Virus record (IMG/VR): IMGVR_UViG_3300025085_000041
Location: 1-48,227 of that record
Origin: a virus
Direction: 5' to 3' (one strand)
DNA length: 48,227 nt
Below the pieces are notes generated by a model that searched no databases, was not told the origin of the DNA, and saw only the letters and a program-made list of their open reading frames with translations. Below are positions 1 through 48,227 of this stretch, piece by piece. Positions within the stretch are counted from its first letter, which is position 1. Each line of letters opens with the position of its first letter. Position numbers and translations under genes: made by a program.

Positions 1-4
1 CATA

Positions 5-442
5 CTATTTCTTTTTCTTTTTTAATAATTTTTTATAGTTAATAAGTTTTTTAGCTTTCTTAACGTCTTTAGCTGTAGAAGAAACTGTTTTAGCAGCTCC
101 TTTATAGTCAAGGTTTTTTATGTTTTTTGCAAGCTTAATAGCTCCACCAACTATTTTACCAGTTTTAGAATTAGCTACTTTTTTACCAAACTCTACACCT
201 TTATCAACTCCTCTTCTTGCTTTTGTCTTTCCTGTAGAGTTTAATCCTGCTATATTTTTTCTAAGTCTTGAAGTTTTTTTAAGACTACATTTTTTGCCTT
301 TGCCTTTTGCTGCGGCGGCACATTTAGCTAATTTCTTTTTTTGAATAGCTAAAGATTTTTTAGCCAACATAGTCATTTTTGGCGCTGATTTTTTTGCAGC
401 AGTTTTATTTTTACGACCTCCAGGGCCAGCTCCCATTCCCAT
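5..442 (-). CDS. Lysine-rich histone-like basic protein
   Basis: This 145-residue protein has about 42 lysines (29%) plus 5 arginines. It has an N-terminal Gly-rich tip (MGMGAGPGG), AAKKSAPK-type stretches like those of histone H1 or chlamydial Hc proteins, and a C-terminal run of five lysines. A less basic middle part (about 75-115) contains GKIVGGAIKLAKN and may form an amphipathic or membrane-contacting helix. No enzymatic motif is seen. The composition suggests a nucleic-acid-binding or DNA-condensing protein, possibly packaged in the virion; this is inference. A TAnnTTTG promoter box lies just upstream, so it is probably the first gene of a minus-strand operon. Its TAG stop is followed after one base by an ATG at base 3, the apparent start of the next gene, which runs off the left edge. 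Confidence 0.75.
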   Translation of the reverse strand: MGMGAGPGGRKNKTAAKKSAPKMTMLAKKSLAIQKKKLAKCAAAAKGKGKKCSLKKTSRLRKNIAGLNSTGKTKARRGVDKGVEFGKKVANSKTGKIVGGAIKLAKNIKNLDYKGAAKTVSSTAKDVKKAKKLINYKKLLKKKKK

Positions 443-475
443 ATTATATACTTTTAAATATTTGTTTTATCTTTA

Positions 476-483
476 CAAATATA
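476..483 (-). promoter_or_regulatory. Promoter -7 box TATATTTG for the lysine-rich gene
   Basis: On the minus strand this reads TATATTTG, a match to the Bacteroidota -7 consensus TAnnTTTG, about 34 bases before the ATG of the lysine-rich gene. No TTG is found at the expected -33 distance, so only the -7 element is supported. It sits in the short divergent gap between the lysine-rich gene and the plus-strand winged-helix-like gene. Confidence 0.45.
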
Positions 484-496
484 AGAATTTAATTCA

Positions 497-961
497 ATGA
501 AATTTAAAGGGGTATATCCAAGAAAAAACACTACCAGAAAGCCGCCTGATCATGATTTTCTAAAATACTGGAGAGTTATAAGGTACTGGGTGAAAGCAAA
601 ATACAAGTTAGGAACACCTGAATTAGAAATGTTACTATTTTTATACAGCGAACAAATATTTAATAAAAGTCAATTCAAAGAATACGAAGAACTTATGTAT
701 TGGGATGTAAATCGTTTCAATAAATTATTAAAGGATGAGTGGATACACGTTTGGAGAAAGCGAAGTGGTAATGAAACGACTCTATATGAATTGACATACA
801 AAGCTAAACGCGTTATCAATACCATATACAAAAAACTTAACGGAGAGGAAATATCAGAATCTCCAGTTTCAAATCCTTTATTTAAAAATGATATTACTTA
901 TATGGATAAAGTGTATAGGAATATGATAAAAGAATTAAACAAAGAAATTAAAGAACAATAA
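497..961 (+). CDS. Putative winged-helix (MarR-like) DNA-binding protein
   Basis: A 154-residue basic protein. Residues about 38-115 show a helix, helix, recognition-helix pattern (ending in FNKLLKDEWIHVW) followed by a wing-like turn (RKRSGNETTLYELTYKAK) and a long terminal helix, which is the layout of MarR-type winged-helix proteins. A transcriptional or DNA-binding role is inferred from this pattern only. It is the only plus-strand gene in the left 3.9 kb, divergent from the lysine-rich gene and convergent with groES, whose 3' end it overlaps by 14 bases. No clear TAnnTTTG box was found upstream; TATCTTTA at 468-475 is one base off. Its position between two minus-strand units would suit a regulator of late transcription, but nothing in the sequence proves it. 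Confidence 0.65.
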   Translation: MKFKGVYPRKNTTRKPPDHDFLKYWRVIRYWVKAKYKLGTPELEMLLFLYSEQIFNKSQFKEYEELMYWDVNRFNKLLKDEWIHVWRKRSGNETTLYELTYKAKRVINTIYKKLNGEEISESPVSNPLFKNDITYMDKVYRNMIKELNKEIKEQ

Positions 962-1259
962 CAACATCGCGTTCTTGAATGATAGTATATGTTTCATCGT
1001 TTATCATCATGGTGTGACCAGAATTTTTATCGTAATATATTAAATCTGAGGCCTTTATAACAGTAACATCCGTCCCTGGCTTTACTACAGATCCTTTTTT
1101 ATATCTAAACTCATCCACATCCGTTTGAGATAACAATAAACCAGAAGAAGTTTTAACCTCTTCTGTGATTGTTTTTATAATAATATACTTTCCAACTGGT
1201 TTCATTGTATTGTTTTTTAATTTACTGTAGTTCATCCACAACCATTCCTTATTGATCAT
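948..1259 (-). CDS. groES: Co-chaperonin GroES (Cpn10)
   Basis: GroES caps the GroEL chamber during ATP-dependent folding. The 103-residue reading has the Cpn10 layout: first beta strand GKYIIIKTI (23-31), mobile loop with the GroEL-anchoring GLLL (40-43), and the terminal strand pattern DLIYYDKNSGH...YTIIQERDVVIVL. Known GroES proteins begin right at the first strand, so Met19 (start at base 1205) aligns better with the family. The longer start overlaps the groEL stop by 11 bases and would allow coupled translation; Met9 is a third choice. The gene follows groEL, the reverse of the usual bacterial groES-groEL order. Phages such as T4 (gp31) encode their own co-chaperonin for capsid folding, so a virion-protein client is likely but inferred. 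Confidence 0.88.
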   Translation of the reverse strand: MINKEWLWMNYSKLKNNTMKPVGKYIIIKTITEEVKTSSGLLLSQTDVDEFRYKKGSVVKPGTDVTVIKASDLIYYDKNSGHTMMINDETYTIIQERDVVIVL

Positions 1260-2877
1260 CTACTTTTCTTGCGTGAGTAATTATAGCGTTAGTGCTAAGT
1301 ATTGTTGTAGCTACACTTACCGCATTTAATAAAGCTAAACGAGTTACTTTTAAAGGATCAATGACTCCCATTTTAAACATATCTCCATACTTTTCGTTTT
1401 TAACATCATAACCATGGTCTTTTGGCAAGGCCCATGATTTAGAAAGAATTGCAGAAGCACCTTCATCATTAATACCTGCATTATCTAATATTTGATAAAA
1501 AGGCTTGCACATTGCGTGTCCTAAAATAACATCTGCAACATCTTTGTCATCAAACTCATCTTCAGGCTTTTCCTTAAACCTCTGAACCTCAAGGTGTTCC
1601 CCAATAGCAAATAAAGAAGAACCTCCTCCCTTTACAATTCCTTCCTCTAAAGCACTACGAACAGCACATACAGCATCTTCTACCCTGTCATATTTTTCTT
1701 TTTGCTCTACATCAGAATTACCTCCAACATAAATAGCTCCAATAGAACCTGATAAACTTGCGATACGCTCATTGATAAACTCTCTATCTGAAACTATATC
1801 TGTATTTTTTTGCTGTTCTTTTAATTCTTTAATTCTATTTTGTATCTCTTCAGTTAACTGATCACTTTTTATTATAACAGTTTGATTTTTACCAGATATA
1901 ATTTTATCAGCATGACCTAAGTCATCCATTGTAATCATATTTAAATTATCACCTGTTTTTTCTGAAAAGTATTTTGCCCCAACAGACAACGCGATGTCTT
2001 GCATAAGCTCGTGTTGTTTATATCCAAAGTTTGGAGGTATAATATTACATAGCTTAAGTCCGTTACGCACCACGTTTGCTGCCAGGGTATTCACAACATT
2101 AGGCGAGCAAGCCCCAATGATGAGAAGTTTCTTGTTTTGTTGTATTACTGGTTTTAATATATTTTCTATTTGAAGTATATTACTTATCTCTTGATCACAA
2201 ACTAAAACTAAAGCATCCTCTAATACTGCTTCGTCATTTTTTTGATTAGTGATAAATAAATTAGAAGTATAACCTCTATCAACTTTTATTCCGTTTGTAA
2301 CTGTTGCATAAGTCTCATGGTTTTGAGAACTCTCAACTGTAACTATTCCATTGACTCCAACTTTTTTATAAGCCTCTGAAATAATCTTACCTAACTCTGG
2401 ATCATTGTTTGAAGAAATAGTAGCAACATCTTTTAATGTTGAAGAAGTAACTTTGCGACTCTGTTTTTTTAATTTAGAAACAACATTGTCAGCAGTCTTT
2501 TTTATATTCCGAACAACATCAGTTACATTATGTTCTGGTTGTAAAAACTTTTCACCAGCCTTTACCAAAGCTTCAGTCAAAACAATTGCAGTAGTAGTTC
2601 CATCACCAGCAGAATTAGCAGTTCTTCGAGCCGCATCTTTCATCATAGTAATAGCCAAGTTCTCTACAGGATCTATTAATGATATAGATTCCGCAACAGT
2701 AACTCCATCTTTTGTAATTGTAATTCCTTGCGTGTGATTAGAAGATTCTATTAAAACAGTTTTTCCGCGTGGGCCTAAAGTGCTTTTTACAGCTTTAGAT
2801 ATTTTTGTTATTCCGCTAATTAATTTGTTTCTTCCGACTTGATCGAACTCAAGATCCTTTGGTATGTAGTTGCTCAT
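1249..2877 (-). CDS. groEL: Chaperonin GroEL (Cpn60)
   Basis: A complete 542-residue group I chaperonin, close to the usual 540-550. Both equatorial halves and the apical domain are present. The nucleotide-binding segments TLGPRGK (33-39), TKDGVTVA (55-62) and GDGTTTA (91-97, with the catalytic Asp equivalent to E. coli D87) are intact, as are the apical DRGYTS segment, the RVEDAV...EEGIVKGGG region containing the E. coli D398 equivalent, and the C-terminal KMGVIDPLKVTR motif. The usual C-terminal GGM repeats are missing; it ends VDDQ. All catalytic residues are kept, so it is probably active rather than a decaying copy. It has its own Bacteroidota promoter and heads a two-gene unit with groES. 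Most phages borrow host GroEL; encoding both partners is uncommon. Confidence 0.97.
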   Translation of the reverse strand: MSNYIPKDLEFDQVGRNKLISGITKISKAVKSTLGPRGKTVLIESSNHTQGITITKDGVTVAESISLIDPVENLAITMMKDAARRTANSAGDGTTTAIVLTEALVKAGEKFLQPEHNVTDVVRNIKKTADNVVSKLKKQSRKVTSSTLKDVATISSNNDPELGKIISEAYKKVGVNGIVTVESSQNHETYATVTNGIKVDRGYTSNLFITNQKNDEAVLEDALVLVCDQEISNILQIENILKPVIQQNKKLLIIGACSPNVVNTLAANVVRNGLKLCNIIPPNFGYKQHELMQDIALSVGAKYFSEKTGDNLNMITMDDLGHADKIISGKNQTVIIKSDQLTEEIQNRIKELKEQQKNTDIVSDREFINERIASLSGSIGAIYVGGNSDVEQKEKYDRVEDAVCAVRSALEEGIVKGGGSSLFAIGEHLEVQRFKEKPEDEFDDKDVADVILGHAMCKPFYQILDNAGINDEGASAILSKSWALPKDHGYDVKNEKYGDMFKMGVIDPLKVTRLALLNAVSVATTILSTNAIITHARKVDDQ

Positions 2878-2897
2878 TGTATTTAATTTAATTTAAA

Positions 2898-2928
2898 CAA
2901 ATGTACAAAATATATTTTAAATAGACAA
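2898..2928 (-). promoter_or_regulatory. Bacteroidota-type promoter of groEL-groES
   Basis: On the minus strand TTG (2928-2926) is followed after exactly 20 bases by TACATTTG (2905-2898), matching the Bacteroidota -33/-7 arrangement TTG ... TAnnTTTG. The predicted transcription start is about 10-15 bases before the groEL ATG. The same TTG-N20 spacing occurs at the promoter of the rightward module. Confidence 0.6.
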
Positions 2929-2973
2929 TGACGAATGTCAAACAATATTGCTCCTACTTACTTATATATATAT

Positions 2974-2990
2974 TACTACTACTACTACTA
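2974..2990. repeat. TAC trinucleotide microsatellite
   Basis: Five tandem TAC units plus TA, embedded in AT-rich sequence that also contains a TATATATATA run. It is noncoding and may simply reflect replication slippage in an intergenic stretch. Confidence 0.8.
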
Positions 2991-3020
2991 TTTTTTTATT
3001 ATTATTATAGTATTTTTTTC

Positions 3021-3077
3021 GACATTTTCGACATTTAATAAAAATAGTAATATAAAGTATTGAAAAAGAGATAGTTA
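3021..3077 (+). promoter_or_regulatory. Copy A of a duplicated regulatory or origin-like element
   Basis: It contains GACATTTTCGACATT (3021-3035), which is itself a near-tandem GACATTTTC/GACATT, then TATAAAGTA (3051-3059), then AAAGAGATAGTTA (3065-3077). The same three blocks occur in the same order and orientation at 12762-12809, directly before the primase gene. Here no plus-strand gene follows for almost 900 bases. TCGACA and TATAAA are 17 bases apart, a sigma-70-like layout, although Bacteroidota normally use different boxes. Function may be promoter, operator or replication-initiator site. Confidence 0.55.
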
Positions 3078-3136
3078 GTTAATGCCGATTTTTTTTTAAT
3101 ACAACATTGTTGTGTCGATTATTATACATATTATAC

Positions 3137-3163
3137 AAAAAAAGAGAACCTATTAAGATTCTC
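3137..3163 (-). terminator. Rho-independent terminator after the 70-residue gene
   Basis: On the minus strand GAGAATCT-TAAT-AGGTTCTC forms a hairpin (5 bp, one mismatch, 2 bp) followed by seven T. It lies about 26 bases past the stop codon of the upstream gene. Confidence 0.55.
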
Positions 3164-3189
3164 CTTCAAAATAAAAATTAGTGAGTGAA

Positions 3190-3402
3190 CTAAAATCTTA
3201 ATTGTCTGAAATGTTTTTTGTTATCAGCAAGCTCTATAGCTTCAGATATTTGGTTAACCTTGCGGTCATTTTTTACAGCTCTTTTTATAGAAGCTGCTTT
3301 TTGAATACCAGTCATTGAATCTGGTCTATCGTTTATTAACCTTCCATCTTTCACGTAAAGTCCGTTAACAAAGTCTCTTGGGTTTAAGTTTTTGCTATGC
3401 AT
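3190..3402 (-). CDS. Small hypothetical protein (70 aa)
   Basis: Not recognised. This basic 70-residue protein has NPRDFVNGLYVKDGRL near the N-terminus and a predicted helical C-terminal half. Support for a real gene is contextual: an ATG start, a TATATTTG promoter box about 25 bases upstream and an intrinsic terminator downstream, making it a single-gene transcription unit. It lies opposite the possible rightward transcript from the element at 3021-3077. Confidence 0.6.
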   Translation of the reverse strand: MHSKNLNPRDFVNGLYVKDGRLINDRPDSMTGIQKAASIKRAVKNDRKVNQISEAIELADNKKHFRQLRF

Positions 3403-3426
3403 GATATTATTCTTTTAGTTAAAAAA

Positions 3427-3434
3427 CAAATATA
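3427..3434 (-). promoter_or_regulatory. Promoter -7 box TATATTTG for the 70-residue gene
   Basis: The minus strand reads TATATTTG, matching TAnnTTTG, 25 bases before the ATG. No TTG at -33 spacing is visible. Confidence 0.45.
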
Positions 3435-3574
3435 CTAAAAAAATTTTTTTTTATTCAGACATATAGAACTTGAGGGTAATACATACACATACGTTGACGA
3501 TCCCCAAAAGGAAAACGATTTTTTTTAAAAAAGTCAAATCAAATGCTAAAATATTTTTTCCAATGTTTTGGCGT

Positions 3575-3700
3575 TTTGCTACGAGCAACAGCACAGCACC
3601 AGGAACACGCGCCGAGGCCGTACCGCCTCGCCACGTTTCGCCCTTCCGCGGTTACTCCTGGCACGCTCTCCACCGCTCGCGCGCTCCATTGCTCCAGGAA
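3575..3700. other. GC-rich structured island (possible ncRNA or origin)
   Basis: Bases 3581-3700 are 67% G+C (80 of 120 counted) in an otherwise AT-rich genome. Inverted repeats include TTGCT-acg-AGCAA (3575-3587), CGAGGC/GCCTCG (3612-3617 with 3624-3629) and TCCTGG (3655-3660), which can pair with CCAGGA at either 3598-3603 or 3693-3698. There is no coding signal. Alternatives are a structured noncoding RNA, part of a replication origin, or a GC-rich repeat acquired from a host. Confidence 0.5.
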
Positions 3701-3897
3701 AGAGAAGATCCCTTTGTTAAACTTTTAATATTAGATCTTTTTTACACTTCAAGACATTGAAGGTTATACCTCCGCGAACGCTTAAAATATTAAATGTTTC
3801 TTATTTATATTGATTATAAATTACGTTTATAACTTGCACATTATCAGCACGTTACACGCTCAAGATATTTGTAACAAGTATATAATTTAAAAAAACG

Positions 3898-3928
3898 CTT
3901 GTATAACTTAAATATTAAACTATCTTTG
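3898..3928 (+). promoter_or_regulatory. Bacteroidota-type promoter of the rightward module
   Basis: TTG (3898-3900), a 20-base spacer, then TATCTTTG (3921-3928) match the Bacteroidota promoter consensus. The first gene starts 35 bases further on. This is the strongest candidate promoter for the plus-strand early and replication genes. Confidence 0.65.
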
Positions 3929-3963
3929 AACAAAATATAAACATTAACCCATAAATTAACATT

Positions 3964-4194
3964 ATGCATTCAATACAAGTAAAAGTAAAAAGCGAAGTTT
4001 TAAGACAGTTAAACAATATTAAAATAGACGCGCAAGAGGTTAAAAATTTAGTTGATTTCGGAAACCCAACAGAAAAAGCAATAACTGAAGATTTTACCGC
4101 GGAAAAATTAGAAGCGAACGGAGTTTTTGACCTTGTCAGTAATTTAGAAGACGAAATTAAAACCTTAAAAATGCTTTTAAACTTATTAAAATAA
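3964..4194 (+). CDS. Small hypothetical protein, first gene of the rightward operon
   Basis: Not recognised. The 76-residue protein is largely helical; the C-terminal heptad-like stretch (LVSNLEDEIKTLKMLLNLL, about 57-75) looks like a short coiled coil, suggesting oligomerisation or partner binding. It is the first gene after the promoter, so it is expected to be expressed immediately after infection. It is followed by the first intergenic hairpin element. Confidence 0.7.
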   Translation: MHSIQVKVKSEVLRQLNNIKIDAQEVKNLVDFGNPTEKAITEDFTAEKLEANGVFDLVSNLEDEIKTLKMLLNLLK

Positions 4195-4196
4195 TA

Positions 4197-4226
4197 TAAA
4201 CCAGGGCGCAGAAATGCGCCCACAAT
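4197..4226 (+). promoter_or_regulatory. Intergenic RNA hairpin, copy 1 (variant stem)
   Basis: TAAACCA precedes the stem GGGCGCA-GAAA-TGCGCCC (4204-4221) and ACAAT follows. The GAAA loop is a GNRA tetraloop. Compared with copies 2-4 the stem differs at two base pairs and both are compensated, keeping all seven pairs. It begins two bases after a stop codon and ends 14 bases before the next ATG. Confidence 0.85.
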
Positions 4227-4235
4227 TAAAAAACT

Positions 4236-4622
4236 ATGTTACGCACAAACTCAAAAAAATATCTTTCAAATATTCAAAATTATTTGCTTGATGCAATCAA
4301 TACAGACGACCACACAACAGAAGCAACAACACACGCGGAAAAATTGGCCTTTGTTATGTCTTGTTATGAATCAGAATTTAACCACAGATTCAACCAGGCA
4401 CGACACCCAAACGAACAAACGCGGTTTGCTCATTGGCTTGCTGGCCTTCCTTCGGTTTTAAATATTCCATTTTATAACGATGATATTGTAAAACTTGCAA
4501 AACGCCTCCAGGAAGTTGACACCTACCCAAACGAAAAAAACACCACAAAACGAATAGTTGAAAACTATTTCAATTTTATGGCGTACCACATTTTAAAACT
4601 AAATGCAAAACTTAATAAATAG
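4236..4622 (+). CDS. Hypothetical early protein (128 aa)
   Basis: Not assigned. The 128-residue protein is helical, with a His/Asn-rich centre (FNHRFNQARHPNEQTRFAHW) and a C-terminal segment IVENYFNFMAYHILKL. The spelling resembles small conserved proteins of Bacteroidota mobile elements, but I cannot name a family with certainty. It is preceded by hairpin copy 1 and followed by copy 2, so it shares whatever post-transcriptional control those elements give. Confidence 0.72.
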   Translation: MLRTNSKKYLSNIQNYLLDAINTDDHTTEATTHAEKLAFVMSCYESEFNHRFNQARHPNEQTRFAHWLAGLPSVLNIPFYNDDIVKLAKRLQEVDTYPNEKNTTKRIVENYFNFMAYHILKLNAKLNK

Positions 4623-4625
4623 ATC

Positions 4626-4654
4626 TAAACCAGGGAGCGGAAACGCTCCCACAA
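4626..4654 (+). promoter_or_regulatory. Intergenic RNA hairpin, copy 2
   Basis: TAAACCA then GGGAGCG-GAAA-CGCTCCC (4633-4650) then ACAA. A perfect 7-bp stem with a GAAA tetraloop, starting three bases after a stop codon and ending 14 bases before the next ATG. Confidence 0.85.
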
Positions 4655-4664
4655 ATTTAATTTT

Positions 4665-4910
4665 ATGACCACATTTGAAACACTTACAGAAGACCAAAGA
4701 AGCGCAATTTTAGAGGCTAAAAATTTGGTAACGATTGAAGACCTCAGCGCCTTAAGTTATGGCGAAGATTTAGAGCTAACAAATAAAGTTTGTTTATCTC
4801 ATTACTGCGAAGATGATATTATAGTTTTAAACCTTTCCGAAGAATGGGAAGAAGTATTTCAAATACTTTTTAATACAGATACCGAAGAAATAATTTTTGA
4901 ATCAATATAA
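4665..4910 (+). CDS. Small acidic hypothetical protein (81 aa)
   Basis: Not recognised. A strongly acidic 81-residue protein (many Asp/Glu, few Lys/Arg) with an N-terminal helix (TEDQRSAILEAKNL) and a hydrophobic, beta-like C-terminal part. Small acidic early phage proteins often bind or mimic host factors, but no specific partner can be inferred. It sits between hairpin copies 2 and 3. Confidence 0.7.
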   Translation: MTTFETLTEDQRSAILEAKNLVTIEDLSALSYGEDLELTNKVCLSHYCEDDIIVLNLSEEWEEVFQILFNTDTEEIIFESI

Positions 4911-4913
4911 TTA

Positions 4914-4942
4914 TAAACCAGGGAGCGGAAACGCTCCCACAA
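4914..4942 (+). promoter_or_regulatory. Intergenic RNA hairpin, copy 3
   Basis: TAAACCA then GGGAGCG-GAAA-CGCTCCC (4921-4938) then ACAAT. The stem is identical to copy 2. It begins four bases after a stop codon and ends 16 bases before the next ATG. Confidence 0.85.
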
Positions 4943-4954
4943 TACCGCAAAAAA

Positions 4955-5221
4955 ATGACTATCACAATGACAAGAACAAAGCAAGAAAAAAACCCAAGTA
5001 CAAAAACCACGTTTTTACCTGGTGTTACATTTGTTGAAGAAATCACAGAGCGCGAATATAATTTAATAACTAAAGATGAAACGCTTAAGGCCTTCAGAAG
5101 AGCAGGAGGCAAAGAACACGCGGAGCGCTCGTATACTTGTAGAGGCTACAACGTAGTAAAGTTAACAAGCACAAGCCCAACAAACCAAACAAGAATAATA
5201 AGAGAATTTAAATTTCAATAG
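4955..5221 (+). CDS. Small hypothetical protein (88 aa)
   Basis: Not recognised. An 88-residue Thr-rich, mildly basic protein ending in alternating hydrophobic/polar strands (NVVKLTSTS...IIREFKFQ), suggestive of a small beta-containing fold. It follows hairpin copy 3 and precedes the small lipoprotein gene by two bases. Confidence 0.65.
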   Translation: MTITMTRTKQEKNPSTKTTFLPGVTFVEEITEREYNLITKDETLKAFRRAGGKEHAERSYTCRGYNVVKLTSTSPTNQTRIIREFKFQ

Positions 5222-5223
5222 AT

Positions 5224-5388
5224 ATGAAAAAAATAATCACAATAGTAATTTGTTTAATATTTGCAACGCCAACGCTTACAAGTTGTAGCGCCTCCAGGCA
5301 ATGTAAAACGTCAAAGTATAAAAAGAAAATGTATACTAAAAAATGTTGGAATGCAAAACGCCAAAAATATACAAGATGCCGAAGATAA
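5224..5388 (+). CDS. Small basic lipoprotein (54 aa)
   Basis: A short frame encodes 54 residues with a textbook lipoprotein signal: MKK start, hydrophobic core IITIVICLIFATP, then lipobox LTSC with the acylated Cys at residue 21. The mature part is only about 34 residues, very basic (many Lys/Arg) and holds three further Cys. It would be anchored in the inner or outer membrane. Early phage lipoproteins such as T5 Llp block superinfection by masking receptors; that role is plausible here but only inferred. It starts two bases after the previous stop and overlaps the next gene by 13 bases. Confidence 0.7.
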   Translation: MKKIITIVICLIFATPTLTSCSASRQCKTSKYKKKMYTKKCWNAKRQKYTRCRR

Positions 5389-5540
5389 AAACAGAGATAA
5401 CGGAGTTAATAAAATTCCGCAATCAATACGAAAACGCGACAACAGAAGCGCGATTTATTGAGGCCGAAGAGTATTTATGTAAGGTACACGATAAATTTGG
5501 AACAATAGAAGTTTCAGCGATTAGAAATTTAATTAAGTAG
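5376..5540 (+). CDS. Small hypothetical protein (54 aa)
   Basis: Not recognised. I chose the ATG at 5376 (MPKIKTEIT), which overlaps the lipoprotein stop by 13 bases; a longer reading from 5343 would overlap the lipoprotein gene much further. The product is helical (TEARFIEAEEYLCKVHDKFG). It is followed by hairpin copy 4. Confidence 0.6.
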   Translation: MPKIKTEITELIKFRNQYENATTEARFIEAEEYLCKVHDKFGTIEVSAIRNLIK

Positions 5541-5542
5541 TA

Positions 5543-5571
5543 TAAACCAGGGAGCGGAAACGCTCCCATAA
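5543..5571 (+). promoter_or_regulatory. Intergenic RNA hairpin, copy 4
   Basis: TAAACCA then GGGAGCG-GAAA-CGCTCCC (5550-5567) then ATAAT. The stem and GAAA loop are identical to copies 2 and 3. It starts two bases after a stop codon and ends 14 bases before the next ATG. No later gene in the module carries the element. Confidence 0.85.
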
Positions 5572-5581
5572 TACCAAAGTT

Positions 5582-5848
5582 ATGAAGTATACAAATCAAT
5601 TTATTAAAATAGGTAACAAACAAGTAAAGCAAATAAATAAAACAGAGGCTAAAAAAGTATATGATAAAGGCCATGATCTTTATTTAAACGCTTGCAATAT
5701 GATGTTAAATAATTCCTGGACAAGCCCAATGTTATTAAATAACGGATCTTCTGAAAAGTTTGAAACAATGGTAAACGAGTACGAGTATTATAATTGTTGC
5801 AGTGAACGAGGAAAGTACGCAAATTATTTTATTAATGTAAATAAATAA
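5582..5848 (+). CDS. Hypothetical early protein with IKIGNK motif (88 aa)
   Basis: Not recognised. It shares its N-terminal pattern MxYxxxxIKIGNK with the next gene, and its NNSWTSPMLLNN segment with QNWSRPFLLRM in the gene after that, suggesting the three derive from duplicated or recombined modules. The C-terminus is Tyr/Cys-rich. It is the last gene preceded by the hairpin element. Confidence 0.68.
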   Translation: MKYTNQFIKIGNKQVKQINKTEAKKVYDKGHDLYLNACNMMLNNSWTSPMLLNNGSSEKFETMVNEYEYYNCCSERGKYANYFINVNK

Positions 5849-5851
5849 GTT

Positions 5852-6130
5852 ATGGAGTATAAGTCTAACATTATCAAAATAGGTAATAAAGAATTAATGA
5901 CAAGTGGTAACAGAGAGGTTATGAATATAGAAACAATAACAAACGATGACACGCGAGATGTCTCAATTAGAATTGTAGATTTTTTAATAAATAATGAATT
6001 TATAAAGTATAAAGAAGGAAATTATCCCTTCGAGATACAAGACGAAATACACGAAGAAATAAATAATTTAATAAACATAAGTGAACAAAACGAACAAGTA
6101 ATAATCGAAAGTAAAATAAATAAGTTATGA
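5852..6130 (+). CDS. Hypothetical early protein with IKIGNK motif (92 aa)
   Basis: Not recognised. A 92-residue acidic protein whose first 15 residues match the pattern of the preceding gene; the rest is helical and Glu/Asn-rich. It starts three bases after the previous stop and overlaps the next start by four bases (ATGA), so translation is probably coupled. Confidence 0.68.
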   Translation: MEYKSNIIKIGNKELMTSGNREVMNIETITNDDTRDVSIRIVDFLINNEFIKYKEGNYPFEIQDEIHEEINNLINISEQNEQVIIESKINKL

Positions 6131-6321
6131 GAGCATATAAACGAAGAGTAAAATACACGCAAGAGTATATTAACAAATCAGATCTAAAGGAAATAAATAA
6201 AATTATAATGGATCAAAATTGGAGTAGGCCTTTTTTATTAAGAATGTGTTTTGATAGAGCGCTTGAATTAGGATACAAGGGAACATTTCCAGTAACTAAA
6301 TGGGATACCGATGAAGTTTAA
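6127..6321 (+). CDS. Small hypothetical protein (64 aa)
   Basis: Not recognised. A basic 64-residue protein with an aromatic segment (QNWSRPFLLRMCFDRALELG) that parallels a segment two genes upstream. ATGA overlap with the previous gene and an 11-base overlap with the next show tight packing. Confidence 0.62.
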   Translation: MRAYKRRVKYTQEYINKSDLKEINKIIMDQNWSRPFLLRMCFDRALELGYKGTFPVTKWDTDEV

Positions 6322-6571
6322 ATTAAGAGCGACAAGCAACGTAAAAGCGTTTTACCTGGCCAAATATTCAACAGATGAATTAGGCCAGGAAATCGATAGC
6401 AATATAAATTTCAAAATGGTTTTTGAATGCCTTGACAACTATCAAGAAATATACGACTTAATAGGCGTTTGCGATAGCCTGGTTAGGGAAAGAATTTTCG
6501 AAGCGCTTGCCGAAATAATGAATGTAGAATATGACTACATATATCACCAATGGTTAGGTAATTCAAATTAA
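6311..6571 (+). CDS. Small hypothetical protein (86 aa)
   Basis: Not recognised. An acidic, mostly helical 86-residue protein with a single short beta-like start (MKFKLRATSNVKAFYLA). It is followed by a 77-base gap with no clear signal; a near-miss promoter box (TATATTGC) lies there. Confidence 0.65.
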   Translation: MKFKLRATSNVKAFYLAKYSTDELGQEIDSNINFKMVFECLDNYQEIYDLIGVCDSLVRERIFEALAEIMNVEYDYIYHQWLGNSN

Positions 6572-6648
6572 AGAAAGTTTAAAAAACTTGCACAAGATGT
6601 TTATAATAACTATATTGCAGAAAATTAATCTAATTAAATATAAAAAAA

Positions 6649-7089
6649 ATGAGAGTAATTAAAACAAAAGTTTATCAGATACACGAACACCCAGGCAAAG
6701 AACTATGCTTTAAATGGATCAGAGAAAATTTTCACGACTTGAATGAATTTTCAGTGTACGAGTTAGTTGATAGTATAAAAAAATTAAGCCAGGAAATAGG
6801 CGGAAGAAACGATTATTCAATCAGCCAAAGCCCATGCCGAGGCGAGTACATAAAGTTTAGTGAGTACGATCAATTGGCCTTGGATAGCCTGGAAGCGGAT
6901 AAGTGTGAATTAACAGGTACATTTTGGGATCAAGAAATAATTGAAGGATTGAAAAACAATTCTCTAAATAATGTATTGAAACAATTACACCAGGAGACTG
7001 AATATGTTTATTCTGATGAAGGTTTAACGGATCTTTGTGAGGCTAATGAATATGAATTTACAGAAAACGGATCATTAATATATAATTAA
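6649..7089 (+). CDS. Conserved phage protein of unknown function (146 aa)
   Basis: The pattern CFKWIRENF near the N-terminus, then DYSIS...YIKFSEYD, CELTGTFWD and the end segment YVYSDEGLTDLCEANEYEFTENG resembles a widespread family of small acidic phage and mobile-element proteins. Its members are sometimes loosely labelled as antitoxin-like, with no demonstrated function. The C-terminal SDEGLTDLCEANEYEFTENG part is the most characteristic. The role in this phage is unknown. Confidence 0.72.
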   Translation: MRVIKTKVYQIHEHPGKELCFKWIRENFHDLNEFSVYELVDSIKKLSQEIGGRNDYSISQSPCRGEYIKFSEYDQLALDSLEADKCELTGTFWDQEIIEGLKNNSLNNVLKQLHQETEYVYSDEGLTDLCEANEYEFTENGSLIYN

Positions 7090-7094
7090 AAGTT

Positions 7095-7376
7095 ATGAGC
7101 AAAAACGAAACCATTAAATTTTTAGGCCACAGAATTGAGGCAATGCAAGGAGAGATAAATAAACTTTCCAGGAGTAAAGAAAAGGATACCATTAACATAG
7201 AGTATGCTGATATAAGGGAAGACTTAATACAATTCTATGAACTTGATGTTGATAATTGTAGAATGAGTAACCTGGATTGGATCAGAGAGATAGCCTTGTT
7301 AATATGTACAAATCATTATAAGTATCAAATATTATCAGAAGTAGAGCAGTATAAAGCAATAAGAAAAAATTTATAA
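7095..7376 (+). CDS. Small hypothetical protein (93 aa)
   Basis: Not recognised. A helical 93-residue protein; the first 30 residues (FLGHRIEAMQGEINKLSRSKEK) have coiled-coil-like spacing. It is tightly flanked by its neighbours (5-base and 2-base gaps), fitting one transcript. Confidence 0.66.
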   Translation: MSKNETIKFLGHRIEAMQGEINKLSRSKEKDTINIEYADIREDLIQFYELDVDNCRMSNLDWIREIALLICTNHYKYQILSEVEQYKAIRKNL

Positions 7377-7378
7377 TT

Positions 7379-7780
7379 ATGAGCGAGCAAGAACAAGAAA
7401 AAATAGTAAGCCTGGAAGCAGATAGGTTATTAAGAAACGCATTAGATAAAAAAGCATTTGCGGAAAAATTGAAAGTAAGAAGCGTAAGGTATTTTAATAC
7501 TCGAAGAGGCCTTGGATATGAAGCGCAAACAAATCAAATGAATGTTGTTATATGGAATGACGGAAACGGAGGCGGTACGTATATCGCTCCATATTATCCA
7601 TATACAAAAGATTGTAGCGACATAATGGAAAACGAGGCCTATTTAGAAGGCTTAATTGATCAGTACGAAGGAATAACCCTGGAGGATAAAGAAAGAATAA
7701 TTGAAGATCACACAGAAAAATTATTATTCCAGGAAAGATTTAACGGAGAGAACAACACAGAACATTTAAAACCATATTAA
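7379..7780 (+). CDS. Hypothetical early protein (133 aa)
   Basis: Not recognised. The central part has a beta-rich, Gly-rich segment (RRGLGYEAQ...VVIWNDGNGGGTYIAPYYPY) flanked by acidic helices. No catalytic motif could be assigned. Confidence 0.7.
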   Translation: MSEQEQEKIVSLEADRLLRNALDKKAFAEKLKVRSVRYFNTRRGLGYEAQTNQMNVVIWNDGNGGGTYIAPYYPYTKDCSDIMENEAYLEGLIDQYEGITLEDKERIIEDHTEKLLFQERFNGENNTEHLKPY

Positions 7781-7802
7781 TTAATAAATAAAATCAAATA
7801 AA

Positions 7803-8468
7803 ATGAAACTATTAAAAACACAGAAGCACACAGATTATGTAAGATTTGGGTTTACGTTTAACACCACAAATGGAAAAGGTTTAGACTTTGAGACTCATGT
7901 AAACGGAGGCCTAACAAACCAGGAATTTGGAGAAGTAAAATTCCTGGACATTGAAGATTTAGATTATGATACAAACTTTACAATGTTTGGAGAAAAAACT
8001 CAATACACAAAATTTAGAGACTTTTACAGAGAATTGTATGGACACGCAAAGTTTGATCAATTAATAAAAAGTATTGAAGACAGATGCGAAAAAGAAATAT
8101 TAGACCATTACGAAAATACATTTGAGTATTTGTCTGTAAAACAATTAAGGGATATTCTATGCCATATAATAGGTTATGATAAAAAGAAAAATACCTGGAA
8201 GGCTGATAAAAATATTACCAACAAACCTGGAGACAATGTAAAAATTACAGACGGAGAAGGCGGTATCTATTGGACAAGTAATTGGTATGTGAAAAGAGTA
8301 ATTAAGCGTTTAGCTGATGCTCAAATTAAAAGCGGTAAAAAATTAGGAGACTTTTTTGATGATCCAAAGCAATTACCTATAAAGCAATTCATAACAAATA
8401 ATTGCAAATACCAAGGAGTAGAAATACACGATGTTTTAAATTTAATTGAAAGAACTAAAAAATATTAA
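7803..8468 (+). CDS. Hypothetical protein (221 aa)
   Basis: Not recognised; the largest unknown in the early cluster. The N-terminal third looks beta-rich (YVRFGFTFNTTNGKG), the middle is helical with CEKEILDHYENTFEYLS, and the C-terminal third has a basic helix pair (YVKRVIKRLADAQIKSGKKLG). No enzymatic motif is evident. It starts after a 22-base gap and is followed by the next gene after two bases. Confidence 0.72.
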   Translation: MKLLKTQKHTDYVRFGFTFNTTNGKGLDFETHVNGGLTNQEFGEVKFLDIEDLDYDTNFTMFGEKTQYTKFRDFYRELYGHAKFDQLIKSIEDRCEKEILDHYENTFEYLSVKQLRDILCHIIGYDKKKNTWKADKNITNKPGDNVKITDGEGGIYWTSNWYVKRVIKRLADAQIKSGKKLGDFFDDPKQLPIKQFITNNCKYQGVEIHDVLNLIERTKKY

Positions 8469-8470
8469 TA

Positions 8471-8764
8471 ATGAAGGTAAAAATACAAGTAAGACGGATC
8501 TACCATAAATTTGCTGAAATTGAAACAGATATTGATGAAAATGAATTTGATCATTATCGAATAGACAATGGTAAATACACAAGTATAGATGAATTTATAA
8601 TTTATAAGGAAGAGGATTGGATAGACGATCTTGAGCATAAAATGAATGAATCAGAATTTGTTCTTGGAAATGGAATAGATGATTTGGAAGGTATGAACGA
8701 AGTAGAGTCAGAATCAGAGTATAGGTATGAATGTGAAAAATTAAGAATCGGAGGCCACTTATGA
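8471..8764 (+). CDS. Acidic hypothetical protein (97 aa)
   Basis: Not recognised. After a short basic strand (MKVKIQVRRIYHKF) the protein is extremely Asp/Glu-rich, ending with RYECEKLRIGGHL. Such charge is compatible with a DNA mimic or a host-protein ligand, without direct evidence. It overlaps the next gene by four bases (ATGA). Confidence 0.68.
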   Translation: MKVKIQVRRIYHKFAEIETDIDENEFDHYRIDNGKYTSIDEFIIYKEEDWIDDLEHKMNESEFVLGNGIDDLEGMNEVESESEYRYECEKLRIGGHL

Positions 8765-8985
8765 AAACAAAAGGAACATACTCAATAGTTGAAGATAACT
8801 ATGAATTAGATATAAATTACGAATTTTATTGGAATGACGGAGATAATGAGTACCCTCCTGAAGCTGATTTAGAAATAGAAAATGTAGAATTAAACGGAGT
8901 AGATATAACAGACTTTTTTTGGGATTGGGTAAACGATGATCTCAATACCAAGGTATGGGAATACGCTCAAGAAAATAAATATTAA
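8761..8985 (+). CDS. Conserved acidic phage-type protein (74 aa)
   Basis: The run YPPEADLEIENVELNGVDIT followed by aromatic, acidic helices is a pattern I recognise from small proteins of many phages and mobile elements. No function is known to me. It is coupled to the upstream gene by an ATGA overlap. Confidence 0.68.
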   Translation: MKTKGTYSIVEDNYELDINYEFYWNDGDNEYPPEADLEIENVELNGVDITDFFWDWVNDDLNTKVWEYAQENKY

Positions 8986-8990
8986 TAATT

Positions 8991-9200
8991 ATGGCATACG
9001 CGGAAACACAAAAAGACAGAGACTTTAATAAGATAACCGAACTAATGGGAGATTTTATAGAAGCAACAAACGAGATCAACAAAATTAAACCTCAAATATC
9101 CTGGTTTAATGACTTTGTAGACTTTGTTCAAGAATATGATAACGGAATTTATAACCAGGCTTGTATATGGGCTGATAAAATGCAAAACAATGGGATATAG
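8991..9200 (+). CDS. Small hypothetical protein (69 aa)
   Basis: Not recognised. A helical 69-residue protein with several Trp/Phe (ISWFNDFVDFVQEYD). It overlaps the following gene by 11 bases if that gene starts at its MGYSSQV methionine. Confidence 0.62.
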   Translation: MAYAETQKDRDFNKITELMGDFIEATNEINKIKPQISWFNDFVDFVQEYDNGIYNQACIWADKMQNNGI

Positions 9201-9528
9201 TAGTCAAGTAATAATAGGAATACCAAAAACAGAAAAGGTAAGATTGTTTAAACTTCAAAACTCTGAAAGGCGTTTTGTTTTTCCAGATTTATTTTCCCTT
9301 TTAAAAGAAACAAAAGACGGAATGATGATATACACAAGTATCTTTGATCTGAAATGGTATAGCCCTTATCCAGATGTAAAAATAATTGAAGATTTTTTAT
9401 ATGATCTCGAAGAGAGAGGCCTGGAGGCTTTTCAAATTTGCATAGGAGAAGACCAGGTTGTTCACTCTGAAATAGGAAGGTATTACGAACACCTGGAAAT
9501 AAATTTACAAGTAAATATATACGATTAA
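9190..9528 (+). CDS. Conserved phage protein, MGYxS family (112 aa)
   Basis: Starting at 9190 the protein begins MGYSSQVIIGI and continues with LKWYSPYPDVKIIEDFLYDL and an acidic IGED segment. This matches a common family of phage proteins beginning MGYRSDV with a WYDSYPEVQ-like centre, whose function is unknown. A longer reading from 9124 is possible, but those 22 residues lie inside the previous gene and the family start argues against it. Confidence 0.75.
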   Translation: MGYSSQVIIGIPKTEKVRLFKLQNSERRFVFPDLFSLLKETKDGMMIYTSIFDLKWYSPYPDVKIIEDFLYDLEERGLEAFQICIGEDQVVHSEIGRYYEHLEINLQVNIYD

Positions 9529-9553
9529 ATTAGTATTTATAATTGTTTTACAC

Positions 9554-9561
9554 TATATTTG
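9554..9561 (+). promoter_or_regulatory. Possible internal promoter -7 box TATATTTG
   Basis: TATATTTG in the 65-base gap before the gene at 9594 matches TAnnTTTG. A TTG occurs only 8 bases upstream, not at -33, so this is a partial match. It could drive the replication genes separately from the early cluster. Confidence 0.4.
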
Positions 9562-9593
9562 TGAACTAAGTTTAACTAAAATTTAATCAAATT

Positions 9594-9782
9594 ATGGACG
9601 ATACACTACGAATGCTATTTGAGTCATTCAACCCTCAAAACCCACAAGCAAGGAACACCGCTATACACATGGCTATGTGTTCAAACATTATTAATAACAT
9701 TAATGATGATGAAGAAGATCCTTTGGATACAAGCCAGGAGGTTACTACTATGGAAGATGACGATTATCCTTTAGGTATTTAG
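9594..9782 (+). CDS. Small acidic hypothetical protein (62 aa)
   Basis: Not recognised. A 62-residue protein with an N-terminal helix, a central Cys/Met-rich patch and a very acidic C-terminal half (DDEEDP, MEDDDYPLGI). It is the first gene after a possible internal promoter. Confidence 0.62.
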   Translation: MDDTLRMLFESFNPQNPQARNTAIHMAMCSNIINNINDDEEDPLDTSQEVTTMEDDDYPLGI

Positions 9783-9784
9783 TT

Positions 9785-9892
9785 ATGGGAAGAGAAGATA
9801 AAAATATGAAACTTGTAGCATGGTCATTCATTGGAGCGATCTCTTGCTTAATTGCTATTCAATTATATAAATTTATAAAATGGTTAATATGA
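9785..9892 (+). CDS. Single-span membrane peptide (35 aa)
   Basis: A short frame encodes 35 residues: a charged N-terminus (MGREDKNMK), one membrane segment (LVAWSFIGAISCLIAIQLY, about 10-28) and a basic end. It starts two bases after the previous stop and its TGA overlaps the next ATG (ATGA), which supports it as a real gene. Function unknown; tiny membrane peptides in phages range from holin-like to host-interaction roles. Confidence 0.55.
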   Translation: MGREDKNMKLVAWSFIGAISCLIAIQLYKFIKWLI

Positions 9893-10146
9893 ATTATACA
9901 GAAACCAGGACAGACGAACTTCAGTGTACCGAAGATAAAACTATTAAAGTAGACACTCCTTCTTATTATGATGGTAAAAATAATTACACCGCAATAGATG
10001 TTGTGAATAATTTTGATTTGAATTATAATTTAGGAACTGCTTGTACTTATATTTTAAGAGCATACAGAAAACATAACACGCCTAATGAAGATCTTCAGAA
10101 GGCTATAAATCATTTACAATTTGAATTAAATAAAATTAATCAATAA
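9889..10146 (+). CDS. DUF3310-like protein (T7 gp1.7-related)
   Basis: Residues about 21-80 (VDTPSYYDGKNNYTAIDVVNNF then ACTYILRAYRKHNTPNEDLQKAINHLQFEL) follow the DUF3310 pattern: a P-x-H/Y-Y start, an IDV helix, and a conserved K/RAYRK with alternating LxKAxxxL. This family includes T7 gp1.7, a nucleotide kinase that affects dideoxynucleotide sensitivity; activity here is inferred. I prefer the ATG at 9889 that overlaps the upstream TGA over the ATG at 9880. The gene lies at the border of the early cluster and the replication block. Confidence 0.7.
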   Translation: MNYTETRTDELQCTEDKTIKVDTPSYYDGKNNYTAIDVVNNFDLNYNLGTACTYILRAYRKHNTPNEDLQKAINHLQFELNKINQ

Positions 10147-10448
10147 TGAAGAAACAAATATTTGATGACTATGCTACTGCGGTAGCAAAAAAGTTTCATC
10201 TAACTTTAGATGAAATGTTTACCTCTACAAGACGAGGAGATATAGTAGATGCCAGGCAAATGCTATATTATTTATGTATGGAAAGACCAATAAGAATATC
10301 TTACATACAAAGGTTTTTGGAAACCTATGATTTTAAGGTAACCCATTCAACTATAATACATGGATATAATAAAGCAAAAGATCTAATAAGTAATGATACC
10401 GATGTTAATGATTTAGTCCAGGAGATATTAAAAGATAATAATGTATAA
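10146..10448 (+). CDS. DnaA domain IV-like DNA-binding protein
   Basis: A 100-residue protein. Residues 36-80 resemble the C-terminal DNA-binding domain of DnaA: a first helix ARQMLYYLCMER, a second helix ISYIQRFLETYDF and the signature-like HSTIIHGYNKAKDL (67-80; DnaA has a D-H-T/S-T-V then a helix). No ATPase domain is present, so it would bind DnaA-box-like sites without initiator ATPase. Phage and mobile-element versions may recruit or block host initiation. A second protein of this type is encoded further along. Confidence 0.65.
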   Translation: MKKQIFDDYATAVAKKFHLTLDEMFTSTRRGDIVDARQMLYYLCMERPIRISYIQRFLETYDFKVTHSTIIHGYNKAKDLISNDTDVNDLVQEILKDNNV

Positions 10449-10854
10449 TTTAAACCAAGTTTTTATTCAAGCTAAATCATGTAGTAATAGCATTCAAGAA
10501 GATATGCCTTATGGTGAAAGTGTTTTAAGTAAAGGTATAAAGATTCAAAAGTTTAGTGATAGGATTGAAATATTAGATCTAAACAGAAATGGAGATTATT
10601 ACAAGGTAATTGAAAGTGATCATTATGATTTCTTTTATGAGTATGGTTGGATAATAGGTTGTTTAAAATTAAACATTGAAAATTGCTTATTTAAATTAAA
10701 ACTAATTGAGTCAAAGATAAAGACAGAGGTAAACACTCGAAAGAACGATAAGCATATACAGAACTTAAAAAATAAAAGAGAAGCCATACTATTAAAGTAT
10801 GCAAACAAAATAAAAGATTTAAATCTAAAATTAAATACAAATGAGCAAAAATGA
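10441..10854 (+). CDS. Hypothetical coiled-coil protein (137 aa)
   Basis: Not recognised. The first 75 residues are mixed, with a Tyr/Phe-rich patch (SDHYDFFYEYGWIIGCLKL); the last 60 are a Lys-rich helix with heptad-like spacing, probably a coiled coil. It overlaps its neighbours by 8 and 14 bases, consistent with coupled translation just before the recombination genes. Confidence 0.65.
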   Translation: MYNLNQVFIQAKSCSNSIQEDMPYGESVLSKGIKIQKFSDRIEILDLNRNGDYYKVIESDHYDFFYEYGWIIGCLKLNIENCLFKLKLIESKIKTEVNTRKNDKHIQNLKNKREAILLKYANKIKDLNLKLNTNEQK

Positions 10855-11461
10855 AAATTACTTTAAAGAATTGGTTGCAAAAGATGTTTCCAAGCACGTA
10901 AAAAAGAAAGGAAATTTTAATTATTTATCCTGGGCAATAGCCTGGAACTATTTAAAACAATCAAACCCAGGAGCGCAACGTATAGTGTATGAGGCGCAAG
11001 AAACAGGTTTGAATTGGTTTTCTGACGGAATGACTGGCTATGTAAAAGTAGGTATAATAGTGAATGATATAGAGCATATTGATTATTTACCTATTAAAGA
11101 TTTTAGGCATAACTCTATTACTGTTGACAAAATAACTTCTATGGACGTTAACACTGCAATTCAAAGAGCAACTGCAAAAGCTATTGCTATGCATGGCCTT
11201 GGTTTAAGTCTTTATGCAAATGAAGATACTTTAATAATTCCAGAGATCCAGGAACATAAAAAGACACAGACCACAACAAAACAAAAGACTGAAACTTTAA
11301 TCACATTAGAGATTGGAGATATGAATTGGGCTAAAGTTTTAACTTACATATCAAAAAATAAAGAATTAGGTTTAGAGAAGATAGTAAAAAATCTTAAGTC
11401 TAAGTATAGTATAAAAGCAGTAGTGAAAAAAGAATTAGCTAAATCCTTTAAAAATGACTAA
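10841..11461 (+). CDS. DUF1071/Sak3-type single-strand annealing protein
   Basis: A 206-residue protein with the family layout: YLSWAIAWNYLKQSNPGA near residues 28-45, a beta-rich centre ending LPIKDFRHNSIT, and DVNTAIQRATAKAIAMHGLGLSLY (about 104-127), the most diagnostic stretch. Members of this RAD52-like superfamily anneal complementary single strands and pair with a processive exonuclease. The next gene, overlapping by eight bases, encodes such a nuclease, and an SSB-like gene follows: a complete phage annealing-recombination set. The Lys-rich C-terminal third is less conserved. Confidence 0.85.
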   Translation: MSKNENYFKELVAKDVSKHVKKKGNFNYLSWAIAWNYLKQSNPGAQRIVYEAQETGLNWFSDGMTGYVKVGIIVNDIEHIDYLPIKDFRHNSITVDKITSMDVNTAIQRATAKAIAMHGLGLSLYANEDTLIIPEIQEHKKTQTTTKQKTETLITLEIGDMNWAKVLTYISKNKELGLEKIVKNLKSKYSIKAVVKKELAKSFKND

Positions 11462-12197
11462 AGCAGACATACTTAAAAACCTGGAAGACGATGCTAAATA
11501 TTATGGAGATTTTGGTCAGCAATATCTATCAAACTCAGACATAGGAAAGTTATTAAAGAATCCTACTCAGTTTAGAGTAAGTAATGAATTTACAAAGCCA
11601 ATGCTTGAAGGTAGATATTTCCACACCAAAATATTAGAGCCACATAAAATAGGAGACTTCCAGGAGGTAGAAGCATCAACAAGATCTACTACTAAATATA
11701 AAGAGGCTTTGGCTGAATCAAATGAGGAAATGCTTTTGCTTACAAAAGAAAGAGAGCAATTAGATTTTTTATGTACTAAGATGACTTCTAATATGGAAAT
11801 GTTTGATCTTATCTATGAAGAGAATAATGATTACGAAGTTCCAGAAATTCAAAAAATAATGAATTTAGATTGGAAGGGAAAGGCTGATATCTTAAATCAT
11901 AAAAGTAATTTAATTATTGACATTAAAACAAGTTCGGATATCGATAAATTTATGTATAGTGCAAAAACCTATAATTACGATAGTCAAGCCTACATATATC
12001 AAAGGTTATTTGGAAAGCCATTAATATTCCTGGTAATAGATAAAAGGACTGCAAGACTTGGTATATTTGAATGTTCTCAATCATTTATACAAGGAGGCCA
12101 GGAGAAAGTTGAGCAAGCGGTAGAAGTGTATCAAAAATATTTTAGTAATGAAGCGACTGAAGACATACATACATACATACATAGGCAGACTTTATAA
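11454..12197 (+). CDS. PD-(D/E)XK exonuclease (RecE/lambda-exo role)
   Basis: A 247-residue nuclease. LSNSDIGKLLKNP (25-37) and LEGRYFHTKILEP (51-63, with His57) match the N-terminal part of the RecE-like PDDEXK exonucleases. The active site is WKGKADIL (140-147, Asp145) followed by IIDIKTS (154-160, Asp156 and Lys158), with a supporting QAYIYQ helix (178-183). It would resect double-stranded ends for the annealing protein encoded just upstream. The last codons lie in a five-unit ACAT repeat; loss of one unit would replace the final IHRQTL-type end by about 50 extra residues. Confidence 0.85.
   Translation: MTKADILKNLEDDAKYYGDFGQQYLSNSDIGKLLKNPTQFRVSNEFTKPMLEGRYFHTKILEPHKIGDFQEVEASTRSTTKYKEALAESNEEMLLLTKEREQLDFLCTKMTSNMEMFDLIYEENNDYEVPEIQKIMNLDWKGKADILNHKSNLIIDIKTSSDIDKFMYSAKTYNYDSQAYIYQRLFGKPLIFLVIDKRTARLGIFECSQSFIQGGQEKVEQAVEVYQKYFSNEATEDIHTYIHRQTL
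12163..12182 (+). repeat. (ACAT)5 tetranucleotide repeat at the exonuclease 3' end
   Basis: Five perfect ACAT units inside the last codons of the exonuclease gene. A four-base change in repeat number shifts the frame: deleting one unit opens a frame that continues to 12339, overlapping the start of the next gene. It is the only tetranucleotide repeat of this length that I noticed in a coding sequence in the window. Confidence 0.85.
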
Positions 12198-12331
12198 AAA
12201 CCTAAAAAGAACAAAGAAAAATACTATTATATGGATAAAAGTTCCAATGTCTTGTAATAGTGCAGAGCATAAAACTGAAGTTATGTTATCTGTAATTAGC
12301 TATATGGAGCAAACAATTAAAATTAATAAAC

Positions 12332-12610
12332 ATGAGTGAAGTAAAAGACAAAATTTACGTAGGAAGTGGAAAAGAAAAATTTGACGGAGACCAGGTAGCA
12401 GTATCTGTTTGCTTGTCAGATCTTCCAAAAGATTGGATTTTTGAGTACAACAACAAAAAGTATGTAAAACTTATTGTACAGAAAAAAAGAGAAACAGATC
12501 AATATGGTAAAACACATTATGTAGCCATTGATACATTTAAACCAGAGCAGAAGACAGAGCAGAAGGTTGTAGCTAATGCAGTGGACGAAGGAGATGGGCT
12601 TCCTTTTTAA
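12332..12610 (+). CDS. SSB-like protein with acidic C-terminal tip
   Basis: A 92-residue protein, beta-rich between residues 5 and 70 (KIYVGSGKEKF, QVAVSVCLSDL, YVKLIVQKKRE), ending DEGDGLPF. The last residues resemble the acidic tip of bacterial SSB (DDDIPF/DDDLPF), which recruits partner enzymes. No full OB-fold signature can be claimed by eye. Being next to the annealing protein and exonuclease supports a single-strand DNA binding role. It lacks a close promoter and is followed by a strong terminator. A 134-base gap separates it from the exonuclease stop. Confidence 0.6.
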   Translation: MSEVKDKIYVGSGKEKFDGDQVAVSVCLSDLPKDWIFEYNNKKYVKLIVQKKRETDQYGKTHYVAIDTFKPEQKTEQKVVANAVDEGDGLPF

Positions 12611-12631
12611 TTAATCCTAACTGAATAAAAT

Positions 12632-12655
12632 AGGGAGTTTACGCTCCCTTTTTTT
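12632..12655 (+). terminator. Rho-independent terminator after the SSB-like gene
   Basis: AGGGAG-TTTACG-CTCCCT forms a perfect 6-bp stem followed by a run of seven T. It ends the early/recombination transcript, with a new regulatory element starting about 110 bases downstream for the primase unit. Confidence 0.8.
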
Positions 12656-12759
12656 ATCTTTTGTCTCGTGTCGAATGACAGAAATTTAACTCTACAAAGA
12701 GATCTATAGAAAAAAATATAAAACAACTACTTCTTTATCTACATTATTATTATATATTA

Positions 12760-12809
12760 TTGACATTTTCGACATTAAAATATATAAGTAACTAATAAAG
12801 AGATAGTTA
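12760..12809 (+). promoter_or_regulatory. Copy B of the duplicated element; possible primase promoter
   Basis: GACATTTTCGACATT (12762-12776), TATAAGTA (12783-12790) and AAAGAGATAGTTA (12797-12809) repeat the blocks of the element at 3021-3077. TTGACA (12760-12765), a 17-base spacer and TATAAG (12783-12788) form a sigma-70-like promoter. The primase ATG is 33 bases beyond the last block. It also follows a terminator, so a new transcript must start nearby. Confidence 0.6.
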
Positions 12810-12842
12810 AGTAAAATAAAATCAACATAAAATCAACATAAA

Positions 12843-15254
12843 ATGGACATAACCATATTTAAAGACATAAAACAGACATCACAACCCTTCTACAGAAATA
12901 TAAACCTGGTGTTAAAAAGAATACAAGATGGATCTTCCAAGGATATAGTTAAAAAAATACGTGCCGAAAAAGATAAGAATAATAGGAACATATTAAAGCA
13001 AAAACTACCAGCAATTTGTTTTAGTGGAAAATTTACAAAACGAAATGACAAAGCTTTAAAAGAGCATAGTGGTTTGATATGCTTGGACTTTGATGGGTAC
13101 AAGTCAAGTAAAGATTTATTACAAGAAAAAGAAAAGCTTTCAAAAGATAAATATGTTTATGCAGTATTTATTTCTCCAAGTGGTAATGGCTTAAAAGTTT
13201 TAGTTAAAATACCTCCAATTACAGAGAATCATAAAAGCTACTTCCTAAGCCTTCAAAAACATTTTGATAGCGATTACTTCGATAAGTCTTGTAAAAACGT
13301 CTCAAGAGTCTGCTATGAGTCTTATGATCCATTAATTCACATAAACGCTCAGTCAAGTTTATGGGATAGCATACAAGAACAAGAATACAACGAAGTAAAT
13401 AAGAATACTGATATACCAACAATACCAGTAACGGATGAAAATAAAATAGTAGAAATATTAGTTAAATGGTGGGAAAAGAAATTTCCCATGAATGAAGGAG
13501 AAAGAAACAATAATGCTTATGTTTTGGCTGCCGCTTTAAATGATTTTGGAGTATACCAATCTTTAGCTGAGTCAGTATTAAATAATTATCAAACAAAAAA
13601 TTTTGATAGAGAAGAGATAAGAAGGACAATACGAAGTGCTTATTCTAATAAGCATAATTTTGGTACAAAGTATTATGAAGATGAAGATCGCCTTAACAAC
13701 TTAAGAATGAAGTTAAAAAGAGGTGTACCAAAAAAAGAAATTAGATCTCAATTGCAAGAGTCAGATATTGAGGTCGCTACCATAGACAATGTGTTGGCTC
13801 GTTTAGATGAAGAAAATGCAAACAATCAGTTTTGGACAAAAAACGACAAAGGAGTTATAAAAATAGTTCACATACTTTTCAAGCAATTCCTGGAGGAGAA
13901 TGGATTTTATAAGTTTAACCCTGAAGGAAGTAAGAATTATGTTTTTGTAAGAGTAACTAACAACTTAATAGATCACACTTCTGAGAAAGAAATAAAAGAT
14001 TTTATTTTAAACTATCTATTAGAAGTAGACGATCTAAGTGTTTATAATTATTTTGCTGAACATACCAGGTATTTTAGAGAAGAGTTTTTAACCCTTCTGT
14101 CATCTATTGCGGTTTATTTTATAGAAGATACAAAAGATAGTGCCTATCTGTATTATAAAAATTGTGCAGTAAAAATAACTAACAATCAACTTATAAAAAT
14201 CGACTACTTAGATTTAGGTGGTTACGTATGGAAAGATCACGTAATAGATAGAGTTTTTAATGAATGTGATGCAGAAAGTTGTGATTACCAGCAATTTATT
14301 AAAAACATTTGTGGTAAAGATGATAACAGAGTTAATTCTATGAAGTCAACAATAGGGTATTTACTTCATGCCTGGAAAAACTTATCCTACTGTCCAGCAG
14401 TAATATTAAATGATGAGGTAATATCAGATAATCCAGAAGGAGGAACAGGTAAGGGTATTTTTATGAACGCCTTGAGTCATATGAAAAAATTAGTATTTAT
14501 AGATGGTAAGTCGTTTAATTTTGAAAAAAGCTTTGCTTATCAAACTGTTAGTGTTGATACTCAAATATTATGTTTTGATGATGTGAAGAAGCATTTTGAC
14601 TTTGAAAGATTATTTTCTGTTGTTACAGAAGGCTTAGTCCTGGAAAAGAAAAATAAAGATGCTATAAAAATTCCATTTAGTAAATCACCTAAAGTCTCTA
14701 TAACAACAAATTACGCTATCAAAGGTAAAGGATCATCTTTTGAAAGAAGAAAATGGGAATTAGAATTAGCCCAGCACTACACCAAAGATTTTACACCACT
14801 TATGGAATTTGGAAAACTTATGTTTGGAGAATGGGATGATGATGAATGGTGTCAATTTGATAATTATATGATAAGTTGTGTTCAAACTTATATGAATCAT
14901 GGCCTTATAAAATCAAAATTTATAAACCTAAAGACAAGACAATTATCAGCAGAAACTTGTCACGAATTTTTAGAATGGAGCGGAGAAATAGGTGGAGGAT
15001 CACAACACGAAAAATTAAAGCAAGCTGGAAGGGTATACAAGAGTGACCTATATTTAGATTTTGTTGAAGACAATCCAGACTTTGCTCCAAAGTCTAAGTT
15101 TACTGTTTCACGAACTAAATTTTATAAATGGCTTACTGCTTATTCTGTATACAAATACAATTGCAAACCTGAAGAAGATAGAGATTCACAAGGTAGATGG
15201 ATAAGGTTTAGAAGTAAGCACGAGTTAGAAGAAAACGGAAGATTAGATTTTTAA
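12843..15254 (+). CDS. Primase (VirE/BT4734-type) fused to SF3-like helicase
   Basis: An 803-residue replication protein. The N-terminal region (about 55-170) has the VirE_N/BT4734 primase-like pattern LICLDFD (78-84, Asp82 and Asp84), SPSGNGLKVLVKI (111-123) and FDKSCKNVSRVCYESYDP. The C-terminal half is a helicase with Walker A GGTGKG (533-538) and Walker B ILCFDD (Asp579, Asp580), followed by an SF3-like TTN sensor (VSITTNYAIKG) and an arginine-rich GSSFERRKWEL segment. It should synthesise primers and unwind the phage DNA. Such fusions are typical of Bacteroidota phages and elements. It is preceded by the duplicated regulatory element and followed after one base by the SF2 helicase gene. 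Confidence 0.88.
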   Translation: MDITIFKDIKQTSQPFYRNINLVLKRIQDGSSKDIVKKIRAEKDKNNRNILKQKLPAICFSGKFTKRNDKALKEHSGLICLDFDGYKSSKDLLQEKEKLSKDKYVYAVFISPSGNGLKVLVKIPPITENHKSYFLSLQKHFDSDYFDKSCKNVSRVCYESYDPLIHINAQSSLWDSIQEQEYNEVNKNTDIPTIPVTDENKIVEILVKWWEKKFPMNEGERNNNAYVLAAALNDFGVYQSLAESVLNNYQTKNFDREEIRRTIRSAYSNKHNFGTKYYEDEDRLNNLRMKLKRGVPKKEIRSQLQESDIEVATIDNVLARLDEENANNQFWTKNDKGVIKIVHILFKQFLEENGFYKFNPEGSKNYVFVRVTNNLIDHTSEKEIKDFILNYLLEVDDLSVYNYFAEHTRYFREEFLTLLSSIAVYFIEDTKDSAYLYYKNCAVKITNNQLIKIDYLDLGGYVWKDHVIDRVFNECDAESCDYQQFIKNICGKDDNRVNSMKSTIGYLLHAWKNLSYCPAVILNDEVISDNPEGGTGKGIFMNALSHMKKLVFIDGKSFNFEKSFAYQTVSVDTQILCFDDVKKHFDFERLFSVVTEGLVLEKKNKDAIKIPFSKSPKVSITTNYAIKGKGSSFERRKWELELAQHYTKDFTPLMEFGKLMFGEWDDDEWCQFDNYMISCVQTYMNHGLIKSKFINLKTRQLSAETCHEFLEWSGEIGGGSQHEKLKQAGRVYKSDLYLDFVEDNPDFAPKSKFTVSRTKFYKWLTAYSVYKYNCKPEEDRDSQGRWIRFRSKHELEENGRLDF

Positions 15255-15255
15255 T

Positions 15256-16485
15256 ATGGAGTTTAGAGACTATCAAAAAGAAATAATTAATAAAGCCAAG
15301 CCTCTATTGTTAAAAGATAAATTTGTTTATCTTGCAATGGAGGTAAGAACTGGTAAAACTCTCACGAGCTTGGGTGTAAGTGCGCTTTTGCCAGTCTCTA
15401 ACCTTTTATTTATTACTAAGAAAAAAGCTATAAGCAGTATACAAGATGACTATAAACTTCTTGATCCTTCTTACAATATTACTGTTATTAACTACGAATC
15501 ACTTCATAAAATAGACCAGAGAGGCTGGGATATGGTAATCTGTGATGAGGCCCATGGTATGGGAGCGTTTCCAAAAAGAAACAAAAGATCAACGCAAGTT
15601 CGTTCTTTGATCTTAGAAAACAATCCTTTTGTAATATTCTTATCTGGAACACCAACACCTGAATCATTTAGTCAAATGTACCATCAAGTATCAGTAGTTC
15701 GTAAACATCCATTTAGTGATTATGTAAACTTTTATAAGTTTTCTAAACAATACGTAAATGTTAAGCAAAGAAAAATCAATTCTCTTTACATAAACGATTA
15801 CTCAGATGGCCTACAATCAATTATTGATGAGATGAAACCACATACTATTTCTTATACTCAAAAAGAAGCTGGGTTTAAAATTAACACTAAAGAACATATT
15901 TTAGAAGTAGAGATGAGTCCGATGACATATCAACTAACAAGTAAATTAAAAAAACATTTAGTTATTGAAGGAAGTGAAGACGTGATATTAGCTGATACTC
16001 CAGTAAAACTTATGATGAAGCTTCATCAAATGTATTCAGGAACTGTAAAATTTGAATCAGGAAACTCTATGATTATTGATTTAAGTAAAGCAGAGTTTAT
16101 ACACGATAACTTTGCTGATGCTAAAATCGGTATATTTTATAAATTCAAGGAAGAGTTAAATGCACTAAAAGAAGTTTACGGAGATGGTTTATGTACTGAT
16201 TTAGAAACATTTAACGAAACAAATAAAACCATAGCTTTGCAAATCGTAAGCGGAAGAGAAGGAATATCTCTACGGAAAGCTGAATGTCTGGTATATTATA
16301 ATATTGATTTTTCAGCTACCAGTTACTGGCAGTCCAGGGATCGTATGACAACTAAAGAAAGATTGGAAAGCGATGTTTATTGGGTATTTTCAAAAGATGG
16401 TATAGAAAAAGAAATATACAAGGCTGTTACAAAGAAAAAAGATTACACCCTAAGACATTTTAAAAGAGATCTATTGTCCTTATGA
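15256..16485 (+). CDS. SF2 DEAH-type helicase/translocase
   Basis: A 409-residue SF2 ATPase. An N-terminal Q-like motif (FRDYQKEII), Walker A RTGKT (31-35), Walker B DEAH (97-100), motif III SGTPTP (130-135) and C-terminal motif VI QSRDRM (about 358-363) are in order. The arrangement is that of small phage Snf2-like or Rad54/T4 UvsW-like translocases, without accessory domains. It probably remodels replication or recombination intermediates. It directly follows the primase-helicase gene and overlaps the next gene by four bases. Confidence 0.88.
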   Translation: MEFRDYQKEIINKAKPLLLKDKFVYLAMEVRTGKTLTSLGVSALLPVSNLLFITKKKAISSIQDDYKLLDPSYNITVINYESLHKIDQRGWDMVICDEAHGMGAFPKRNKRSTQVRSLILENNPFVIFLSGTPTPESFSQMYHQVSVVRKHPFSDYVNFYKFSKQYVNVKQRKINSLYINDYSDGLQSIIDEMKPHTISYTQKEAGFKINTKEHILEVEMSPMTYQLTSKLKKHLVIEGSEDVILADTPVKLMMKLHQMYSGTVKFESGNSMIIDLSKAEFIHDNFADAKIGIFYKFKEELNALKEVYGDGLCTDLETFNETNKTIALQIVSGREGISLRKAECLVYYNIDFSATSYWQSRDRMTTKERLESDVYWVFSKDGIEKEIYKAVTKKKDYTLRHFKRDLLSL

Positions 16486-16706
16486 AGTTTATAAAATTTT
16501 TTTTAATTTGGTACAGTCAACAAATGGCAATACCATTTTGGGTAATTGGACACGTACATTTACACTTTGCAACCTGGCATGACCTATATGAATACGCTTT
16601 GTCTATTGTTTTACATATAATGGTAGGAATTGGTTTTTGGATTGACTGGAAACAAAACGGATATGACGGAACAACAGATACAGAACAAAAGAATAAAAGA
16701 ACTTGA
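16482..16706 (+). CDS. Small membrane protein with two predicted spans
   Basis: A 74-residue protein with two hydrophobic stretches, about residues 4-27 (FFLIWYSQQMAIPFWVIGHV) and 38-54 (YALSIVLHIMVGIGFWI), separated by a His-rich loop, and a charged tail (GYDGTTDTEQKNKRT). The size and two spans fit a holin, but its position inside the replication block is unusual for one. It starts in an ATGA overlap with the helicase gene and its 3' end overlaps the nuclease gene by 44 bases. I cannot choose between holin and another role. Confidence 0.55.
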   Translation: MKFIKFFLIWYSQQMAIPFWVIGHVHLHFATWHDLYEYALSIVLHIMVGIGFWIDWKQNGYDGTTDTEQKNKRT

Positions 16707-16902
16707 AGGAGAAGGGTATTATGTTATAAAACTGAAACTTACAAATAAAAATGGTATACCTGATTTGATAGCGCTTCCTCCAGGATGTGATGTTCTTTTC
16801 TCTGAAATAAAAAAACCAAAAGGAGTATTGTCTGATCTTCAAAAGTTTAGAATAAAAGAATTAAAAAAATATGGGTTTAAAACTGAAGTATATAAAGGAT
16901 GA
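16663..16902 (+). CDS. VRR-NUC domain nuclease
   Basis: Read from the ATG at 16663 the product is 79 residues, the size of stand-alone phage VRR-NUC proteins. It carries the PD-(D/E)XK core: GIPDLIAL (31-38, Asp34), SEIK (47-50, Glu48 and Lys50) and a helix with Gln60 (SDLQKFRIKEL). The family includes Holliday-junction or flap-type endonucleases, so it may process replication or recombination branches made by the neighbouring helicases. The alternative start at 16630 would add 11 residues within the membrane protein gene. Confidence 0.85.
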   Translation: MTEQQIQNKRIKELEGEGYYVIKLKLTNKNGIPDLIALPPGCDVLFSEIKKPKGVLSDLQKFRIKELKKYGFKTEVYKG

Positions 16903-17185
16903 TGGATATGATGTTTATGAGGAATATCTTGAAGCTTTAGACTCCCTTGAGCTGGGATTGTCTTTAGTTATTTCTGAATACATTGACTCTAAAGTTTTAT
17001 ATCTACCAGTAAATGATTATATATCTCAAATATTGGGAGGTACGGTAAAATATAAAAATGAAAATATATTTTTTGCATTAGAAATAATAAGAACACAAGG
17101 ATCTTTTTTAATGTTGTCGGATCTAAAAATAATAAGTTCTGATGATTATCTCGATTTAATTAATTTAAACTTACATATAAAATGA
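16871..17185 (+). CDS. Hypothetical protein (104 aa)
   Basis: Not recognised. An acidic N-terminal helix (DVYEEYLEALDSLELGLSLVI) is followed by a mixed region. It overlaps the nuclease gene by 32 bases because no later ATG is available in frame near the start; a non-ATG start just after the nuclease stop cannot be excluded. It overlaps the next gene by four bases. Confidence 0.6.
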   Translation: MGLKLKYIKDDGYDVYEEYLEALDSLELGLSLVISEYIDSKVLYLPVNDYISQILGGTVKYKNENIFFALEIIRTQGSFLMLSDLKIISSDDYLDLINLNLHIK

Positions 17186-17706
17186 AACCTATTGATAAAG
17201 GAATAAACAATATAATATTAATTATAAACGAAGAGTTAGGTATTGATTTAATGCAAAACCCAAAAAGAAGACAGAGAATTTATGTGTTCGGAAGAGCTAT
17301 ATTATATAAAATTCTAAGAAAACATTTAAATATGACACTAAGTGATATCGCAAAAGTTTTAAACAAAAACCATGCAACAGTATTACATAGCTTAAAACAA
17401 CTTCCTTTCTTGTTAAAGTTTGATAAAAACCTGGCCAGTAAGCATAATAATGTTATGTATATGTGGCTCGGAAATGTTGATAACTCTGTTGAAGTTTCAG
17501 ACCAAGAGTTAAAAACAAGGATAAGATACCTTATAAATCAAAATAAAATGTTAAATTTGGAGGTGGATGAGCTAAATACTAAGCTTTCCGACTACACAGG
17601 AAAATATCACAAATACTTAGAGTTAAGTCAAGAGTGGGGTTTTAGGGTTGGAGATAGGTTTGACGAGTTTAAAAGAAAAGTAAATACTTTATTAAATGGA
17701 ATGTAA
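17182..17706 (+). CDS. Second DnaA domain IV-like protein with coiled coil
   Basis: A 174-residue protein. Residues 30-80 follow DnaA domain IV: RQRIYVFGRAILYKILRKH, LTLSDIA-like second helix (MTLSDIAKVLNK) and the signature-like NHATVLHSLKQL (63-74). The second half (about 110-170) is a long charged helix, probably a coiled coil for oligomerisation. It matches DnaA better than the earlier small gene does, especially the H-A-T-V-L-H stretch. It may bind phage origin sites or compete with host DnaA. No ATPase domain is present. Confidence 0.7.
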   Translation: MKPIDKGINNIILIINEELGIDLMQNPKRRQRIYVFGRAILYKILRKHLNMTLSDIAKVLNKNHATVLHSLKQLPFLLKFDKNLASKHNNVMYMWLGNVDNSVEVSDQELKTRIRYLINQNKMLNLEVDELNTKLSDYTGKYHKYLELSQEWGFRVGDRFDEFKRKVNTLLNGM

Positions 17707-17932
17707 ATATACGTTTGAAGATTTAGATAAAATCATGAATTTTACTTCATGGACTGACAAAAAGAAAGTTGATACTTTGCTTTTTATAGACTGCTCACTT
17801 TATACAAATATGGGTACGGAGTCTACTCAAACAGAGAGAAATATTACTAAGTCTAAGTCTAAAAAGTTATACAAAGCTATATCTAAAATTGATCCGTCAG
17901 TCGGACGCCTTATATTAAAATCTATAGATTAA
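17696..17932 (+). CDS. Small hypothetical protein (78 aa)
   Basis: Not recognised. A basic 78-residue protein, mostly helical, with TQTERNITKSKSKKLYKAISKID in the middle. It overlaps the DnaA-like gene by 11 bases and the next gene by one base (TAATG), indicating coupled translation. Confidence 0.62.
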   Translation: MECKYTFEDLDKIMNFTSWTDKKKVDTLLFIDCSLYTNMGTESTQTERNITKSKSKKLYKAISKIDPSVGRLILKSID

Positions 17933-18126
17933 TGGCAAATCCAATATCAGCTGATGACATACAAGCGATAAACCACATAAACTATGTGTCTAACAGTATG
18001 CATTCTTTGACTGATGATTTGTACGAAGATTTAATGGATAGAGACCACGACAAAGCAAAGCTAAAGGCTAAAAATATAATTATACTAATGAATGATTTAA
18101 TTAAATCTTTATCTGATGAAGTCTAA
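17932..18126 (+). CDS. Small hypothetical protein (64 aa)
   Basis: Not recognised. An acidic helical protein (DDLYEDLMDRDHDKAKLKAKNIIILMNDLIK) with helix-pair spacing. Its stop overlaps the start of a tiny gene encoding 38 residues. Confidence 0.6.
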   Translation: MANPISADDIQAINHINYVSNSMHSLTDDLYEDLMDRDHDKAKLKAKNIIILMNDLIKSLSDEV

Positions 18127-18232
18127 AGCAGATCAAAAAAACAATATAATAGCAGAAATTTTAAGATTAAAAAAACTACCTCAATCAGCTAAAGTATTGT
18201 TGAAGATAAAAAAACTACAACAGAAATTATGA
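18116..18232 (+). CDS. Tiny basic peptide gene (38 aa)
   Basis: A 38-residue Lys/Leu-rich helical peptide (EILRLKKLPQSAKVLLKIKKL centre). Its ATG overlaps the preceding gene by 11 bases and its TGA overlaps the next ATG (ATGA), and it exactly fills the space between two genes. That packing is the main support. Confidence 0.5.
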   Translation: MKSKADQKNNIIAEILRLKKLPQSAKVLLKIKKLQQKL

Positions 18233-18549
18233 ATAAAGGAATAGCTACAGAGTTACAAGAGTTTTGTGAAACCATCGCAAAAAGATACTCTAACACCGCA
18301 AGAGTTGGAAACGTAAACAATGAAGCTTTTACTGTTGAAGAAATAATACCAACTTCAGATCACAGTGCTTGCGTTAATTTTTCTAAGACAGGAGGTAAAG
18401 TTGCAGTTGCTTTTTTCTACTACATAAATAAAGGAAGATCAAAAGGATGGAAATACTTTTTTCCAACAGACTCACACGTGAATGGATTTCAAGCGTTTTT
18501 GTACTACAAACTGGAAGCGGAAAGGAAAAATTATTCTAAGAATTTTTAG
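18229..18549 (+). CDS. Hypothetical protein, last gene of the rightward module (106 aa)
   Basis: Not recognised. A mixed alpha/beta 106-residue protein with aromatic C-terminal half (VAVAFFYYINKGRSKGWKYFFP). It ends the plus-strand module and converges on the late module, overlapping the last minus-strand gene by 14 bases. I see no separate bidirectional terminator in the overlap. Confidence 0.66.
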   Translation: MNKGIATELQEFCETIAKRYSNTARVGNVNNEAFTVEEIIPTSDHSACVNFSKTGGKVAVAFFYYINKGRSKGWKYFFPTDSHVNGFQAFLYYKLEAERKNYSKNF

Positions 18550-18775
18550 CCTTACACTTAGCCCAGTGTATTTCAGCGCACTTCTTGTAATCCTGGATAT
18601 CTTCAAAGTATTGCCTAACATTATCATAAACATCATTTTCCATAGGAATAAGAGGTCTTGAAGGATTAAATAGTAAATATATACGCTCATCTTTTTCAAG
18701 CATATCTTTATAGTCTTCCTTTCCAGTTAAAATTTTATAACTGTCTATCATACATTTATGTTCGTCAAAAGCCAT
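18536..18775 (-). CDS. Small hypothetical protein, last gene of the late operon (79 aa)
   Basis: Not recognised. A 79-residue helical, Cys-containing protein (CMIDSYKILTGKEDY; CAEIHWAKCKAKNS). It starts four bases after the stop of the giant ejection protein, so it belongs to the late transcript, and overlaps the convergent plus-strand gene by 14 bases. Its position would suit a lysis or virion accessory gene, but no signal peptide or enzymatic motif is seen. Confidence 0.62.
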   Translation of the reverse strand: MAFDEHKCMIDSYKILTGKEDYKDMLEKDERIYLLFNPSRPLIPMENDVYDNVRQYFEDIQDYKKCAEIHWAKCKAKNS

Positions 18776-18779
18776 ACGT

Positions 18780-21700
18780 TTATTGTTTTATAACATCTCC
18801 TCCGCTAATTACATCTGAATTAATTTTATCAGAATCTTTTAGTTTATCTTGACGTAGCTGGTATCTATATTCTTTTGGATCATTATCTTTTAAAAAATCT
18901 AAATATTGTTTTCTTTCTTTAGCTTTTTTAGTTTTTCTTCTTTTAACAACGTCATCTTCAAACATTTCTTTCATTACAACTCTTCTTACATCTTTATAGA
19001 AAGGAATAAGGCCTAAATTACCCATAAGCTCCAGAGCCATACGATTTGTGAGTTCTTTTTTGTTTTTTTCTCTACTCTCTTCTGTCTTATTAGTAATAGA
19101 TCTTACAGCTAAATCTGTACTTCTTTGAAGAGTTTTAATTATTGGCCCCATTGGCCCAGCAAGTAATCCAATAGTGGTTTCTATTAATCCCTTCTTTTTT
19201 AAATCTCCTTCATTAAACTGAGAAAATGTAATAGAATGCTTAAAAGGATCATACTCTCCTTCTCTAAATTCTCCTAACATATATTCATTAAACTTCTCTA
19301 TACCAAAAGCAGGTAGAAGGTTAGGTATATTACCCATACTTCTTCGAGTCATTAAAGTTAACACTGTACCAATTGTTTGTCGAGTGATCATATCTTCAAT
19401 CGAAGAATCATCTTCTTCATATTCTGCGTCAGTAAACAGCTCATCAAATCCGTCTGAAACAAGAGATAATAAAAGAGGATACATCGTCATCCTTACAGTT
19501 GCAGCGGTCATAATTCCAACAGCTTGCTTCTTGCTCATATCACCACTTCTTTGTAAAGCCCCTACTGCATTACGAACTGTTCCGTATTCAAATAAACTAA
19601 AGGTTGCCATAAATTTATTTACAGCCCTGTAAGTATTTAAAAGCATTGGCTGATTAGGATCATTTCTTCTCATGTTTTTTATTACACCTTTAAATGGGTT
19701 TTGAGAACTACTTATTCTAACACCCATTCTATCTGCTTCTGCGGTAGATTTCTTTACCGCATCAGAATATTCATCGCTTAGGTATTTAGAAGTTCCTTCA
19801 CCTATTTCAACAAAATCTTTTTTACTTAATTTAATTCCTGTTTCAGCCTCAAATTTTAAAGCAAAAGTTCCATACCACATTGGTCTGGTCATTGCTCTAT
19901 CAGGAGTAGATATAATAGCGCCAGCAATTTGATCAATAGCACTAATAGTTTGTTTTGGGCCTAACCTTCCAAGTATACCTAAAACATTCATAAACCCACT
20001 TTTAGCTCTCATTGAGTCTGGCGAGCTTTGAGCAAAGTTAGACATATCAGCAAATCGAGAAGTAAAAGTTTTAGCATTATATTGCTTAGTGGTTTCAGAA
20101 GATCCTAAATTATTTAATATATCAGCACCTTTTTTGCCTCCCAAATATGCAAGTCCAGAAAACTTCTTAAAACCAAGTAGTGCTGCTTTCGGATTAGCCA
20201 TAACAAAACTAAGGTTGGAAGCAAGTTCTATTCCCATCCTTGGGACACCAGCTAATATTGCCTGATAAGCATTTCTTTTTATCCTATTCAAAAACATTTC
20301 ACCAACACCAACTGGTCTCATAGTTTCTCCATAAGTAATCTTTATCACTTCTTCTACTGACTTCTTTAAAGCATCAGCAGCTTGAATTTGAGCGTCAGTA
20401 CCATCAGCTTTCATATTTTTTGAAACCTTGTTTACAGTCTTCATAACCTCTCGTATTTTTGAGGTCATAAAATAATCTATATTGGTTTCTTGTAAACCTC
20501 TTTGAGCAGACAAAGAAGGATCAAAGCTAATAGGTTTTGGCCCATTAGTTCTACCTTCAAAAGTACCAGACTTTGTAGAAGCCTTAGAAAACTCAACAGC
20601 CTTTTCATCAATAGCTGCACTTGTTTCATTTGATAAAACAACTCTATGAGAATATCCATTTAATAAGTCTATTCTATTTGATCTAATAACTGAAGACGTA
20701 AATAAACCTTTCTCAGCTAAACTATTATTAACCTCATCATATATTGATAAAGCCTTTTTTTCACCTTTAGTTAAGCTGGATTCTAATTTATCTAAACTAA
20801 TCTCACCATCTACAGTAAATTCCTCAACAAGTTGCTCTAATATTTTTAAATCGTTTTTATATACGTTTTTGTTTTCTGGTTTTTTATAAAACTCTATCGT
20901 AGCATCAATCATTTCTTTTGCTGAAGGAGCTTTTTTATTAGGCTTTCCGTTTTTATCTAAGTTTAAAATATGCTCTCTTGCTAACTGTAATAATCTAATC
21001 TTATATTTTTTAGCTACAATTTTGTTTGCACTATTTCCAAATCTTGCTGTTCTACGAATAATTCCTTTTCCATCAAACTCCAGAACTTTTTCAGCCGACT
21101 CTATTTTACTGAACCCTTGATCAGTGTTTACTTTAAAAGCCTCATATGTTTTAGCAAGTAAACCAAAAGTGTTATCAAATATTACAGTGCTATTTAAATT
21201 ACCGAAAGCATCATCAATATATGAAGCAACATTAGATCTTACTTTATCTAATATTATGTTTTTACCTGAAGGACTTCTGCTTGTTATTGCAAGTTTAATG
21301 GATGAAGATAAGTTTTTAAAGTTTCTCTTTATACCTGATAAAGTTATTTTACTGAATGGCTTTGTAACAATTTTCGCAGCCTTATTACTTTTTACTTCTA
21401 ATAAAATATTATTAGCTTCTGGAGTCACAATACCTTGAGAAAGATTCTGCATGACAGATCGTAAACTTTCTACCATAGAGTAATCAAAAGTACCATCTTC
21501 ATTTTCATTTACTAACTCTTTTATATCTTCATCTGTAATTAAGTTTAGTTCTTCAGCAATCTTTTTAGAATCTTTATTTGATATTAAATCAGTATCAGCT
21601 TTTATATCTTTTATTTCAACTATAGCTTCATCAAGATTATACTCTTTTGATTCTTTTTCTTTTTTAACTTTTTCAACTTTTACATCTGTATCTGCTTCCG

Positions 21701-24700
21701 CATCAAGACTGTTTATAATATCCAAAGCTGCCTTAGTATCCGCGCCTACATTCTGGATGTTTAATGTTTTTTTACTTGCTCCATAAATATCAACTAAAGC
21801 CTCAAAAGAATCTAACTTATCTAAGGGTATAGAAGATATTTCTGCTTTTGCTAATATTTTTAAAACGTCTATTAACGCATTATTATCTGCACCAACTTTT
21901 CCTTTTTTAATATTATACAGAACTCCTCCTTTTTTTCGTTTAGTCTTTTTCTGTATTCTGGCTATTTGATCATTAATTGTAGCTGAGTTCATTACATCAG
22001 TAACATACTTAGATAAGTTTTTTACCTGAGCCTCTTTACTAAAATTTGTTCTTAATACTTTTCGAGTCATAACTAAAGCTTGTTTAGCCCTAACCACACC
22101 TCTTACTTGAAGATCTTTTATCTGATCTAATACTCTCTGTTGAGCCGCTTTATATGAAGCTTCAGATTCCTTTGCTGCTTTTGATTCAAGTTGTATTTGA
22201 GTAACTAAACCATTAGCATCTATCACAAGAGTAGATTTCTTTTTCTTACCTTGCGTTATTCTCTTTGGGTTTATACCTCTTTTTCCTTTAGTAAATACTC
22301 CAGGTTCGGAAGCCGCTTTTCTGTTTGCTTCTTTGTTTTTTGTATCCGTTAATGTATTCGGCTCTCTGTTTGGATCAATTGAAACAACAGTGTCTATATT
22401 TTTTTTCGTTGGTTTAAGTCCAGTTAGTTTTTCAAATTTAATTTCTAAATCTACTAAACCAGGAGATTTTCCAGTCTGCGCCTTTACTTTTCCAGTATCA
22501 TTTTGTATTATAAACTCAACAACCTGCTGAATGTAGTCGCTTTCTCTTTCTTGAGTATATCCATCAAGCTCCATTACTAAATCATCTAAGCCACGAGTAT
22601 CTGTATCTTGTCCAGTCTCTTTGCCAAACATATTTTTTTGTTTCTTGGCAAACCAATAACGCCTCATGTTAGAAGTAACATTGTTAGCATCATTCGCGTC
22701 TATAAATTGCTGTTCAGTTATTTTACCTATTAATGAAGATATACCTAAAGGATCAGCTAATTCTTGTTTTTCTGATTTACTAAGCTCTTTTGATCTCTTT
22801 CTTTCTAAATCAATAGTCTCCGCAACTTCTTTTATGTTGTTAGAGTTTTCTGCAATCTCAGAAATGTATTGCTCTGGTGTTAAATTAGTAGACTCATCTA
22901 ACTGTAAAGGAGTACCCTCATTAACATCTATTACATTTTTCAAAATAAACTCTTGAGCTTTTGGAGGAGTCTTTTCTAAAGGCCTCCCAGTCTTTCTATT
23001 TACAGCATAAGCTTTCCCTTCTGCATCCACTTCTACATCAACAGTTCTGCTCCCTGGAACTTTAAATCTTTGAGTACCTCCTTTACGTTGAGAAGGAGGA
23101 ATGGTTTCAAAACTTTTAGGTTTGCTATCCACTCCCTTTTTTTTGTTTTCTATACCGAGTCTTTTAAACTCATTATTTAAAAACTCCTTATTAAGATCAT
23201 TTATAACCTCTCCGTTTTCTATACTTTGTATGTAATATTCTTTAACATCTTCGTCTGTAGTTATACCAGCTTTCTTCATAAGTACAGGGTTGAACCATTT
23301 CTTAGAAAACCCATTTTCACCATCAGCTATCTCATCTACTATGTTTTTTATTTTTTCTTTTAATGGCCGACTCTCTTCCTCTACTACTTCAGTGCTTTCA
23401 ACTACTTCCGCTTCCTCTTGCGTGGTAGGTTCGGAACTCTCTTGTTCATTTTTGGCTGGACTCTCTTCGGTAATTTCTTCTTGGACGTTGACTTCTCCCA
23501 CTCCTTCGCCATCTCTGGAAGATTCTTGTACATCCACCTGCGTTGTGCTTGACTCTTGAATGGCATCTACTTTCTCTTTTATTAATAATTGTTTTGCGTT
23601 ATCAAACTCCTTGTCTGTGTACGTGTCTTTATTTATTTTATCCTGAACTTCTTGATCAGTAATACTTTCCTCTACTTCTTTTTTTATGTCATCAGCTATT
23701 TTTTGATCCGCAATAATTGCTTTTTCAGCTTGCGTATCAGAGTTCTTAAGCTGCTCCATCATGGCTTTCTGCATATCAGAAATTTGCCCCTCTGTTGCTG
23801 ATTCTATTCCTTCTTCTTTTAATTTAGCTCTTGCTTCAGCTTTTGAAACAGACAACACCTCTGTAAAGGTATTTCCGTCTCTTGATATCTCTACTGTTTC
23901 TGTTATAGTAGATGATTCATTTATGAGAAAATTTATTTCTTGATCTATCTGGTTTCTTCTTTGTCTTGTAGCCTCAGATCTTGCATCAGGTAATTTACTT
24001 TTTTCTAATTCTAATTTAACAATAGCATCTCTTTGAGGCCCTGGAGGAACACCCAGAGCTTGTAAGTCCGCATCAAATTGACTTGTAGCTTTTAAGTCTG
24101 TTATTACAGACTGCATTTTTTTATCGTTTTTTATTTCGATATTCATACCAGCAATTTGATCTGGAGTTGCAGTTCCTATTGTTGCCAGCATATAATCCTT
24201 TGTAACAAGGTCGCCATTTAAATTATATCTTGGAGTAGTATAAATACCTCTTGCTAAAGATATAGGAGCATTACCTGCACCTGCAAAACCCTCAAGACCT
24301 ATTTCAGCCACGTCCATTTCCTGACCAGCCAAAGCTCTTGCGGTTGCTTCACCCAAACTACCTCCAGCAATTTCAACACCTAAACCAGCGGATATCTCAA
24401 TTCCTTTATTTACCATAGCTCTGGTTACAGTTCCTTTACCTCCAGCAGCTAATCTTTTAGCTGTTCCTTTTGCCAGGGCTTTTCCTGTACCTCCAATAGC
24501 TTTTCCAGCAACACCTGCTGTCATAGCATCAATCATACCTATAGCAAGACCTCTTGTAGCAGCTCTATTTCTAATTCTTTGTAGTGCTTGATCGTCATTT
24601 AAAACCATTCTTATCCCTTCAACATCAAATTTACCTCCTTTAGCCTCTACTTCTTCTTTCATAAATTCAGTATAAGACATACCAAATTCTAAAGCTGCCG

Positions 24701-25709
24701 AAGCTCCCCCCATAGCACCACCTATAGCACCTGCTCCTGTTCCAAATAAAGCACCAGGGCCAGACACTGCTGTTAAGGCTGCACCAGTTGCTGCACCAGT
24801 TGCTGCACCTGCTCCTGCCGCTGCTGCGGAGGCTGGATTAATCATAGACGAAAGTGAGTCAATAAGTAATTCTGGAGCTATTGAAAGATTCGATCCAAAG
24901 CCAAGAATAAAGCCAAGAACACCACCACCATTTTCATCATAAATTTTCTGAAAGCTTTTCATTTCATCAGAAACAGTTACGTTCTCTGATCTCTTAACAG
25001 CAGCTATGTATTCTTGTAAGTCTTGATCTGAAATATTTTTTCCTTTTGCAAACAAAGCAATAGAGTCATCTACTGATTGACCTTTGGTGTATCCGTTACC
25101 AATAGCACGATACATATCTCCCCAAAAATCAGCACTAAGAACACCTAAAATTGGAACATCATCAAACGCCCAATCCATTGCTTGACCAAGCCAGCTTTCT
25201 TCAAGCCAAGTCTCGTCTTCCTTGTCTTTTTTAGGCATTCCATCGTCACCTAAAATAACAATCTCGTCATCTACAATTTCATATAATTTTTTTGCATTAG
25301 AAGTAGGATCTAATATACCAGGAAGCTCTTCCTGCTCAATGTTTGGTGTAACATTAATATTGGCTTCATCTACATCTGCTTGAGGTACTTCTACTTGAGG
25401 TACTTCTACTTGAGGAATATCAACTGTTGTTGGTGAAGAATCCGAAGATCCAGCTCCTTCCACTTGAGGAGTTTGTGTATTTGATTCCGTATTTTCCTCT
25501 GGAGAAATAATAGGAGTATCTCCAGTTTCTTCTTTTTTTTTTTGAAGCTCACCAAAGTAAGACAAATAACCTTCCATTGTAGGAAATGCCTCTGGATCAA
25601 TCTCATCGTACAAAACTTCTAATCCTTCTGAGTCAATTATACCCTGAAGCGTTTCTTTGTCATCTACAATACCCTCTAATAATCCTAATAAATCGTCTAA
25701 TAATTCCAT
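18780..25709 (-). CDS. Giant ejection/internal virion protein (T7 gp16-like position)
   Basis: A 2309-residue protein, the largest in the window. From the N-terminus: an acidic leader with a short VPQVE repeat (about 95-115); a Gly/Ala-rich hydrophobic segment (about 285-340, GAGAATGAATGAAL) that could insert in a membrane; long Glu/Lys-rich helices (about 650-1300); and a helical C-terminal region (about 1700-2230) with segments such as TRPMWYGTFALKFEAETG. No lytic transglycosylase or polymerase signature was found by eye. Size and place after two smaller internal-protein genes match T7 gp16 and the large polyvalent proteins of other phages, which are injected with the DNA and form a channel across the cell envelope. 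That role is inferred from synteny and composition. Confidence 0.72.
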   Translation of the reverse strand: MELLDDLLGLLEGIVDDKETLQGIIDSEGLEVLYDEIDPEAFPTMEGYLSYFGELQKKKEETGDTPIISPEENTESNTQTPQVEGAGSSDSSPTTVDIPQVEVPQVEVPQADVDEANINVTPNIEQEELPGILDPTSNAKKLYEIVDDEIVILGDDGMPKKDKEDETWLEESWLGQAMDWAFDDVPILGVLSADFWGDMYRAIGNGYTKGQSVDDSIALFAKGKNISDQDLQEYIAAVKRSENVTVSDEMKSFQKIYDENGGGVLGFILGFGSNLSIAPELLIDSLSSMINPASAAAAGAGAATGAATGAALTAVSGPGALFGTGAGAIGGAMGGASAALEFGMSYTEFMKEEVEAKGGKFDVEGIRMVLNDDQALQRIRNRAATRGLAIGMIDAMTAGVAGKAIGGTGKALAKGTAKRLAAGGKGTVTRAMVNKGIEISAGLGVEIAGGSLGEATARALAGQEMDVAEIGLEGFAGAGNAPISLARGIYTTPRYNLNGDLVTKDYMLATIGTATPDQIAGMNIEIKNDKKMQSVITDLKATSQFDADLQALGVPPGPQRDAIVKLELEKSKLPDARSEATRQRRNQIDQEINFLINESSTITETVEISRDGNTFTEVLSVSKAEARAKLKEEGIESATEGQISDMQKAMMEQLKNSDTQAEKAIIADQKIADDIKKEVEESITDQEVQDKINKDTYTDKEFDNAKQLLIKEKVDAIQESSTTQVDVQESSRDGEGVGEVNVQEEITEESPAKNEQESSEPTTQEEAEVVESTEVVEEESRPLKEKIKNIVDEIADGENGFSKKWFNPVLMKKAGITTDEDVKEYYIQSIENGEVINDLNKEFLNNEFKRLGIENKKKGVDSKPKSFETIPPSQRKGGTQRFKVPGSRTVDVEVDAEGKAYAVNRKTGRPLEKTPPKAQEFILKNVIDVNEGTPLQLDESTNLTPEQYISEIAENSNNIKEVAETIDLERKRSKELSKSEKQELADPLGISSLIGKITEQQFIDANDANNVTSNMRRYWFAKKQKNMFGKETGQDTDTRGLDDLVMELDGYTQERESDYIQQVVEFIIQNDTGKVKAQTGKSPGLVDLEIKFEKLTGLKPTKKNIDTVVSIDPNREPNTLTDTKNKEANRKAASEPGVFTKGKRGINPKRITQGKKKKSTLVIDANGLVTQIQLESKAAKESEASYKAAQQRVLDQIKDLQVRGVVRAKQALVMTRKVLRTNFSKEAQVKNLSKYVTDVMNSATINDQIARIQKKTKRKKGGVLYNIKKGKVGADNNALIDVLKILAKAEISSIPLDKLDSFEALVDIYGASKKTLNIQNVGADTKAALDIINSLDAEADTDVKVEKVKKEKESKEYNLDEAIVEIKDIKADTDLISNKDSKKIAEELNLITDEDIKELVNENEDGTFDYSMVESLRSVMQNLSQGIVTPEANNILLEVKSNKAAKIVTKPFSKITLSGIKRNFKNLSSSIKLAITSRSPSGKNIILDKVRSNVASYIDDAFGNLNSTVIFDNTFGLLAKTYEAFKVNTDQGFSKIESAEKVLEFDGKGIIRRTARFGNSANKIVAKKYKIRLLQLAREHILNLDKNGKPNKKAPSAKEMIDATIEFYKKPENKNVYKNDLKILEQLVEEFTVDGEISLDKLESSLTKGEKKALSIYDEVNNSLAEKGLFTSSVIRSNRIDLLNGYSHRVVLSNETSAAIDEKAVEFSKASTKSGTFEGRTNGPKPISFDPSLSAQRGLQETNIDYFMTSKIREVMKTVNKVSKNMKADGTDAQIQAADALKKSVEEVIKITYGETMRPVGVGEMFLNRIKRNAYQAILAGVPRMGIELASNLSFVMANPKAALLGFKKFSGLAYLGGKKGADILNNLGSSETTKQYNAKTFTSRFADMSNFAQSSPDSMRAKSGFMNVLGILGRLGPKQTISAIDQIAGAIISTPDRAMTRPMWYGTFALKFEAETGIKLSKKDFVEIGEGTSKYLSDEYSDAVKKSTAEADRMGVRISSSQNPFKGVIKNMRRNDPNQPMLLNTYRAVNKFMATFSLFEYGTVRNAVGALQRSGDMSKKQAVGIMTAATVRMTMYPLLLSLVSDGFDELFTDAEYEEDDSSIEDMITRQTIGTVLTLMTRRSMGNIPNLLPAFGIEKFNEYMLGEFREGEYDPFKHSITFSQFNEGDLKKKGLIETTIGLLAGPMGPIIKTLQRSTDLAVRSITNKTEESREKNKKELTNRMALELMGNLGLIPFYKDVRRVVMKEMFEDDVVKRRKTKKAKERKQYLDFLKDNDPKEYRYQLRQDKLKDSDKINSDVISGGDVIKQ
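25380..25415 (-). repeat. 15-bp tandem repeat encoding VPQVE units
   Basis: Two perfect copies of a 15-base unit (TTGAGGTACTTCTAC on the plus strand) plus a partial third lie inside the giant virion gene and encode repeated VPQVE residues in an acidic linker. The unit length is a multiple of three, so copy-number changes would keep the frame. Confidence 0.85.
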
Positions 25710-25721
25710 AAATATTTATTA

Positions 25722-27746
25722 TTACTGAGTCTTACGCCATACTTTATAGTCTTGAAAGTTTCCTCCTGGATTTGATCGTTTCCATATTTTAAAACTCATA
25801 ATAGTTTTGCTTTCTCTTTTCTTGTTAACTTTCTTAGTAGCTTCATTAATCGCGTCAACTACTTGGTTTGCAATATTTGTTTTTGTTTCTCCACCACTAA
25901 TTCTAATAGACGTCTCTTTACCAGCTATGTTTATTTTATAATACTCTTCACCACCAACTGTAACCACCTCTGTTGTTGGGCTACCATAACCTTGATTTGC
26001 AAGCTCTCTTTTAAGCTCACCACCCATGGCGTTAACTACCACATCATCTACAACCTTTGTGACTGTACTATCCCATTGGAGATTTGTCGTGTCTCCAATT
26101 GCATCCTCTATTGTTTTTATAACTGTTTTACCAGAAGGCAGTACAGACGTGTTGGTTATTACATTAAGAGGAGGTTTTGATACTGATGTTTTTAATTCTC
26201 TACTTATACGAGGGTTTATTTTTATTTTTTGAGAATTAATTAAATCCCTAACTCTTCCTCTACTATAACCCTTACCTGGAGTTAATATGTCAATAGCTGT
26301 CATAATATCAGTCTCAGTATCAAGAATATCTAATGACTCATCTTCAGCTGTATTTGGATTGTCAGGTTTACCACTGTCACTTACTCTATCTATAATAAAA
26401 TCATCTTGTCCTCCACCTCTTTTTATAACAATCATTGAATCAAAAATATCAAAAGATATAATTTTATCCTCTGGCTTTGTAACTTCAGCATTTCTGGAAT
26501 CAATAAGCCTCTTAAGAATAGCTTTTGATGAAGCGGCATTTGGATTTGTAAACACATCATTTAATTCAGATATATAACCTGCATCAGCTATATCTTGATT
26601 AGTACCTGTAACCGCAGCTGTATTTGGTTGTTGACCACTAAGACCTTTAGTCTTTTTAGTTGACTGACCAAACTGCGTAAGAATTTCATCTTTTATAAAT
26701 TGCTTAGCAGCATCCTCTTGACCATCTATTAACGTAACGCTTGGAGGTTGAGTTGTATAATCAGCTTGAATCCATTTACTTAAATCCGTACCTCCTTTAT
26801 TTACAAACTCTTGCTCTGTTTGAGCAATAATATATCTATCTGATCCTGCTGATCTGCCTACTAAAATATTAGCAATAGACAATTCATCTCCCATAACAGT
26901 TTCTGATATGGTCTCAACAAGAGTGTTAAATCTTGTTTTACCATCTTTTCCCTTCAAAGCATCTTCCATCTCTCTTGCTCCTTCACGAGTGACAACAACA
27001 TTACCACCATCAGTTACTGTGTATCCACTAATAGTGGATGTAATAAAAGCGCCTACATTTTTAACTTCATTTGCAACAATAGTGCTTACATCGTATTTTG
27101 CTCCGTCATCTTCGTATAATAGTAAATTATTAAGATTATTAAAACTTTGATACGCATCTCTCTGTGTATCCCACTCAGGCATACTTCCGTCTTCATTTAA
27201 ACGAACCAAGTATGAATTACCTGTTGGCGAAGTAAATGGAACTACATTGTCTAAATTGTTAAAAGCTAAAGTAGATTCCTTTATAGCTGTCTCCATTCCA
27301 GAAGCTATAACCTTACCATTAGGGCCTAACTTCTGTCTTTCTTCAGATTTAATGAATTTTGTATTCCAATCTTTGGCAGCGATACCCCAGTTAGCCATAT
27401 CGTCTTTAGCTGTTTGAAGAGTAGCCATAAAATCAGAAGGTTTTATTTTACCTTTCTTCATTAACTGAGACTGAATTAAAAGAGTTTCTTTTAATCCCTT
27501 CGCAGCCAACAAAACTGTTTGACCTAAAGTCTGGTTTTGAAAAGAATCAGCTTTTTCTAACTGAGCAATTACATCGTCTGTATCTGACTGTATTTGTGCT
27601 TTCCTACCCTCTCTTTGAGTAGCTATAGCATTTACACCAGCTGTAATTTTCGCTGCTTCTTCAGCAAAGTTTAATTGAGATCCTTCACGACCTTGATAAA
27701 CTTCATAATCCGATACCGACTCTTGTCTGCTAAATTCGTTTGCCAT
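25722..27746 (-). CDS. Internal virion protein (T7 gp15-like position)
   Basis: A 674-residue largely helical protein without enzymatic motifs. The N-terminal 120 residues are Gln/Ala-rich helices; the middle has mixed segments; the end reads FKIWKRSNPGGNFQDYKVWRK, a short motif of the WKxxNPGxxFxDYK kind that I associate with virion proteins of Bacteroidota phages. It lies between the gp14-like gene and the giant protein gene, the position and size of T7 gp15 (747 residues), a core protein ejected into the host. The equivalence is inferred from order and size, not from visible sequence identity. Confidence 0.62.
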   Translation of the reverse strand: MANEFSRQESVSDYEVYQGREGSQLNFAEEAAKITAGVNAIATQREGRKAQIQSDTDDVIAQLEKADSFQNQTLGQTVLLAAKGLKETLLIQSQLMKKGKIKPSDFMATLQTAKDDMANWGIAAKDWNTKFIKSEERQKLGPNGKVIASGMETAIKESTLAFNNLDNVVPFTSPTGNSYLVRLNEDGSMPEWDTQRDAYQSFNNLNNLLLYEDDGAKYDVSTIVANEVKNVGAFITSTISGYTVTDGGNVVVTREGAREMEDALKGKDGKTRFNTLVETISETVMGDELSIANILVGRSAGSDRYIIAQTEQEFVNKGGTDLSKWIQADYTTQPPSVTLIDGQEDAAKQFIKDEILTQFGQSTKKTKGLSGQQPNTAAVTGTNQDIADAGYISELNDVFTNPNAASSKAILKRLIDSRNAEVTKPEDKIISFDIFDSMIVIKRGGGQDDFIIDRVSDSGKPDNPNTAEDESLDILDTETDIMTAIDILTPGKGYSRGRVRDLINSQKIKINPRISRELKTSVSKPPLNVITNTSVLPSGKTVIKTIEDAIGDTTNLQWDSTVTKVVDDVVVNAMGGELKRELANQGYGSPTTEVVTVGGEEYYKINIAGKETSIRISGGETKTNIANQVVDAINEATKKVNKKRESKTIMSFKIWKRSNPGGNFQDYKVWRKTQ

Positions 27747-27759
27747 TATTTATTTTTTT

Positions 27760-28380
27760 TTATTGACCAGTAGCGTTAGCAGCGTTTAAACTATCTAAGA
27801 AATTTTGTTCAGCAGTAGTGAGATTTTTTGCTCCAAATAAAGGGGCTAATTGAGCCGCTTGACCAACTGTACTTACTACTCCACTTATTCCTTCAGACAT
27901 TGCTTTCGCAGAAGCTGCTGATGATTCTTTAGCAATCTTCTCTTGATCTTTTGCGTAACCTAAATCCATACGCTTTAAATCTTGATTAATAGCGTCTTTG
28001 GCATCTGCTTTCATTTTTGCATTTGCTTCTAAATCTTTCTGCAAACCTAAACGAGTAGCTTCGGCAGTGGCATCAGAAGCCTGTTGAAGTAAACCAACAC
28101 CAGCGGCTAAATTACGAGGATCTCCTTCTTGAAGAGCTTGTATATTTTGAGTTTGTGCTTGTAAATTATTTGCAAAAGCTCTATCATAAGCTTCGGTAGA
28201 AACATTTAAACCAGCATAAAAGTTTTTTTCTGCTTTTCTTTTAGCCTCCGCCATAGCTTTTTTTGAAGCTGCCGCGGCTTTTTCAGCCATCCTTCCTTGT
28301 TTTGCAGATTGACTAAAGGAGTTTATTGCCCCTCCTGCCGAAGCCGCTACCCCTACTACTGCTGCTGTTGTTACTGCCAT
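27760..28380 (-). CDS. Internal virion protein (T7 gp14-like)
   Basis: A 206-residue protein. A hydrophobic Ala/Gly N-terminus (VTTAAVVGVAASAGGAINS) is followed by a long Ala/Lys/Gln-rich coiled coil and a second Gly/Ala hydrophobic region near the end. T7 gp14 (196 residues) has the same design and forms the outer-membrane part of the ejection channel. Together with the next two genes it would build the ejectosome. Start and stop are tightly spaced with its neighbours. Confidence 0.68.
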   Translation of the reverse strand: MAVTTAAVVGVAASAGGAINSFSQSAKQGRMAEKAAAASKKAMAEAKRKAEKNFYAGLNVSTEAYDRAFANNLQAQTQNIQALQEGDPRNLAAGVGLLQQASDATAEATRLGLQKDLEANAKMKADAKDAINQDLKRMDLGYAKDQEKIAKESSAASAKAMSEGISGVVSTVGQAAQLAPLFGAKNLTTAEQNFLDSLNAANATGQ

Positions 28381-28381
28381 A

Positions 28382-28792
28382 TTATATTTTTTTAATCATT
28401 TCAATAGAATACGTAGAAGCTTCTTCATATCCTATTTTTTTATACACGTTAATTAAAGGTTTATTTTTAATTAAAGCATATACATATTTTTTATTTAGGT
28501 CTTCAGCTTGCTTGGTAATAGTTCCAACCAATAAAGCTAAAGCCTCTTTTCTTTTGCTCCTATCTTTGTAATGTAAATTAGATATTATCCAATCACACCA
28601 CACTGCTGTAGAGTTGGTTGTGTACATAAATCCTGCACATATAGGCGTATCCTGGTCGTATACTATATAACCTCCTGTACCATTTTCAGGAAGAAAGTCT
28701 CTTGATGGAGCTGTCCACCTCCAGTCCGCCCACCAATCTACAAGTATATTGTCATAGTCGCTTACTTCTAATGGTCGTATATTTAATTTCAT
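28382..28792 (-). CDS. GNAT-fold protein (T7 gp13-like position)
   Basis: A 136-residue protein with GNAT-like features: a first strand MKLNIRPLEVSDYDNI, a central GGYIVYDQDTPICAGFMY strand pair, a helix KRKEALALLVGTITKQAEDL and YALIKNKPLINVYKKIGYEE (the B-motif-like part). T7-type phages encode a gp13 protein of about 138 residues with a similar fold just before gp14, which is needed for virion assembly; acetyltransferase activity has not been established for it. Here the gene also directly precedes the gp14-like gene. A TATCTTTG box sits just upstream. Confidence 0.75.
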   Translation of the reverse strand: MKLNIRPLEVSDYDNILVDWWADWRWTAPSRDFLPENGTGGYIVYDQDTPICAGFMYTTNSTAVWCDWIISNLHYKDRSKRKEALALLVGTITKQAEDLNKKYVYALIKNKPLINVYKKIGYEEASTYSIEMIKKI

Positions 28793-28798
28793 TTACAA

Positions 28799-28806
28799 CA
28801 AAGATA
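28799..28806 (-). promoter_or_regulatory. Promoter -7 box TATCTTTG before the ejection cassette
   Basis: On the minus strand CTATCTTTGT matches TAnnTTTG and the same nine-base core seen at 3921, 37480 and 37863. It lies only seven bases before the ATG, so the transcript would be nearly leaderless. No TTG at -33 was seen. Confidence 0.4.
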
Positions 28807-28813
28807 GTAATTT

Positions 28814-29644
28814 TTATGGAAAACTTTTCATCACACTACTGCCTACTGAAAATAGTTCTACAGGATCTGTTGAGTCATTTTCAAGTTTAAATTCCAAGTA
28901 GTATCCTCTTGCCCCATGAGACTCAGCTGTTGCGTTTTTTATAAACATAATAAACTGACCAACTGTTGGTGTAGAACCGCCTGGCACTGTTGTGTCTACA
29001 GTAATGCTTGTACTTGTTTTAAATGTAACTTGACCTACAAAAATTGGATCTGTAGTAGCTACACCAGACGCTAAGGTTGCTGCATATACATTATCTCCAA
29101 TATTTAATATAGATCCAATAGCTCCTGCGAACTCAATCAACATATTACCTGCCGCTCCACTAACTGATGTACATACACCTATTCCATTTGCCGACCTCAT
29201 TTGCCAGTTTACAGTACCTGAATTAGTTCTTAAAAAACTAAACCACTCACCTTCTTTTTGTACAAAATAAGTGTCAAGCATTGATCCTGGCACACCATCC
29301 GTTAGGTCTGTTTGAAGAGACGTGCAAGCCCATCGAGCTTCATTCGTATCTGCTACTGTTGTTGTTGACTCATAAGATAGAGTTTTAAATAACTTAATAG
29401 ACAAAGTAGGCTCAGGATTAAAAACACTTGTAATAGAAGATGCTGTAAACGATCCGTAATATGTATTTCGTAGAGGATTAGTGTTGTGCCTCCATAAATT
29501 ACCTCCTTTGAAACTATAAAAGTAACTATTCATTCCTATCATAAAGTCAGGGTAAAAAGAATAAAAAGAAGGCCACCCTCCTTGCCCTCCAAACCTTGGA
29601 AGCGAAGAAGAATCTTTGTTGTATGTTAATGTTTTATCTGACAT
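28814..29644 (-). CDS. Virion structural protein of Bacteroidota phages (276 aa)
   Basis: A 276-residue protein. The N-terminal segment GGWPSFYSFYPDFMIGMNSYFYSFKGGNLWRHN (about 20-55; shown here in part) is a pattern I associate with tail or stabilisation proteins of crAss-like and other Bacteroidota phages. The rest is beta-rich with many Ser/Thr/Gly. It lies between the adhesin-like protein gene and the ejection cassette, so it is most likely a tail or baseplate component. Confidence 0.65.
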   Translation of the reverse strand: MSDKTLTYNKDSSSLPRFGGQGGWPSFYSFYPDFMIGMNSYFYSFKGGNLWRHNTNPLRNTYYGSFTASSITSVFNPEPTLSIKLFKTLSYESTTTVADTNEARWACTSLQTDLTDGVPGSMLDTYFVQKEGEWFSFLRTNSGTVNWQMRSANGIGVCTSVSGAAGNMLIEFAGAIGSILNIGDNVYAATLASGVATTDPIFVGQVTFKTSTSITVDTTVPGGSTPTVGQFIMFIKNATAESHGARGYYLEFKLENDSTDPVELFSVGSSVMKSFP

Positions 29645-29655
29645 ATTATATGTTT

Positions 29656-30699
29656 TTAAGTTGGATTACAAGGCCCTGAAGACACAACGACTCCATTTCT
29701 TATTCCTAAAGCAGTTGTTCCAGAAGGCCCAGGATCTCCTATTATAACGTATTGAAGTGTATTGGTATCATTTAGGTATGCTGAACCATCAGCTGCTGTA
29801 AAAACAAAATTACCTATCTCTGGCAACGCATTAGTTCTCACAGTATAAGGAACTGAAGTACCTGTCGCGTTTCTAACAAAATAGTAAGTTGTATTTGGAG
29901 TGGCACAAGCATCTCCTCCTTGAAGAGGTGAACCTGTAAAAGTTGGTAAAGACTCAGGACAATCTACTTCCCAGTTAAATGCTGTTCCACAAAGTGGCGC
30001 AAATATTTGTAAGTTCAAAACTGTTGGTGTTACGGATGTTTTTGGAACAACCATAGTAAATACAGGAGAGTTAGGATCTGATGCATAACCTATAGTATTA
30101 GAAGCAACTGTAACATTTTGAGTTGTTCCTTGATCCACGTATGTTCCAGACACTAAAGAAAAATTTGACGGAGAAGTACCCTGCGTTGGACAAGATCCAG
30201 CACTATTGTAAGGACTGTTGGCCAATAAATTTGCGTTTTGGTTACCAACATAAGTAGGTAATCCTGTGCCTTGATTTGCTATACCAGCATAATCCACTTG
30301 TGTTCCAGCTCCGTCAATTAGTGTAACTCCATTGTGATTGTCAGCAGCAGTCAATCTATTTATTGAAACACTATTCCATGTAGCAATTATACCATCTGGA
30401 ACGCTGTTCCCCATAAAACACCTTATTACTACAGCTCCTGTATCATTTGCTAAGTCAATATTAGCATCAAAAACTCCGTTTTGATCAGAAATAGACGCGG
30501 ATAGACCTGAACCACAAGGAACTAAACAAGCGCTACATGGTTGAGCGTTAAGTAATATTCCGTTTAACTGCTGTCTAACTATCAAGCCTTGACCATAATA
30601 ACCATCAGCAGCTAAAGTGCTTAATGAAGAATCTGTATATAAAGATGTTGCTGACGAAAAATTTACGCCATCGAAACAGTATGTTCCTAATGTTGCCAT
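29656..30699 (-). CDS. Cys-containing tail fibre/adhesin-like protein (347 aa)
   Basis: A 347-residue beta-rich, Ser/Thr/Gly/Asn-rich protein. The N-terminal part contains a module (LYTDSSLSTLAADGYY, then an NGILL strand and CSACLVPC) that also ends the preceding 1615-residue protein, and a third version closes this protein (FVFTAADGS...IRNGVVVSSGPC). An Ig-like or jelly-roll centre is likely. Such Cys-closed modules occur in extracellular and receptor-binding proteins; this is the best candidate for a host-recognition protein, by inference. Confidence 0.62.
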   Translation of the reverse strand: MATLGTYCFDGVNFSSATSLYTDSSLSTLAADGYYGQGLIVRQQLNGILLNAQPCSACLVPCGSGLSASISDQNGVFDANIDLANDTGAVVIRCFMGNSVPDGIIATWNSVSINRLTAADNHNGVTLIDGAGTQVDYAGIANQGTGLPTYVGNQNANLLANSPYNSAGSCPTQGTSPSNFSLVSGTYVDQGTTQNVTVASNTIGYASDPNSPVFTMVVPKTSVTPTVLNLQIFAPLCGTAFNWEVDCPESLPTFTGSPLQGGDACATPNTTYYFVRNATGTSVPYTVRTNALPEIGNFVFTAADGSAYLNDTNTLQYVIIGDPGPSGTTALGIRNGVVVSSGPCNPT

Positions 30700-30711
30700 A
30701 GTTTTATTTAT

Positions 30712-33700
30712 TTAAGGGCAAGTTACTAATTCAATTACTAACCCATTTGATTGTACTCTAATATATTTATTTGATTCTGACTTATAATAACCTGCTGTTA
30801 AAGGTACTGCTTGACTACTATTACAAACAGAAGATGAATAAACAAAATCATTTAAAGCAGGATATGTTCCTGATCCAGTATGATAATATGTTTGAGACAG
30901 TGGTTGATTACACACATCTTGTAATGACTGATTTGTACTTGCTAAAAAAGAAACACAATTAAATGAACAATCACAACAAGCTAAATCGGAAGAAGTAGCA
31001 TCATAACAAAATTGTTGACACGATGTTTTTCTATAATCATATATCAAGTATAAATATTGATTGCTAACAGGTATAGACAAAGAGCTTAATGTAGACTCAT
31101 ACAAGCCCTCTGAAGGATTAACAACGCTTCCATTTGGTATAGTTGCAGATGCAGCTAATAAAGACGCTATATCGGCTTCATTGTTTTGATACAAGGTATT
31201 ACTTGATAAGTATTTAAAGTTATCATCAGGATAGCCCCAGTCATAATCATCAAAATTTATTTTATTAGATCTTATAGTTAAGTCTACTCCATCATTTGGA
31301 AAAACACCTAAAGATCTTATTCCAACTTGAGGATCATAAGTAGAAGCAATTAAATGAGAATTACCAAACTGACATAAATCACTGTCAACTGGACTTATAG
31401 TTGTTGTGTTCTCCCAAAAATATTCTGCATGAATATATTTGTCAGCATCTACAGATGAGTTCATAACAACCTTTACGACAGTGATATTTACTTGTTCAGG
31501 ACAATTGTAGTCTATTGTAAAACTTGAAGAAGAGCCAACAGAGTTTACAGTTACGACCGCATTGCTTGGAGTGTTTAAAGACTTACTCCAAGTGTAAGAT
31601 CCTGAACCAGTTAAAGTTCCGCTTGTAGATGTAGTCCCATTCCATAATACAGATATTGTAATACTTCCTGAAGTCACGCTATAACTAATTGGAACATCTC
31701 CAATTACATTTCCAAAATTTACTGTAGAAGAAAAATCCGTACCAACTTGTAATCCATTTTTAGTAACAGACGTACCACATGGAACTACTTGAGGAGGTAT
31801 AGGTACTGGCTTATCATTCATTGCCAATACATATTCATCCATATAAGGATCAAACGCTCCTAATTTTTGATTATTTAGATTTTCGTAAAACTCATCTCTA
31901 AAAAAAGATCTCATACCAGACTCTGATATTACAGTTAAGCTTTCTCCACCGCCTCCTTCTGAAGCGCCTCCTGATAACATTAAAACAGCTCCTCTTTTTG
32001 CATCTGTAAAAAAAGTGTCAAACCCATGAGTTATAAAGCTTTCAGGATTAAAACTAATTCCATACTCTTCAATACGAGCAATTTGAGTTCCTAATATTTG
32101 AGGAACTGAAGTAACAACACCACCACCTGTTGAGTCAGTTAATTGGTTTTTACTTGCTAAAACATAAGAAATTTTATCCTCTTGCAAAACTAATATATCC
32201 GTTTTACGAGCGTGCATTTTTTGAATAGGCCCATAAGAAGTTTCTAAATCTTTAAAGTTTACTAAACCTAAATTAAACTCATTTAAGTTGTTCGTTCCAG
32301 AATTACTACTATAAACACCGCTATAAGTCATTCCTTCAAATCTATCAGCTTCTTTGTAGTCTTGATTAGAAACAGCCAATGTTCTTTCTCCTAACTGAAA
32401 ACTTTTAGCCGCTAATCTGTCTTTAATTTTATAGCTTTCAACACCATTTCCAAATGTGTAAACATCTGAAAAACTTAACTCAACAATCGCATCTTGGGAA
32501 GAAGTTTGATCTTGATCAAAATCTCCTGTTCCTGATAAATGATTATGGTTAGAATCAATGTCGTACATTTCACTCGCGTCATAATATAAATCTGGATTAG
32601 CATCTAAAGGTTCTGACTCAAAAATCATTAAAGTATTGGCTCTAAAAACAACAATGTCAGCAGATATACTTGATTTTCTATCAGAAGCAAAAGCTCTATT
32701 AGCTCCAGGAACACCACTATTTATACCAAAATACAATGGAGAAGAGGCATCCCCTGGAATGTCTTGAACAAAACCAAGCTTTATTTTAAACCTATTACAT
32801 GGAAGATTACCAGCATAACCATAAGGGTTTCCTGAAATAAATGGAGGAATTGGAGCGCCAGGCACTGAAACATCTACATAACCAGCATCATAAGTAGCGA
32901 CAACATCGTCAGCACCAAACCCATTTACATTTCCTGGAGAAGCCAAAAGCACATTTACATTGTCTCCATCATACCATCTTTTCATATCTGGATAATCTCT
33001 ACTCGCAACAAATTGCTGCTCCCATTCCCAAGTATATTCTGGCGCTCCACCTGGAAAACCAGTTGAAGATCTTTGAGCTTTAAATTTTAACTTTATAACA
33101 GAACCACCTGGAACAGTATAATTTGTTGTAGAAACTACAGCGCCTTGCGCATCATACTCTGTTGTAAAACAAGGATATCCCACTTGTCTTTTTGACGAAC
33201 AACCATCGGCAGAAGTAGAGGCAACTTGTTCTCCATAATCTATAACCGAATCATCAGGGATTGTAACATTAAAATTTTGGTTTTTAACATTCATGTATAA
33301 CCCTGGTAATTGACTTATATCTTCAAATCCAATCTCTCCAGCTTCTTGTAAAAAATCTGTAGACTCTGCTGTTACATCTAAAACAGTAACTTTTTCCACC
33401 CTTGGCAAAGCCCCATCTACATCTCCTTTTACTATTAATGTTTGTCCTTTTTCAACTTTATTAGCATTATCACCTTCTAATTTAAAAAAGATCATATTGT
33501 CACTTGGCCTTACGTAATAAAAGTTTGTAAATATAGTTTCATAATTACCTAAGCTTGGCTTTACAACAAATTTATATTTTTTAGCCCAATAAGGAGCGAT
33601 GCTATTTATTTGAACTAAAATTTTATTTACACTAACTGAATTTGCTGGCTCAATATAAACTGTATTATATTCAGAAACTAATACTGTAGAAGCACGAGCA

Positions 33701-35559
33701 TACTCGTCCATATACACAATTCCTGTTTCGTAATCCCTATTACTATGCAAACTTGTAGTATCATTGTCTGAGCTAAATGTAATATTTCCAGAAATAAATC
33801 TAAAAAACTCAAACATATTTGTTGTTATTGGAGCGTTTGGATCTGTAGAATCTATAGATTGATAATTCATTGCAAGTACCTGCAACTCAAATGTATCAGA
33901 TCCTGGAGAAACACCTGTCAATGCAAAACCTTGTTGTGCGGTTGCGTCTGTTATACTACTATTAAACTTAGTAAACGTACAGTCTATTGCTGGAGAGGAT
34001 AATGTATTATTAAACAAATCTGTTAAAGAACCTCCTGTATCTGCTAATGGCAAAGTTTGAAATCTTCCGTCTGATAATATACCTGTTCCTATTGCATCTT
34101 GAAACTGAGCTGAACTTAAAAAATCATAAACAGAAGAATAATCCTCACTTAAAGTAACACTAACTGTTAGTGGAAAAATTGAGTTTTTAAATTCATTATT
34201 AGAAATGTAACAATCAGTAGTAGTTGTTCCTGTTAATTTAGCGTGTTCAAACCTAAAAGAAAAACCTATTACAGCACCTGCCTTTAGTTTGTCTGAAATT
34301 TCTGCTAAGTTTACAGTGATTTTACTGTTTTCTATATTTTCAGTTGTTCCAGAAATAGTATAAGCACTTCCGTTTCCAGGTTCTGGCATTTCTAAAGTTA
34401 TAAAATCTACATTTTTAGAAATGTAGGTAGTTGAATAATTTAAAGCAATATTTGAACCATTAGCGCTGTTTCTTCTAAAGTCATATCCATCTACAAAGTT
34501 TCCGTAAAACAATCTATTACTCATAATTGTTTGAGCTTTTGCTAATCTTGGAACATTGTCGTATTGTCTTAACAGTTCATCTCCACCAATCGTTGTGTAT
34601 ATTTTACTATTTGTAAAAGAATAAGTCTTAGACGTATTGTCCGCCCATCCATAGTCTTCTTTTTTAAATCTTTCTATTACAAAAATTGAGTTTGAAGTTG
34701 TCTCTTTATAAAGCAAGTCAATTTCCAAAACACGCTTACTACCAGTATTAAAGGTTATAACTGCTCCGTTATACCTATTAACCATCCCACCATTTAAATA
34801 ATTTCTTGTATCAAAAGCAAACGTACTTGCTGCAAAGGCTGGTTTTGTAAATAATGAAGTAGCGCTATATTGATTATCCTCATATCTATATCTATAAGCA
34901 AAACAAATAAATCGTTCTTTTAAGTAATTTTCATTACCAGGTAGATTTACAAGCTGAACTAATGGGGCAGGTAAACTAACATTTGATCCAACAACATCTT
35001 CAAACCCAGGCGGTTTAACTATTACAGATATGTCTTCTTCCACAATTTGATCTGTATTTCCAACTGGAAAAGGATAATTTCTTCCTACATTTATCATTCG
35101 AGGTGGATTTAGGTCGTCTGTAAAAAACAACAACTCTCCATCTACTAAATCAACTGCGGTTATTAAATATTCAGGATCAAAGTTTAATACCGAAGTAGAA
35201 ACTACATGATATCTAACAACTTGATTTTGAGTATTAAAAGAAACTATTAAGTCTACACCACCAACTTTTGTAGAAAAATCTCCATCGTGTATAAACCAAT
35301 AAATATTCTCTCTCATACCATCTTCATAAGCACCTATACATACTGCAGTTGACGACAAAGGAACTCCTTCAAAACTAAGTGAAGTAAGTTGTTCATTACC
35401 TCTTGAGTTTTCAACAGCGCCTATTTCAGTTGTTTCCGTAGATCCTAAGCGAACATTCATAGCGTCAATATACTCCCCAGGAGGAAGCAATCTCTCGTCT
35501 ATGGACTTATTCATTCTACCTGCAATAAAATTAGTTGTAACTATTTCAGACTTCCCCAT
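30712..35559 (-). CDS. Giant tail nozzle/stabilisation protein with adhesin C-terminus
   Basis: A 1615-residue protein. The start (ATTNF-like IVTTNFIAGRMNKSIDERLLPPG and EIGAVENSRGNEQL) is characteristic of tail-tip or stabilisation proteins in crAss-like and marine podoviruses, with YxDAMNVRLG in between. The first 1000 residues are beta-rich repeats typical of a propeller-like nozzle. About 1210-1330 look like Ig-type domains. Residues about 1510-1560 are Cys-rich (CCDCSFNC) and the last 60 residues match the module shared with the next gene. It probably closes the tail tube and carries receptor-binding modules. No frameshift or truncation was seen. Confidence 0.72.
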   Translation of the reverse strand: MGKSEIVTTNFIAGRMNKSIDERLLPPGEYIDAMNVRLGSTETTEIGAVENSRGNEQLTSLSFEGVPLSSTAVCIGAYEDGMRENIYWFIHDGDFSTKVGGVDLIVSFNTQNQVVRYHVVSTSVLNFDPEYLITAVDLVDGELLFFTDDLNPPRMINVGRNYPFPVGNTDQIVEEDISVIVKPPGFEDVVGSNVSLPAPLVQLVNLPGNENYLKERFICFAYRYRYEDNQYSATSLFTKPAFAASTFAFDTRNYLNGGMVNRYNGAVITFNTGSKRVLEIDLLYKETTSNSIFVIERFKKEDYGWADNTSKTYSFTNSKIYTTIGGDELLRQYDNVPRLAKAQTIMSNRLFYGNFVDGYDFRRNSANGSNIALNYSTTYISKNVDFITLEMPEPGNGSAYTISGTTENIENSKITVNLAEISDKLKAGAVIGFSFRFEHAKLTGTTTTDCYISNNEFKNSIFPLTVSVTLSEDYSSVYDFLSSAQFQDAIGTGILSDGRFQTLPLADTGGSLTDLFNNTLSSPAIDCTFTKFNSSITDATAQQGFALTGVSPGSDTFELQVLAMNYQSIDSTDPNAPITTNMFEFFRFISGNITFSSDNDTTSLHSNRDYETGIVYMDEYARASTVLVSEYNTVYIEPANSVSVNKILVQINSIAPYWAKKYKFVVKPSLGNYETIFTNFYYVRPSDNMIFFKLEGDNANKVEKGQTLIVKGDVDGALPRVEKVTVLDVTAESTDFLQEAGEIGFEDISQLPGLYMNVKNQNFNVTIPDDSVIDYGEQVASTSADGCSSKRQVGYPCFTTEYDAQGAVVSTTNYTVPGGSVIKLKFKAQRSSTGFPGGAPEYTWEWEQQFVASRDYPDMKRWYDGDNVNVLLASPGNVNGFGADDVVATYDAGYVDVSVPGAPIPPFISGNPYGYAGNLPCNRFKIKLGFVQDIPGDASSPLYFGINSGVPGANRAFASDRKSSISADIVVFRANTLMIFESEPLDANPDLYYDASEMYDIDSNHNHLSGTGDFDQDQTSSQDAIVELSFSDVYTFGNGVESYKIKDRLAAKSFQLGERTLAVSNQDYKEADRFEGMTYSGVYSSNSGTNNLNEFNLGLVNFKDLETSYGPIQKMHARKTDILVLQEDKISYVLASKNQLTDSTGGGVVTSVPQILGTQIARIEEYGISFNPESFITHGFDTFFTDAKRGAVLMLSGGASEGGGGESLTVISESGMRSFFRDEFYENLNNQKLGAFDPYMDEYVLAMNDKPVPIPPQVVPCGTSVTKNGLQVGTDFSSTVNFGNVIGDVPISYSVTSGSITISVLWNGTTSTSGTLTGSGSYTWSKSLNTPSNAVVTVNSVGSSSSFTIDYNCPEQVNITVVKVVMNSSVDADKYIHAEYFWENTTTISPVDSDLCQFGNSHLIASTYDPQVGIRSLGVFPNDGVDLTIRSNKINFDDYDWGYPDDNFKYLSSNTLYQNNEADIASLLAASATIPNGSVVNPSEGLYESTLSSLSIPVSNQYLYLIYDYRKTSCQQFCYDATSSDLACCDCSFNCVSFLASTNQSLQDVCNQPLSQTYYHTGSGTYPALNDFVYSSSVCNSSQAVPLTAGYYKSESNKYIRVQSNGLVIELVTCP

Positions 35560-35560
35560 A

Positions 35561-36484
35561 TTATTTTATCCATTTATTCTGGCCTCGTAAATTCATTAAT
35601 AGTCTACCAGGATGTATATTGCTTAATCTTATTTTTGCATTTCTTAATAAAGAAGATTTATCTTTTCTCGCTCTATTAACGACATACTCTGTTACTCCAA
35701 CTCTTCCGTTTAATATAGAGTATCTAATATATGCATATATATATTGTTCAAATAGTTTATTTACGTGAACATCAGTGTCAACGCCATTTTCCATACCATC
35801 GGATACATACTCTAAAACAACTGAAGAAGAGGCTATCATATTACTAAAATTTATAACTCCTGATTGCTTGTCAATAGTAAAAGTTGGATTAGAATTAGCT
35901 GTTTCGGTATTTAAACCAAAACGAGATCCAATTGAATAATTAAAACACCATACCCCATTTATATTCCAACCTTCAGATCCGTTATACGGACTACTTGAGT
36001 TTAAGTAAATACTTGGAGCTGTTGTTGACATCTGATTTAAGTTAACCTCAGACTCTTGAGGACTTAATGCATTTCCATCTTGATCAAATAAAATATTAGA
36101 ATTATTGTCTTGAAGATATGCTGAAGACCAATTAGTTTGAATGTTTTCTGATAAAGGATGTAAAACACCATTTACCATTTGAGAAATTCTAACCCAGTTT
36201 ACATAGTCAGGAGGTAGTACAAATCGTAATTGATTAGTAACGTCTAACTGAAGAATTTTTATTTCCTTCATTGCGTCATAATTTAATTCTTGTATTCCTC
36301 TTTTTGCGTGAAATAAAACTTGGTATCTTTCTATATTATTTATAAGCTCATGATTTCCTTGATACATTAACATGAAATTGTTAACTATATCTGACAAAGA
36401 AACAAACTGATAAGAACCCCAGTTAGCATCGGAAGGGTTATTTCCTGAATTTTGATAATATGCGTAATCGTTTATATATGCCAT
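35561..36484 (-). CDS. Tail tube/ring structural protein (307 aa)
   Basis: A 307-residue protein with the segment VSLSDIVNNFMLMYQGNHELI, then FHAKRGIQELNYDAMKEIKIL and LPPDYVNWVRIS (about 25-115). This series recurs in head-tail adaptor or ring proteins of marine and Bacteroidota podoviruses. The location between another ring-type protein and the nozzle protein agrees with a role in the short tail (T7 gp11-like place). Assignment rests on pattern and order. Confidence 0.65.
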   Translation of the reverse strand: MAYINDYAYYQNSGNNPSDANWGSYQFVSLSDIVNNFMLMYQGNHELINNIERYQVLFHAKRGIQELNYDAMKEIKILQLDVTNQLRFVLPPDYVNWVRISQMVNGVLHPLSENIQTNWSSAYLQDNNSNILFDQDGNALSPQESEVNLNQMSTTAPSIYLNSSSPYNGSEGWNINGVWCFNYSIGSRFGLNTETANSNPTFTIDKQSGVINFSNMIASSSVVLEYVSDGMENGVDTDVHVNKLFEQYIYAYIRYSILNGRVGVTEYVVNRARKDKSSLLRNAKIRLSNIHPGRLLMNLRGQNKWIK

Positions 36485-36486
36485 AA

Positions 36487-37464
36487 TTATGATTGTTGTT
36501 GGTTTTCAGTTATTTCTAAATTTTGACCAAAAGCTAATACATCAGCCTCTCTTATCTCAAGCCCTACGTATTGACATATTTTAGCAACAAGCATAGGCTC
36601 ATCAGATAATGGCAATTCAAAGTCTTGGTAATCTCCAGCTGTTGGATCAAACAAAGGCTCTCCTCCTAATAATGAAGCGTAAGTCCAATTCGGAGGAAGA
36701 GGATACCTTACATATTGAGATGTAAACTGACCTATTTTATTTATTGTATTTGGATAAGCTTGGGCCACTAAAGCATCTTGTGTATATGCAGGGTAGCCAA
36801 TATTTGGTCTTGTCAAAACAGAATTGTTTAACATTGTAATTTTACTTTGAGCAACTCTTTCAGCTTCTATAATATTATTAGCAGAATATATGTTATATGT
36901 TTTCCCTATAGCATTCCACACCAGCGCACCAGCTGTTGGAAAAACCAAAAGATTTGTTGCGCTAACAACTTGAGAAATTACTGTATTATAAACCACTCCC
37001 CCTGTAATAGTAGAAACTATATCTCCAGGCTCTACTCCTGCTGCAATAAAATCTGCTGTAGTGTCGTTTACAGCCACACTGCCACCATTGGTTGAGGTTG
37101 TAGTACCTGCAGCTAACTCTTTTGTATATACCATCATTTTATTAATTAAATAATAATCAGAAGGCAGTGTATACAAATTAGTTTGTATACCACCCAGCTG
37201 TGTTGTTGCTGAATTTAATAAAGGTGTGTTTACATAAAAAGTATCAATAACTTCTGCTAAACCTTTAGTAATATCTGCGTAACCAGTGCCAGAAGTTCTT
37301 TGGTTTTCTTTTATTAATTGATTATTGTATTGATAAAAATAATCTTCAAACATATCCATTTGTGCTTGACCAGCATAAAGATTAAAATCTGATGGTGATA
37401 TATATCCGTAATTATTTTTATTGGCTATTGCTAATACAGTATTTCGTACTTCATTTATAGGCAT
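36487..37464 (-). CDS. Structural ring/adaptor protein (325 aa)
   Basis: A 325-residue protein whose start (NEVRNTVLAIANKNNYGYISPSDFNLYAGQAQMDMFEDYFYQYN) and TLPSDYYLINKMMVY segment resemble ring or connector proteins found beside capsid genes in Bacteroidota phages. It is the first gene after a terminator and a TATCTTTG box, so it starts a new transcription unit that continues through the tail genes. Confidence 0.62.
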   Translation of the reverse strand: MPINEVRNTVLAIANKNNYGYISPSDFNLYAGQAQMDMFEDYFYQYNNQLIKENQRTSGTGYADITKGLAEVIDTFYVNTPLLNSATTQLGGIQTNLYTLPSDYYLINKMMVYTKELAAGTTTSTNGGSVAVNDTTADFIAAGVEPGDIVSTITGGVVYNTVISQVVSATNLLVFPTAGALVWNAIGKTYNIYSANNIIEAERVAQSKITMLNNSVLTRPNIGYPAYTQDALVAQAYPNTINKIGQFTSQYVRYPLPPNWTYASLLGGEPLFDPTAGDYQDFELPLSDEPMLVAKICQYVGLEIREADVLAFGQNLEITENQQQS

Positions 37465-37479
37465 AATTAATTCTTTTTA

Positions 37480-37487
37480 CAAAGATA
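37480..37487 (-). promoter_or_regulatory. Promoter -7 box TATCTTTG for the ring/tail unit
   Basis: On the minus strand TATCTTTG lies 15 bases before the ring-protein ATG and directly after the T-run of the upstream terminator, giving a terminator-promoter junction. No clear TTG lies at -33, where the terminator hairpin sits. Confidence 0.45.
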
Positions 37488-37488
37488 G

Positions 37489-37524
37489 CAAAAAAAAAGA
37501 GGCTACTTTTTTTTGTAGCCTCTT
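37489..37524 (-). terminator. Rho-independent terminator after the 92-residue virion gene
   Basis: On the minus strand AAGAGGCTAC, a loop of eight A, and GTAGCCTCTT form a perfect 10-bp stem, followed by eight T. It is among the strongest terminators in the window. Confidence 0.9.
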
Positions 37525-37550
37525 AAGGTATTGGTTAGTTAATTTGCTTA

Positions 37551-37829
37551 TTAAGCATTAACAATACTTGTAACAGCTTTCGGTAATAAAACCTCAAAGT
37601 AAGGTTTTTGCCAAGATGTAGCTAATGCTACTTCCATATTATCTAATATAGAATTGTAAACATCATGCCCTACTTGAGCCGCTGTTGTTACTGTAGTAGT
37701 AGTTCCATCAACATAATCAATTGTAACTGCTGTAGCTGTTGCTGTTGCTGTAGCAATAGCTTTGACTCCGTCAAGACTGATTAATTGACCAGTAATAGGA
37801 GCATTCGAAATTTTAAGAAATTTTGCCAT
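37551..37829 (-). CDS. Small, separately transcribed virion-region protein (92 aa)
   Basis: Read from the ATG at 37829 (MAKFLKISNAP) the product is 92 residues, beta-rich, with a low-complexity ATATATATAVTIDYVDGTTTTVTTA centre. A longer reading from 37886 would run across the promoter box and terminator-proximal sequence, so it is rejected. The gene has its own promoter box upstream and a very strong terminator downstream, as expected for an abundant product. Position just after the capsid genes suggests a decoration or other minor head protein; this is inference. Confidence 0.7.
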   Translation of the reverse strand: MAKFLKISNAPITGQLISLDGVKAIATATATATAVTIDYVDGTTTTVTTAAQVGHDVYNSILDNMEVALATSWQKPYFEVLLPKAVTSIVNA

Positions 37830-37862
37830 TTTATAAAAAGTTTTTAATGGGTTAATAAAGTA

Positions 37863-37870
37863 CAAAGATA
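37863..37870 (-). promoter_or_regulatory. Promoter -7 box TATCTTTG for the 92-residue gene
   Basis: On the minus strand CTATCTTTGT lies 34 bases before the chosen ATG and immediately after the T-run of the previous terminator. Shares the CTATCTTTG core with three other boxes. Confidence 0.5.
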
Positions 37871-37872
37871 GT

Positions 37873-37901
37873 AAAAAAAAAGTCACCTTATTAGGCGACT
37901 T
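37873..37901 (-). terminator. Rho-independent terminator after the 251-residue gene
   Basis: On the minus strand AAGTCGCC-TAATAA-GGTGACTT forms an 8-bp stem with one G-U pair, followed by eight T. It ends the unit upstream of the 92-residue gene. Confidence 0.8.
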
Positions 37902-37922
37902 TCTCTTTCTGGTTAGTTAGTT

Positions 37923-38678
37923 TTATTTTAATTTATTTTTTAATAGTTTATAAACTTCTAAACCATCATCGCTTTTCATGAAAGATGCTACAATAAAGTT
38001 TTTATCTTCTCCAAAAGGAACTGTTAGCATTTTCTTTTTATTGTTTGGAAGATTGTAATATACATCCTTTCCATTATTTCTTAAAGTTAAAAAGGATAAA
38101 TTAAAAAATTGGTAAACATCATCCATAAGCTCTAACATAGGATCGTTTACAGTATCTAAAAAGTCATGAGGATTATTTTTAGAATAAACTAATATGTCTC
38201 TTTTTAATTCAGCTGTTGTCATTTTTTCTACAGCGTTACCCATTAATACTCTGCATATTTGTGTAAGTTTAGAAATATCTTTAGTTATTTTTTTAGCTTC
38301 TATTTGAGCTTCCAACTCAAACTCAACCCACTCTAATTCAACAGCAGCATCACGTTCATGGTTTATTTCCTCAAATACATATCCATTACTTGGATGTAGT
38401 TCTAAAAATTTTTGTAAAACTTGATTTTCTTTTGAAACTGAAAGCATTCCATCTTCAAACACAATAGGTTCTAAGATAGCATTACCATCCTGTTCATCTT
38501 CAAAAGGTGACTTTTGATTACGAGCATAACGTAAAGGTCTGTTATTTCCTTGTTCTTCGTCAAAATGTAATAAGGGTGATCTTTGTGAGTGTCTTGAAGA
38601 CAACATGTAAGATAGAGGAGATTTATCTCCTTTTAATCGATAAGCTTTCGCTTTGTACTGTTCTTTTTTTGATTTCAT
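37923..38678 (-). CDS. Conserved head-region protein (251 aa)
   Basis: The N-terminal part (SPLSYMLSSRHSQRSPLLHF, then NRPLRYARNQKSPFEDEQDG and AILEPIVFEDG) is spelled like a conserved protein that neighbours the capsid gene in marine and Bacteroidota phages; function is not known to me. The first 35 residues are very basic; the rest is acidic and helical, with LLKNKLK at the end. It lies between two terminators, downstream of the major capsid gene, so it is probably made by partial readthrough from the capsid unit. A role in capsid assembly is inferred from position. Confidence 0.66.
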   Translation of the reverse strand: MKSKKEQYKAKAYRLKGDKSPLSYMLSSRHSQRSPLLHFDEEQGNNRPLRYARNQKSPFEDEQDGNAILEPIVFEDGMLSVSKENQVLQKFLELHPSNGYVFEEINHERDAAVELEWVEFELEAQIEAKKITKDISKLTQICRVLMGNAVEKMTTAELKRDILVYSKNNPHDFLDTVNDPMLELMDDVYQFFNLSFLTLRNNGKDVYYNLPNNKKKMLTVPFGEDKNFIVASFMKSDDGLEVYKLLKNKLK

Positions 38679-38702
38679 TATAATATAATTTAATTTGATT
38701 TT

Positions 38703-38741
38703 TAAAAAAAATAATTACCCTCGTCATTATAACGAGGGTAA
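38703..38741 (-). terminator. Rho-independent terminator after the major capsid gene
   Basis: On the minus strand TTACCCTCGT-TATAATG-ACGAGGGTAA forms a perfect 10-bp stem, followed by TTATTTTTTTT. It would set a step down in expression after the capsid gene. Confidence 0.85.
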
Positions 38742-38757
38742 ATATTACTACTATTTA

Positions 38758-40218
38758 CTATGAATCTTGAAATAGGAAGAAGTTGTTTGCACCTAAAGTA
38801 CATACAGCTCTTTCACTCAAGAAGTTTACTTCCATTGCATCTAAGTCACTTGTTCTTGCTCCACCAGCTGAACCAGTAATCCAAGATTTGTAACGTCTGT
38901 CTTCAGTCTCTGAAGCTCTGTAACGAACGTGTAAGAAAGGACGCTTTGCGTTCTTGCCTAAAATTTGATCGTATACAGTTGTAGATCCAGCTGGAACTAA
39001 AAGTCCATTGACTTTACCTGCATTAAGACCACCTCTCATTGTAGGATCATTTAAGTATTTCCAGTCAGACTTGTAAAAGTCATATCCTCTACGGAATCCT
39101 GTGAAACCTAAGTTTAAAGCCATGTCTTTGTCATTGTCAAATAAACCGTAAGAAGTACCACCTGCTCCGTAAGAGTTTTGTACTGCTAACATGTCATCAA
39201 TGTCAAATGAAAACTGACGATCTACAAAAATAACATTCTCTTCAATAGATCCTTGCTTGTCAAGTCTTTGAATAATGTTGTCAAACTGAGCTAAAGTTGT
39301 TGGATTTCCTCCACCAAATACATTACCTCTTTGTCCAACTACATAGAAAATTCCTTCAGATCCAGACTCTCCTGCTACAGAAGCACCTGCTGCTGTACCT
39401 TGTAAGTAGTCTCCTGCACCAGAACCTGCTGCTGCTGGTACTGCTTCAATCATTGCTGTTTCTAAGTAATCTTCAAAACGTAATCTTGTGTCGTGTTCAG
39501 ATTTTAAATACCATAAGTATCCAGATGCACCATTTTCAGATGTAACTTCTACCCATCCAATTTGAGCCATATCAGAACCAGAAACAGAATATTTGTCTTT
39601 GATAATGATTGGTTTGTTTTGGAAGATAAAATCATCAGATTCTAAAGAACCTTGCATTCCGCTTACTCCTTTTGCAAATTCAGAACCATATACAAATATA
39701 TCACATGATGTTGCTGCTGCCATAGATTGTCCAGCCGCTTCATAATAAGCAATTGTAACTTGGTTTGGATTAGCAGCTGTTGGAGCTACAGTAATAATAC
39801 CTTTGTTTTGTAAAGTTGAACCTGCTGTGTTGTCAGAGATCATTACAGTCTGTCCAGCTCTTAAAGCTGCTTGACTTGATGTTCCACCTAAAGCTGGGTT
39901 AAAGTTAGTAATGTTATTTGGAATAGTCCAAACACCATCATCAGCTCCTGCTGCTGCTGCAGATGTACAAGCTTGATATTTAGTGTGTAATCTTCCTTGT
40001 TCTGCCCACTTGATAAGGTCAGAGTTAGAAGGCATTTCAGCACCTACCATTCTTAAGAATGAAGCTACTGTTCTATTTCCATAACGCTCAAATTCCTTTT
40101 CATAAGTATCAGGAAGATACTGATTCAAGAAGTCAAAGTTAGTTATGTAGTTTGTTGATAAAGGAGTTTGCTGCGCACTTGGCTGCAAGTCAAATCCTGG
40201 AGTTACATTTACTGCCAT
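38758..40218 (-). CDS. Major capsid protein
   Basis: A 486-residue protein with the N-terminal region ITNFDFLNQYLPDTYEKEFERYGN and SFLRMVGAEMPSNSDLIKWAEQGR, and a C-terminal segment that reads ERAVCTLGANNFFLF. The layout (long N-terminal helix region, beta-rich body, following a scaffold gene and preceding connector genes) is that of HK97-fold capsid proteins of Bacteroidota podoviruses. It assembles the icosahedral head on the scaffold encoded just upstream and is a likely client of the phage GroEL/GroES. It is followed by a strong terminator. Assignment as capsid is by synteny, size and composition. Confidence 0.82.
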   Translation of the reverse strand: MAVNVTPGFDLQPSAQQTPLSTNYITNFDFLNQYLPDTYEKEFERYGNRTVASFLRMVGAEMPSNSDLIKWAEQGRLHTKYQACTSAAAAGADDGVWTIPNNITNFNPALGGTSSQAALRAGQTVMISDNTAGSTLQNKGIITVAPTAANPNQVTIAYYEAAGQSMAAATSCDIFVYGSEFAKGVSGMQGSLESDDFIFQNKPIIIKDKYSVSGSDMAQIGWVEVTSENGASGYLWYLKSEHDTRLRFEDYLETAMIEAVPAAAGSGAGDYLQGTAAGASVAGESGSEGIFYVVGQRGNVFGGGNPTTLAQFDNIIQRLDKQGSIEENVIFVDRQFSFDIDDMLAVQNSYGAGGTSYGLFDNDKDMALNLGFTGFRRGYDFYKSDWKYLNDPTMRGGLNAGKVNGLLVPAGSTTVYDQILGKNAKRPFLHVRYRASETEDRRYKSWITGSAGGARTSDLDAMEVNFLSERAVCTLGANNFFLFQDS

Positions 40219-40233
40219 AATTTTGTTTTTTTA

Positions 40234-41391
40234 TTAATTATTTTTTCTACTTTTAATTTTGAGTCCTCTTCCACTATCATTACTTACATTCATAGGTCTA
40301 ATCGTGATTCCGTTTTTAGAAACCGATTGAGATTGTTGTCTTACATCCATATTTATGTTTTTAGATTTTCTTGAAACATTATCTACAGCTGCGGCAACAC
40401 CCTGGTCATAAAAGTGTTTAGCAAATTTATCAGGATTCATAGCAACCGAAAAGGCTTTATGATATCCTACAGGATCGTTAATTAAACCATCTTTATCCAT
40501 AAATTTGTTAACGAAATTGTTAACGTCAGATTGGACATTTTTTAGCTCTTGTGCGTCTCCTGGTTTAAAAGAAATATTTTTATCACCAACTGAAAATTCA
40601 AAACCTTTGAACTCGTTGTTAAAAACCGACTCGGTTTTATCTAAGAAATAATTGTATCTCTTCCTATTTACTTCTTCAATACTTTTAGATTCCTCTATAT
40701 ACTTTTTATATGCATCTAAATCATCTTGCTGATCTTCGGACAATCCGCCCCCACTTGACTCAAGAGGAACTTTATATTTATCTTTCTGTTCATTAAGAAA
40801 TTTCTTTGCTTTAGAAAGTTCTCTTTTTTTAGCTAATTTTATTTTTCTAATATCTTTTTCATCATCTAAATCTTCATCATAAGAAAATTTGTCTGCAATA
40901 ATATCTTGAATATCTTCTGAGTCTAAACCATCTTCAGTCGATTCATAATAATTAGCAAGTATGGTATCATCCTCCATACTATCAATGTCTTTTTGTAATT
41001 TATAAAAGTCATTAATACCACGTCCAGTTTCCTGTTTATATTTTAAATACTTAGAAACATCTTCAGGTAGCTCATCATTTAGTTCTTTTTCAGAAAATAA
41101 TTCATCTACTGATGATATATTCTTATCATATCTGTTCTTAATATAACCAAGAACATCTTCTTCTTTTACCTCTGTTTCTTTTGAAAAATCAGCAGCAGCC
41201 TCTTTTAACGCTTCCTTTGGCTGTTCTTCGACAGGTGAATTTTCTTTTCCAGATAAATCTATCTTATCGATAGGTTTTTCTGTGTTTTGTTGTTCAAATT
41301 GTTCAGCGTGTTCTTTTAATAAAGCTTCTTCAACTTGCGCTCTTGATTTTTCTTCGACATTTCCGTCTACTGCTTTTACTTTAAATTCCAT
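40234..41391 (-). CDS. Capsid scaffolding protein
   Basis: A 385-residue, highly charged, acidic coiled-coil protein (VEEKSRAQVEEALLKEHAEQ, DELFSEKELNDELPEDVSKY) with a basic C-terminal tail (GLKIKSRKNN). Acidic helical proteins with a basic end, coded directly upstream of the major capsid protein, are the standard picture of scaffolding proteins, whose basic tail binds the capsid protein. It has a TAACTTTG box upstream and 15 bases separate it from the capsid gene. Confidence 0.78.
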   Translation of the reverse strand: MEFKVKAVDGNVEEKSRAQVEEALLKEHAEQFEQQNTEKPIDKIDLSGKENSPVEEQPKEALKEAAADFSKETEVKEEDVLGYIKNRYDKNISSVDELFSEKELNDELPEDVSKYLKYKQETGRGINDFYKLQKDIDSMEDDTILANYYESTEDGLDSEDIQDIIADKFSYDEDLDDEKDIRKIKLAKKRELSKAKKFLNEQKDKYKVPLESSGGGLSEDQQDDLDAYKKYIEESKSIEEVNRKRYNYFLDKTESVFNNEFKGFEFSVGDKNISFKPGDAQELKNVQSDVNNFVNKFMDKDGLINDPVGYHKAFSVAMNPDKFAKHFYDQGVAAAVDNVSRKSKNINMDVRQQSQSVSKNGITIRPMNVSNDSGRGLKIKSRKNN

Positions 41392-41407
41392 TTGATTTTA
41401 TTTTTAA

Positions 41408-41415
41408 CAAAGTTA
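41408..41415 (-). promoter_or_regulatory. Promoter -7 box TAACTTTG before scaffold and capsid genes
   Basis: The minus strand carries TAACTTTG, matching TAnnTTTG, 17 bases before the scaffold ATG. The upstream bases AAAATAAGTATTAACTTTG are almost identical to a second site at 44068-44075 (AAAATAAGCATTAACTTTG). Confidence 0.5.
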
Positions 41416-41445
41416 ATACTTATTTTAATTATATTTTAGGCGGTT

Positions 41446-41580
41446 TTAAATATTAGAAAACCTTCGTCTGGCTTCCCATTGTATTTTTTTAGTCTTGCCT
41501 AACATAGCTTTTTTTGTGACTCTTTTATTAAAATCAGATCTTACTTGATTCAATTGTGGCCCTGATGTTTTTTCTATCAT
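41446..41580 (-). CDS. Small basic protein between portal and scaffold (44 aa)
   Basis: A 44-residue frame (MIEKTSGPQLNQVRSDFNKR then a KKAMLGKTKKIQWEARRRF part) in the 197-base gap between the portal and scaffold genes. It starts eight bases after the portal stop, has a normal ATG and is very basic. Small basic proteins in this position can bind DNA or the scaffold; no family is recognised. A promoter box follows it before the scaffold gene. Confidence 0.5.
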   Translation of the reverse strand: MIEKTSGPQLNQVRSDFNKRVTKKAMLGKTKKIQWEARRRFSNI

Positions 41581-41588
41581 TACTTTAT

Positions 41589-44024
41589 TTATCTTGGATT
41601 AAACTCAGCTAAATCAAAACCATCTAAACTATCTTCATTAGATTCAAAGTTTATTGCTGGTAAGTCTCTCTTCTTTTGTTCTATCATTTTAGACGTTTGA
41701 GTAGACTGTTGACTTATTCTATTGTTTTTTGCTTTTTCCCTTTCGGATTCTCTCGATTGTAAATTAGAAGCCTCCAAGCCTTTTAATTGCATTTGCATTT
41801 GGAATTCCACTTCCATTAATTGTTTTTTTAATTCTGCTTCTTTTTGCAATTTTTGTATATCAAAACTAATCTCTGCTTCTTTCAAGGCCATCTTAGATTG
41901 TGTTTCAGCCTGCTGTGTCTGCATTGCTAACTGAGCTTGAGCTTGTTGCGCTTGCATTTGCATTTGCGCTTGCATTTGCTGTTGTTGCATTTGCTGCTGC
42001 TGTTCCCTGTCTTCTTTAGCTTTTCGTTTTACTTTAAGTAATTGATTAGCCATTTTTATATTAGAAATTTCTCTAATATCTATTGCATCTTCTAAACTTA
42101 TATTTTCTTTAGACAGAGCCATTTGTATGTTTTGCTCCAACATGGCTTTTTGTTCTTCATCTGGCATAAGGTCTATAAATATTCCAAAGTCATGTAAATA
42201 CAAGTTTTTAATATCATCTAATATTGATAAATTATATTTACCAATCTGCATAGCAAACTCATCTTTAAAATCCGCATATTCTAAAACATCTGCTGTTCGT
42301 ATAGATAAACATTCAGCTAAAGTTTTTGTTATATATAAACTTGCGTTTAAAATATGTCTTGTCGCTACGTTTGAATTTAATGCAGCTAATTTTTGAACCC
42401 CAACTAAAGAGTTTGGATCAGGAGACGAACCGTCACGCGCTTCATTTAAACCTGTTACAGACCTTATCATATCTAAATAATGATTATAGTTGCCAATAAG
42501 CATTTGCATCTTACTTGCGCCACTATTTGCGGTTAACTGGGTAATAGGAACTCTTGCGTTATTATACTCTCCATCTTGAGTATAACTTCTTCCAACAACA
42601 CTACCTGTTTGAAAGTAAAGCCTTAAAGCATCTTCAGGGTTGTAAGCATTTCCAGTACCTAAGTCAACTTCATTTAAACCATCAGCATCTATAAAAACAC
42701 CATCTGGAACAACTCTTGAAACAACTTGCTGAATTTTTAAATGACTTACTTGAATTAAGTCAGCAAATGGAATCATTCGTCTCACTAAAGACTCCAATTG
42801 TCCTTTATACATTTTTGGCGCACACGCTACATAATTTGGCATAGCATATTGACTTGCTGATTTTGGTCTAACCATGTTTTCGCCCAATTTCCATTGAAGC
42901 ATTATGTTAGTTCCCATAACCATTACACCGTCATACCAAACATCAATAGTTTTAGTTATTTTTTCAAAATCACCCTCATCCATCATTTCTTGAGGAGGAT
43001 TAAATTGATCATCTTTTTCTACAACTTTATAAGTTCCATTAGAAGTTTTTTTCTTTTTATAGACAAAAGTGTGAGTAGTTTTATAGTTAAAATACAACAA
43101 TGTAGCTGTGTCTCTATGAAACATACTATTTTCATAAAACTGCTGTGAATTATAATAGTCGTACCATGATTGACTATATTTAGATATCTCTTGTAAATCT
43201 TCATTAGTTAATGAAGGATCTATTTTTATTAATTCCGTTATTGGAACTGTTTTTATTTCACCCCAATAAAATGTATCTTTAAAATAAGGATCTTCTGTAT
43301 AGCTGTAAACTACATTTGCAGGATCAACATACTGAACTCTTACACCTTCTCCTGGAAGAAATATATGTTTTGCCATCCCAATACCTAACGTAGTAATGTC
43401 CATGTCAACTCTTTTTCTCGTGTCACTATAATGACTTTCTTGAAATAAAGTATCAATTGCTTCTTCTGTTGCAATTTCAATAGCAGGCTTATAATTCATT
43501 TGCATGAAAAGCTCTAACTCTGCGTCTGTTTCTGGTAAATCTTCTTCTTTTGTTTGAAACACATTTACCCCAAAATCTGACTCTATTTGTTGTAGTAATG
43601 GTTTAGCGAGCATTTCGCCCTCAATCATTTCTTGATATTCATTTCTTTTTTCTGCTGACAAAGCATCTTGAGCAACAGCTTTTATTTTAAAAAGTCTATC
43701 ATTCATTCCATTAACAACAATGTCAACAAATTTAGGAATAATAGGCACTGGTGTCCAGTCTAAATTTAAATAACTTAAATCACCATCTATAGCTAATTCG
43801 TTTTTATATTTAGCAACTGATTGTTCACCTCGAGCATAAAGTCTTAGTCTGTTAAAATCACCCCATTGTGAATAAAACCGACAAGATCCACTGTCTCTCC
43901 TAAACCATTCGTATTGTATTGCTTGTCCAACTTGTAGTCCAAACTCCATCGTGTCTTTTACAGAGTCAGAAACAAATTGGTCTGGAAATGCAGAGGCATT
44001 TACTTGTATCTTTACGTCTTTCAT
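41589..44024 (-). CDS. Portal protein
   Basis: An 811-residue protein directly downstream of the large terminase. It has an N-terminal alpha/beta part, a central VGMAKH-like core (LGIGMAKHIFLPGEGVRVQYVDPANVVYSY), a crown helix region and a Gln/Met-rich C-terminal coiled coil (about 665-715, repeated MQAQMQ units). Size and place agree with podovirus portals, which form the dodecameric vertex for DNA packaging and connect head to tail. It begins inside the terminase stop (ATGA overlap). The Gln-rich stretch is low complexity. Confidence 0.82.
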   Translation of the reverse strand: MKDVKIQVNASAFPDQFVSDSVKDTMEFGLQVGQAIQYEWFRRDSGSCRFYSQWGDFNRLRLYARGEQSVAKYKNELAIDGDLSYLNLDWTPVPIIPKFVDIVVNGMNDRLFKIKAVAQDALSAEKRNEYQEMIEGEMLAKPLLQQIESDFGVNVFQTKEEDLPETDAELELFMQMNYKPAIEIATEEAIDTLFQESHYSDTRKRVDMDITTLGIGMAKHIFLPGEGVRVQYVDPANVVYSYTEDPYFKDTFYWGEIKTVPITELIKIDPSLTNEDLQEISKYSQSWYDYYNSQQFYENSMFHRDTATLLYFNYKTTHTFVYKKKKTSNGTYKVVEKDDQFNPPQEMMDEGDFEKITKTIDVWYDGVMVMGTNIMLQWKLGENMVRPKSASQYAMPNYVACAPKMYKGQLESLVRRMIPFADLIQVSHLKIQQVVSRVVPDGVFIDADGLNEVDLGTGNAYNPEDALRLYFQTGSVVGRSYTQDGEYNNARVPITQLTANSGASKMQMLIGNYNHYLDMIRSVTGLNEARDGSSPDPNSLVGVQKLAALNSNVATRHILNASLYITKTLAECLSIRTADVLEYADFKDEFAMQIGKYNLSILDDIKNLYLHDFGIFIDLMPDEEQKAMLEQNIQMALSKENISLEDAIDIREISNIKMANQLLKVKRKAKEDREQQQQMQQQQMQAQMQMQAQQAQAQLAMQTQQAETQSKMALKEAEISFDIQKLQKEAELKKQLMEVEFQMQMQLKGLEASNLQSRESEREKAKNNRISQQSTQTSKMIEQKKRDLPAINFESNEDSLDGFDLAEFNPR

Positions 44025-46270
44025 TTATTAAGTAATTGACTAACTGAATTCTTATTATTATATCTTGCAAAGTTAATGCTTATTTTTGATTTTTCTTTAG
44101 ATGGTGTGTACAGGTGTTTTTGATTAGCCATTATAGCTAATCCTGAACTTATGGAAGCATCAAACTTAGTTCTGTTGTTAATATCAAACTTCGCCCAATC
44201 TTCTAATGTTCTTTGAAAATACATTACACCCATTTCATCACTATCTCTATAACTTTGAATTAAATCTAAACCTACATGTTTTTCTATGTAAGATTCTATA
44301 GCAGAAGCATGAGATTGTTTTACATCCTCACTTGAGTTAGGTATACCACCTAATTCTTTTTCTGTCTTTGATAATTTATTAAATCTTTTATCAGGTCTGT
44401 TCATACTAAACCCTCTATACCCTCTGTTTTTAAAATGATATAACAAACGAGGTTTATTGTTTTCACACAATATTGGCATACCATAAAACACACAAGCCAT
44501 TAGCACTTCTTCAAAAAATATTTCAGCAGTCTGAGGACGTGCGATATATTCTAAAAAAAACTCATTACTTGGAGCGTTATCCATATTAAATTTAGTCATA
44601 CCATGTAAAGCACCGTTAGAGCCTTTACCAACTACAACTCCTGAAATGTCATAAGAGTCACAACCAAATGAACCAATATGTTCATTCCCTGGATATTTTC
44701 TACCGTTTTTTAATGTCACATTATTTTGCAAAGACATTTCAGGTAACCAAGATACAAAAAATCTTCCTCTTTTATCTGGACTCCAAATAACCCTGGTGTC
44801 TTTAATTCCGTTTTCCCAAGAAAATGATCCTTGAGTTATATTTTGGCCCATTATTAAAGAGTCGTTATAATCAATTTGTTGATATATTTTAGTTAAATTA
44901 AAAAGTGACTGCTTACTTTCGTCTCTAAATGCGTGCGACTCTGTTCTTGGAAACTGTCTGTAAAACTCATTTAAAGCATCTGGATCATTTGATAATGAAT
45001 CAACTTCGTTTTGCCAATAGTCTATAGCGCCTTGATGTATCATCTCACCGTCAATACCTAAAACTGGACTTGATGGATTATTAAATACAGGCATTCCATA
45101 CCTGTCTATAAAGCCTTCCATATTCCATTCCATTGGAATGAAAAGTGAATATAACCCACTTTTAGTTTGACCATTAGAGTTTCGTGATCCCACATTAGAA
45201 TCGTTATATAATTTTTTAAAATTACCACCACCTTTTTCTAACGCATTAGATGTAGAACCCATCATACACTTACCAACTATTTTACTACCTAATCTAAGGC
45301 AGGTTTTTGTAACCCTCCAGTTGTTTAAAATATTATCAGGACGCTCCCACTTTCCGCTTTCGTCATGCAGAAGTAATCTAAGCTTCTCACCATCATAACT
45401 GTTGTCTCCAGTATTCTTCCAATCAATAGTAGTATCTAACCCCTCAAGCTCTTGCTCTTCGTTTAAATACATATTTTTTTTAGTTATTTTTGCAGCAGGA
45501 ACTCTGTAAGCTAATTCAGTTTTTGGCTTATCCATACCATCTTGTATAGGTTTAAAAAAGAATGGATAATTATTAGATATAGGAACAATTTTATCTGTAA
45601 ACATTTTTTTTGCATCAGATCCTGTTTTAGAAAGTATACCTATACGAGCATCCTTGGTAATTGTACCCATGTTAACACCCTCGCATGATGCCATAAATGA
45701 AAATCCAGAACGTCTAATCTTTAAGTAGTCCATTCCAAAACTTCTTTTATCTGCCTTACAGGCTTCCCAAAAAATATAAAATATTCTATTGGCTTCTCTA
45801 AAATCTGGAAATCCAACATCAATCTTAGTCCACTGTAAATACATATAATGTGTTCCAGTAATATAAGTAGGAATTCCTTTATTCATAAACCAAAAACCTT
45901 CTTCTCTAAGATTAAATTCGTTTTCAATATAATCTACCCATTCATTTTTAAAACTCGAAGGAGTATCATGCCATTGAAATATAGATTTAATTCTTGTTAA
46001 TTGTTTTGGTAGTGTTTTAGGTTTCCAGTATTGATCTTCTTTTTTTTTAGATCTTTTAAAAATGTCTTTAGGAGGTTTGGGAAGTGCAACATTTAAGCCA
46101 CTAATATTAATAATGTCTTGAATTTGACCTGTTTTTGATATAACAACAAAATTATACTTTTCATTATATCCATATGCCCAAGTTTTTGCTTTGTTTTTTG
46201 TACTTAAAACATTTTTGGGAACTATATTTTTAAGCTCGGTATATATTTTATTTTGATCTTGATTCTGCAA
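44021..46270 (-). CDS. terL: Terminase large subunit
   Basis: A 749-residue packaging motor. The ATPase half includes RRSGFSFMASCEGVNMG at about residues 180-200 (in place of a classical Walker A, as in many TerL proteins) and the Walker B LLLHDESGKW at about 298-307, followed by the coupling motif GSTSNALEKGG. The nuclease half starts near 525 with IGSFGCDSYDISG (catalytic Asp) and has later acidic residues (LCENN, NSSEDVKQ). The frame has no ATG near its start: the first usable codon is TTG at 46268-46270, overlapping the small-subunit stop by 23 bases, with the next Met only at about residue 128. It overlaps the portal gene by four bases. Confidence 0.88.
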   Translation of the reverse strand: MQNQDQNKIYTELKNIVPKNVLSTKNKAKTWAYGYNEKYNFVVISKTGQIQDIINISGLNVALPKPPKDIFKRSKKKEDQYWKPKTLPKQLTRIKSIFQWHDTPSSFKNEWVDYIENEFNLREEGFWFMNKGIPTYITGTHYMYLQWTKIDVGFPDFREANRIFYIFWEACKADKRSFGMDYLKIRRSGFSFMASCEGVNMGTITKDARIGILSKTGSDAKKMFTDKIVPISNNYPFFFKPIQDGMDKPKTELAYRVPAAKITKKNMYLNEEQELEGLDTTIDWKNTGDNSYDGEKLRLLLHDESGKWERPDNILNNWRVTKTCLRLGSKIVGKCMMGSTSNALEKGGGNFKKLYNDSNVGSRNSNGQTKSGLYSLFIPMEWNMEGFIDRYGMPVFNNPSSPVLGIDGEMIHQGAIDYWQNEVDSLSNDPDALNEFYRQFPRTESHAFRDESKQSLFNLTKIYQQIDYNDSLIMGQNITQGSFSWENGIKDTRVIWSPDKRGRFFVSWLPEMSLQNNVTLKNGRKYPGNEHIGSFGCDSYDISGVVVGKGSNGALHGMTKFNMDNAPSNEFFLEYIARPQTAEIFFEEVLMACVFYGMPILCENNKPRLLYHFKNRGYRGFSMNRPDKRFNKLSKTEKELGGIPNSSEDVKQSHASAIESYIEKHVGLDLIQSYRDSDEMGVMYFQRTLEDWAKFDINNRTKFDASISSGLAIMANQKHLYTPSKEKSKISINFARYNNKNSVSQLLNK
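44068..44075 (-). promoter_or_regulatory. Promoter-like TAACTTTG box inside terL, before the portal gene
   Basis: The minus strand reads AAAATAAGCATTAACTTTG in the last codons of terL, matching the box before the scaffold gene at 18 of 19 bases. It lies 44 bases before the portal ATG. Because the site is coding, similarity could be chance, but the shared upstream sequence supports an internal promoter. Confidence 0.4.
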
Positions 46271-46523
46271 ATCCCTTTGGTGTATTATTTATTTTAGTAT
46301 CAATTCCTTCTAATAAATCTTTTTCTTCTTGTATTTTTTTTATAATTTCAAAAGCATCCATAATGCAAAGTTTTTTTGTAGCGGCTGCATTTTTTAATCT
46401 ATCAGCTGCCAGCTCATCATCTTTATCATACTTAATAATATCTTCTTTTGCAACTTTTATAAGTTGTAATACAGCAGACTCACCAGCTTTTATAATCTCT
46501 TTTTTTATGTTTTTTATATCCAT
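46248..46523 (-). CDS. Probable terminase small subunit (91 aa)
   Basis: Read from the ATG at 46523 (MDIKNIKKEIIKAG) it is 91 residues, helical and charged, with an Ala-rich centre (LKNAAATKKLCIMDAFEIIKKI). Being directly upstream of terL, small and helical are the grounds for calling it the DNA-recognising subunit; no helix-turn-helix could be proved by eye. A longer reading from a TTG at 46568 exists but has no support. It overlaps terL by 23 bases. Confidence 0.58.
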   Translation of the reverse strand: MDIKNIKKEIIKAGESAVLQLIKVAKEDIIKYDKDDELAADRLKNAAATKKLCIMDAFEIIKKIQEEKDLLEGIDTKINNTPKGFAESRSK

Positions 46524-46608
46524 CTTTATTTCGATTATATTTAATTTTTGCTTTATCTGTTTTTTCAAAAAACTCTGTATTTTTTTTAGACCTACTTTTT
46601 TTTCTCAT
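46480..46608 (-). CDS. Possible small lysine-rich protein (42 aa)
   Basis: A 42-residue, Lys/Arg-rich frame (MRKKSRSKKNTEFFEKTDKA start) that begins 17 bases inside the end of the SET-domain gene and ends inside the small-terminase gene in another frame. It fills the otherwise empty 68 bases between those genes. The 44-base overlap with the small-terminase gene lowers confidence. Confidence 0.35.
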   Translation of the reverse strand: MRKKSRSKKNTEFFEKTDKAKIKYNRNKDGYKKHKKRDYKSW

Positions 46609-46993
46609 AATATTCTTTATTATAAGTATGATGTCTATAATTTACCAATATTTCATCATTTAATAAAATTTTTTTTTCAGCAATTAAAATACAATTATTG
46701 TTTTCTCTAATATAATAAAATTTAGCGTTATTTAAATTAGAATGATTTGTGTATCTTCCAGCTAACGTTCTTGTTTTATTTAATTGACCATAACCAATAA
46801 CATCTCCTTTTGTAAATTCTTTGTTAGCAAATATTCCTTTCCCTTCTATTTTAGATTTTAAAACTTTATAGTTATTATTATTATCGTCTACAACTGGTCC
46901 TGCTAAATTTTCAAAATCCTTAGATTCTATATATTTATTTAAATCATCCACGTTTATATTCAATTCATTAAGCATTTTTTGAAAATCATTCAT
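46592..46993 (-). CDS. SET-domain protein (putative lysine methyltransferase)
   Basis: A 133-residue protein that keeps the core SET motifs in order: GKGIFA (51-56), RYTNHS (80-85, corresponding to the RFxNHS/C pocket motif that holds S-adenosylmethionine) followed by NAKF, and NDEILVNY (112-119, corresponding to the GEELxxxY motif with the catalytic Tyr). It lacks pre-SET and post-SET cysteines, as do small bacterial and viral SET proteins. It would methylate lysine in a phage or host protein; the substrate is unknown. It starts in an ATGA overlap with the 2OG-oxygenase gene and precedes the terminase genes, so it belongs to the late, virion-making operon. Confidence 0.82.
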   Translation of the reverse strand: MNDFQKMLNELNINVDDLNKYIESKDFENLAGPVVDDNNNNYKVLKSKIEGKGIFANKEFTKGDVIGYGQLNKTRTLAGRYTNHSNLNNAKFYYIRENNNCILIAEKKILLNDEILVNYRHHTYNKEYYEKKK

Positions 46994-47460
46994 TTTTTTT
47001 TATTTAAAAAAGCAACATGAACCAATCTTGATTCATCATCTTTACCAAAATTATTTAAAGTGTTTCGTGAATGATTTATATTTGATGGAAATATAAAAAC
47101 AGAATTGTATGTTGCATTATATACTAACATATCATTCTTGTTTTCATCATACAGAGTTGTTCCGTATCCACTTGGATAAACTTTATTTAAATACAGAATA
47201 GCGGTTAATTCACCCATCATTTCATCAGTATGAATATAGTTAGGTTCTATTTGACCTAAAGGGGATTTACGAACAAAATTTAAAACAATATCATATTCAG
47301 GTATAGTTTTGGCAAGAAAATTATAAAACTCATCTTTACCTTTTTTACAAACATTTTTAAATAAATTGTCTCCGTCAGGTAAATCATAAAAACCTTCTTT
47401 TAGTATTTTATTTACATAATCGTCAGGATTATAAATAACTTCTTCATAAAATTTAATCAT
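46990..47460 (-). CDS. 2OG-Fe(II) oxygenase (prolyl 4-hydroxylase-like)
   Basis: A 156-residue protein with the iron-binding facial triad of this family: H77-x-D79 (YIHTDE), the distal His130 (INHSRN) and Arg145 (ESRLVHVAF) for 2-oxoglutarate. The strands between (GELTAILYLNKVY, VYNATYNSVFIFPSN) fit the double-stranded beta helix of P4H-like enzymes, which hydroxylate protein side chains or nucleic acids. The substrate is unknown. It overlaps both neighbours by four bases (ATGA), giving a translationally coupled trio with the GroES-like and SET-domain genes. Marine phages often carry such oxygenases. Confidence 0.85.
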   Translation of the reverse strand: MIKFYEEVIYNPDDYVNKILKEGFYDLPDGDNLFKNVCKKGKDEFYNFLAKTIPEYDIVLNFVRKSPLGQIEPNYIHTDEMMGELTAILYLNKVYPSGYGTTLYDENKNDMLVYNATYNSVFIFPSNINHSRNTLNNFGKDDESRLVHVAFLNKKK

Positions 47461-48026
47461 AACACTACAGTTATATTTTTAGTAAACATCCTGTAAAGCT
47501 TTTCTTCATCAATAACAAACTCATATTCAGATTCTGGCTCGTATAATACTTGATCACCAATCTTAACCCCTTTCTCTATCAACTCGTCATTTATATACCT
47601 AACAGTACCTCTTAATGGTTCGTTCTTAGAATTTTTGTTTAAATAAGAGTTTTGAGCTTCTAATGGTTTAATAAAGCAATATTTATCATACCCCATCCAT
47701 TTAGATTTTTCGTTAGTTTTGTAAAGATAAAATTGATCAGGATCGACAAAGAATAGATCGTCTTTAAAAAAGCTTTTACCGCTTTTTCTACGACCATACA
47801 TATCATTATAAAACTTAAAAACATTATGATGTACTAAAAGTATGTTACCTTCTTTTATAGGGCCTGTGTAATTAATCGGAGTTGCTATAACAATAGCAAA
47901 GCGATTTGAAGATTTGTGATCTTCTTCAGAAGTACTGGTAATAAATTCTATATCACCATAAGATTTAATATTGTCATACCTTCTATTGTTATAAGGCTTA
48001 ACAATAAACGAGTAAGGAGATTTCAT
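47457..48026 (-). CDS. GroES-like (Cpn10-type) protein with inserted domain
   Basis: A 189-residue protein. The first strand SFIVKPYNN, the GPIKEGNILLVHH segment (55-67), and the C-terminal GVKIGDQVLYEPESEYEFVIDEEKLYRMF...NITVVL (153-189) follow the GroES pattern V-K-x-G-D-x-V-L-Y ... I-x-x-E-x-Y ... I-x-x-V-L. The middle (HHNVFKFYNDMYGRR, FFKDDLFFVDPDQFYLYK) is an insertion that I recall from proteins of marine phages annotated as co-chaperonin GroES. It could cap the phage GroEL with a larger lid. The normal 103-residue GroES is also present, so the two may serve different clients. It starts one base into the upstream stop (TAATG). Confidence 0.7.
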   Translation of the reverse strand: MKSPYSFIVKPYNNRRYDNIKSYGDIEFITSTSEEDHKSSNRFAIVIATPINYTGPIKEGNILLVHHNVFKFYNDMYGRRKSGKSFFKDDLFFVDPDQFYLYKTNEKSKWMGYDKYCFIKPLEAQNSYLNKNSKNEPLRGTVRYINDELIEKGVKIGDQVLYEPESEYEFVIDEEKLYRMFTKNITVVL

Positions 48027-48227
48027 TAAAAGTTTATGTTATATTCTAAAGATATAGGCATTGTACACTTAAATTCTTTCCAAAGCAAAACCTCATCTTT
48101 TTTCATAATCCAGATTTTATAAGACTTAGCTTGAATGTCATGTTGTATAAGATGTATTCCGTAGCTTCCACCTAAAACATCTTGACCGACTATATAATGC
48201 ATAGCGCCAGACTTATAATCTGCTCCG
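48026..48227 (-). CDS. C-terminal part of a small protein, cut by the right edge
   Basis: The visible 66 codons encode GADYKSGAMHYIVGQDVLGG near the edge, then a helix/strand part (IHLIQHDIQAKSYKIWIM) ending LEYNINF. The TAA stop overlaps the next ATG by one base. The family is not recognised. If the window's ends join, the ATG at bases 1-3 lies almost immediately upstream but is out of frame by two bases, so either a few bases are missing at the junction or the ends do not join. Confidence 0.55.
   Translation of the reverse strand, partial: GADYKSGAMHYIVGQDVLGGSYGIHLIQHDIQAKSYKIWIMKKDEVLLWKEFKCTMPISLEYNINF

Follow-up and report, generated by a model that had tools for sequence, protein, structure and literature searches.

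A family of GNRA-type hairpins between the early genes of unrelated phages, tentatively read as a folded spacer between cistrons

Intercistronic C(UUCG)G hairpins were reportedly found in T4 mRNA by Tuerk in 1988, and the PeSLs of T4-like phages are said, by Arbiol in 2010 and by Comeau in 2014, to combine an early promoter with a stem-loop. PeSL cassettes of T4-like phages are also cited in PMC4503421. Here, we analyzed a virus record of 48,227 bases (this whole stretch is referred to as the window), which shows crAss-like features, namely a muzzle C-terminal domain, a portal, and a terminase, and whose named primase relatives are, for the most part, phages of Bacteroidota. Its early rightward operon carries the same hairpin at four gene junctions. 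The features of this region are as follows, all on the + strand:

3899 to 3928 (approximate), +, Bacteroidota-type promoter TTG-N19-TATCTTTG heading the operon; pattern match 305 nt 5' of stem 1, with 0.14 expected
3964 to 4194, +, g1, first operon gene, 76 amino acids; no family found
4195 to 4228, +, element 1, TATAAACCA-GGGCGCA-GAAA-TGCGCCC-ACAATTA, at the g1/g2 junction; 47.0 bits with covariance model R2
4236 to 4622, +, g2, 128 amino acids, phrog_11100 (unknown function); downstream of element 1
4624 to 4657, +, element 2, TCTAAACCA-GGGAGCG-GAAA-CGCTCCC-ACAAATT, at the g2/g3 junction; unit absent in L005
4665 to 4910, +, g3, 81 amino acids, between elements 2 and 3; absent from L012 along with one element
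4912 to 4945, +, element 3, TATAAACCA-GGGAGCG-GAAA-CGCTCCC-ACAATAC, at the g3/g4 junction
4955 to 5221, +, g4, 88 amino acids, phrog_16226 (unknown function); downstream of element 3
5343 to 5540, +, g6; upstream of element 4
5541 to 5574, +, element 4, TATAAACCA-GGGAGCG-GAAA-CGCTCCC-ATAATAC, at the g6/g7 junction
5582 to 5848, +, g7, 88 amino acids, downstream of element 4; no family found

Outside this operon, the minus strand of the window encodes a GroEL-type chaperonin (Pfam Cpn60; 1249-2877) and a protein with a weak GroES-like match at its C terminus (47457-48026); in phage ctfjg026, the GroEL-type and GroES-like genes are neighbors.

All four hairpins that a sequence-only reading had placed in these gaps were confirmed, with stems at 4204-4221, 4633-4650, 4921-4938, and 5550-5567. 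Each consists of a perfect 7-bp stem closed by a GAAA loop, flanked by TAAACCA on the 5' side and by ACAA (once ATAA) on the 3' side. The stop codon precedes TAAACCA by 2 to 3 nt, within the 2 to 4 nt first noted, while the next ATG follows the end of the hairpin by 14, 14, 16, and 14 nt for elements 1 to 4. As had been described, the stem differences among the copies are compensated, with C-G for A-T and A-T for G-C. The view that the hairpins are not terminators also holds for these four copies, in which the stem is followed by ACAA or ATAA and no T-run is present. RNA folding predicted about −15 kcal/mol (z of about −5), and no shuffled sequence was equally stable. Among the 10 same-strand junctions of 25 to 75 nt in the window, strong hairpins were found in four, as compared to 0.5 expected from shuffles, and these were precisely the four elements. 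A loose pattern tolerating up to three mismatches matched 11 times in the window against 5.6 expected, a count that is by itself unimpressive; the matches with at most one mismatch were exactly the four elements. Rfam 15 gave no family at or above the gathering cutoff in the window and seven other loci, a lax Rfam scan of 3700-6400 returned only chance-level matches located elsewhere or in the wrong form, and no tRNA was found. The initial observation is thus exact, and it is understated, as the elements belong to a family present in about a dozen unrelated phage groups.

Members of the family take the form of a stop codon, a few bases, AACCA, a G-rich stem of 6 to 8 bp, a GNRA loop, ACAA, about 11 bases, and ATG. 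A pattern scan of IMG/VR detected the same element in the close relatives L005 to L013, and looser scans detected it in unrelated contigs; the window holds four copies and its relatives one to four. The decisive IMG/VR scan used the pattern ACCA-GGG-n(3-5)-GNRA-n(3-5)-CCC-ACAA, which demands pairing at three bases only. Full pairing was found in 28 of 33 sites with 4+4 free bases, 10 of 14 with 5+5, and 4 of 6 with 3+3, these being counts of sites rather than of independent lineages because some contigs are near duplicates. Thirty-four fully paired 4+4 and 5+5 sites are preceded by a stop codon and followed by an ATG. The control with unequal arms gave 42 readings, 12 of which had the stop/ATG context and were the same hairpins in another register; only one of the other 30 had that context (an imperfect hairpin in L256).

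The search patterns account for part of the apparent conservation of spacing and flanks, but copies that were not selected by them agree. The flanks are kept in the second copy of L128, in the second copies of L301 and L308 (GGAGGGGA stem), and in Bacteroides phage Versailles, whose hairpin AACCA-GTAGGGTA-GCAA-TCCCCTAC-ACAATAC has one stem mismatch; none of these copies could have been picked up by the patterns. Thus, the AACCA and ACAA flanks are genuine and do not result from search bias alone. Model R2 also detects eight-bp members that lie outside the model. In 395 Bacteroidota genomes, an R2 search yielded a match at E ≤0.003 in a single genome, although the stricter filters of this search mean that weak host copies could be missed. 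This match adjoins genes that, judged by eye, resemble those of mobile elements. No R2 match up to an E of 5 was obtained in T4 (1-50 kb), crAss001 (1-50 kb), or ctfjg026. A freer pattern lacking GGG/CCC gave more than 100 hits among the matches listed, mostly due to chance, and no new members, while a pattern scan of the genome collection gave three matches, none with a full stem. BLAST of the phage collection, queried with either the element or the early region, returned nothing usable, and the L346 gene-1 protein had no usable relatives among phages and the 395 Bacteroidota genomes.

Some of the small genes of the operon have relatives in Vibrio phages: g4 is 44% identical to ORF18 of Vibrio phage ICP1, and g2 is about 38% identical to its counterparts in Vibrio phage helene 12B3 and relatives. 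Small early genes therefore travel between phages of distant hosts. No canonical element occurs in the early region of ICP1, which shares g4, or in that of helene 12B3, which shares g2. ICP1 (L381) has a repeated early-region hairpin of its own, TGTGAC-ACAA/GAAA-GTCACA, at 2759-2774 and 4305-4320, one copy of which lies directly 3' of the ORF18 stop codon. Two further contigs carry variant hairpins. L351 (contig G034, 16848-18255), with Shine-Dalgarno–like leaders, has five at four neighboring junctions, including one tandem pair (UUCG, then GAAA), with the flanks AACCAACC and ACAAC. L353 (contig G031) has, near a canonical element, two similar hairpins that follow AACC and carry T-runs (14478-14495 and 15564-15582), would-be terminators placed 13 to 16 nt 5' of ATG; terminators and the element may thus be linked in evolution.

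Compensatory change, which had been proposed from two base pairs, is now seen at 10 doubly changed pairs across 25 distinct members with stems of seven or eight bp; the further copies with further such changes that the sequence-only reading had called for thus exist, and in unrelated phages. In the seven-bp alignment (A3; 16 distinct members), all 112 cells are paired, and the four variable pairs all change on both sides, giving 25 doubly changed cells, while the three basal G-C pairs are invariant, mostly because the search pattern imposed them. The covariation score of A3 was 0.636 as compared to 0.124 in shuffles, none of 500 of which reached it, and slid controls scored about 0.10 or less. 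In the eight-bp alignment (A4; nine members), six of the eight pairs are doubly changed (17 cells). The claim that structure rather than sequence is conserved was therefore right about structure, but sequence is conserved as well, in the AACCA and ACAA flanks and the base of the stem. Family loops are GAAA, GCAA, GTAA, GCGA, and GAGA. L306 carries both a UUCG and a GAAA hairpin with similar flanks, UUCG being otherwise found only in unrelated contigs, and the stem of L119 contains a U-G pair. The GNRA loops, the UUCG cousin, and the U-G pair suggest that RNA, and not DNA, is under selection. At the level of sequence comparison, these data show the hairpin structure to be selected and conserved across the family.

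The element also has a constant position relative to the genes around it. The stem typically begins 6 to 11 nt after the stop codon, and ATG follows it by 14 to 18 nt in most phages and by 21 to 36 nt in some. In ten contigs, including the window, a TTG-N16-21-TAnnTTTG promoter lies 305 to 532 nt 5' of the first copy (0 to 0.14 expected in each); thus, the first copy comes after the first gene of an operon with a host-type promoter. The element prefers this first junction, and many junctions of the same operons have none.

Comparisons between relatives provide natural tests of the unit. L005 keeps g2 and g3 (95 and 83% identical) but is missing exactly the 38-nt unit of element 2, and its two genes are separated by the 4 nt TATT only. 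The unit therefore converts a junction of the coupling type, with almost abutting genes, into one at which the genes are set apart. Units also come and go together with genes, as g3 and one element do in L012. L345 and L346 have gene 1 and the element in common and diverge 15 nt past the stem; homology stops 5 nt after the stem between L345 and either L118 or L253, and it resumes 5 nt before the stem between L128 and L283. Hence, in this comparison of junctions that carry the element, homology ends or resumes at or near element edges, with clean gain or loss of a unit seen once. When L345, L346, L118, and L253 are compared, it is the upstream gene that the element accompanies. By visual inspection, L345, L118, and L253 encode similar gene-1 proteins, although they differ in stem or loop.

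The distances from the stop codon to the stem and from the stem to ATG approximate the reach of a ribosome at a stop codon and at a start codon, respectively, so the hairpin could remain folded with one ribosome terminating on its 5' side and another initiating on its 3' side. We tentatively favor, at somewhat less than even confidence, the view that the element is a cis-acting punctuation hairpin of phage early polycistronic mRNA, a folded spacer that uncouples neighboring cistrons. The folded hairpin would block the terminating ribosome from sliding to the next start, prevent upstream mRNA from pairing with the A-rich, unstructured leader needed by Bacteroidota genes that lack Shine-Dalgarno sites, and seal the 3' end of the upstream cistron, perhaps stabilizing or capping the upstream mRNA; no phage protein would be required. 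Around the start sites of Flavobacterium johnsoniae, structure is low between −20 and +20, and an A at −12/−13 is beneficial (PMC6847099); the ACAA of the element falls at about that position. These start data and the ribosome-sized distances are therefore what favor a cis-acting spacer or leader insulator. Counted for it are also the compensated stems, the RNA-type loops, the stop/ATG spacing that is constant over unrelated phages, the unequal-arm control, and the L005 junction; counted against it are the retention of the element with the upstream gene, its preference for the first junction, the ATG distances of 21 to 36 nt in some members, the pattern-imposed share of spacing and flank conservation, and the many same-operon junctions without the element. 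A bolder version, in which the hairpin and ACAA replace Shine-Dalgarno positioning in hosts lacking it by docking at the mRNA exit site of the ribosome (about −11 to −17) and actively recruiting or positioning the 30S subunit on phage early genes, seems to us quite unlikely. If true, it would give phages a translational advantage over host mRNA and define a widespread undescribed RNA class.

The main rival to the spacer is selective processing or stabilization of the upstream cistron, which we judge somewhat unlikely. An endonuclease would cut the message within the A-rich sequence that follows the stem, and the hairpin would shield the upstream 3' end from exonucleases, so that first and later early proteins would be made in unequal amounts. 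Such a role is proven for the intergenic stem-loops of the cip-cel operon (PMC10311766). Both the tight placement just past the stop codon and the A-rich sequence 3' of the stem agree with it, and the preference for the first junction past the promoter and the retention of the element with gene 1 while downstream genes change would suit a 3' stabilizer equally well. It leaves the equally tight ATG distance in Bacteroidota phages unexplained, and stems of 6 to 8 bp are short for known double-strand nucleases. A translational operator is an unlikely explanation. It supposes that a phage or host RNA-binding protein reads the flanks and the GNRA loop and represses or activates the following genes as a regulon, in line with the presence of multiple copies per phage ahead of different genes, with flanks and a loop class that recur, and with stems that are concerted within a phage. 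Against it, stems differ freely in both length and sequence, a UUCG loop occurs (L306), and the members are found in unrelated phages with no known common regulator. With a match in just one of 395 Bacteroidota genomes, a host regulon is unlikely; so is a common phage-encoded binding protein, given the spread over crAss-like, Bacteroides-type, and Shine-Dalgarno–using phages. The constant stop/start spacing and this spread would thus favor cis-acting punctuation over a phage-specific regulator.

Homology breaks at element edges, the loss of exactly one unit in L005, and the coming and going of units with genes would also be expected of a DNA-level recombination joint, at which identical short repeats at gene borders permit swaps of early cassettes, as proposed for PeSLs. 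Recombination would need identity rather than compensatory stems, an RNA-type loop, or fixed ribosome-sized spacing, and breakpoints at gene borders are expected anyway; we find this very doubtful. Least probable, to the point of being hardly credible, is a transcription signal, either an N4-type hairpin promoter or a terminator or attenuator without a U-run. The early promoters of N4 are hairpins, and the T-run hairpins of L353 at 14478 and 15564 suggest that some cousins may terminate, but canonical members have no T-run, and a host-type promoter already heads the operon. An N4-like promoter was rejected, as the large proteins of the window show no RNA polymerase family or motif and the stems are too variable for a promoter read by its sequence.

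Whatever its role, an RNA element common to unrelated Bacteroidota phages can now be described by a defined consensus and by covariance models that work, and its carriers include one cultured isolate, Bacteroides phage Versailles. The window and L005 form a natural with/without pair for cistron separation where ribosomes ignore Shine-Dalgarno sites. If the function holds, Bacteroides genetics would gain an insulator part that is ready to use.

Phage ctfjg026 (MW202828.1; L027 = 36000-60850), a primase relative, has in its early half at least 15 copies of GTGTCGTTAACGACAC, a perfect palindrome of 16 to 18 bp (for example, at L027 8809-8824, 12929-12946, and 13874-13891). Six junction copies in the same early module have similar stop/ATG spacing, but the palindrome has no separate loop and also lies inside genes, including the primase. 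It was therefore rejected as a homologue of the window element, and it is more likely a site bound at the DNA level, for example an operator or a stoperator. In hankyphages L377 (BK010646.1, p00; 1767-1850) and L378 (3631-3714), a tRNA-Arg(CCT)-like gene fills a junction that follows the homologue of the gene preceding the L308 hairpin; this tRNA could fill a similar junction role.

Among the described systems, intrinsic terminators are also short GC-rich hairpins 3' of a gene, but the element has no U-tract, and a gene of the same operon starts 14 to 18 nt downstream. Stem-loops of the cip-cel type are likewise GC-rich, located between cistrons, and devoid of a U-run, but they are bacterial, with diverse stems of other lengths and proven cleavage (PMC10311766). 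PeSLs resemble the element as short stem-loop units between early genes, in many copies. Genes are shuffled at the borders of PeSLs, and the breakpoints at element edges and the one clean gain or loss of a unit may reflect similar shuffling here. In contrast to PeSLs, which contain a promoter, the window element has none of its own: upstream of elements 1 to 3, TTG-N-TAnnTTTG matched only at the head of the operon and at no site specific to an element. The hosts of the family are, moreover, mostly Bacteroidota, and the AACCA-stem-GNRA-ACAA consensus differs. The C(UUCG)G hairpins of T4 are also stable tetraloop hairpins directly past stop codons in a phage polycistronic mRNA; in contrast, the loop is GNRA in nearly all family members (GAAA in the window), not UUCG, and the flanks and ATG spacing recur. 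The suggestion that no element of this form had been described is thus borne out in part. No description of the family's consensus, loop rule, spacing, or host range was found in Rfam or in the searched literature, but with the T4 tetraloop hairpins and PeSLs known, the form is not without precedent. Stable intercistronic hairpins of phages are a known kind, within which the AACCA-stem-GNRA-ACAA family itself looks to be a new member.
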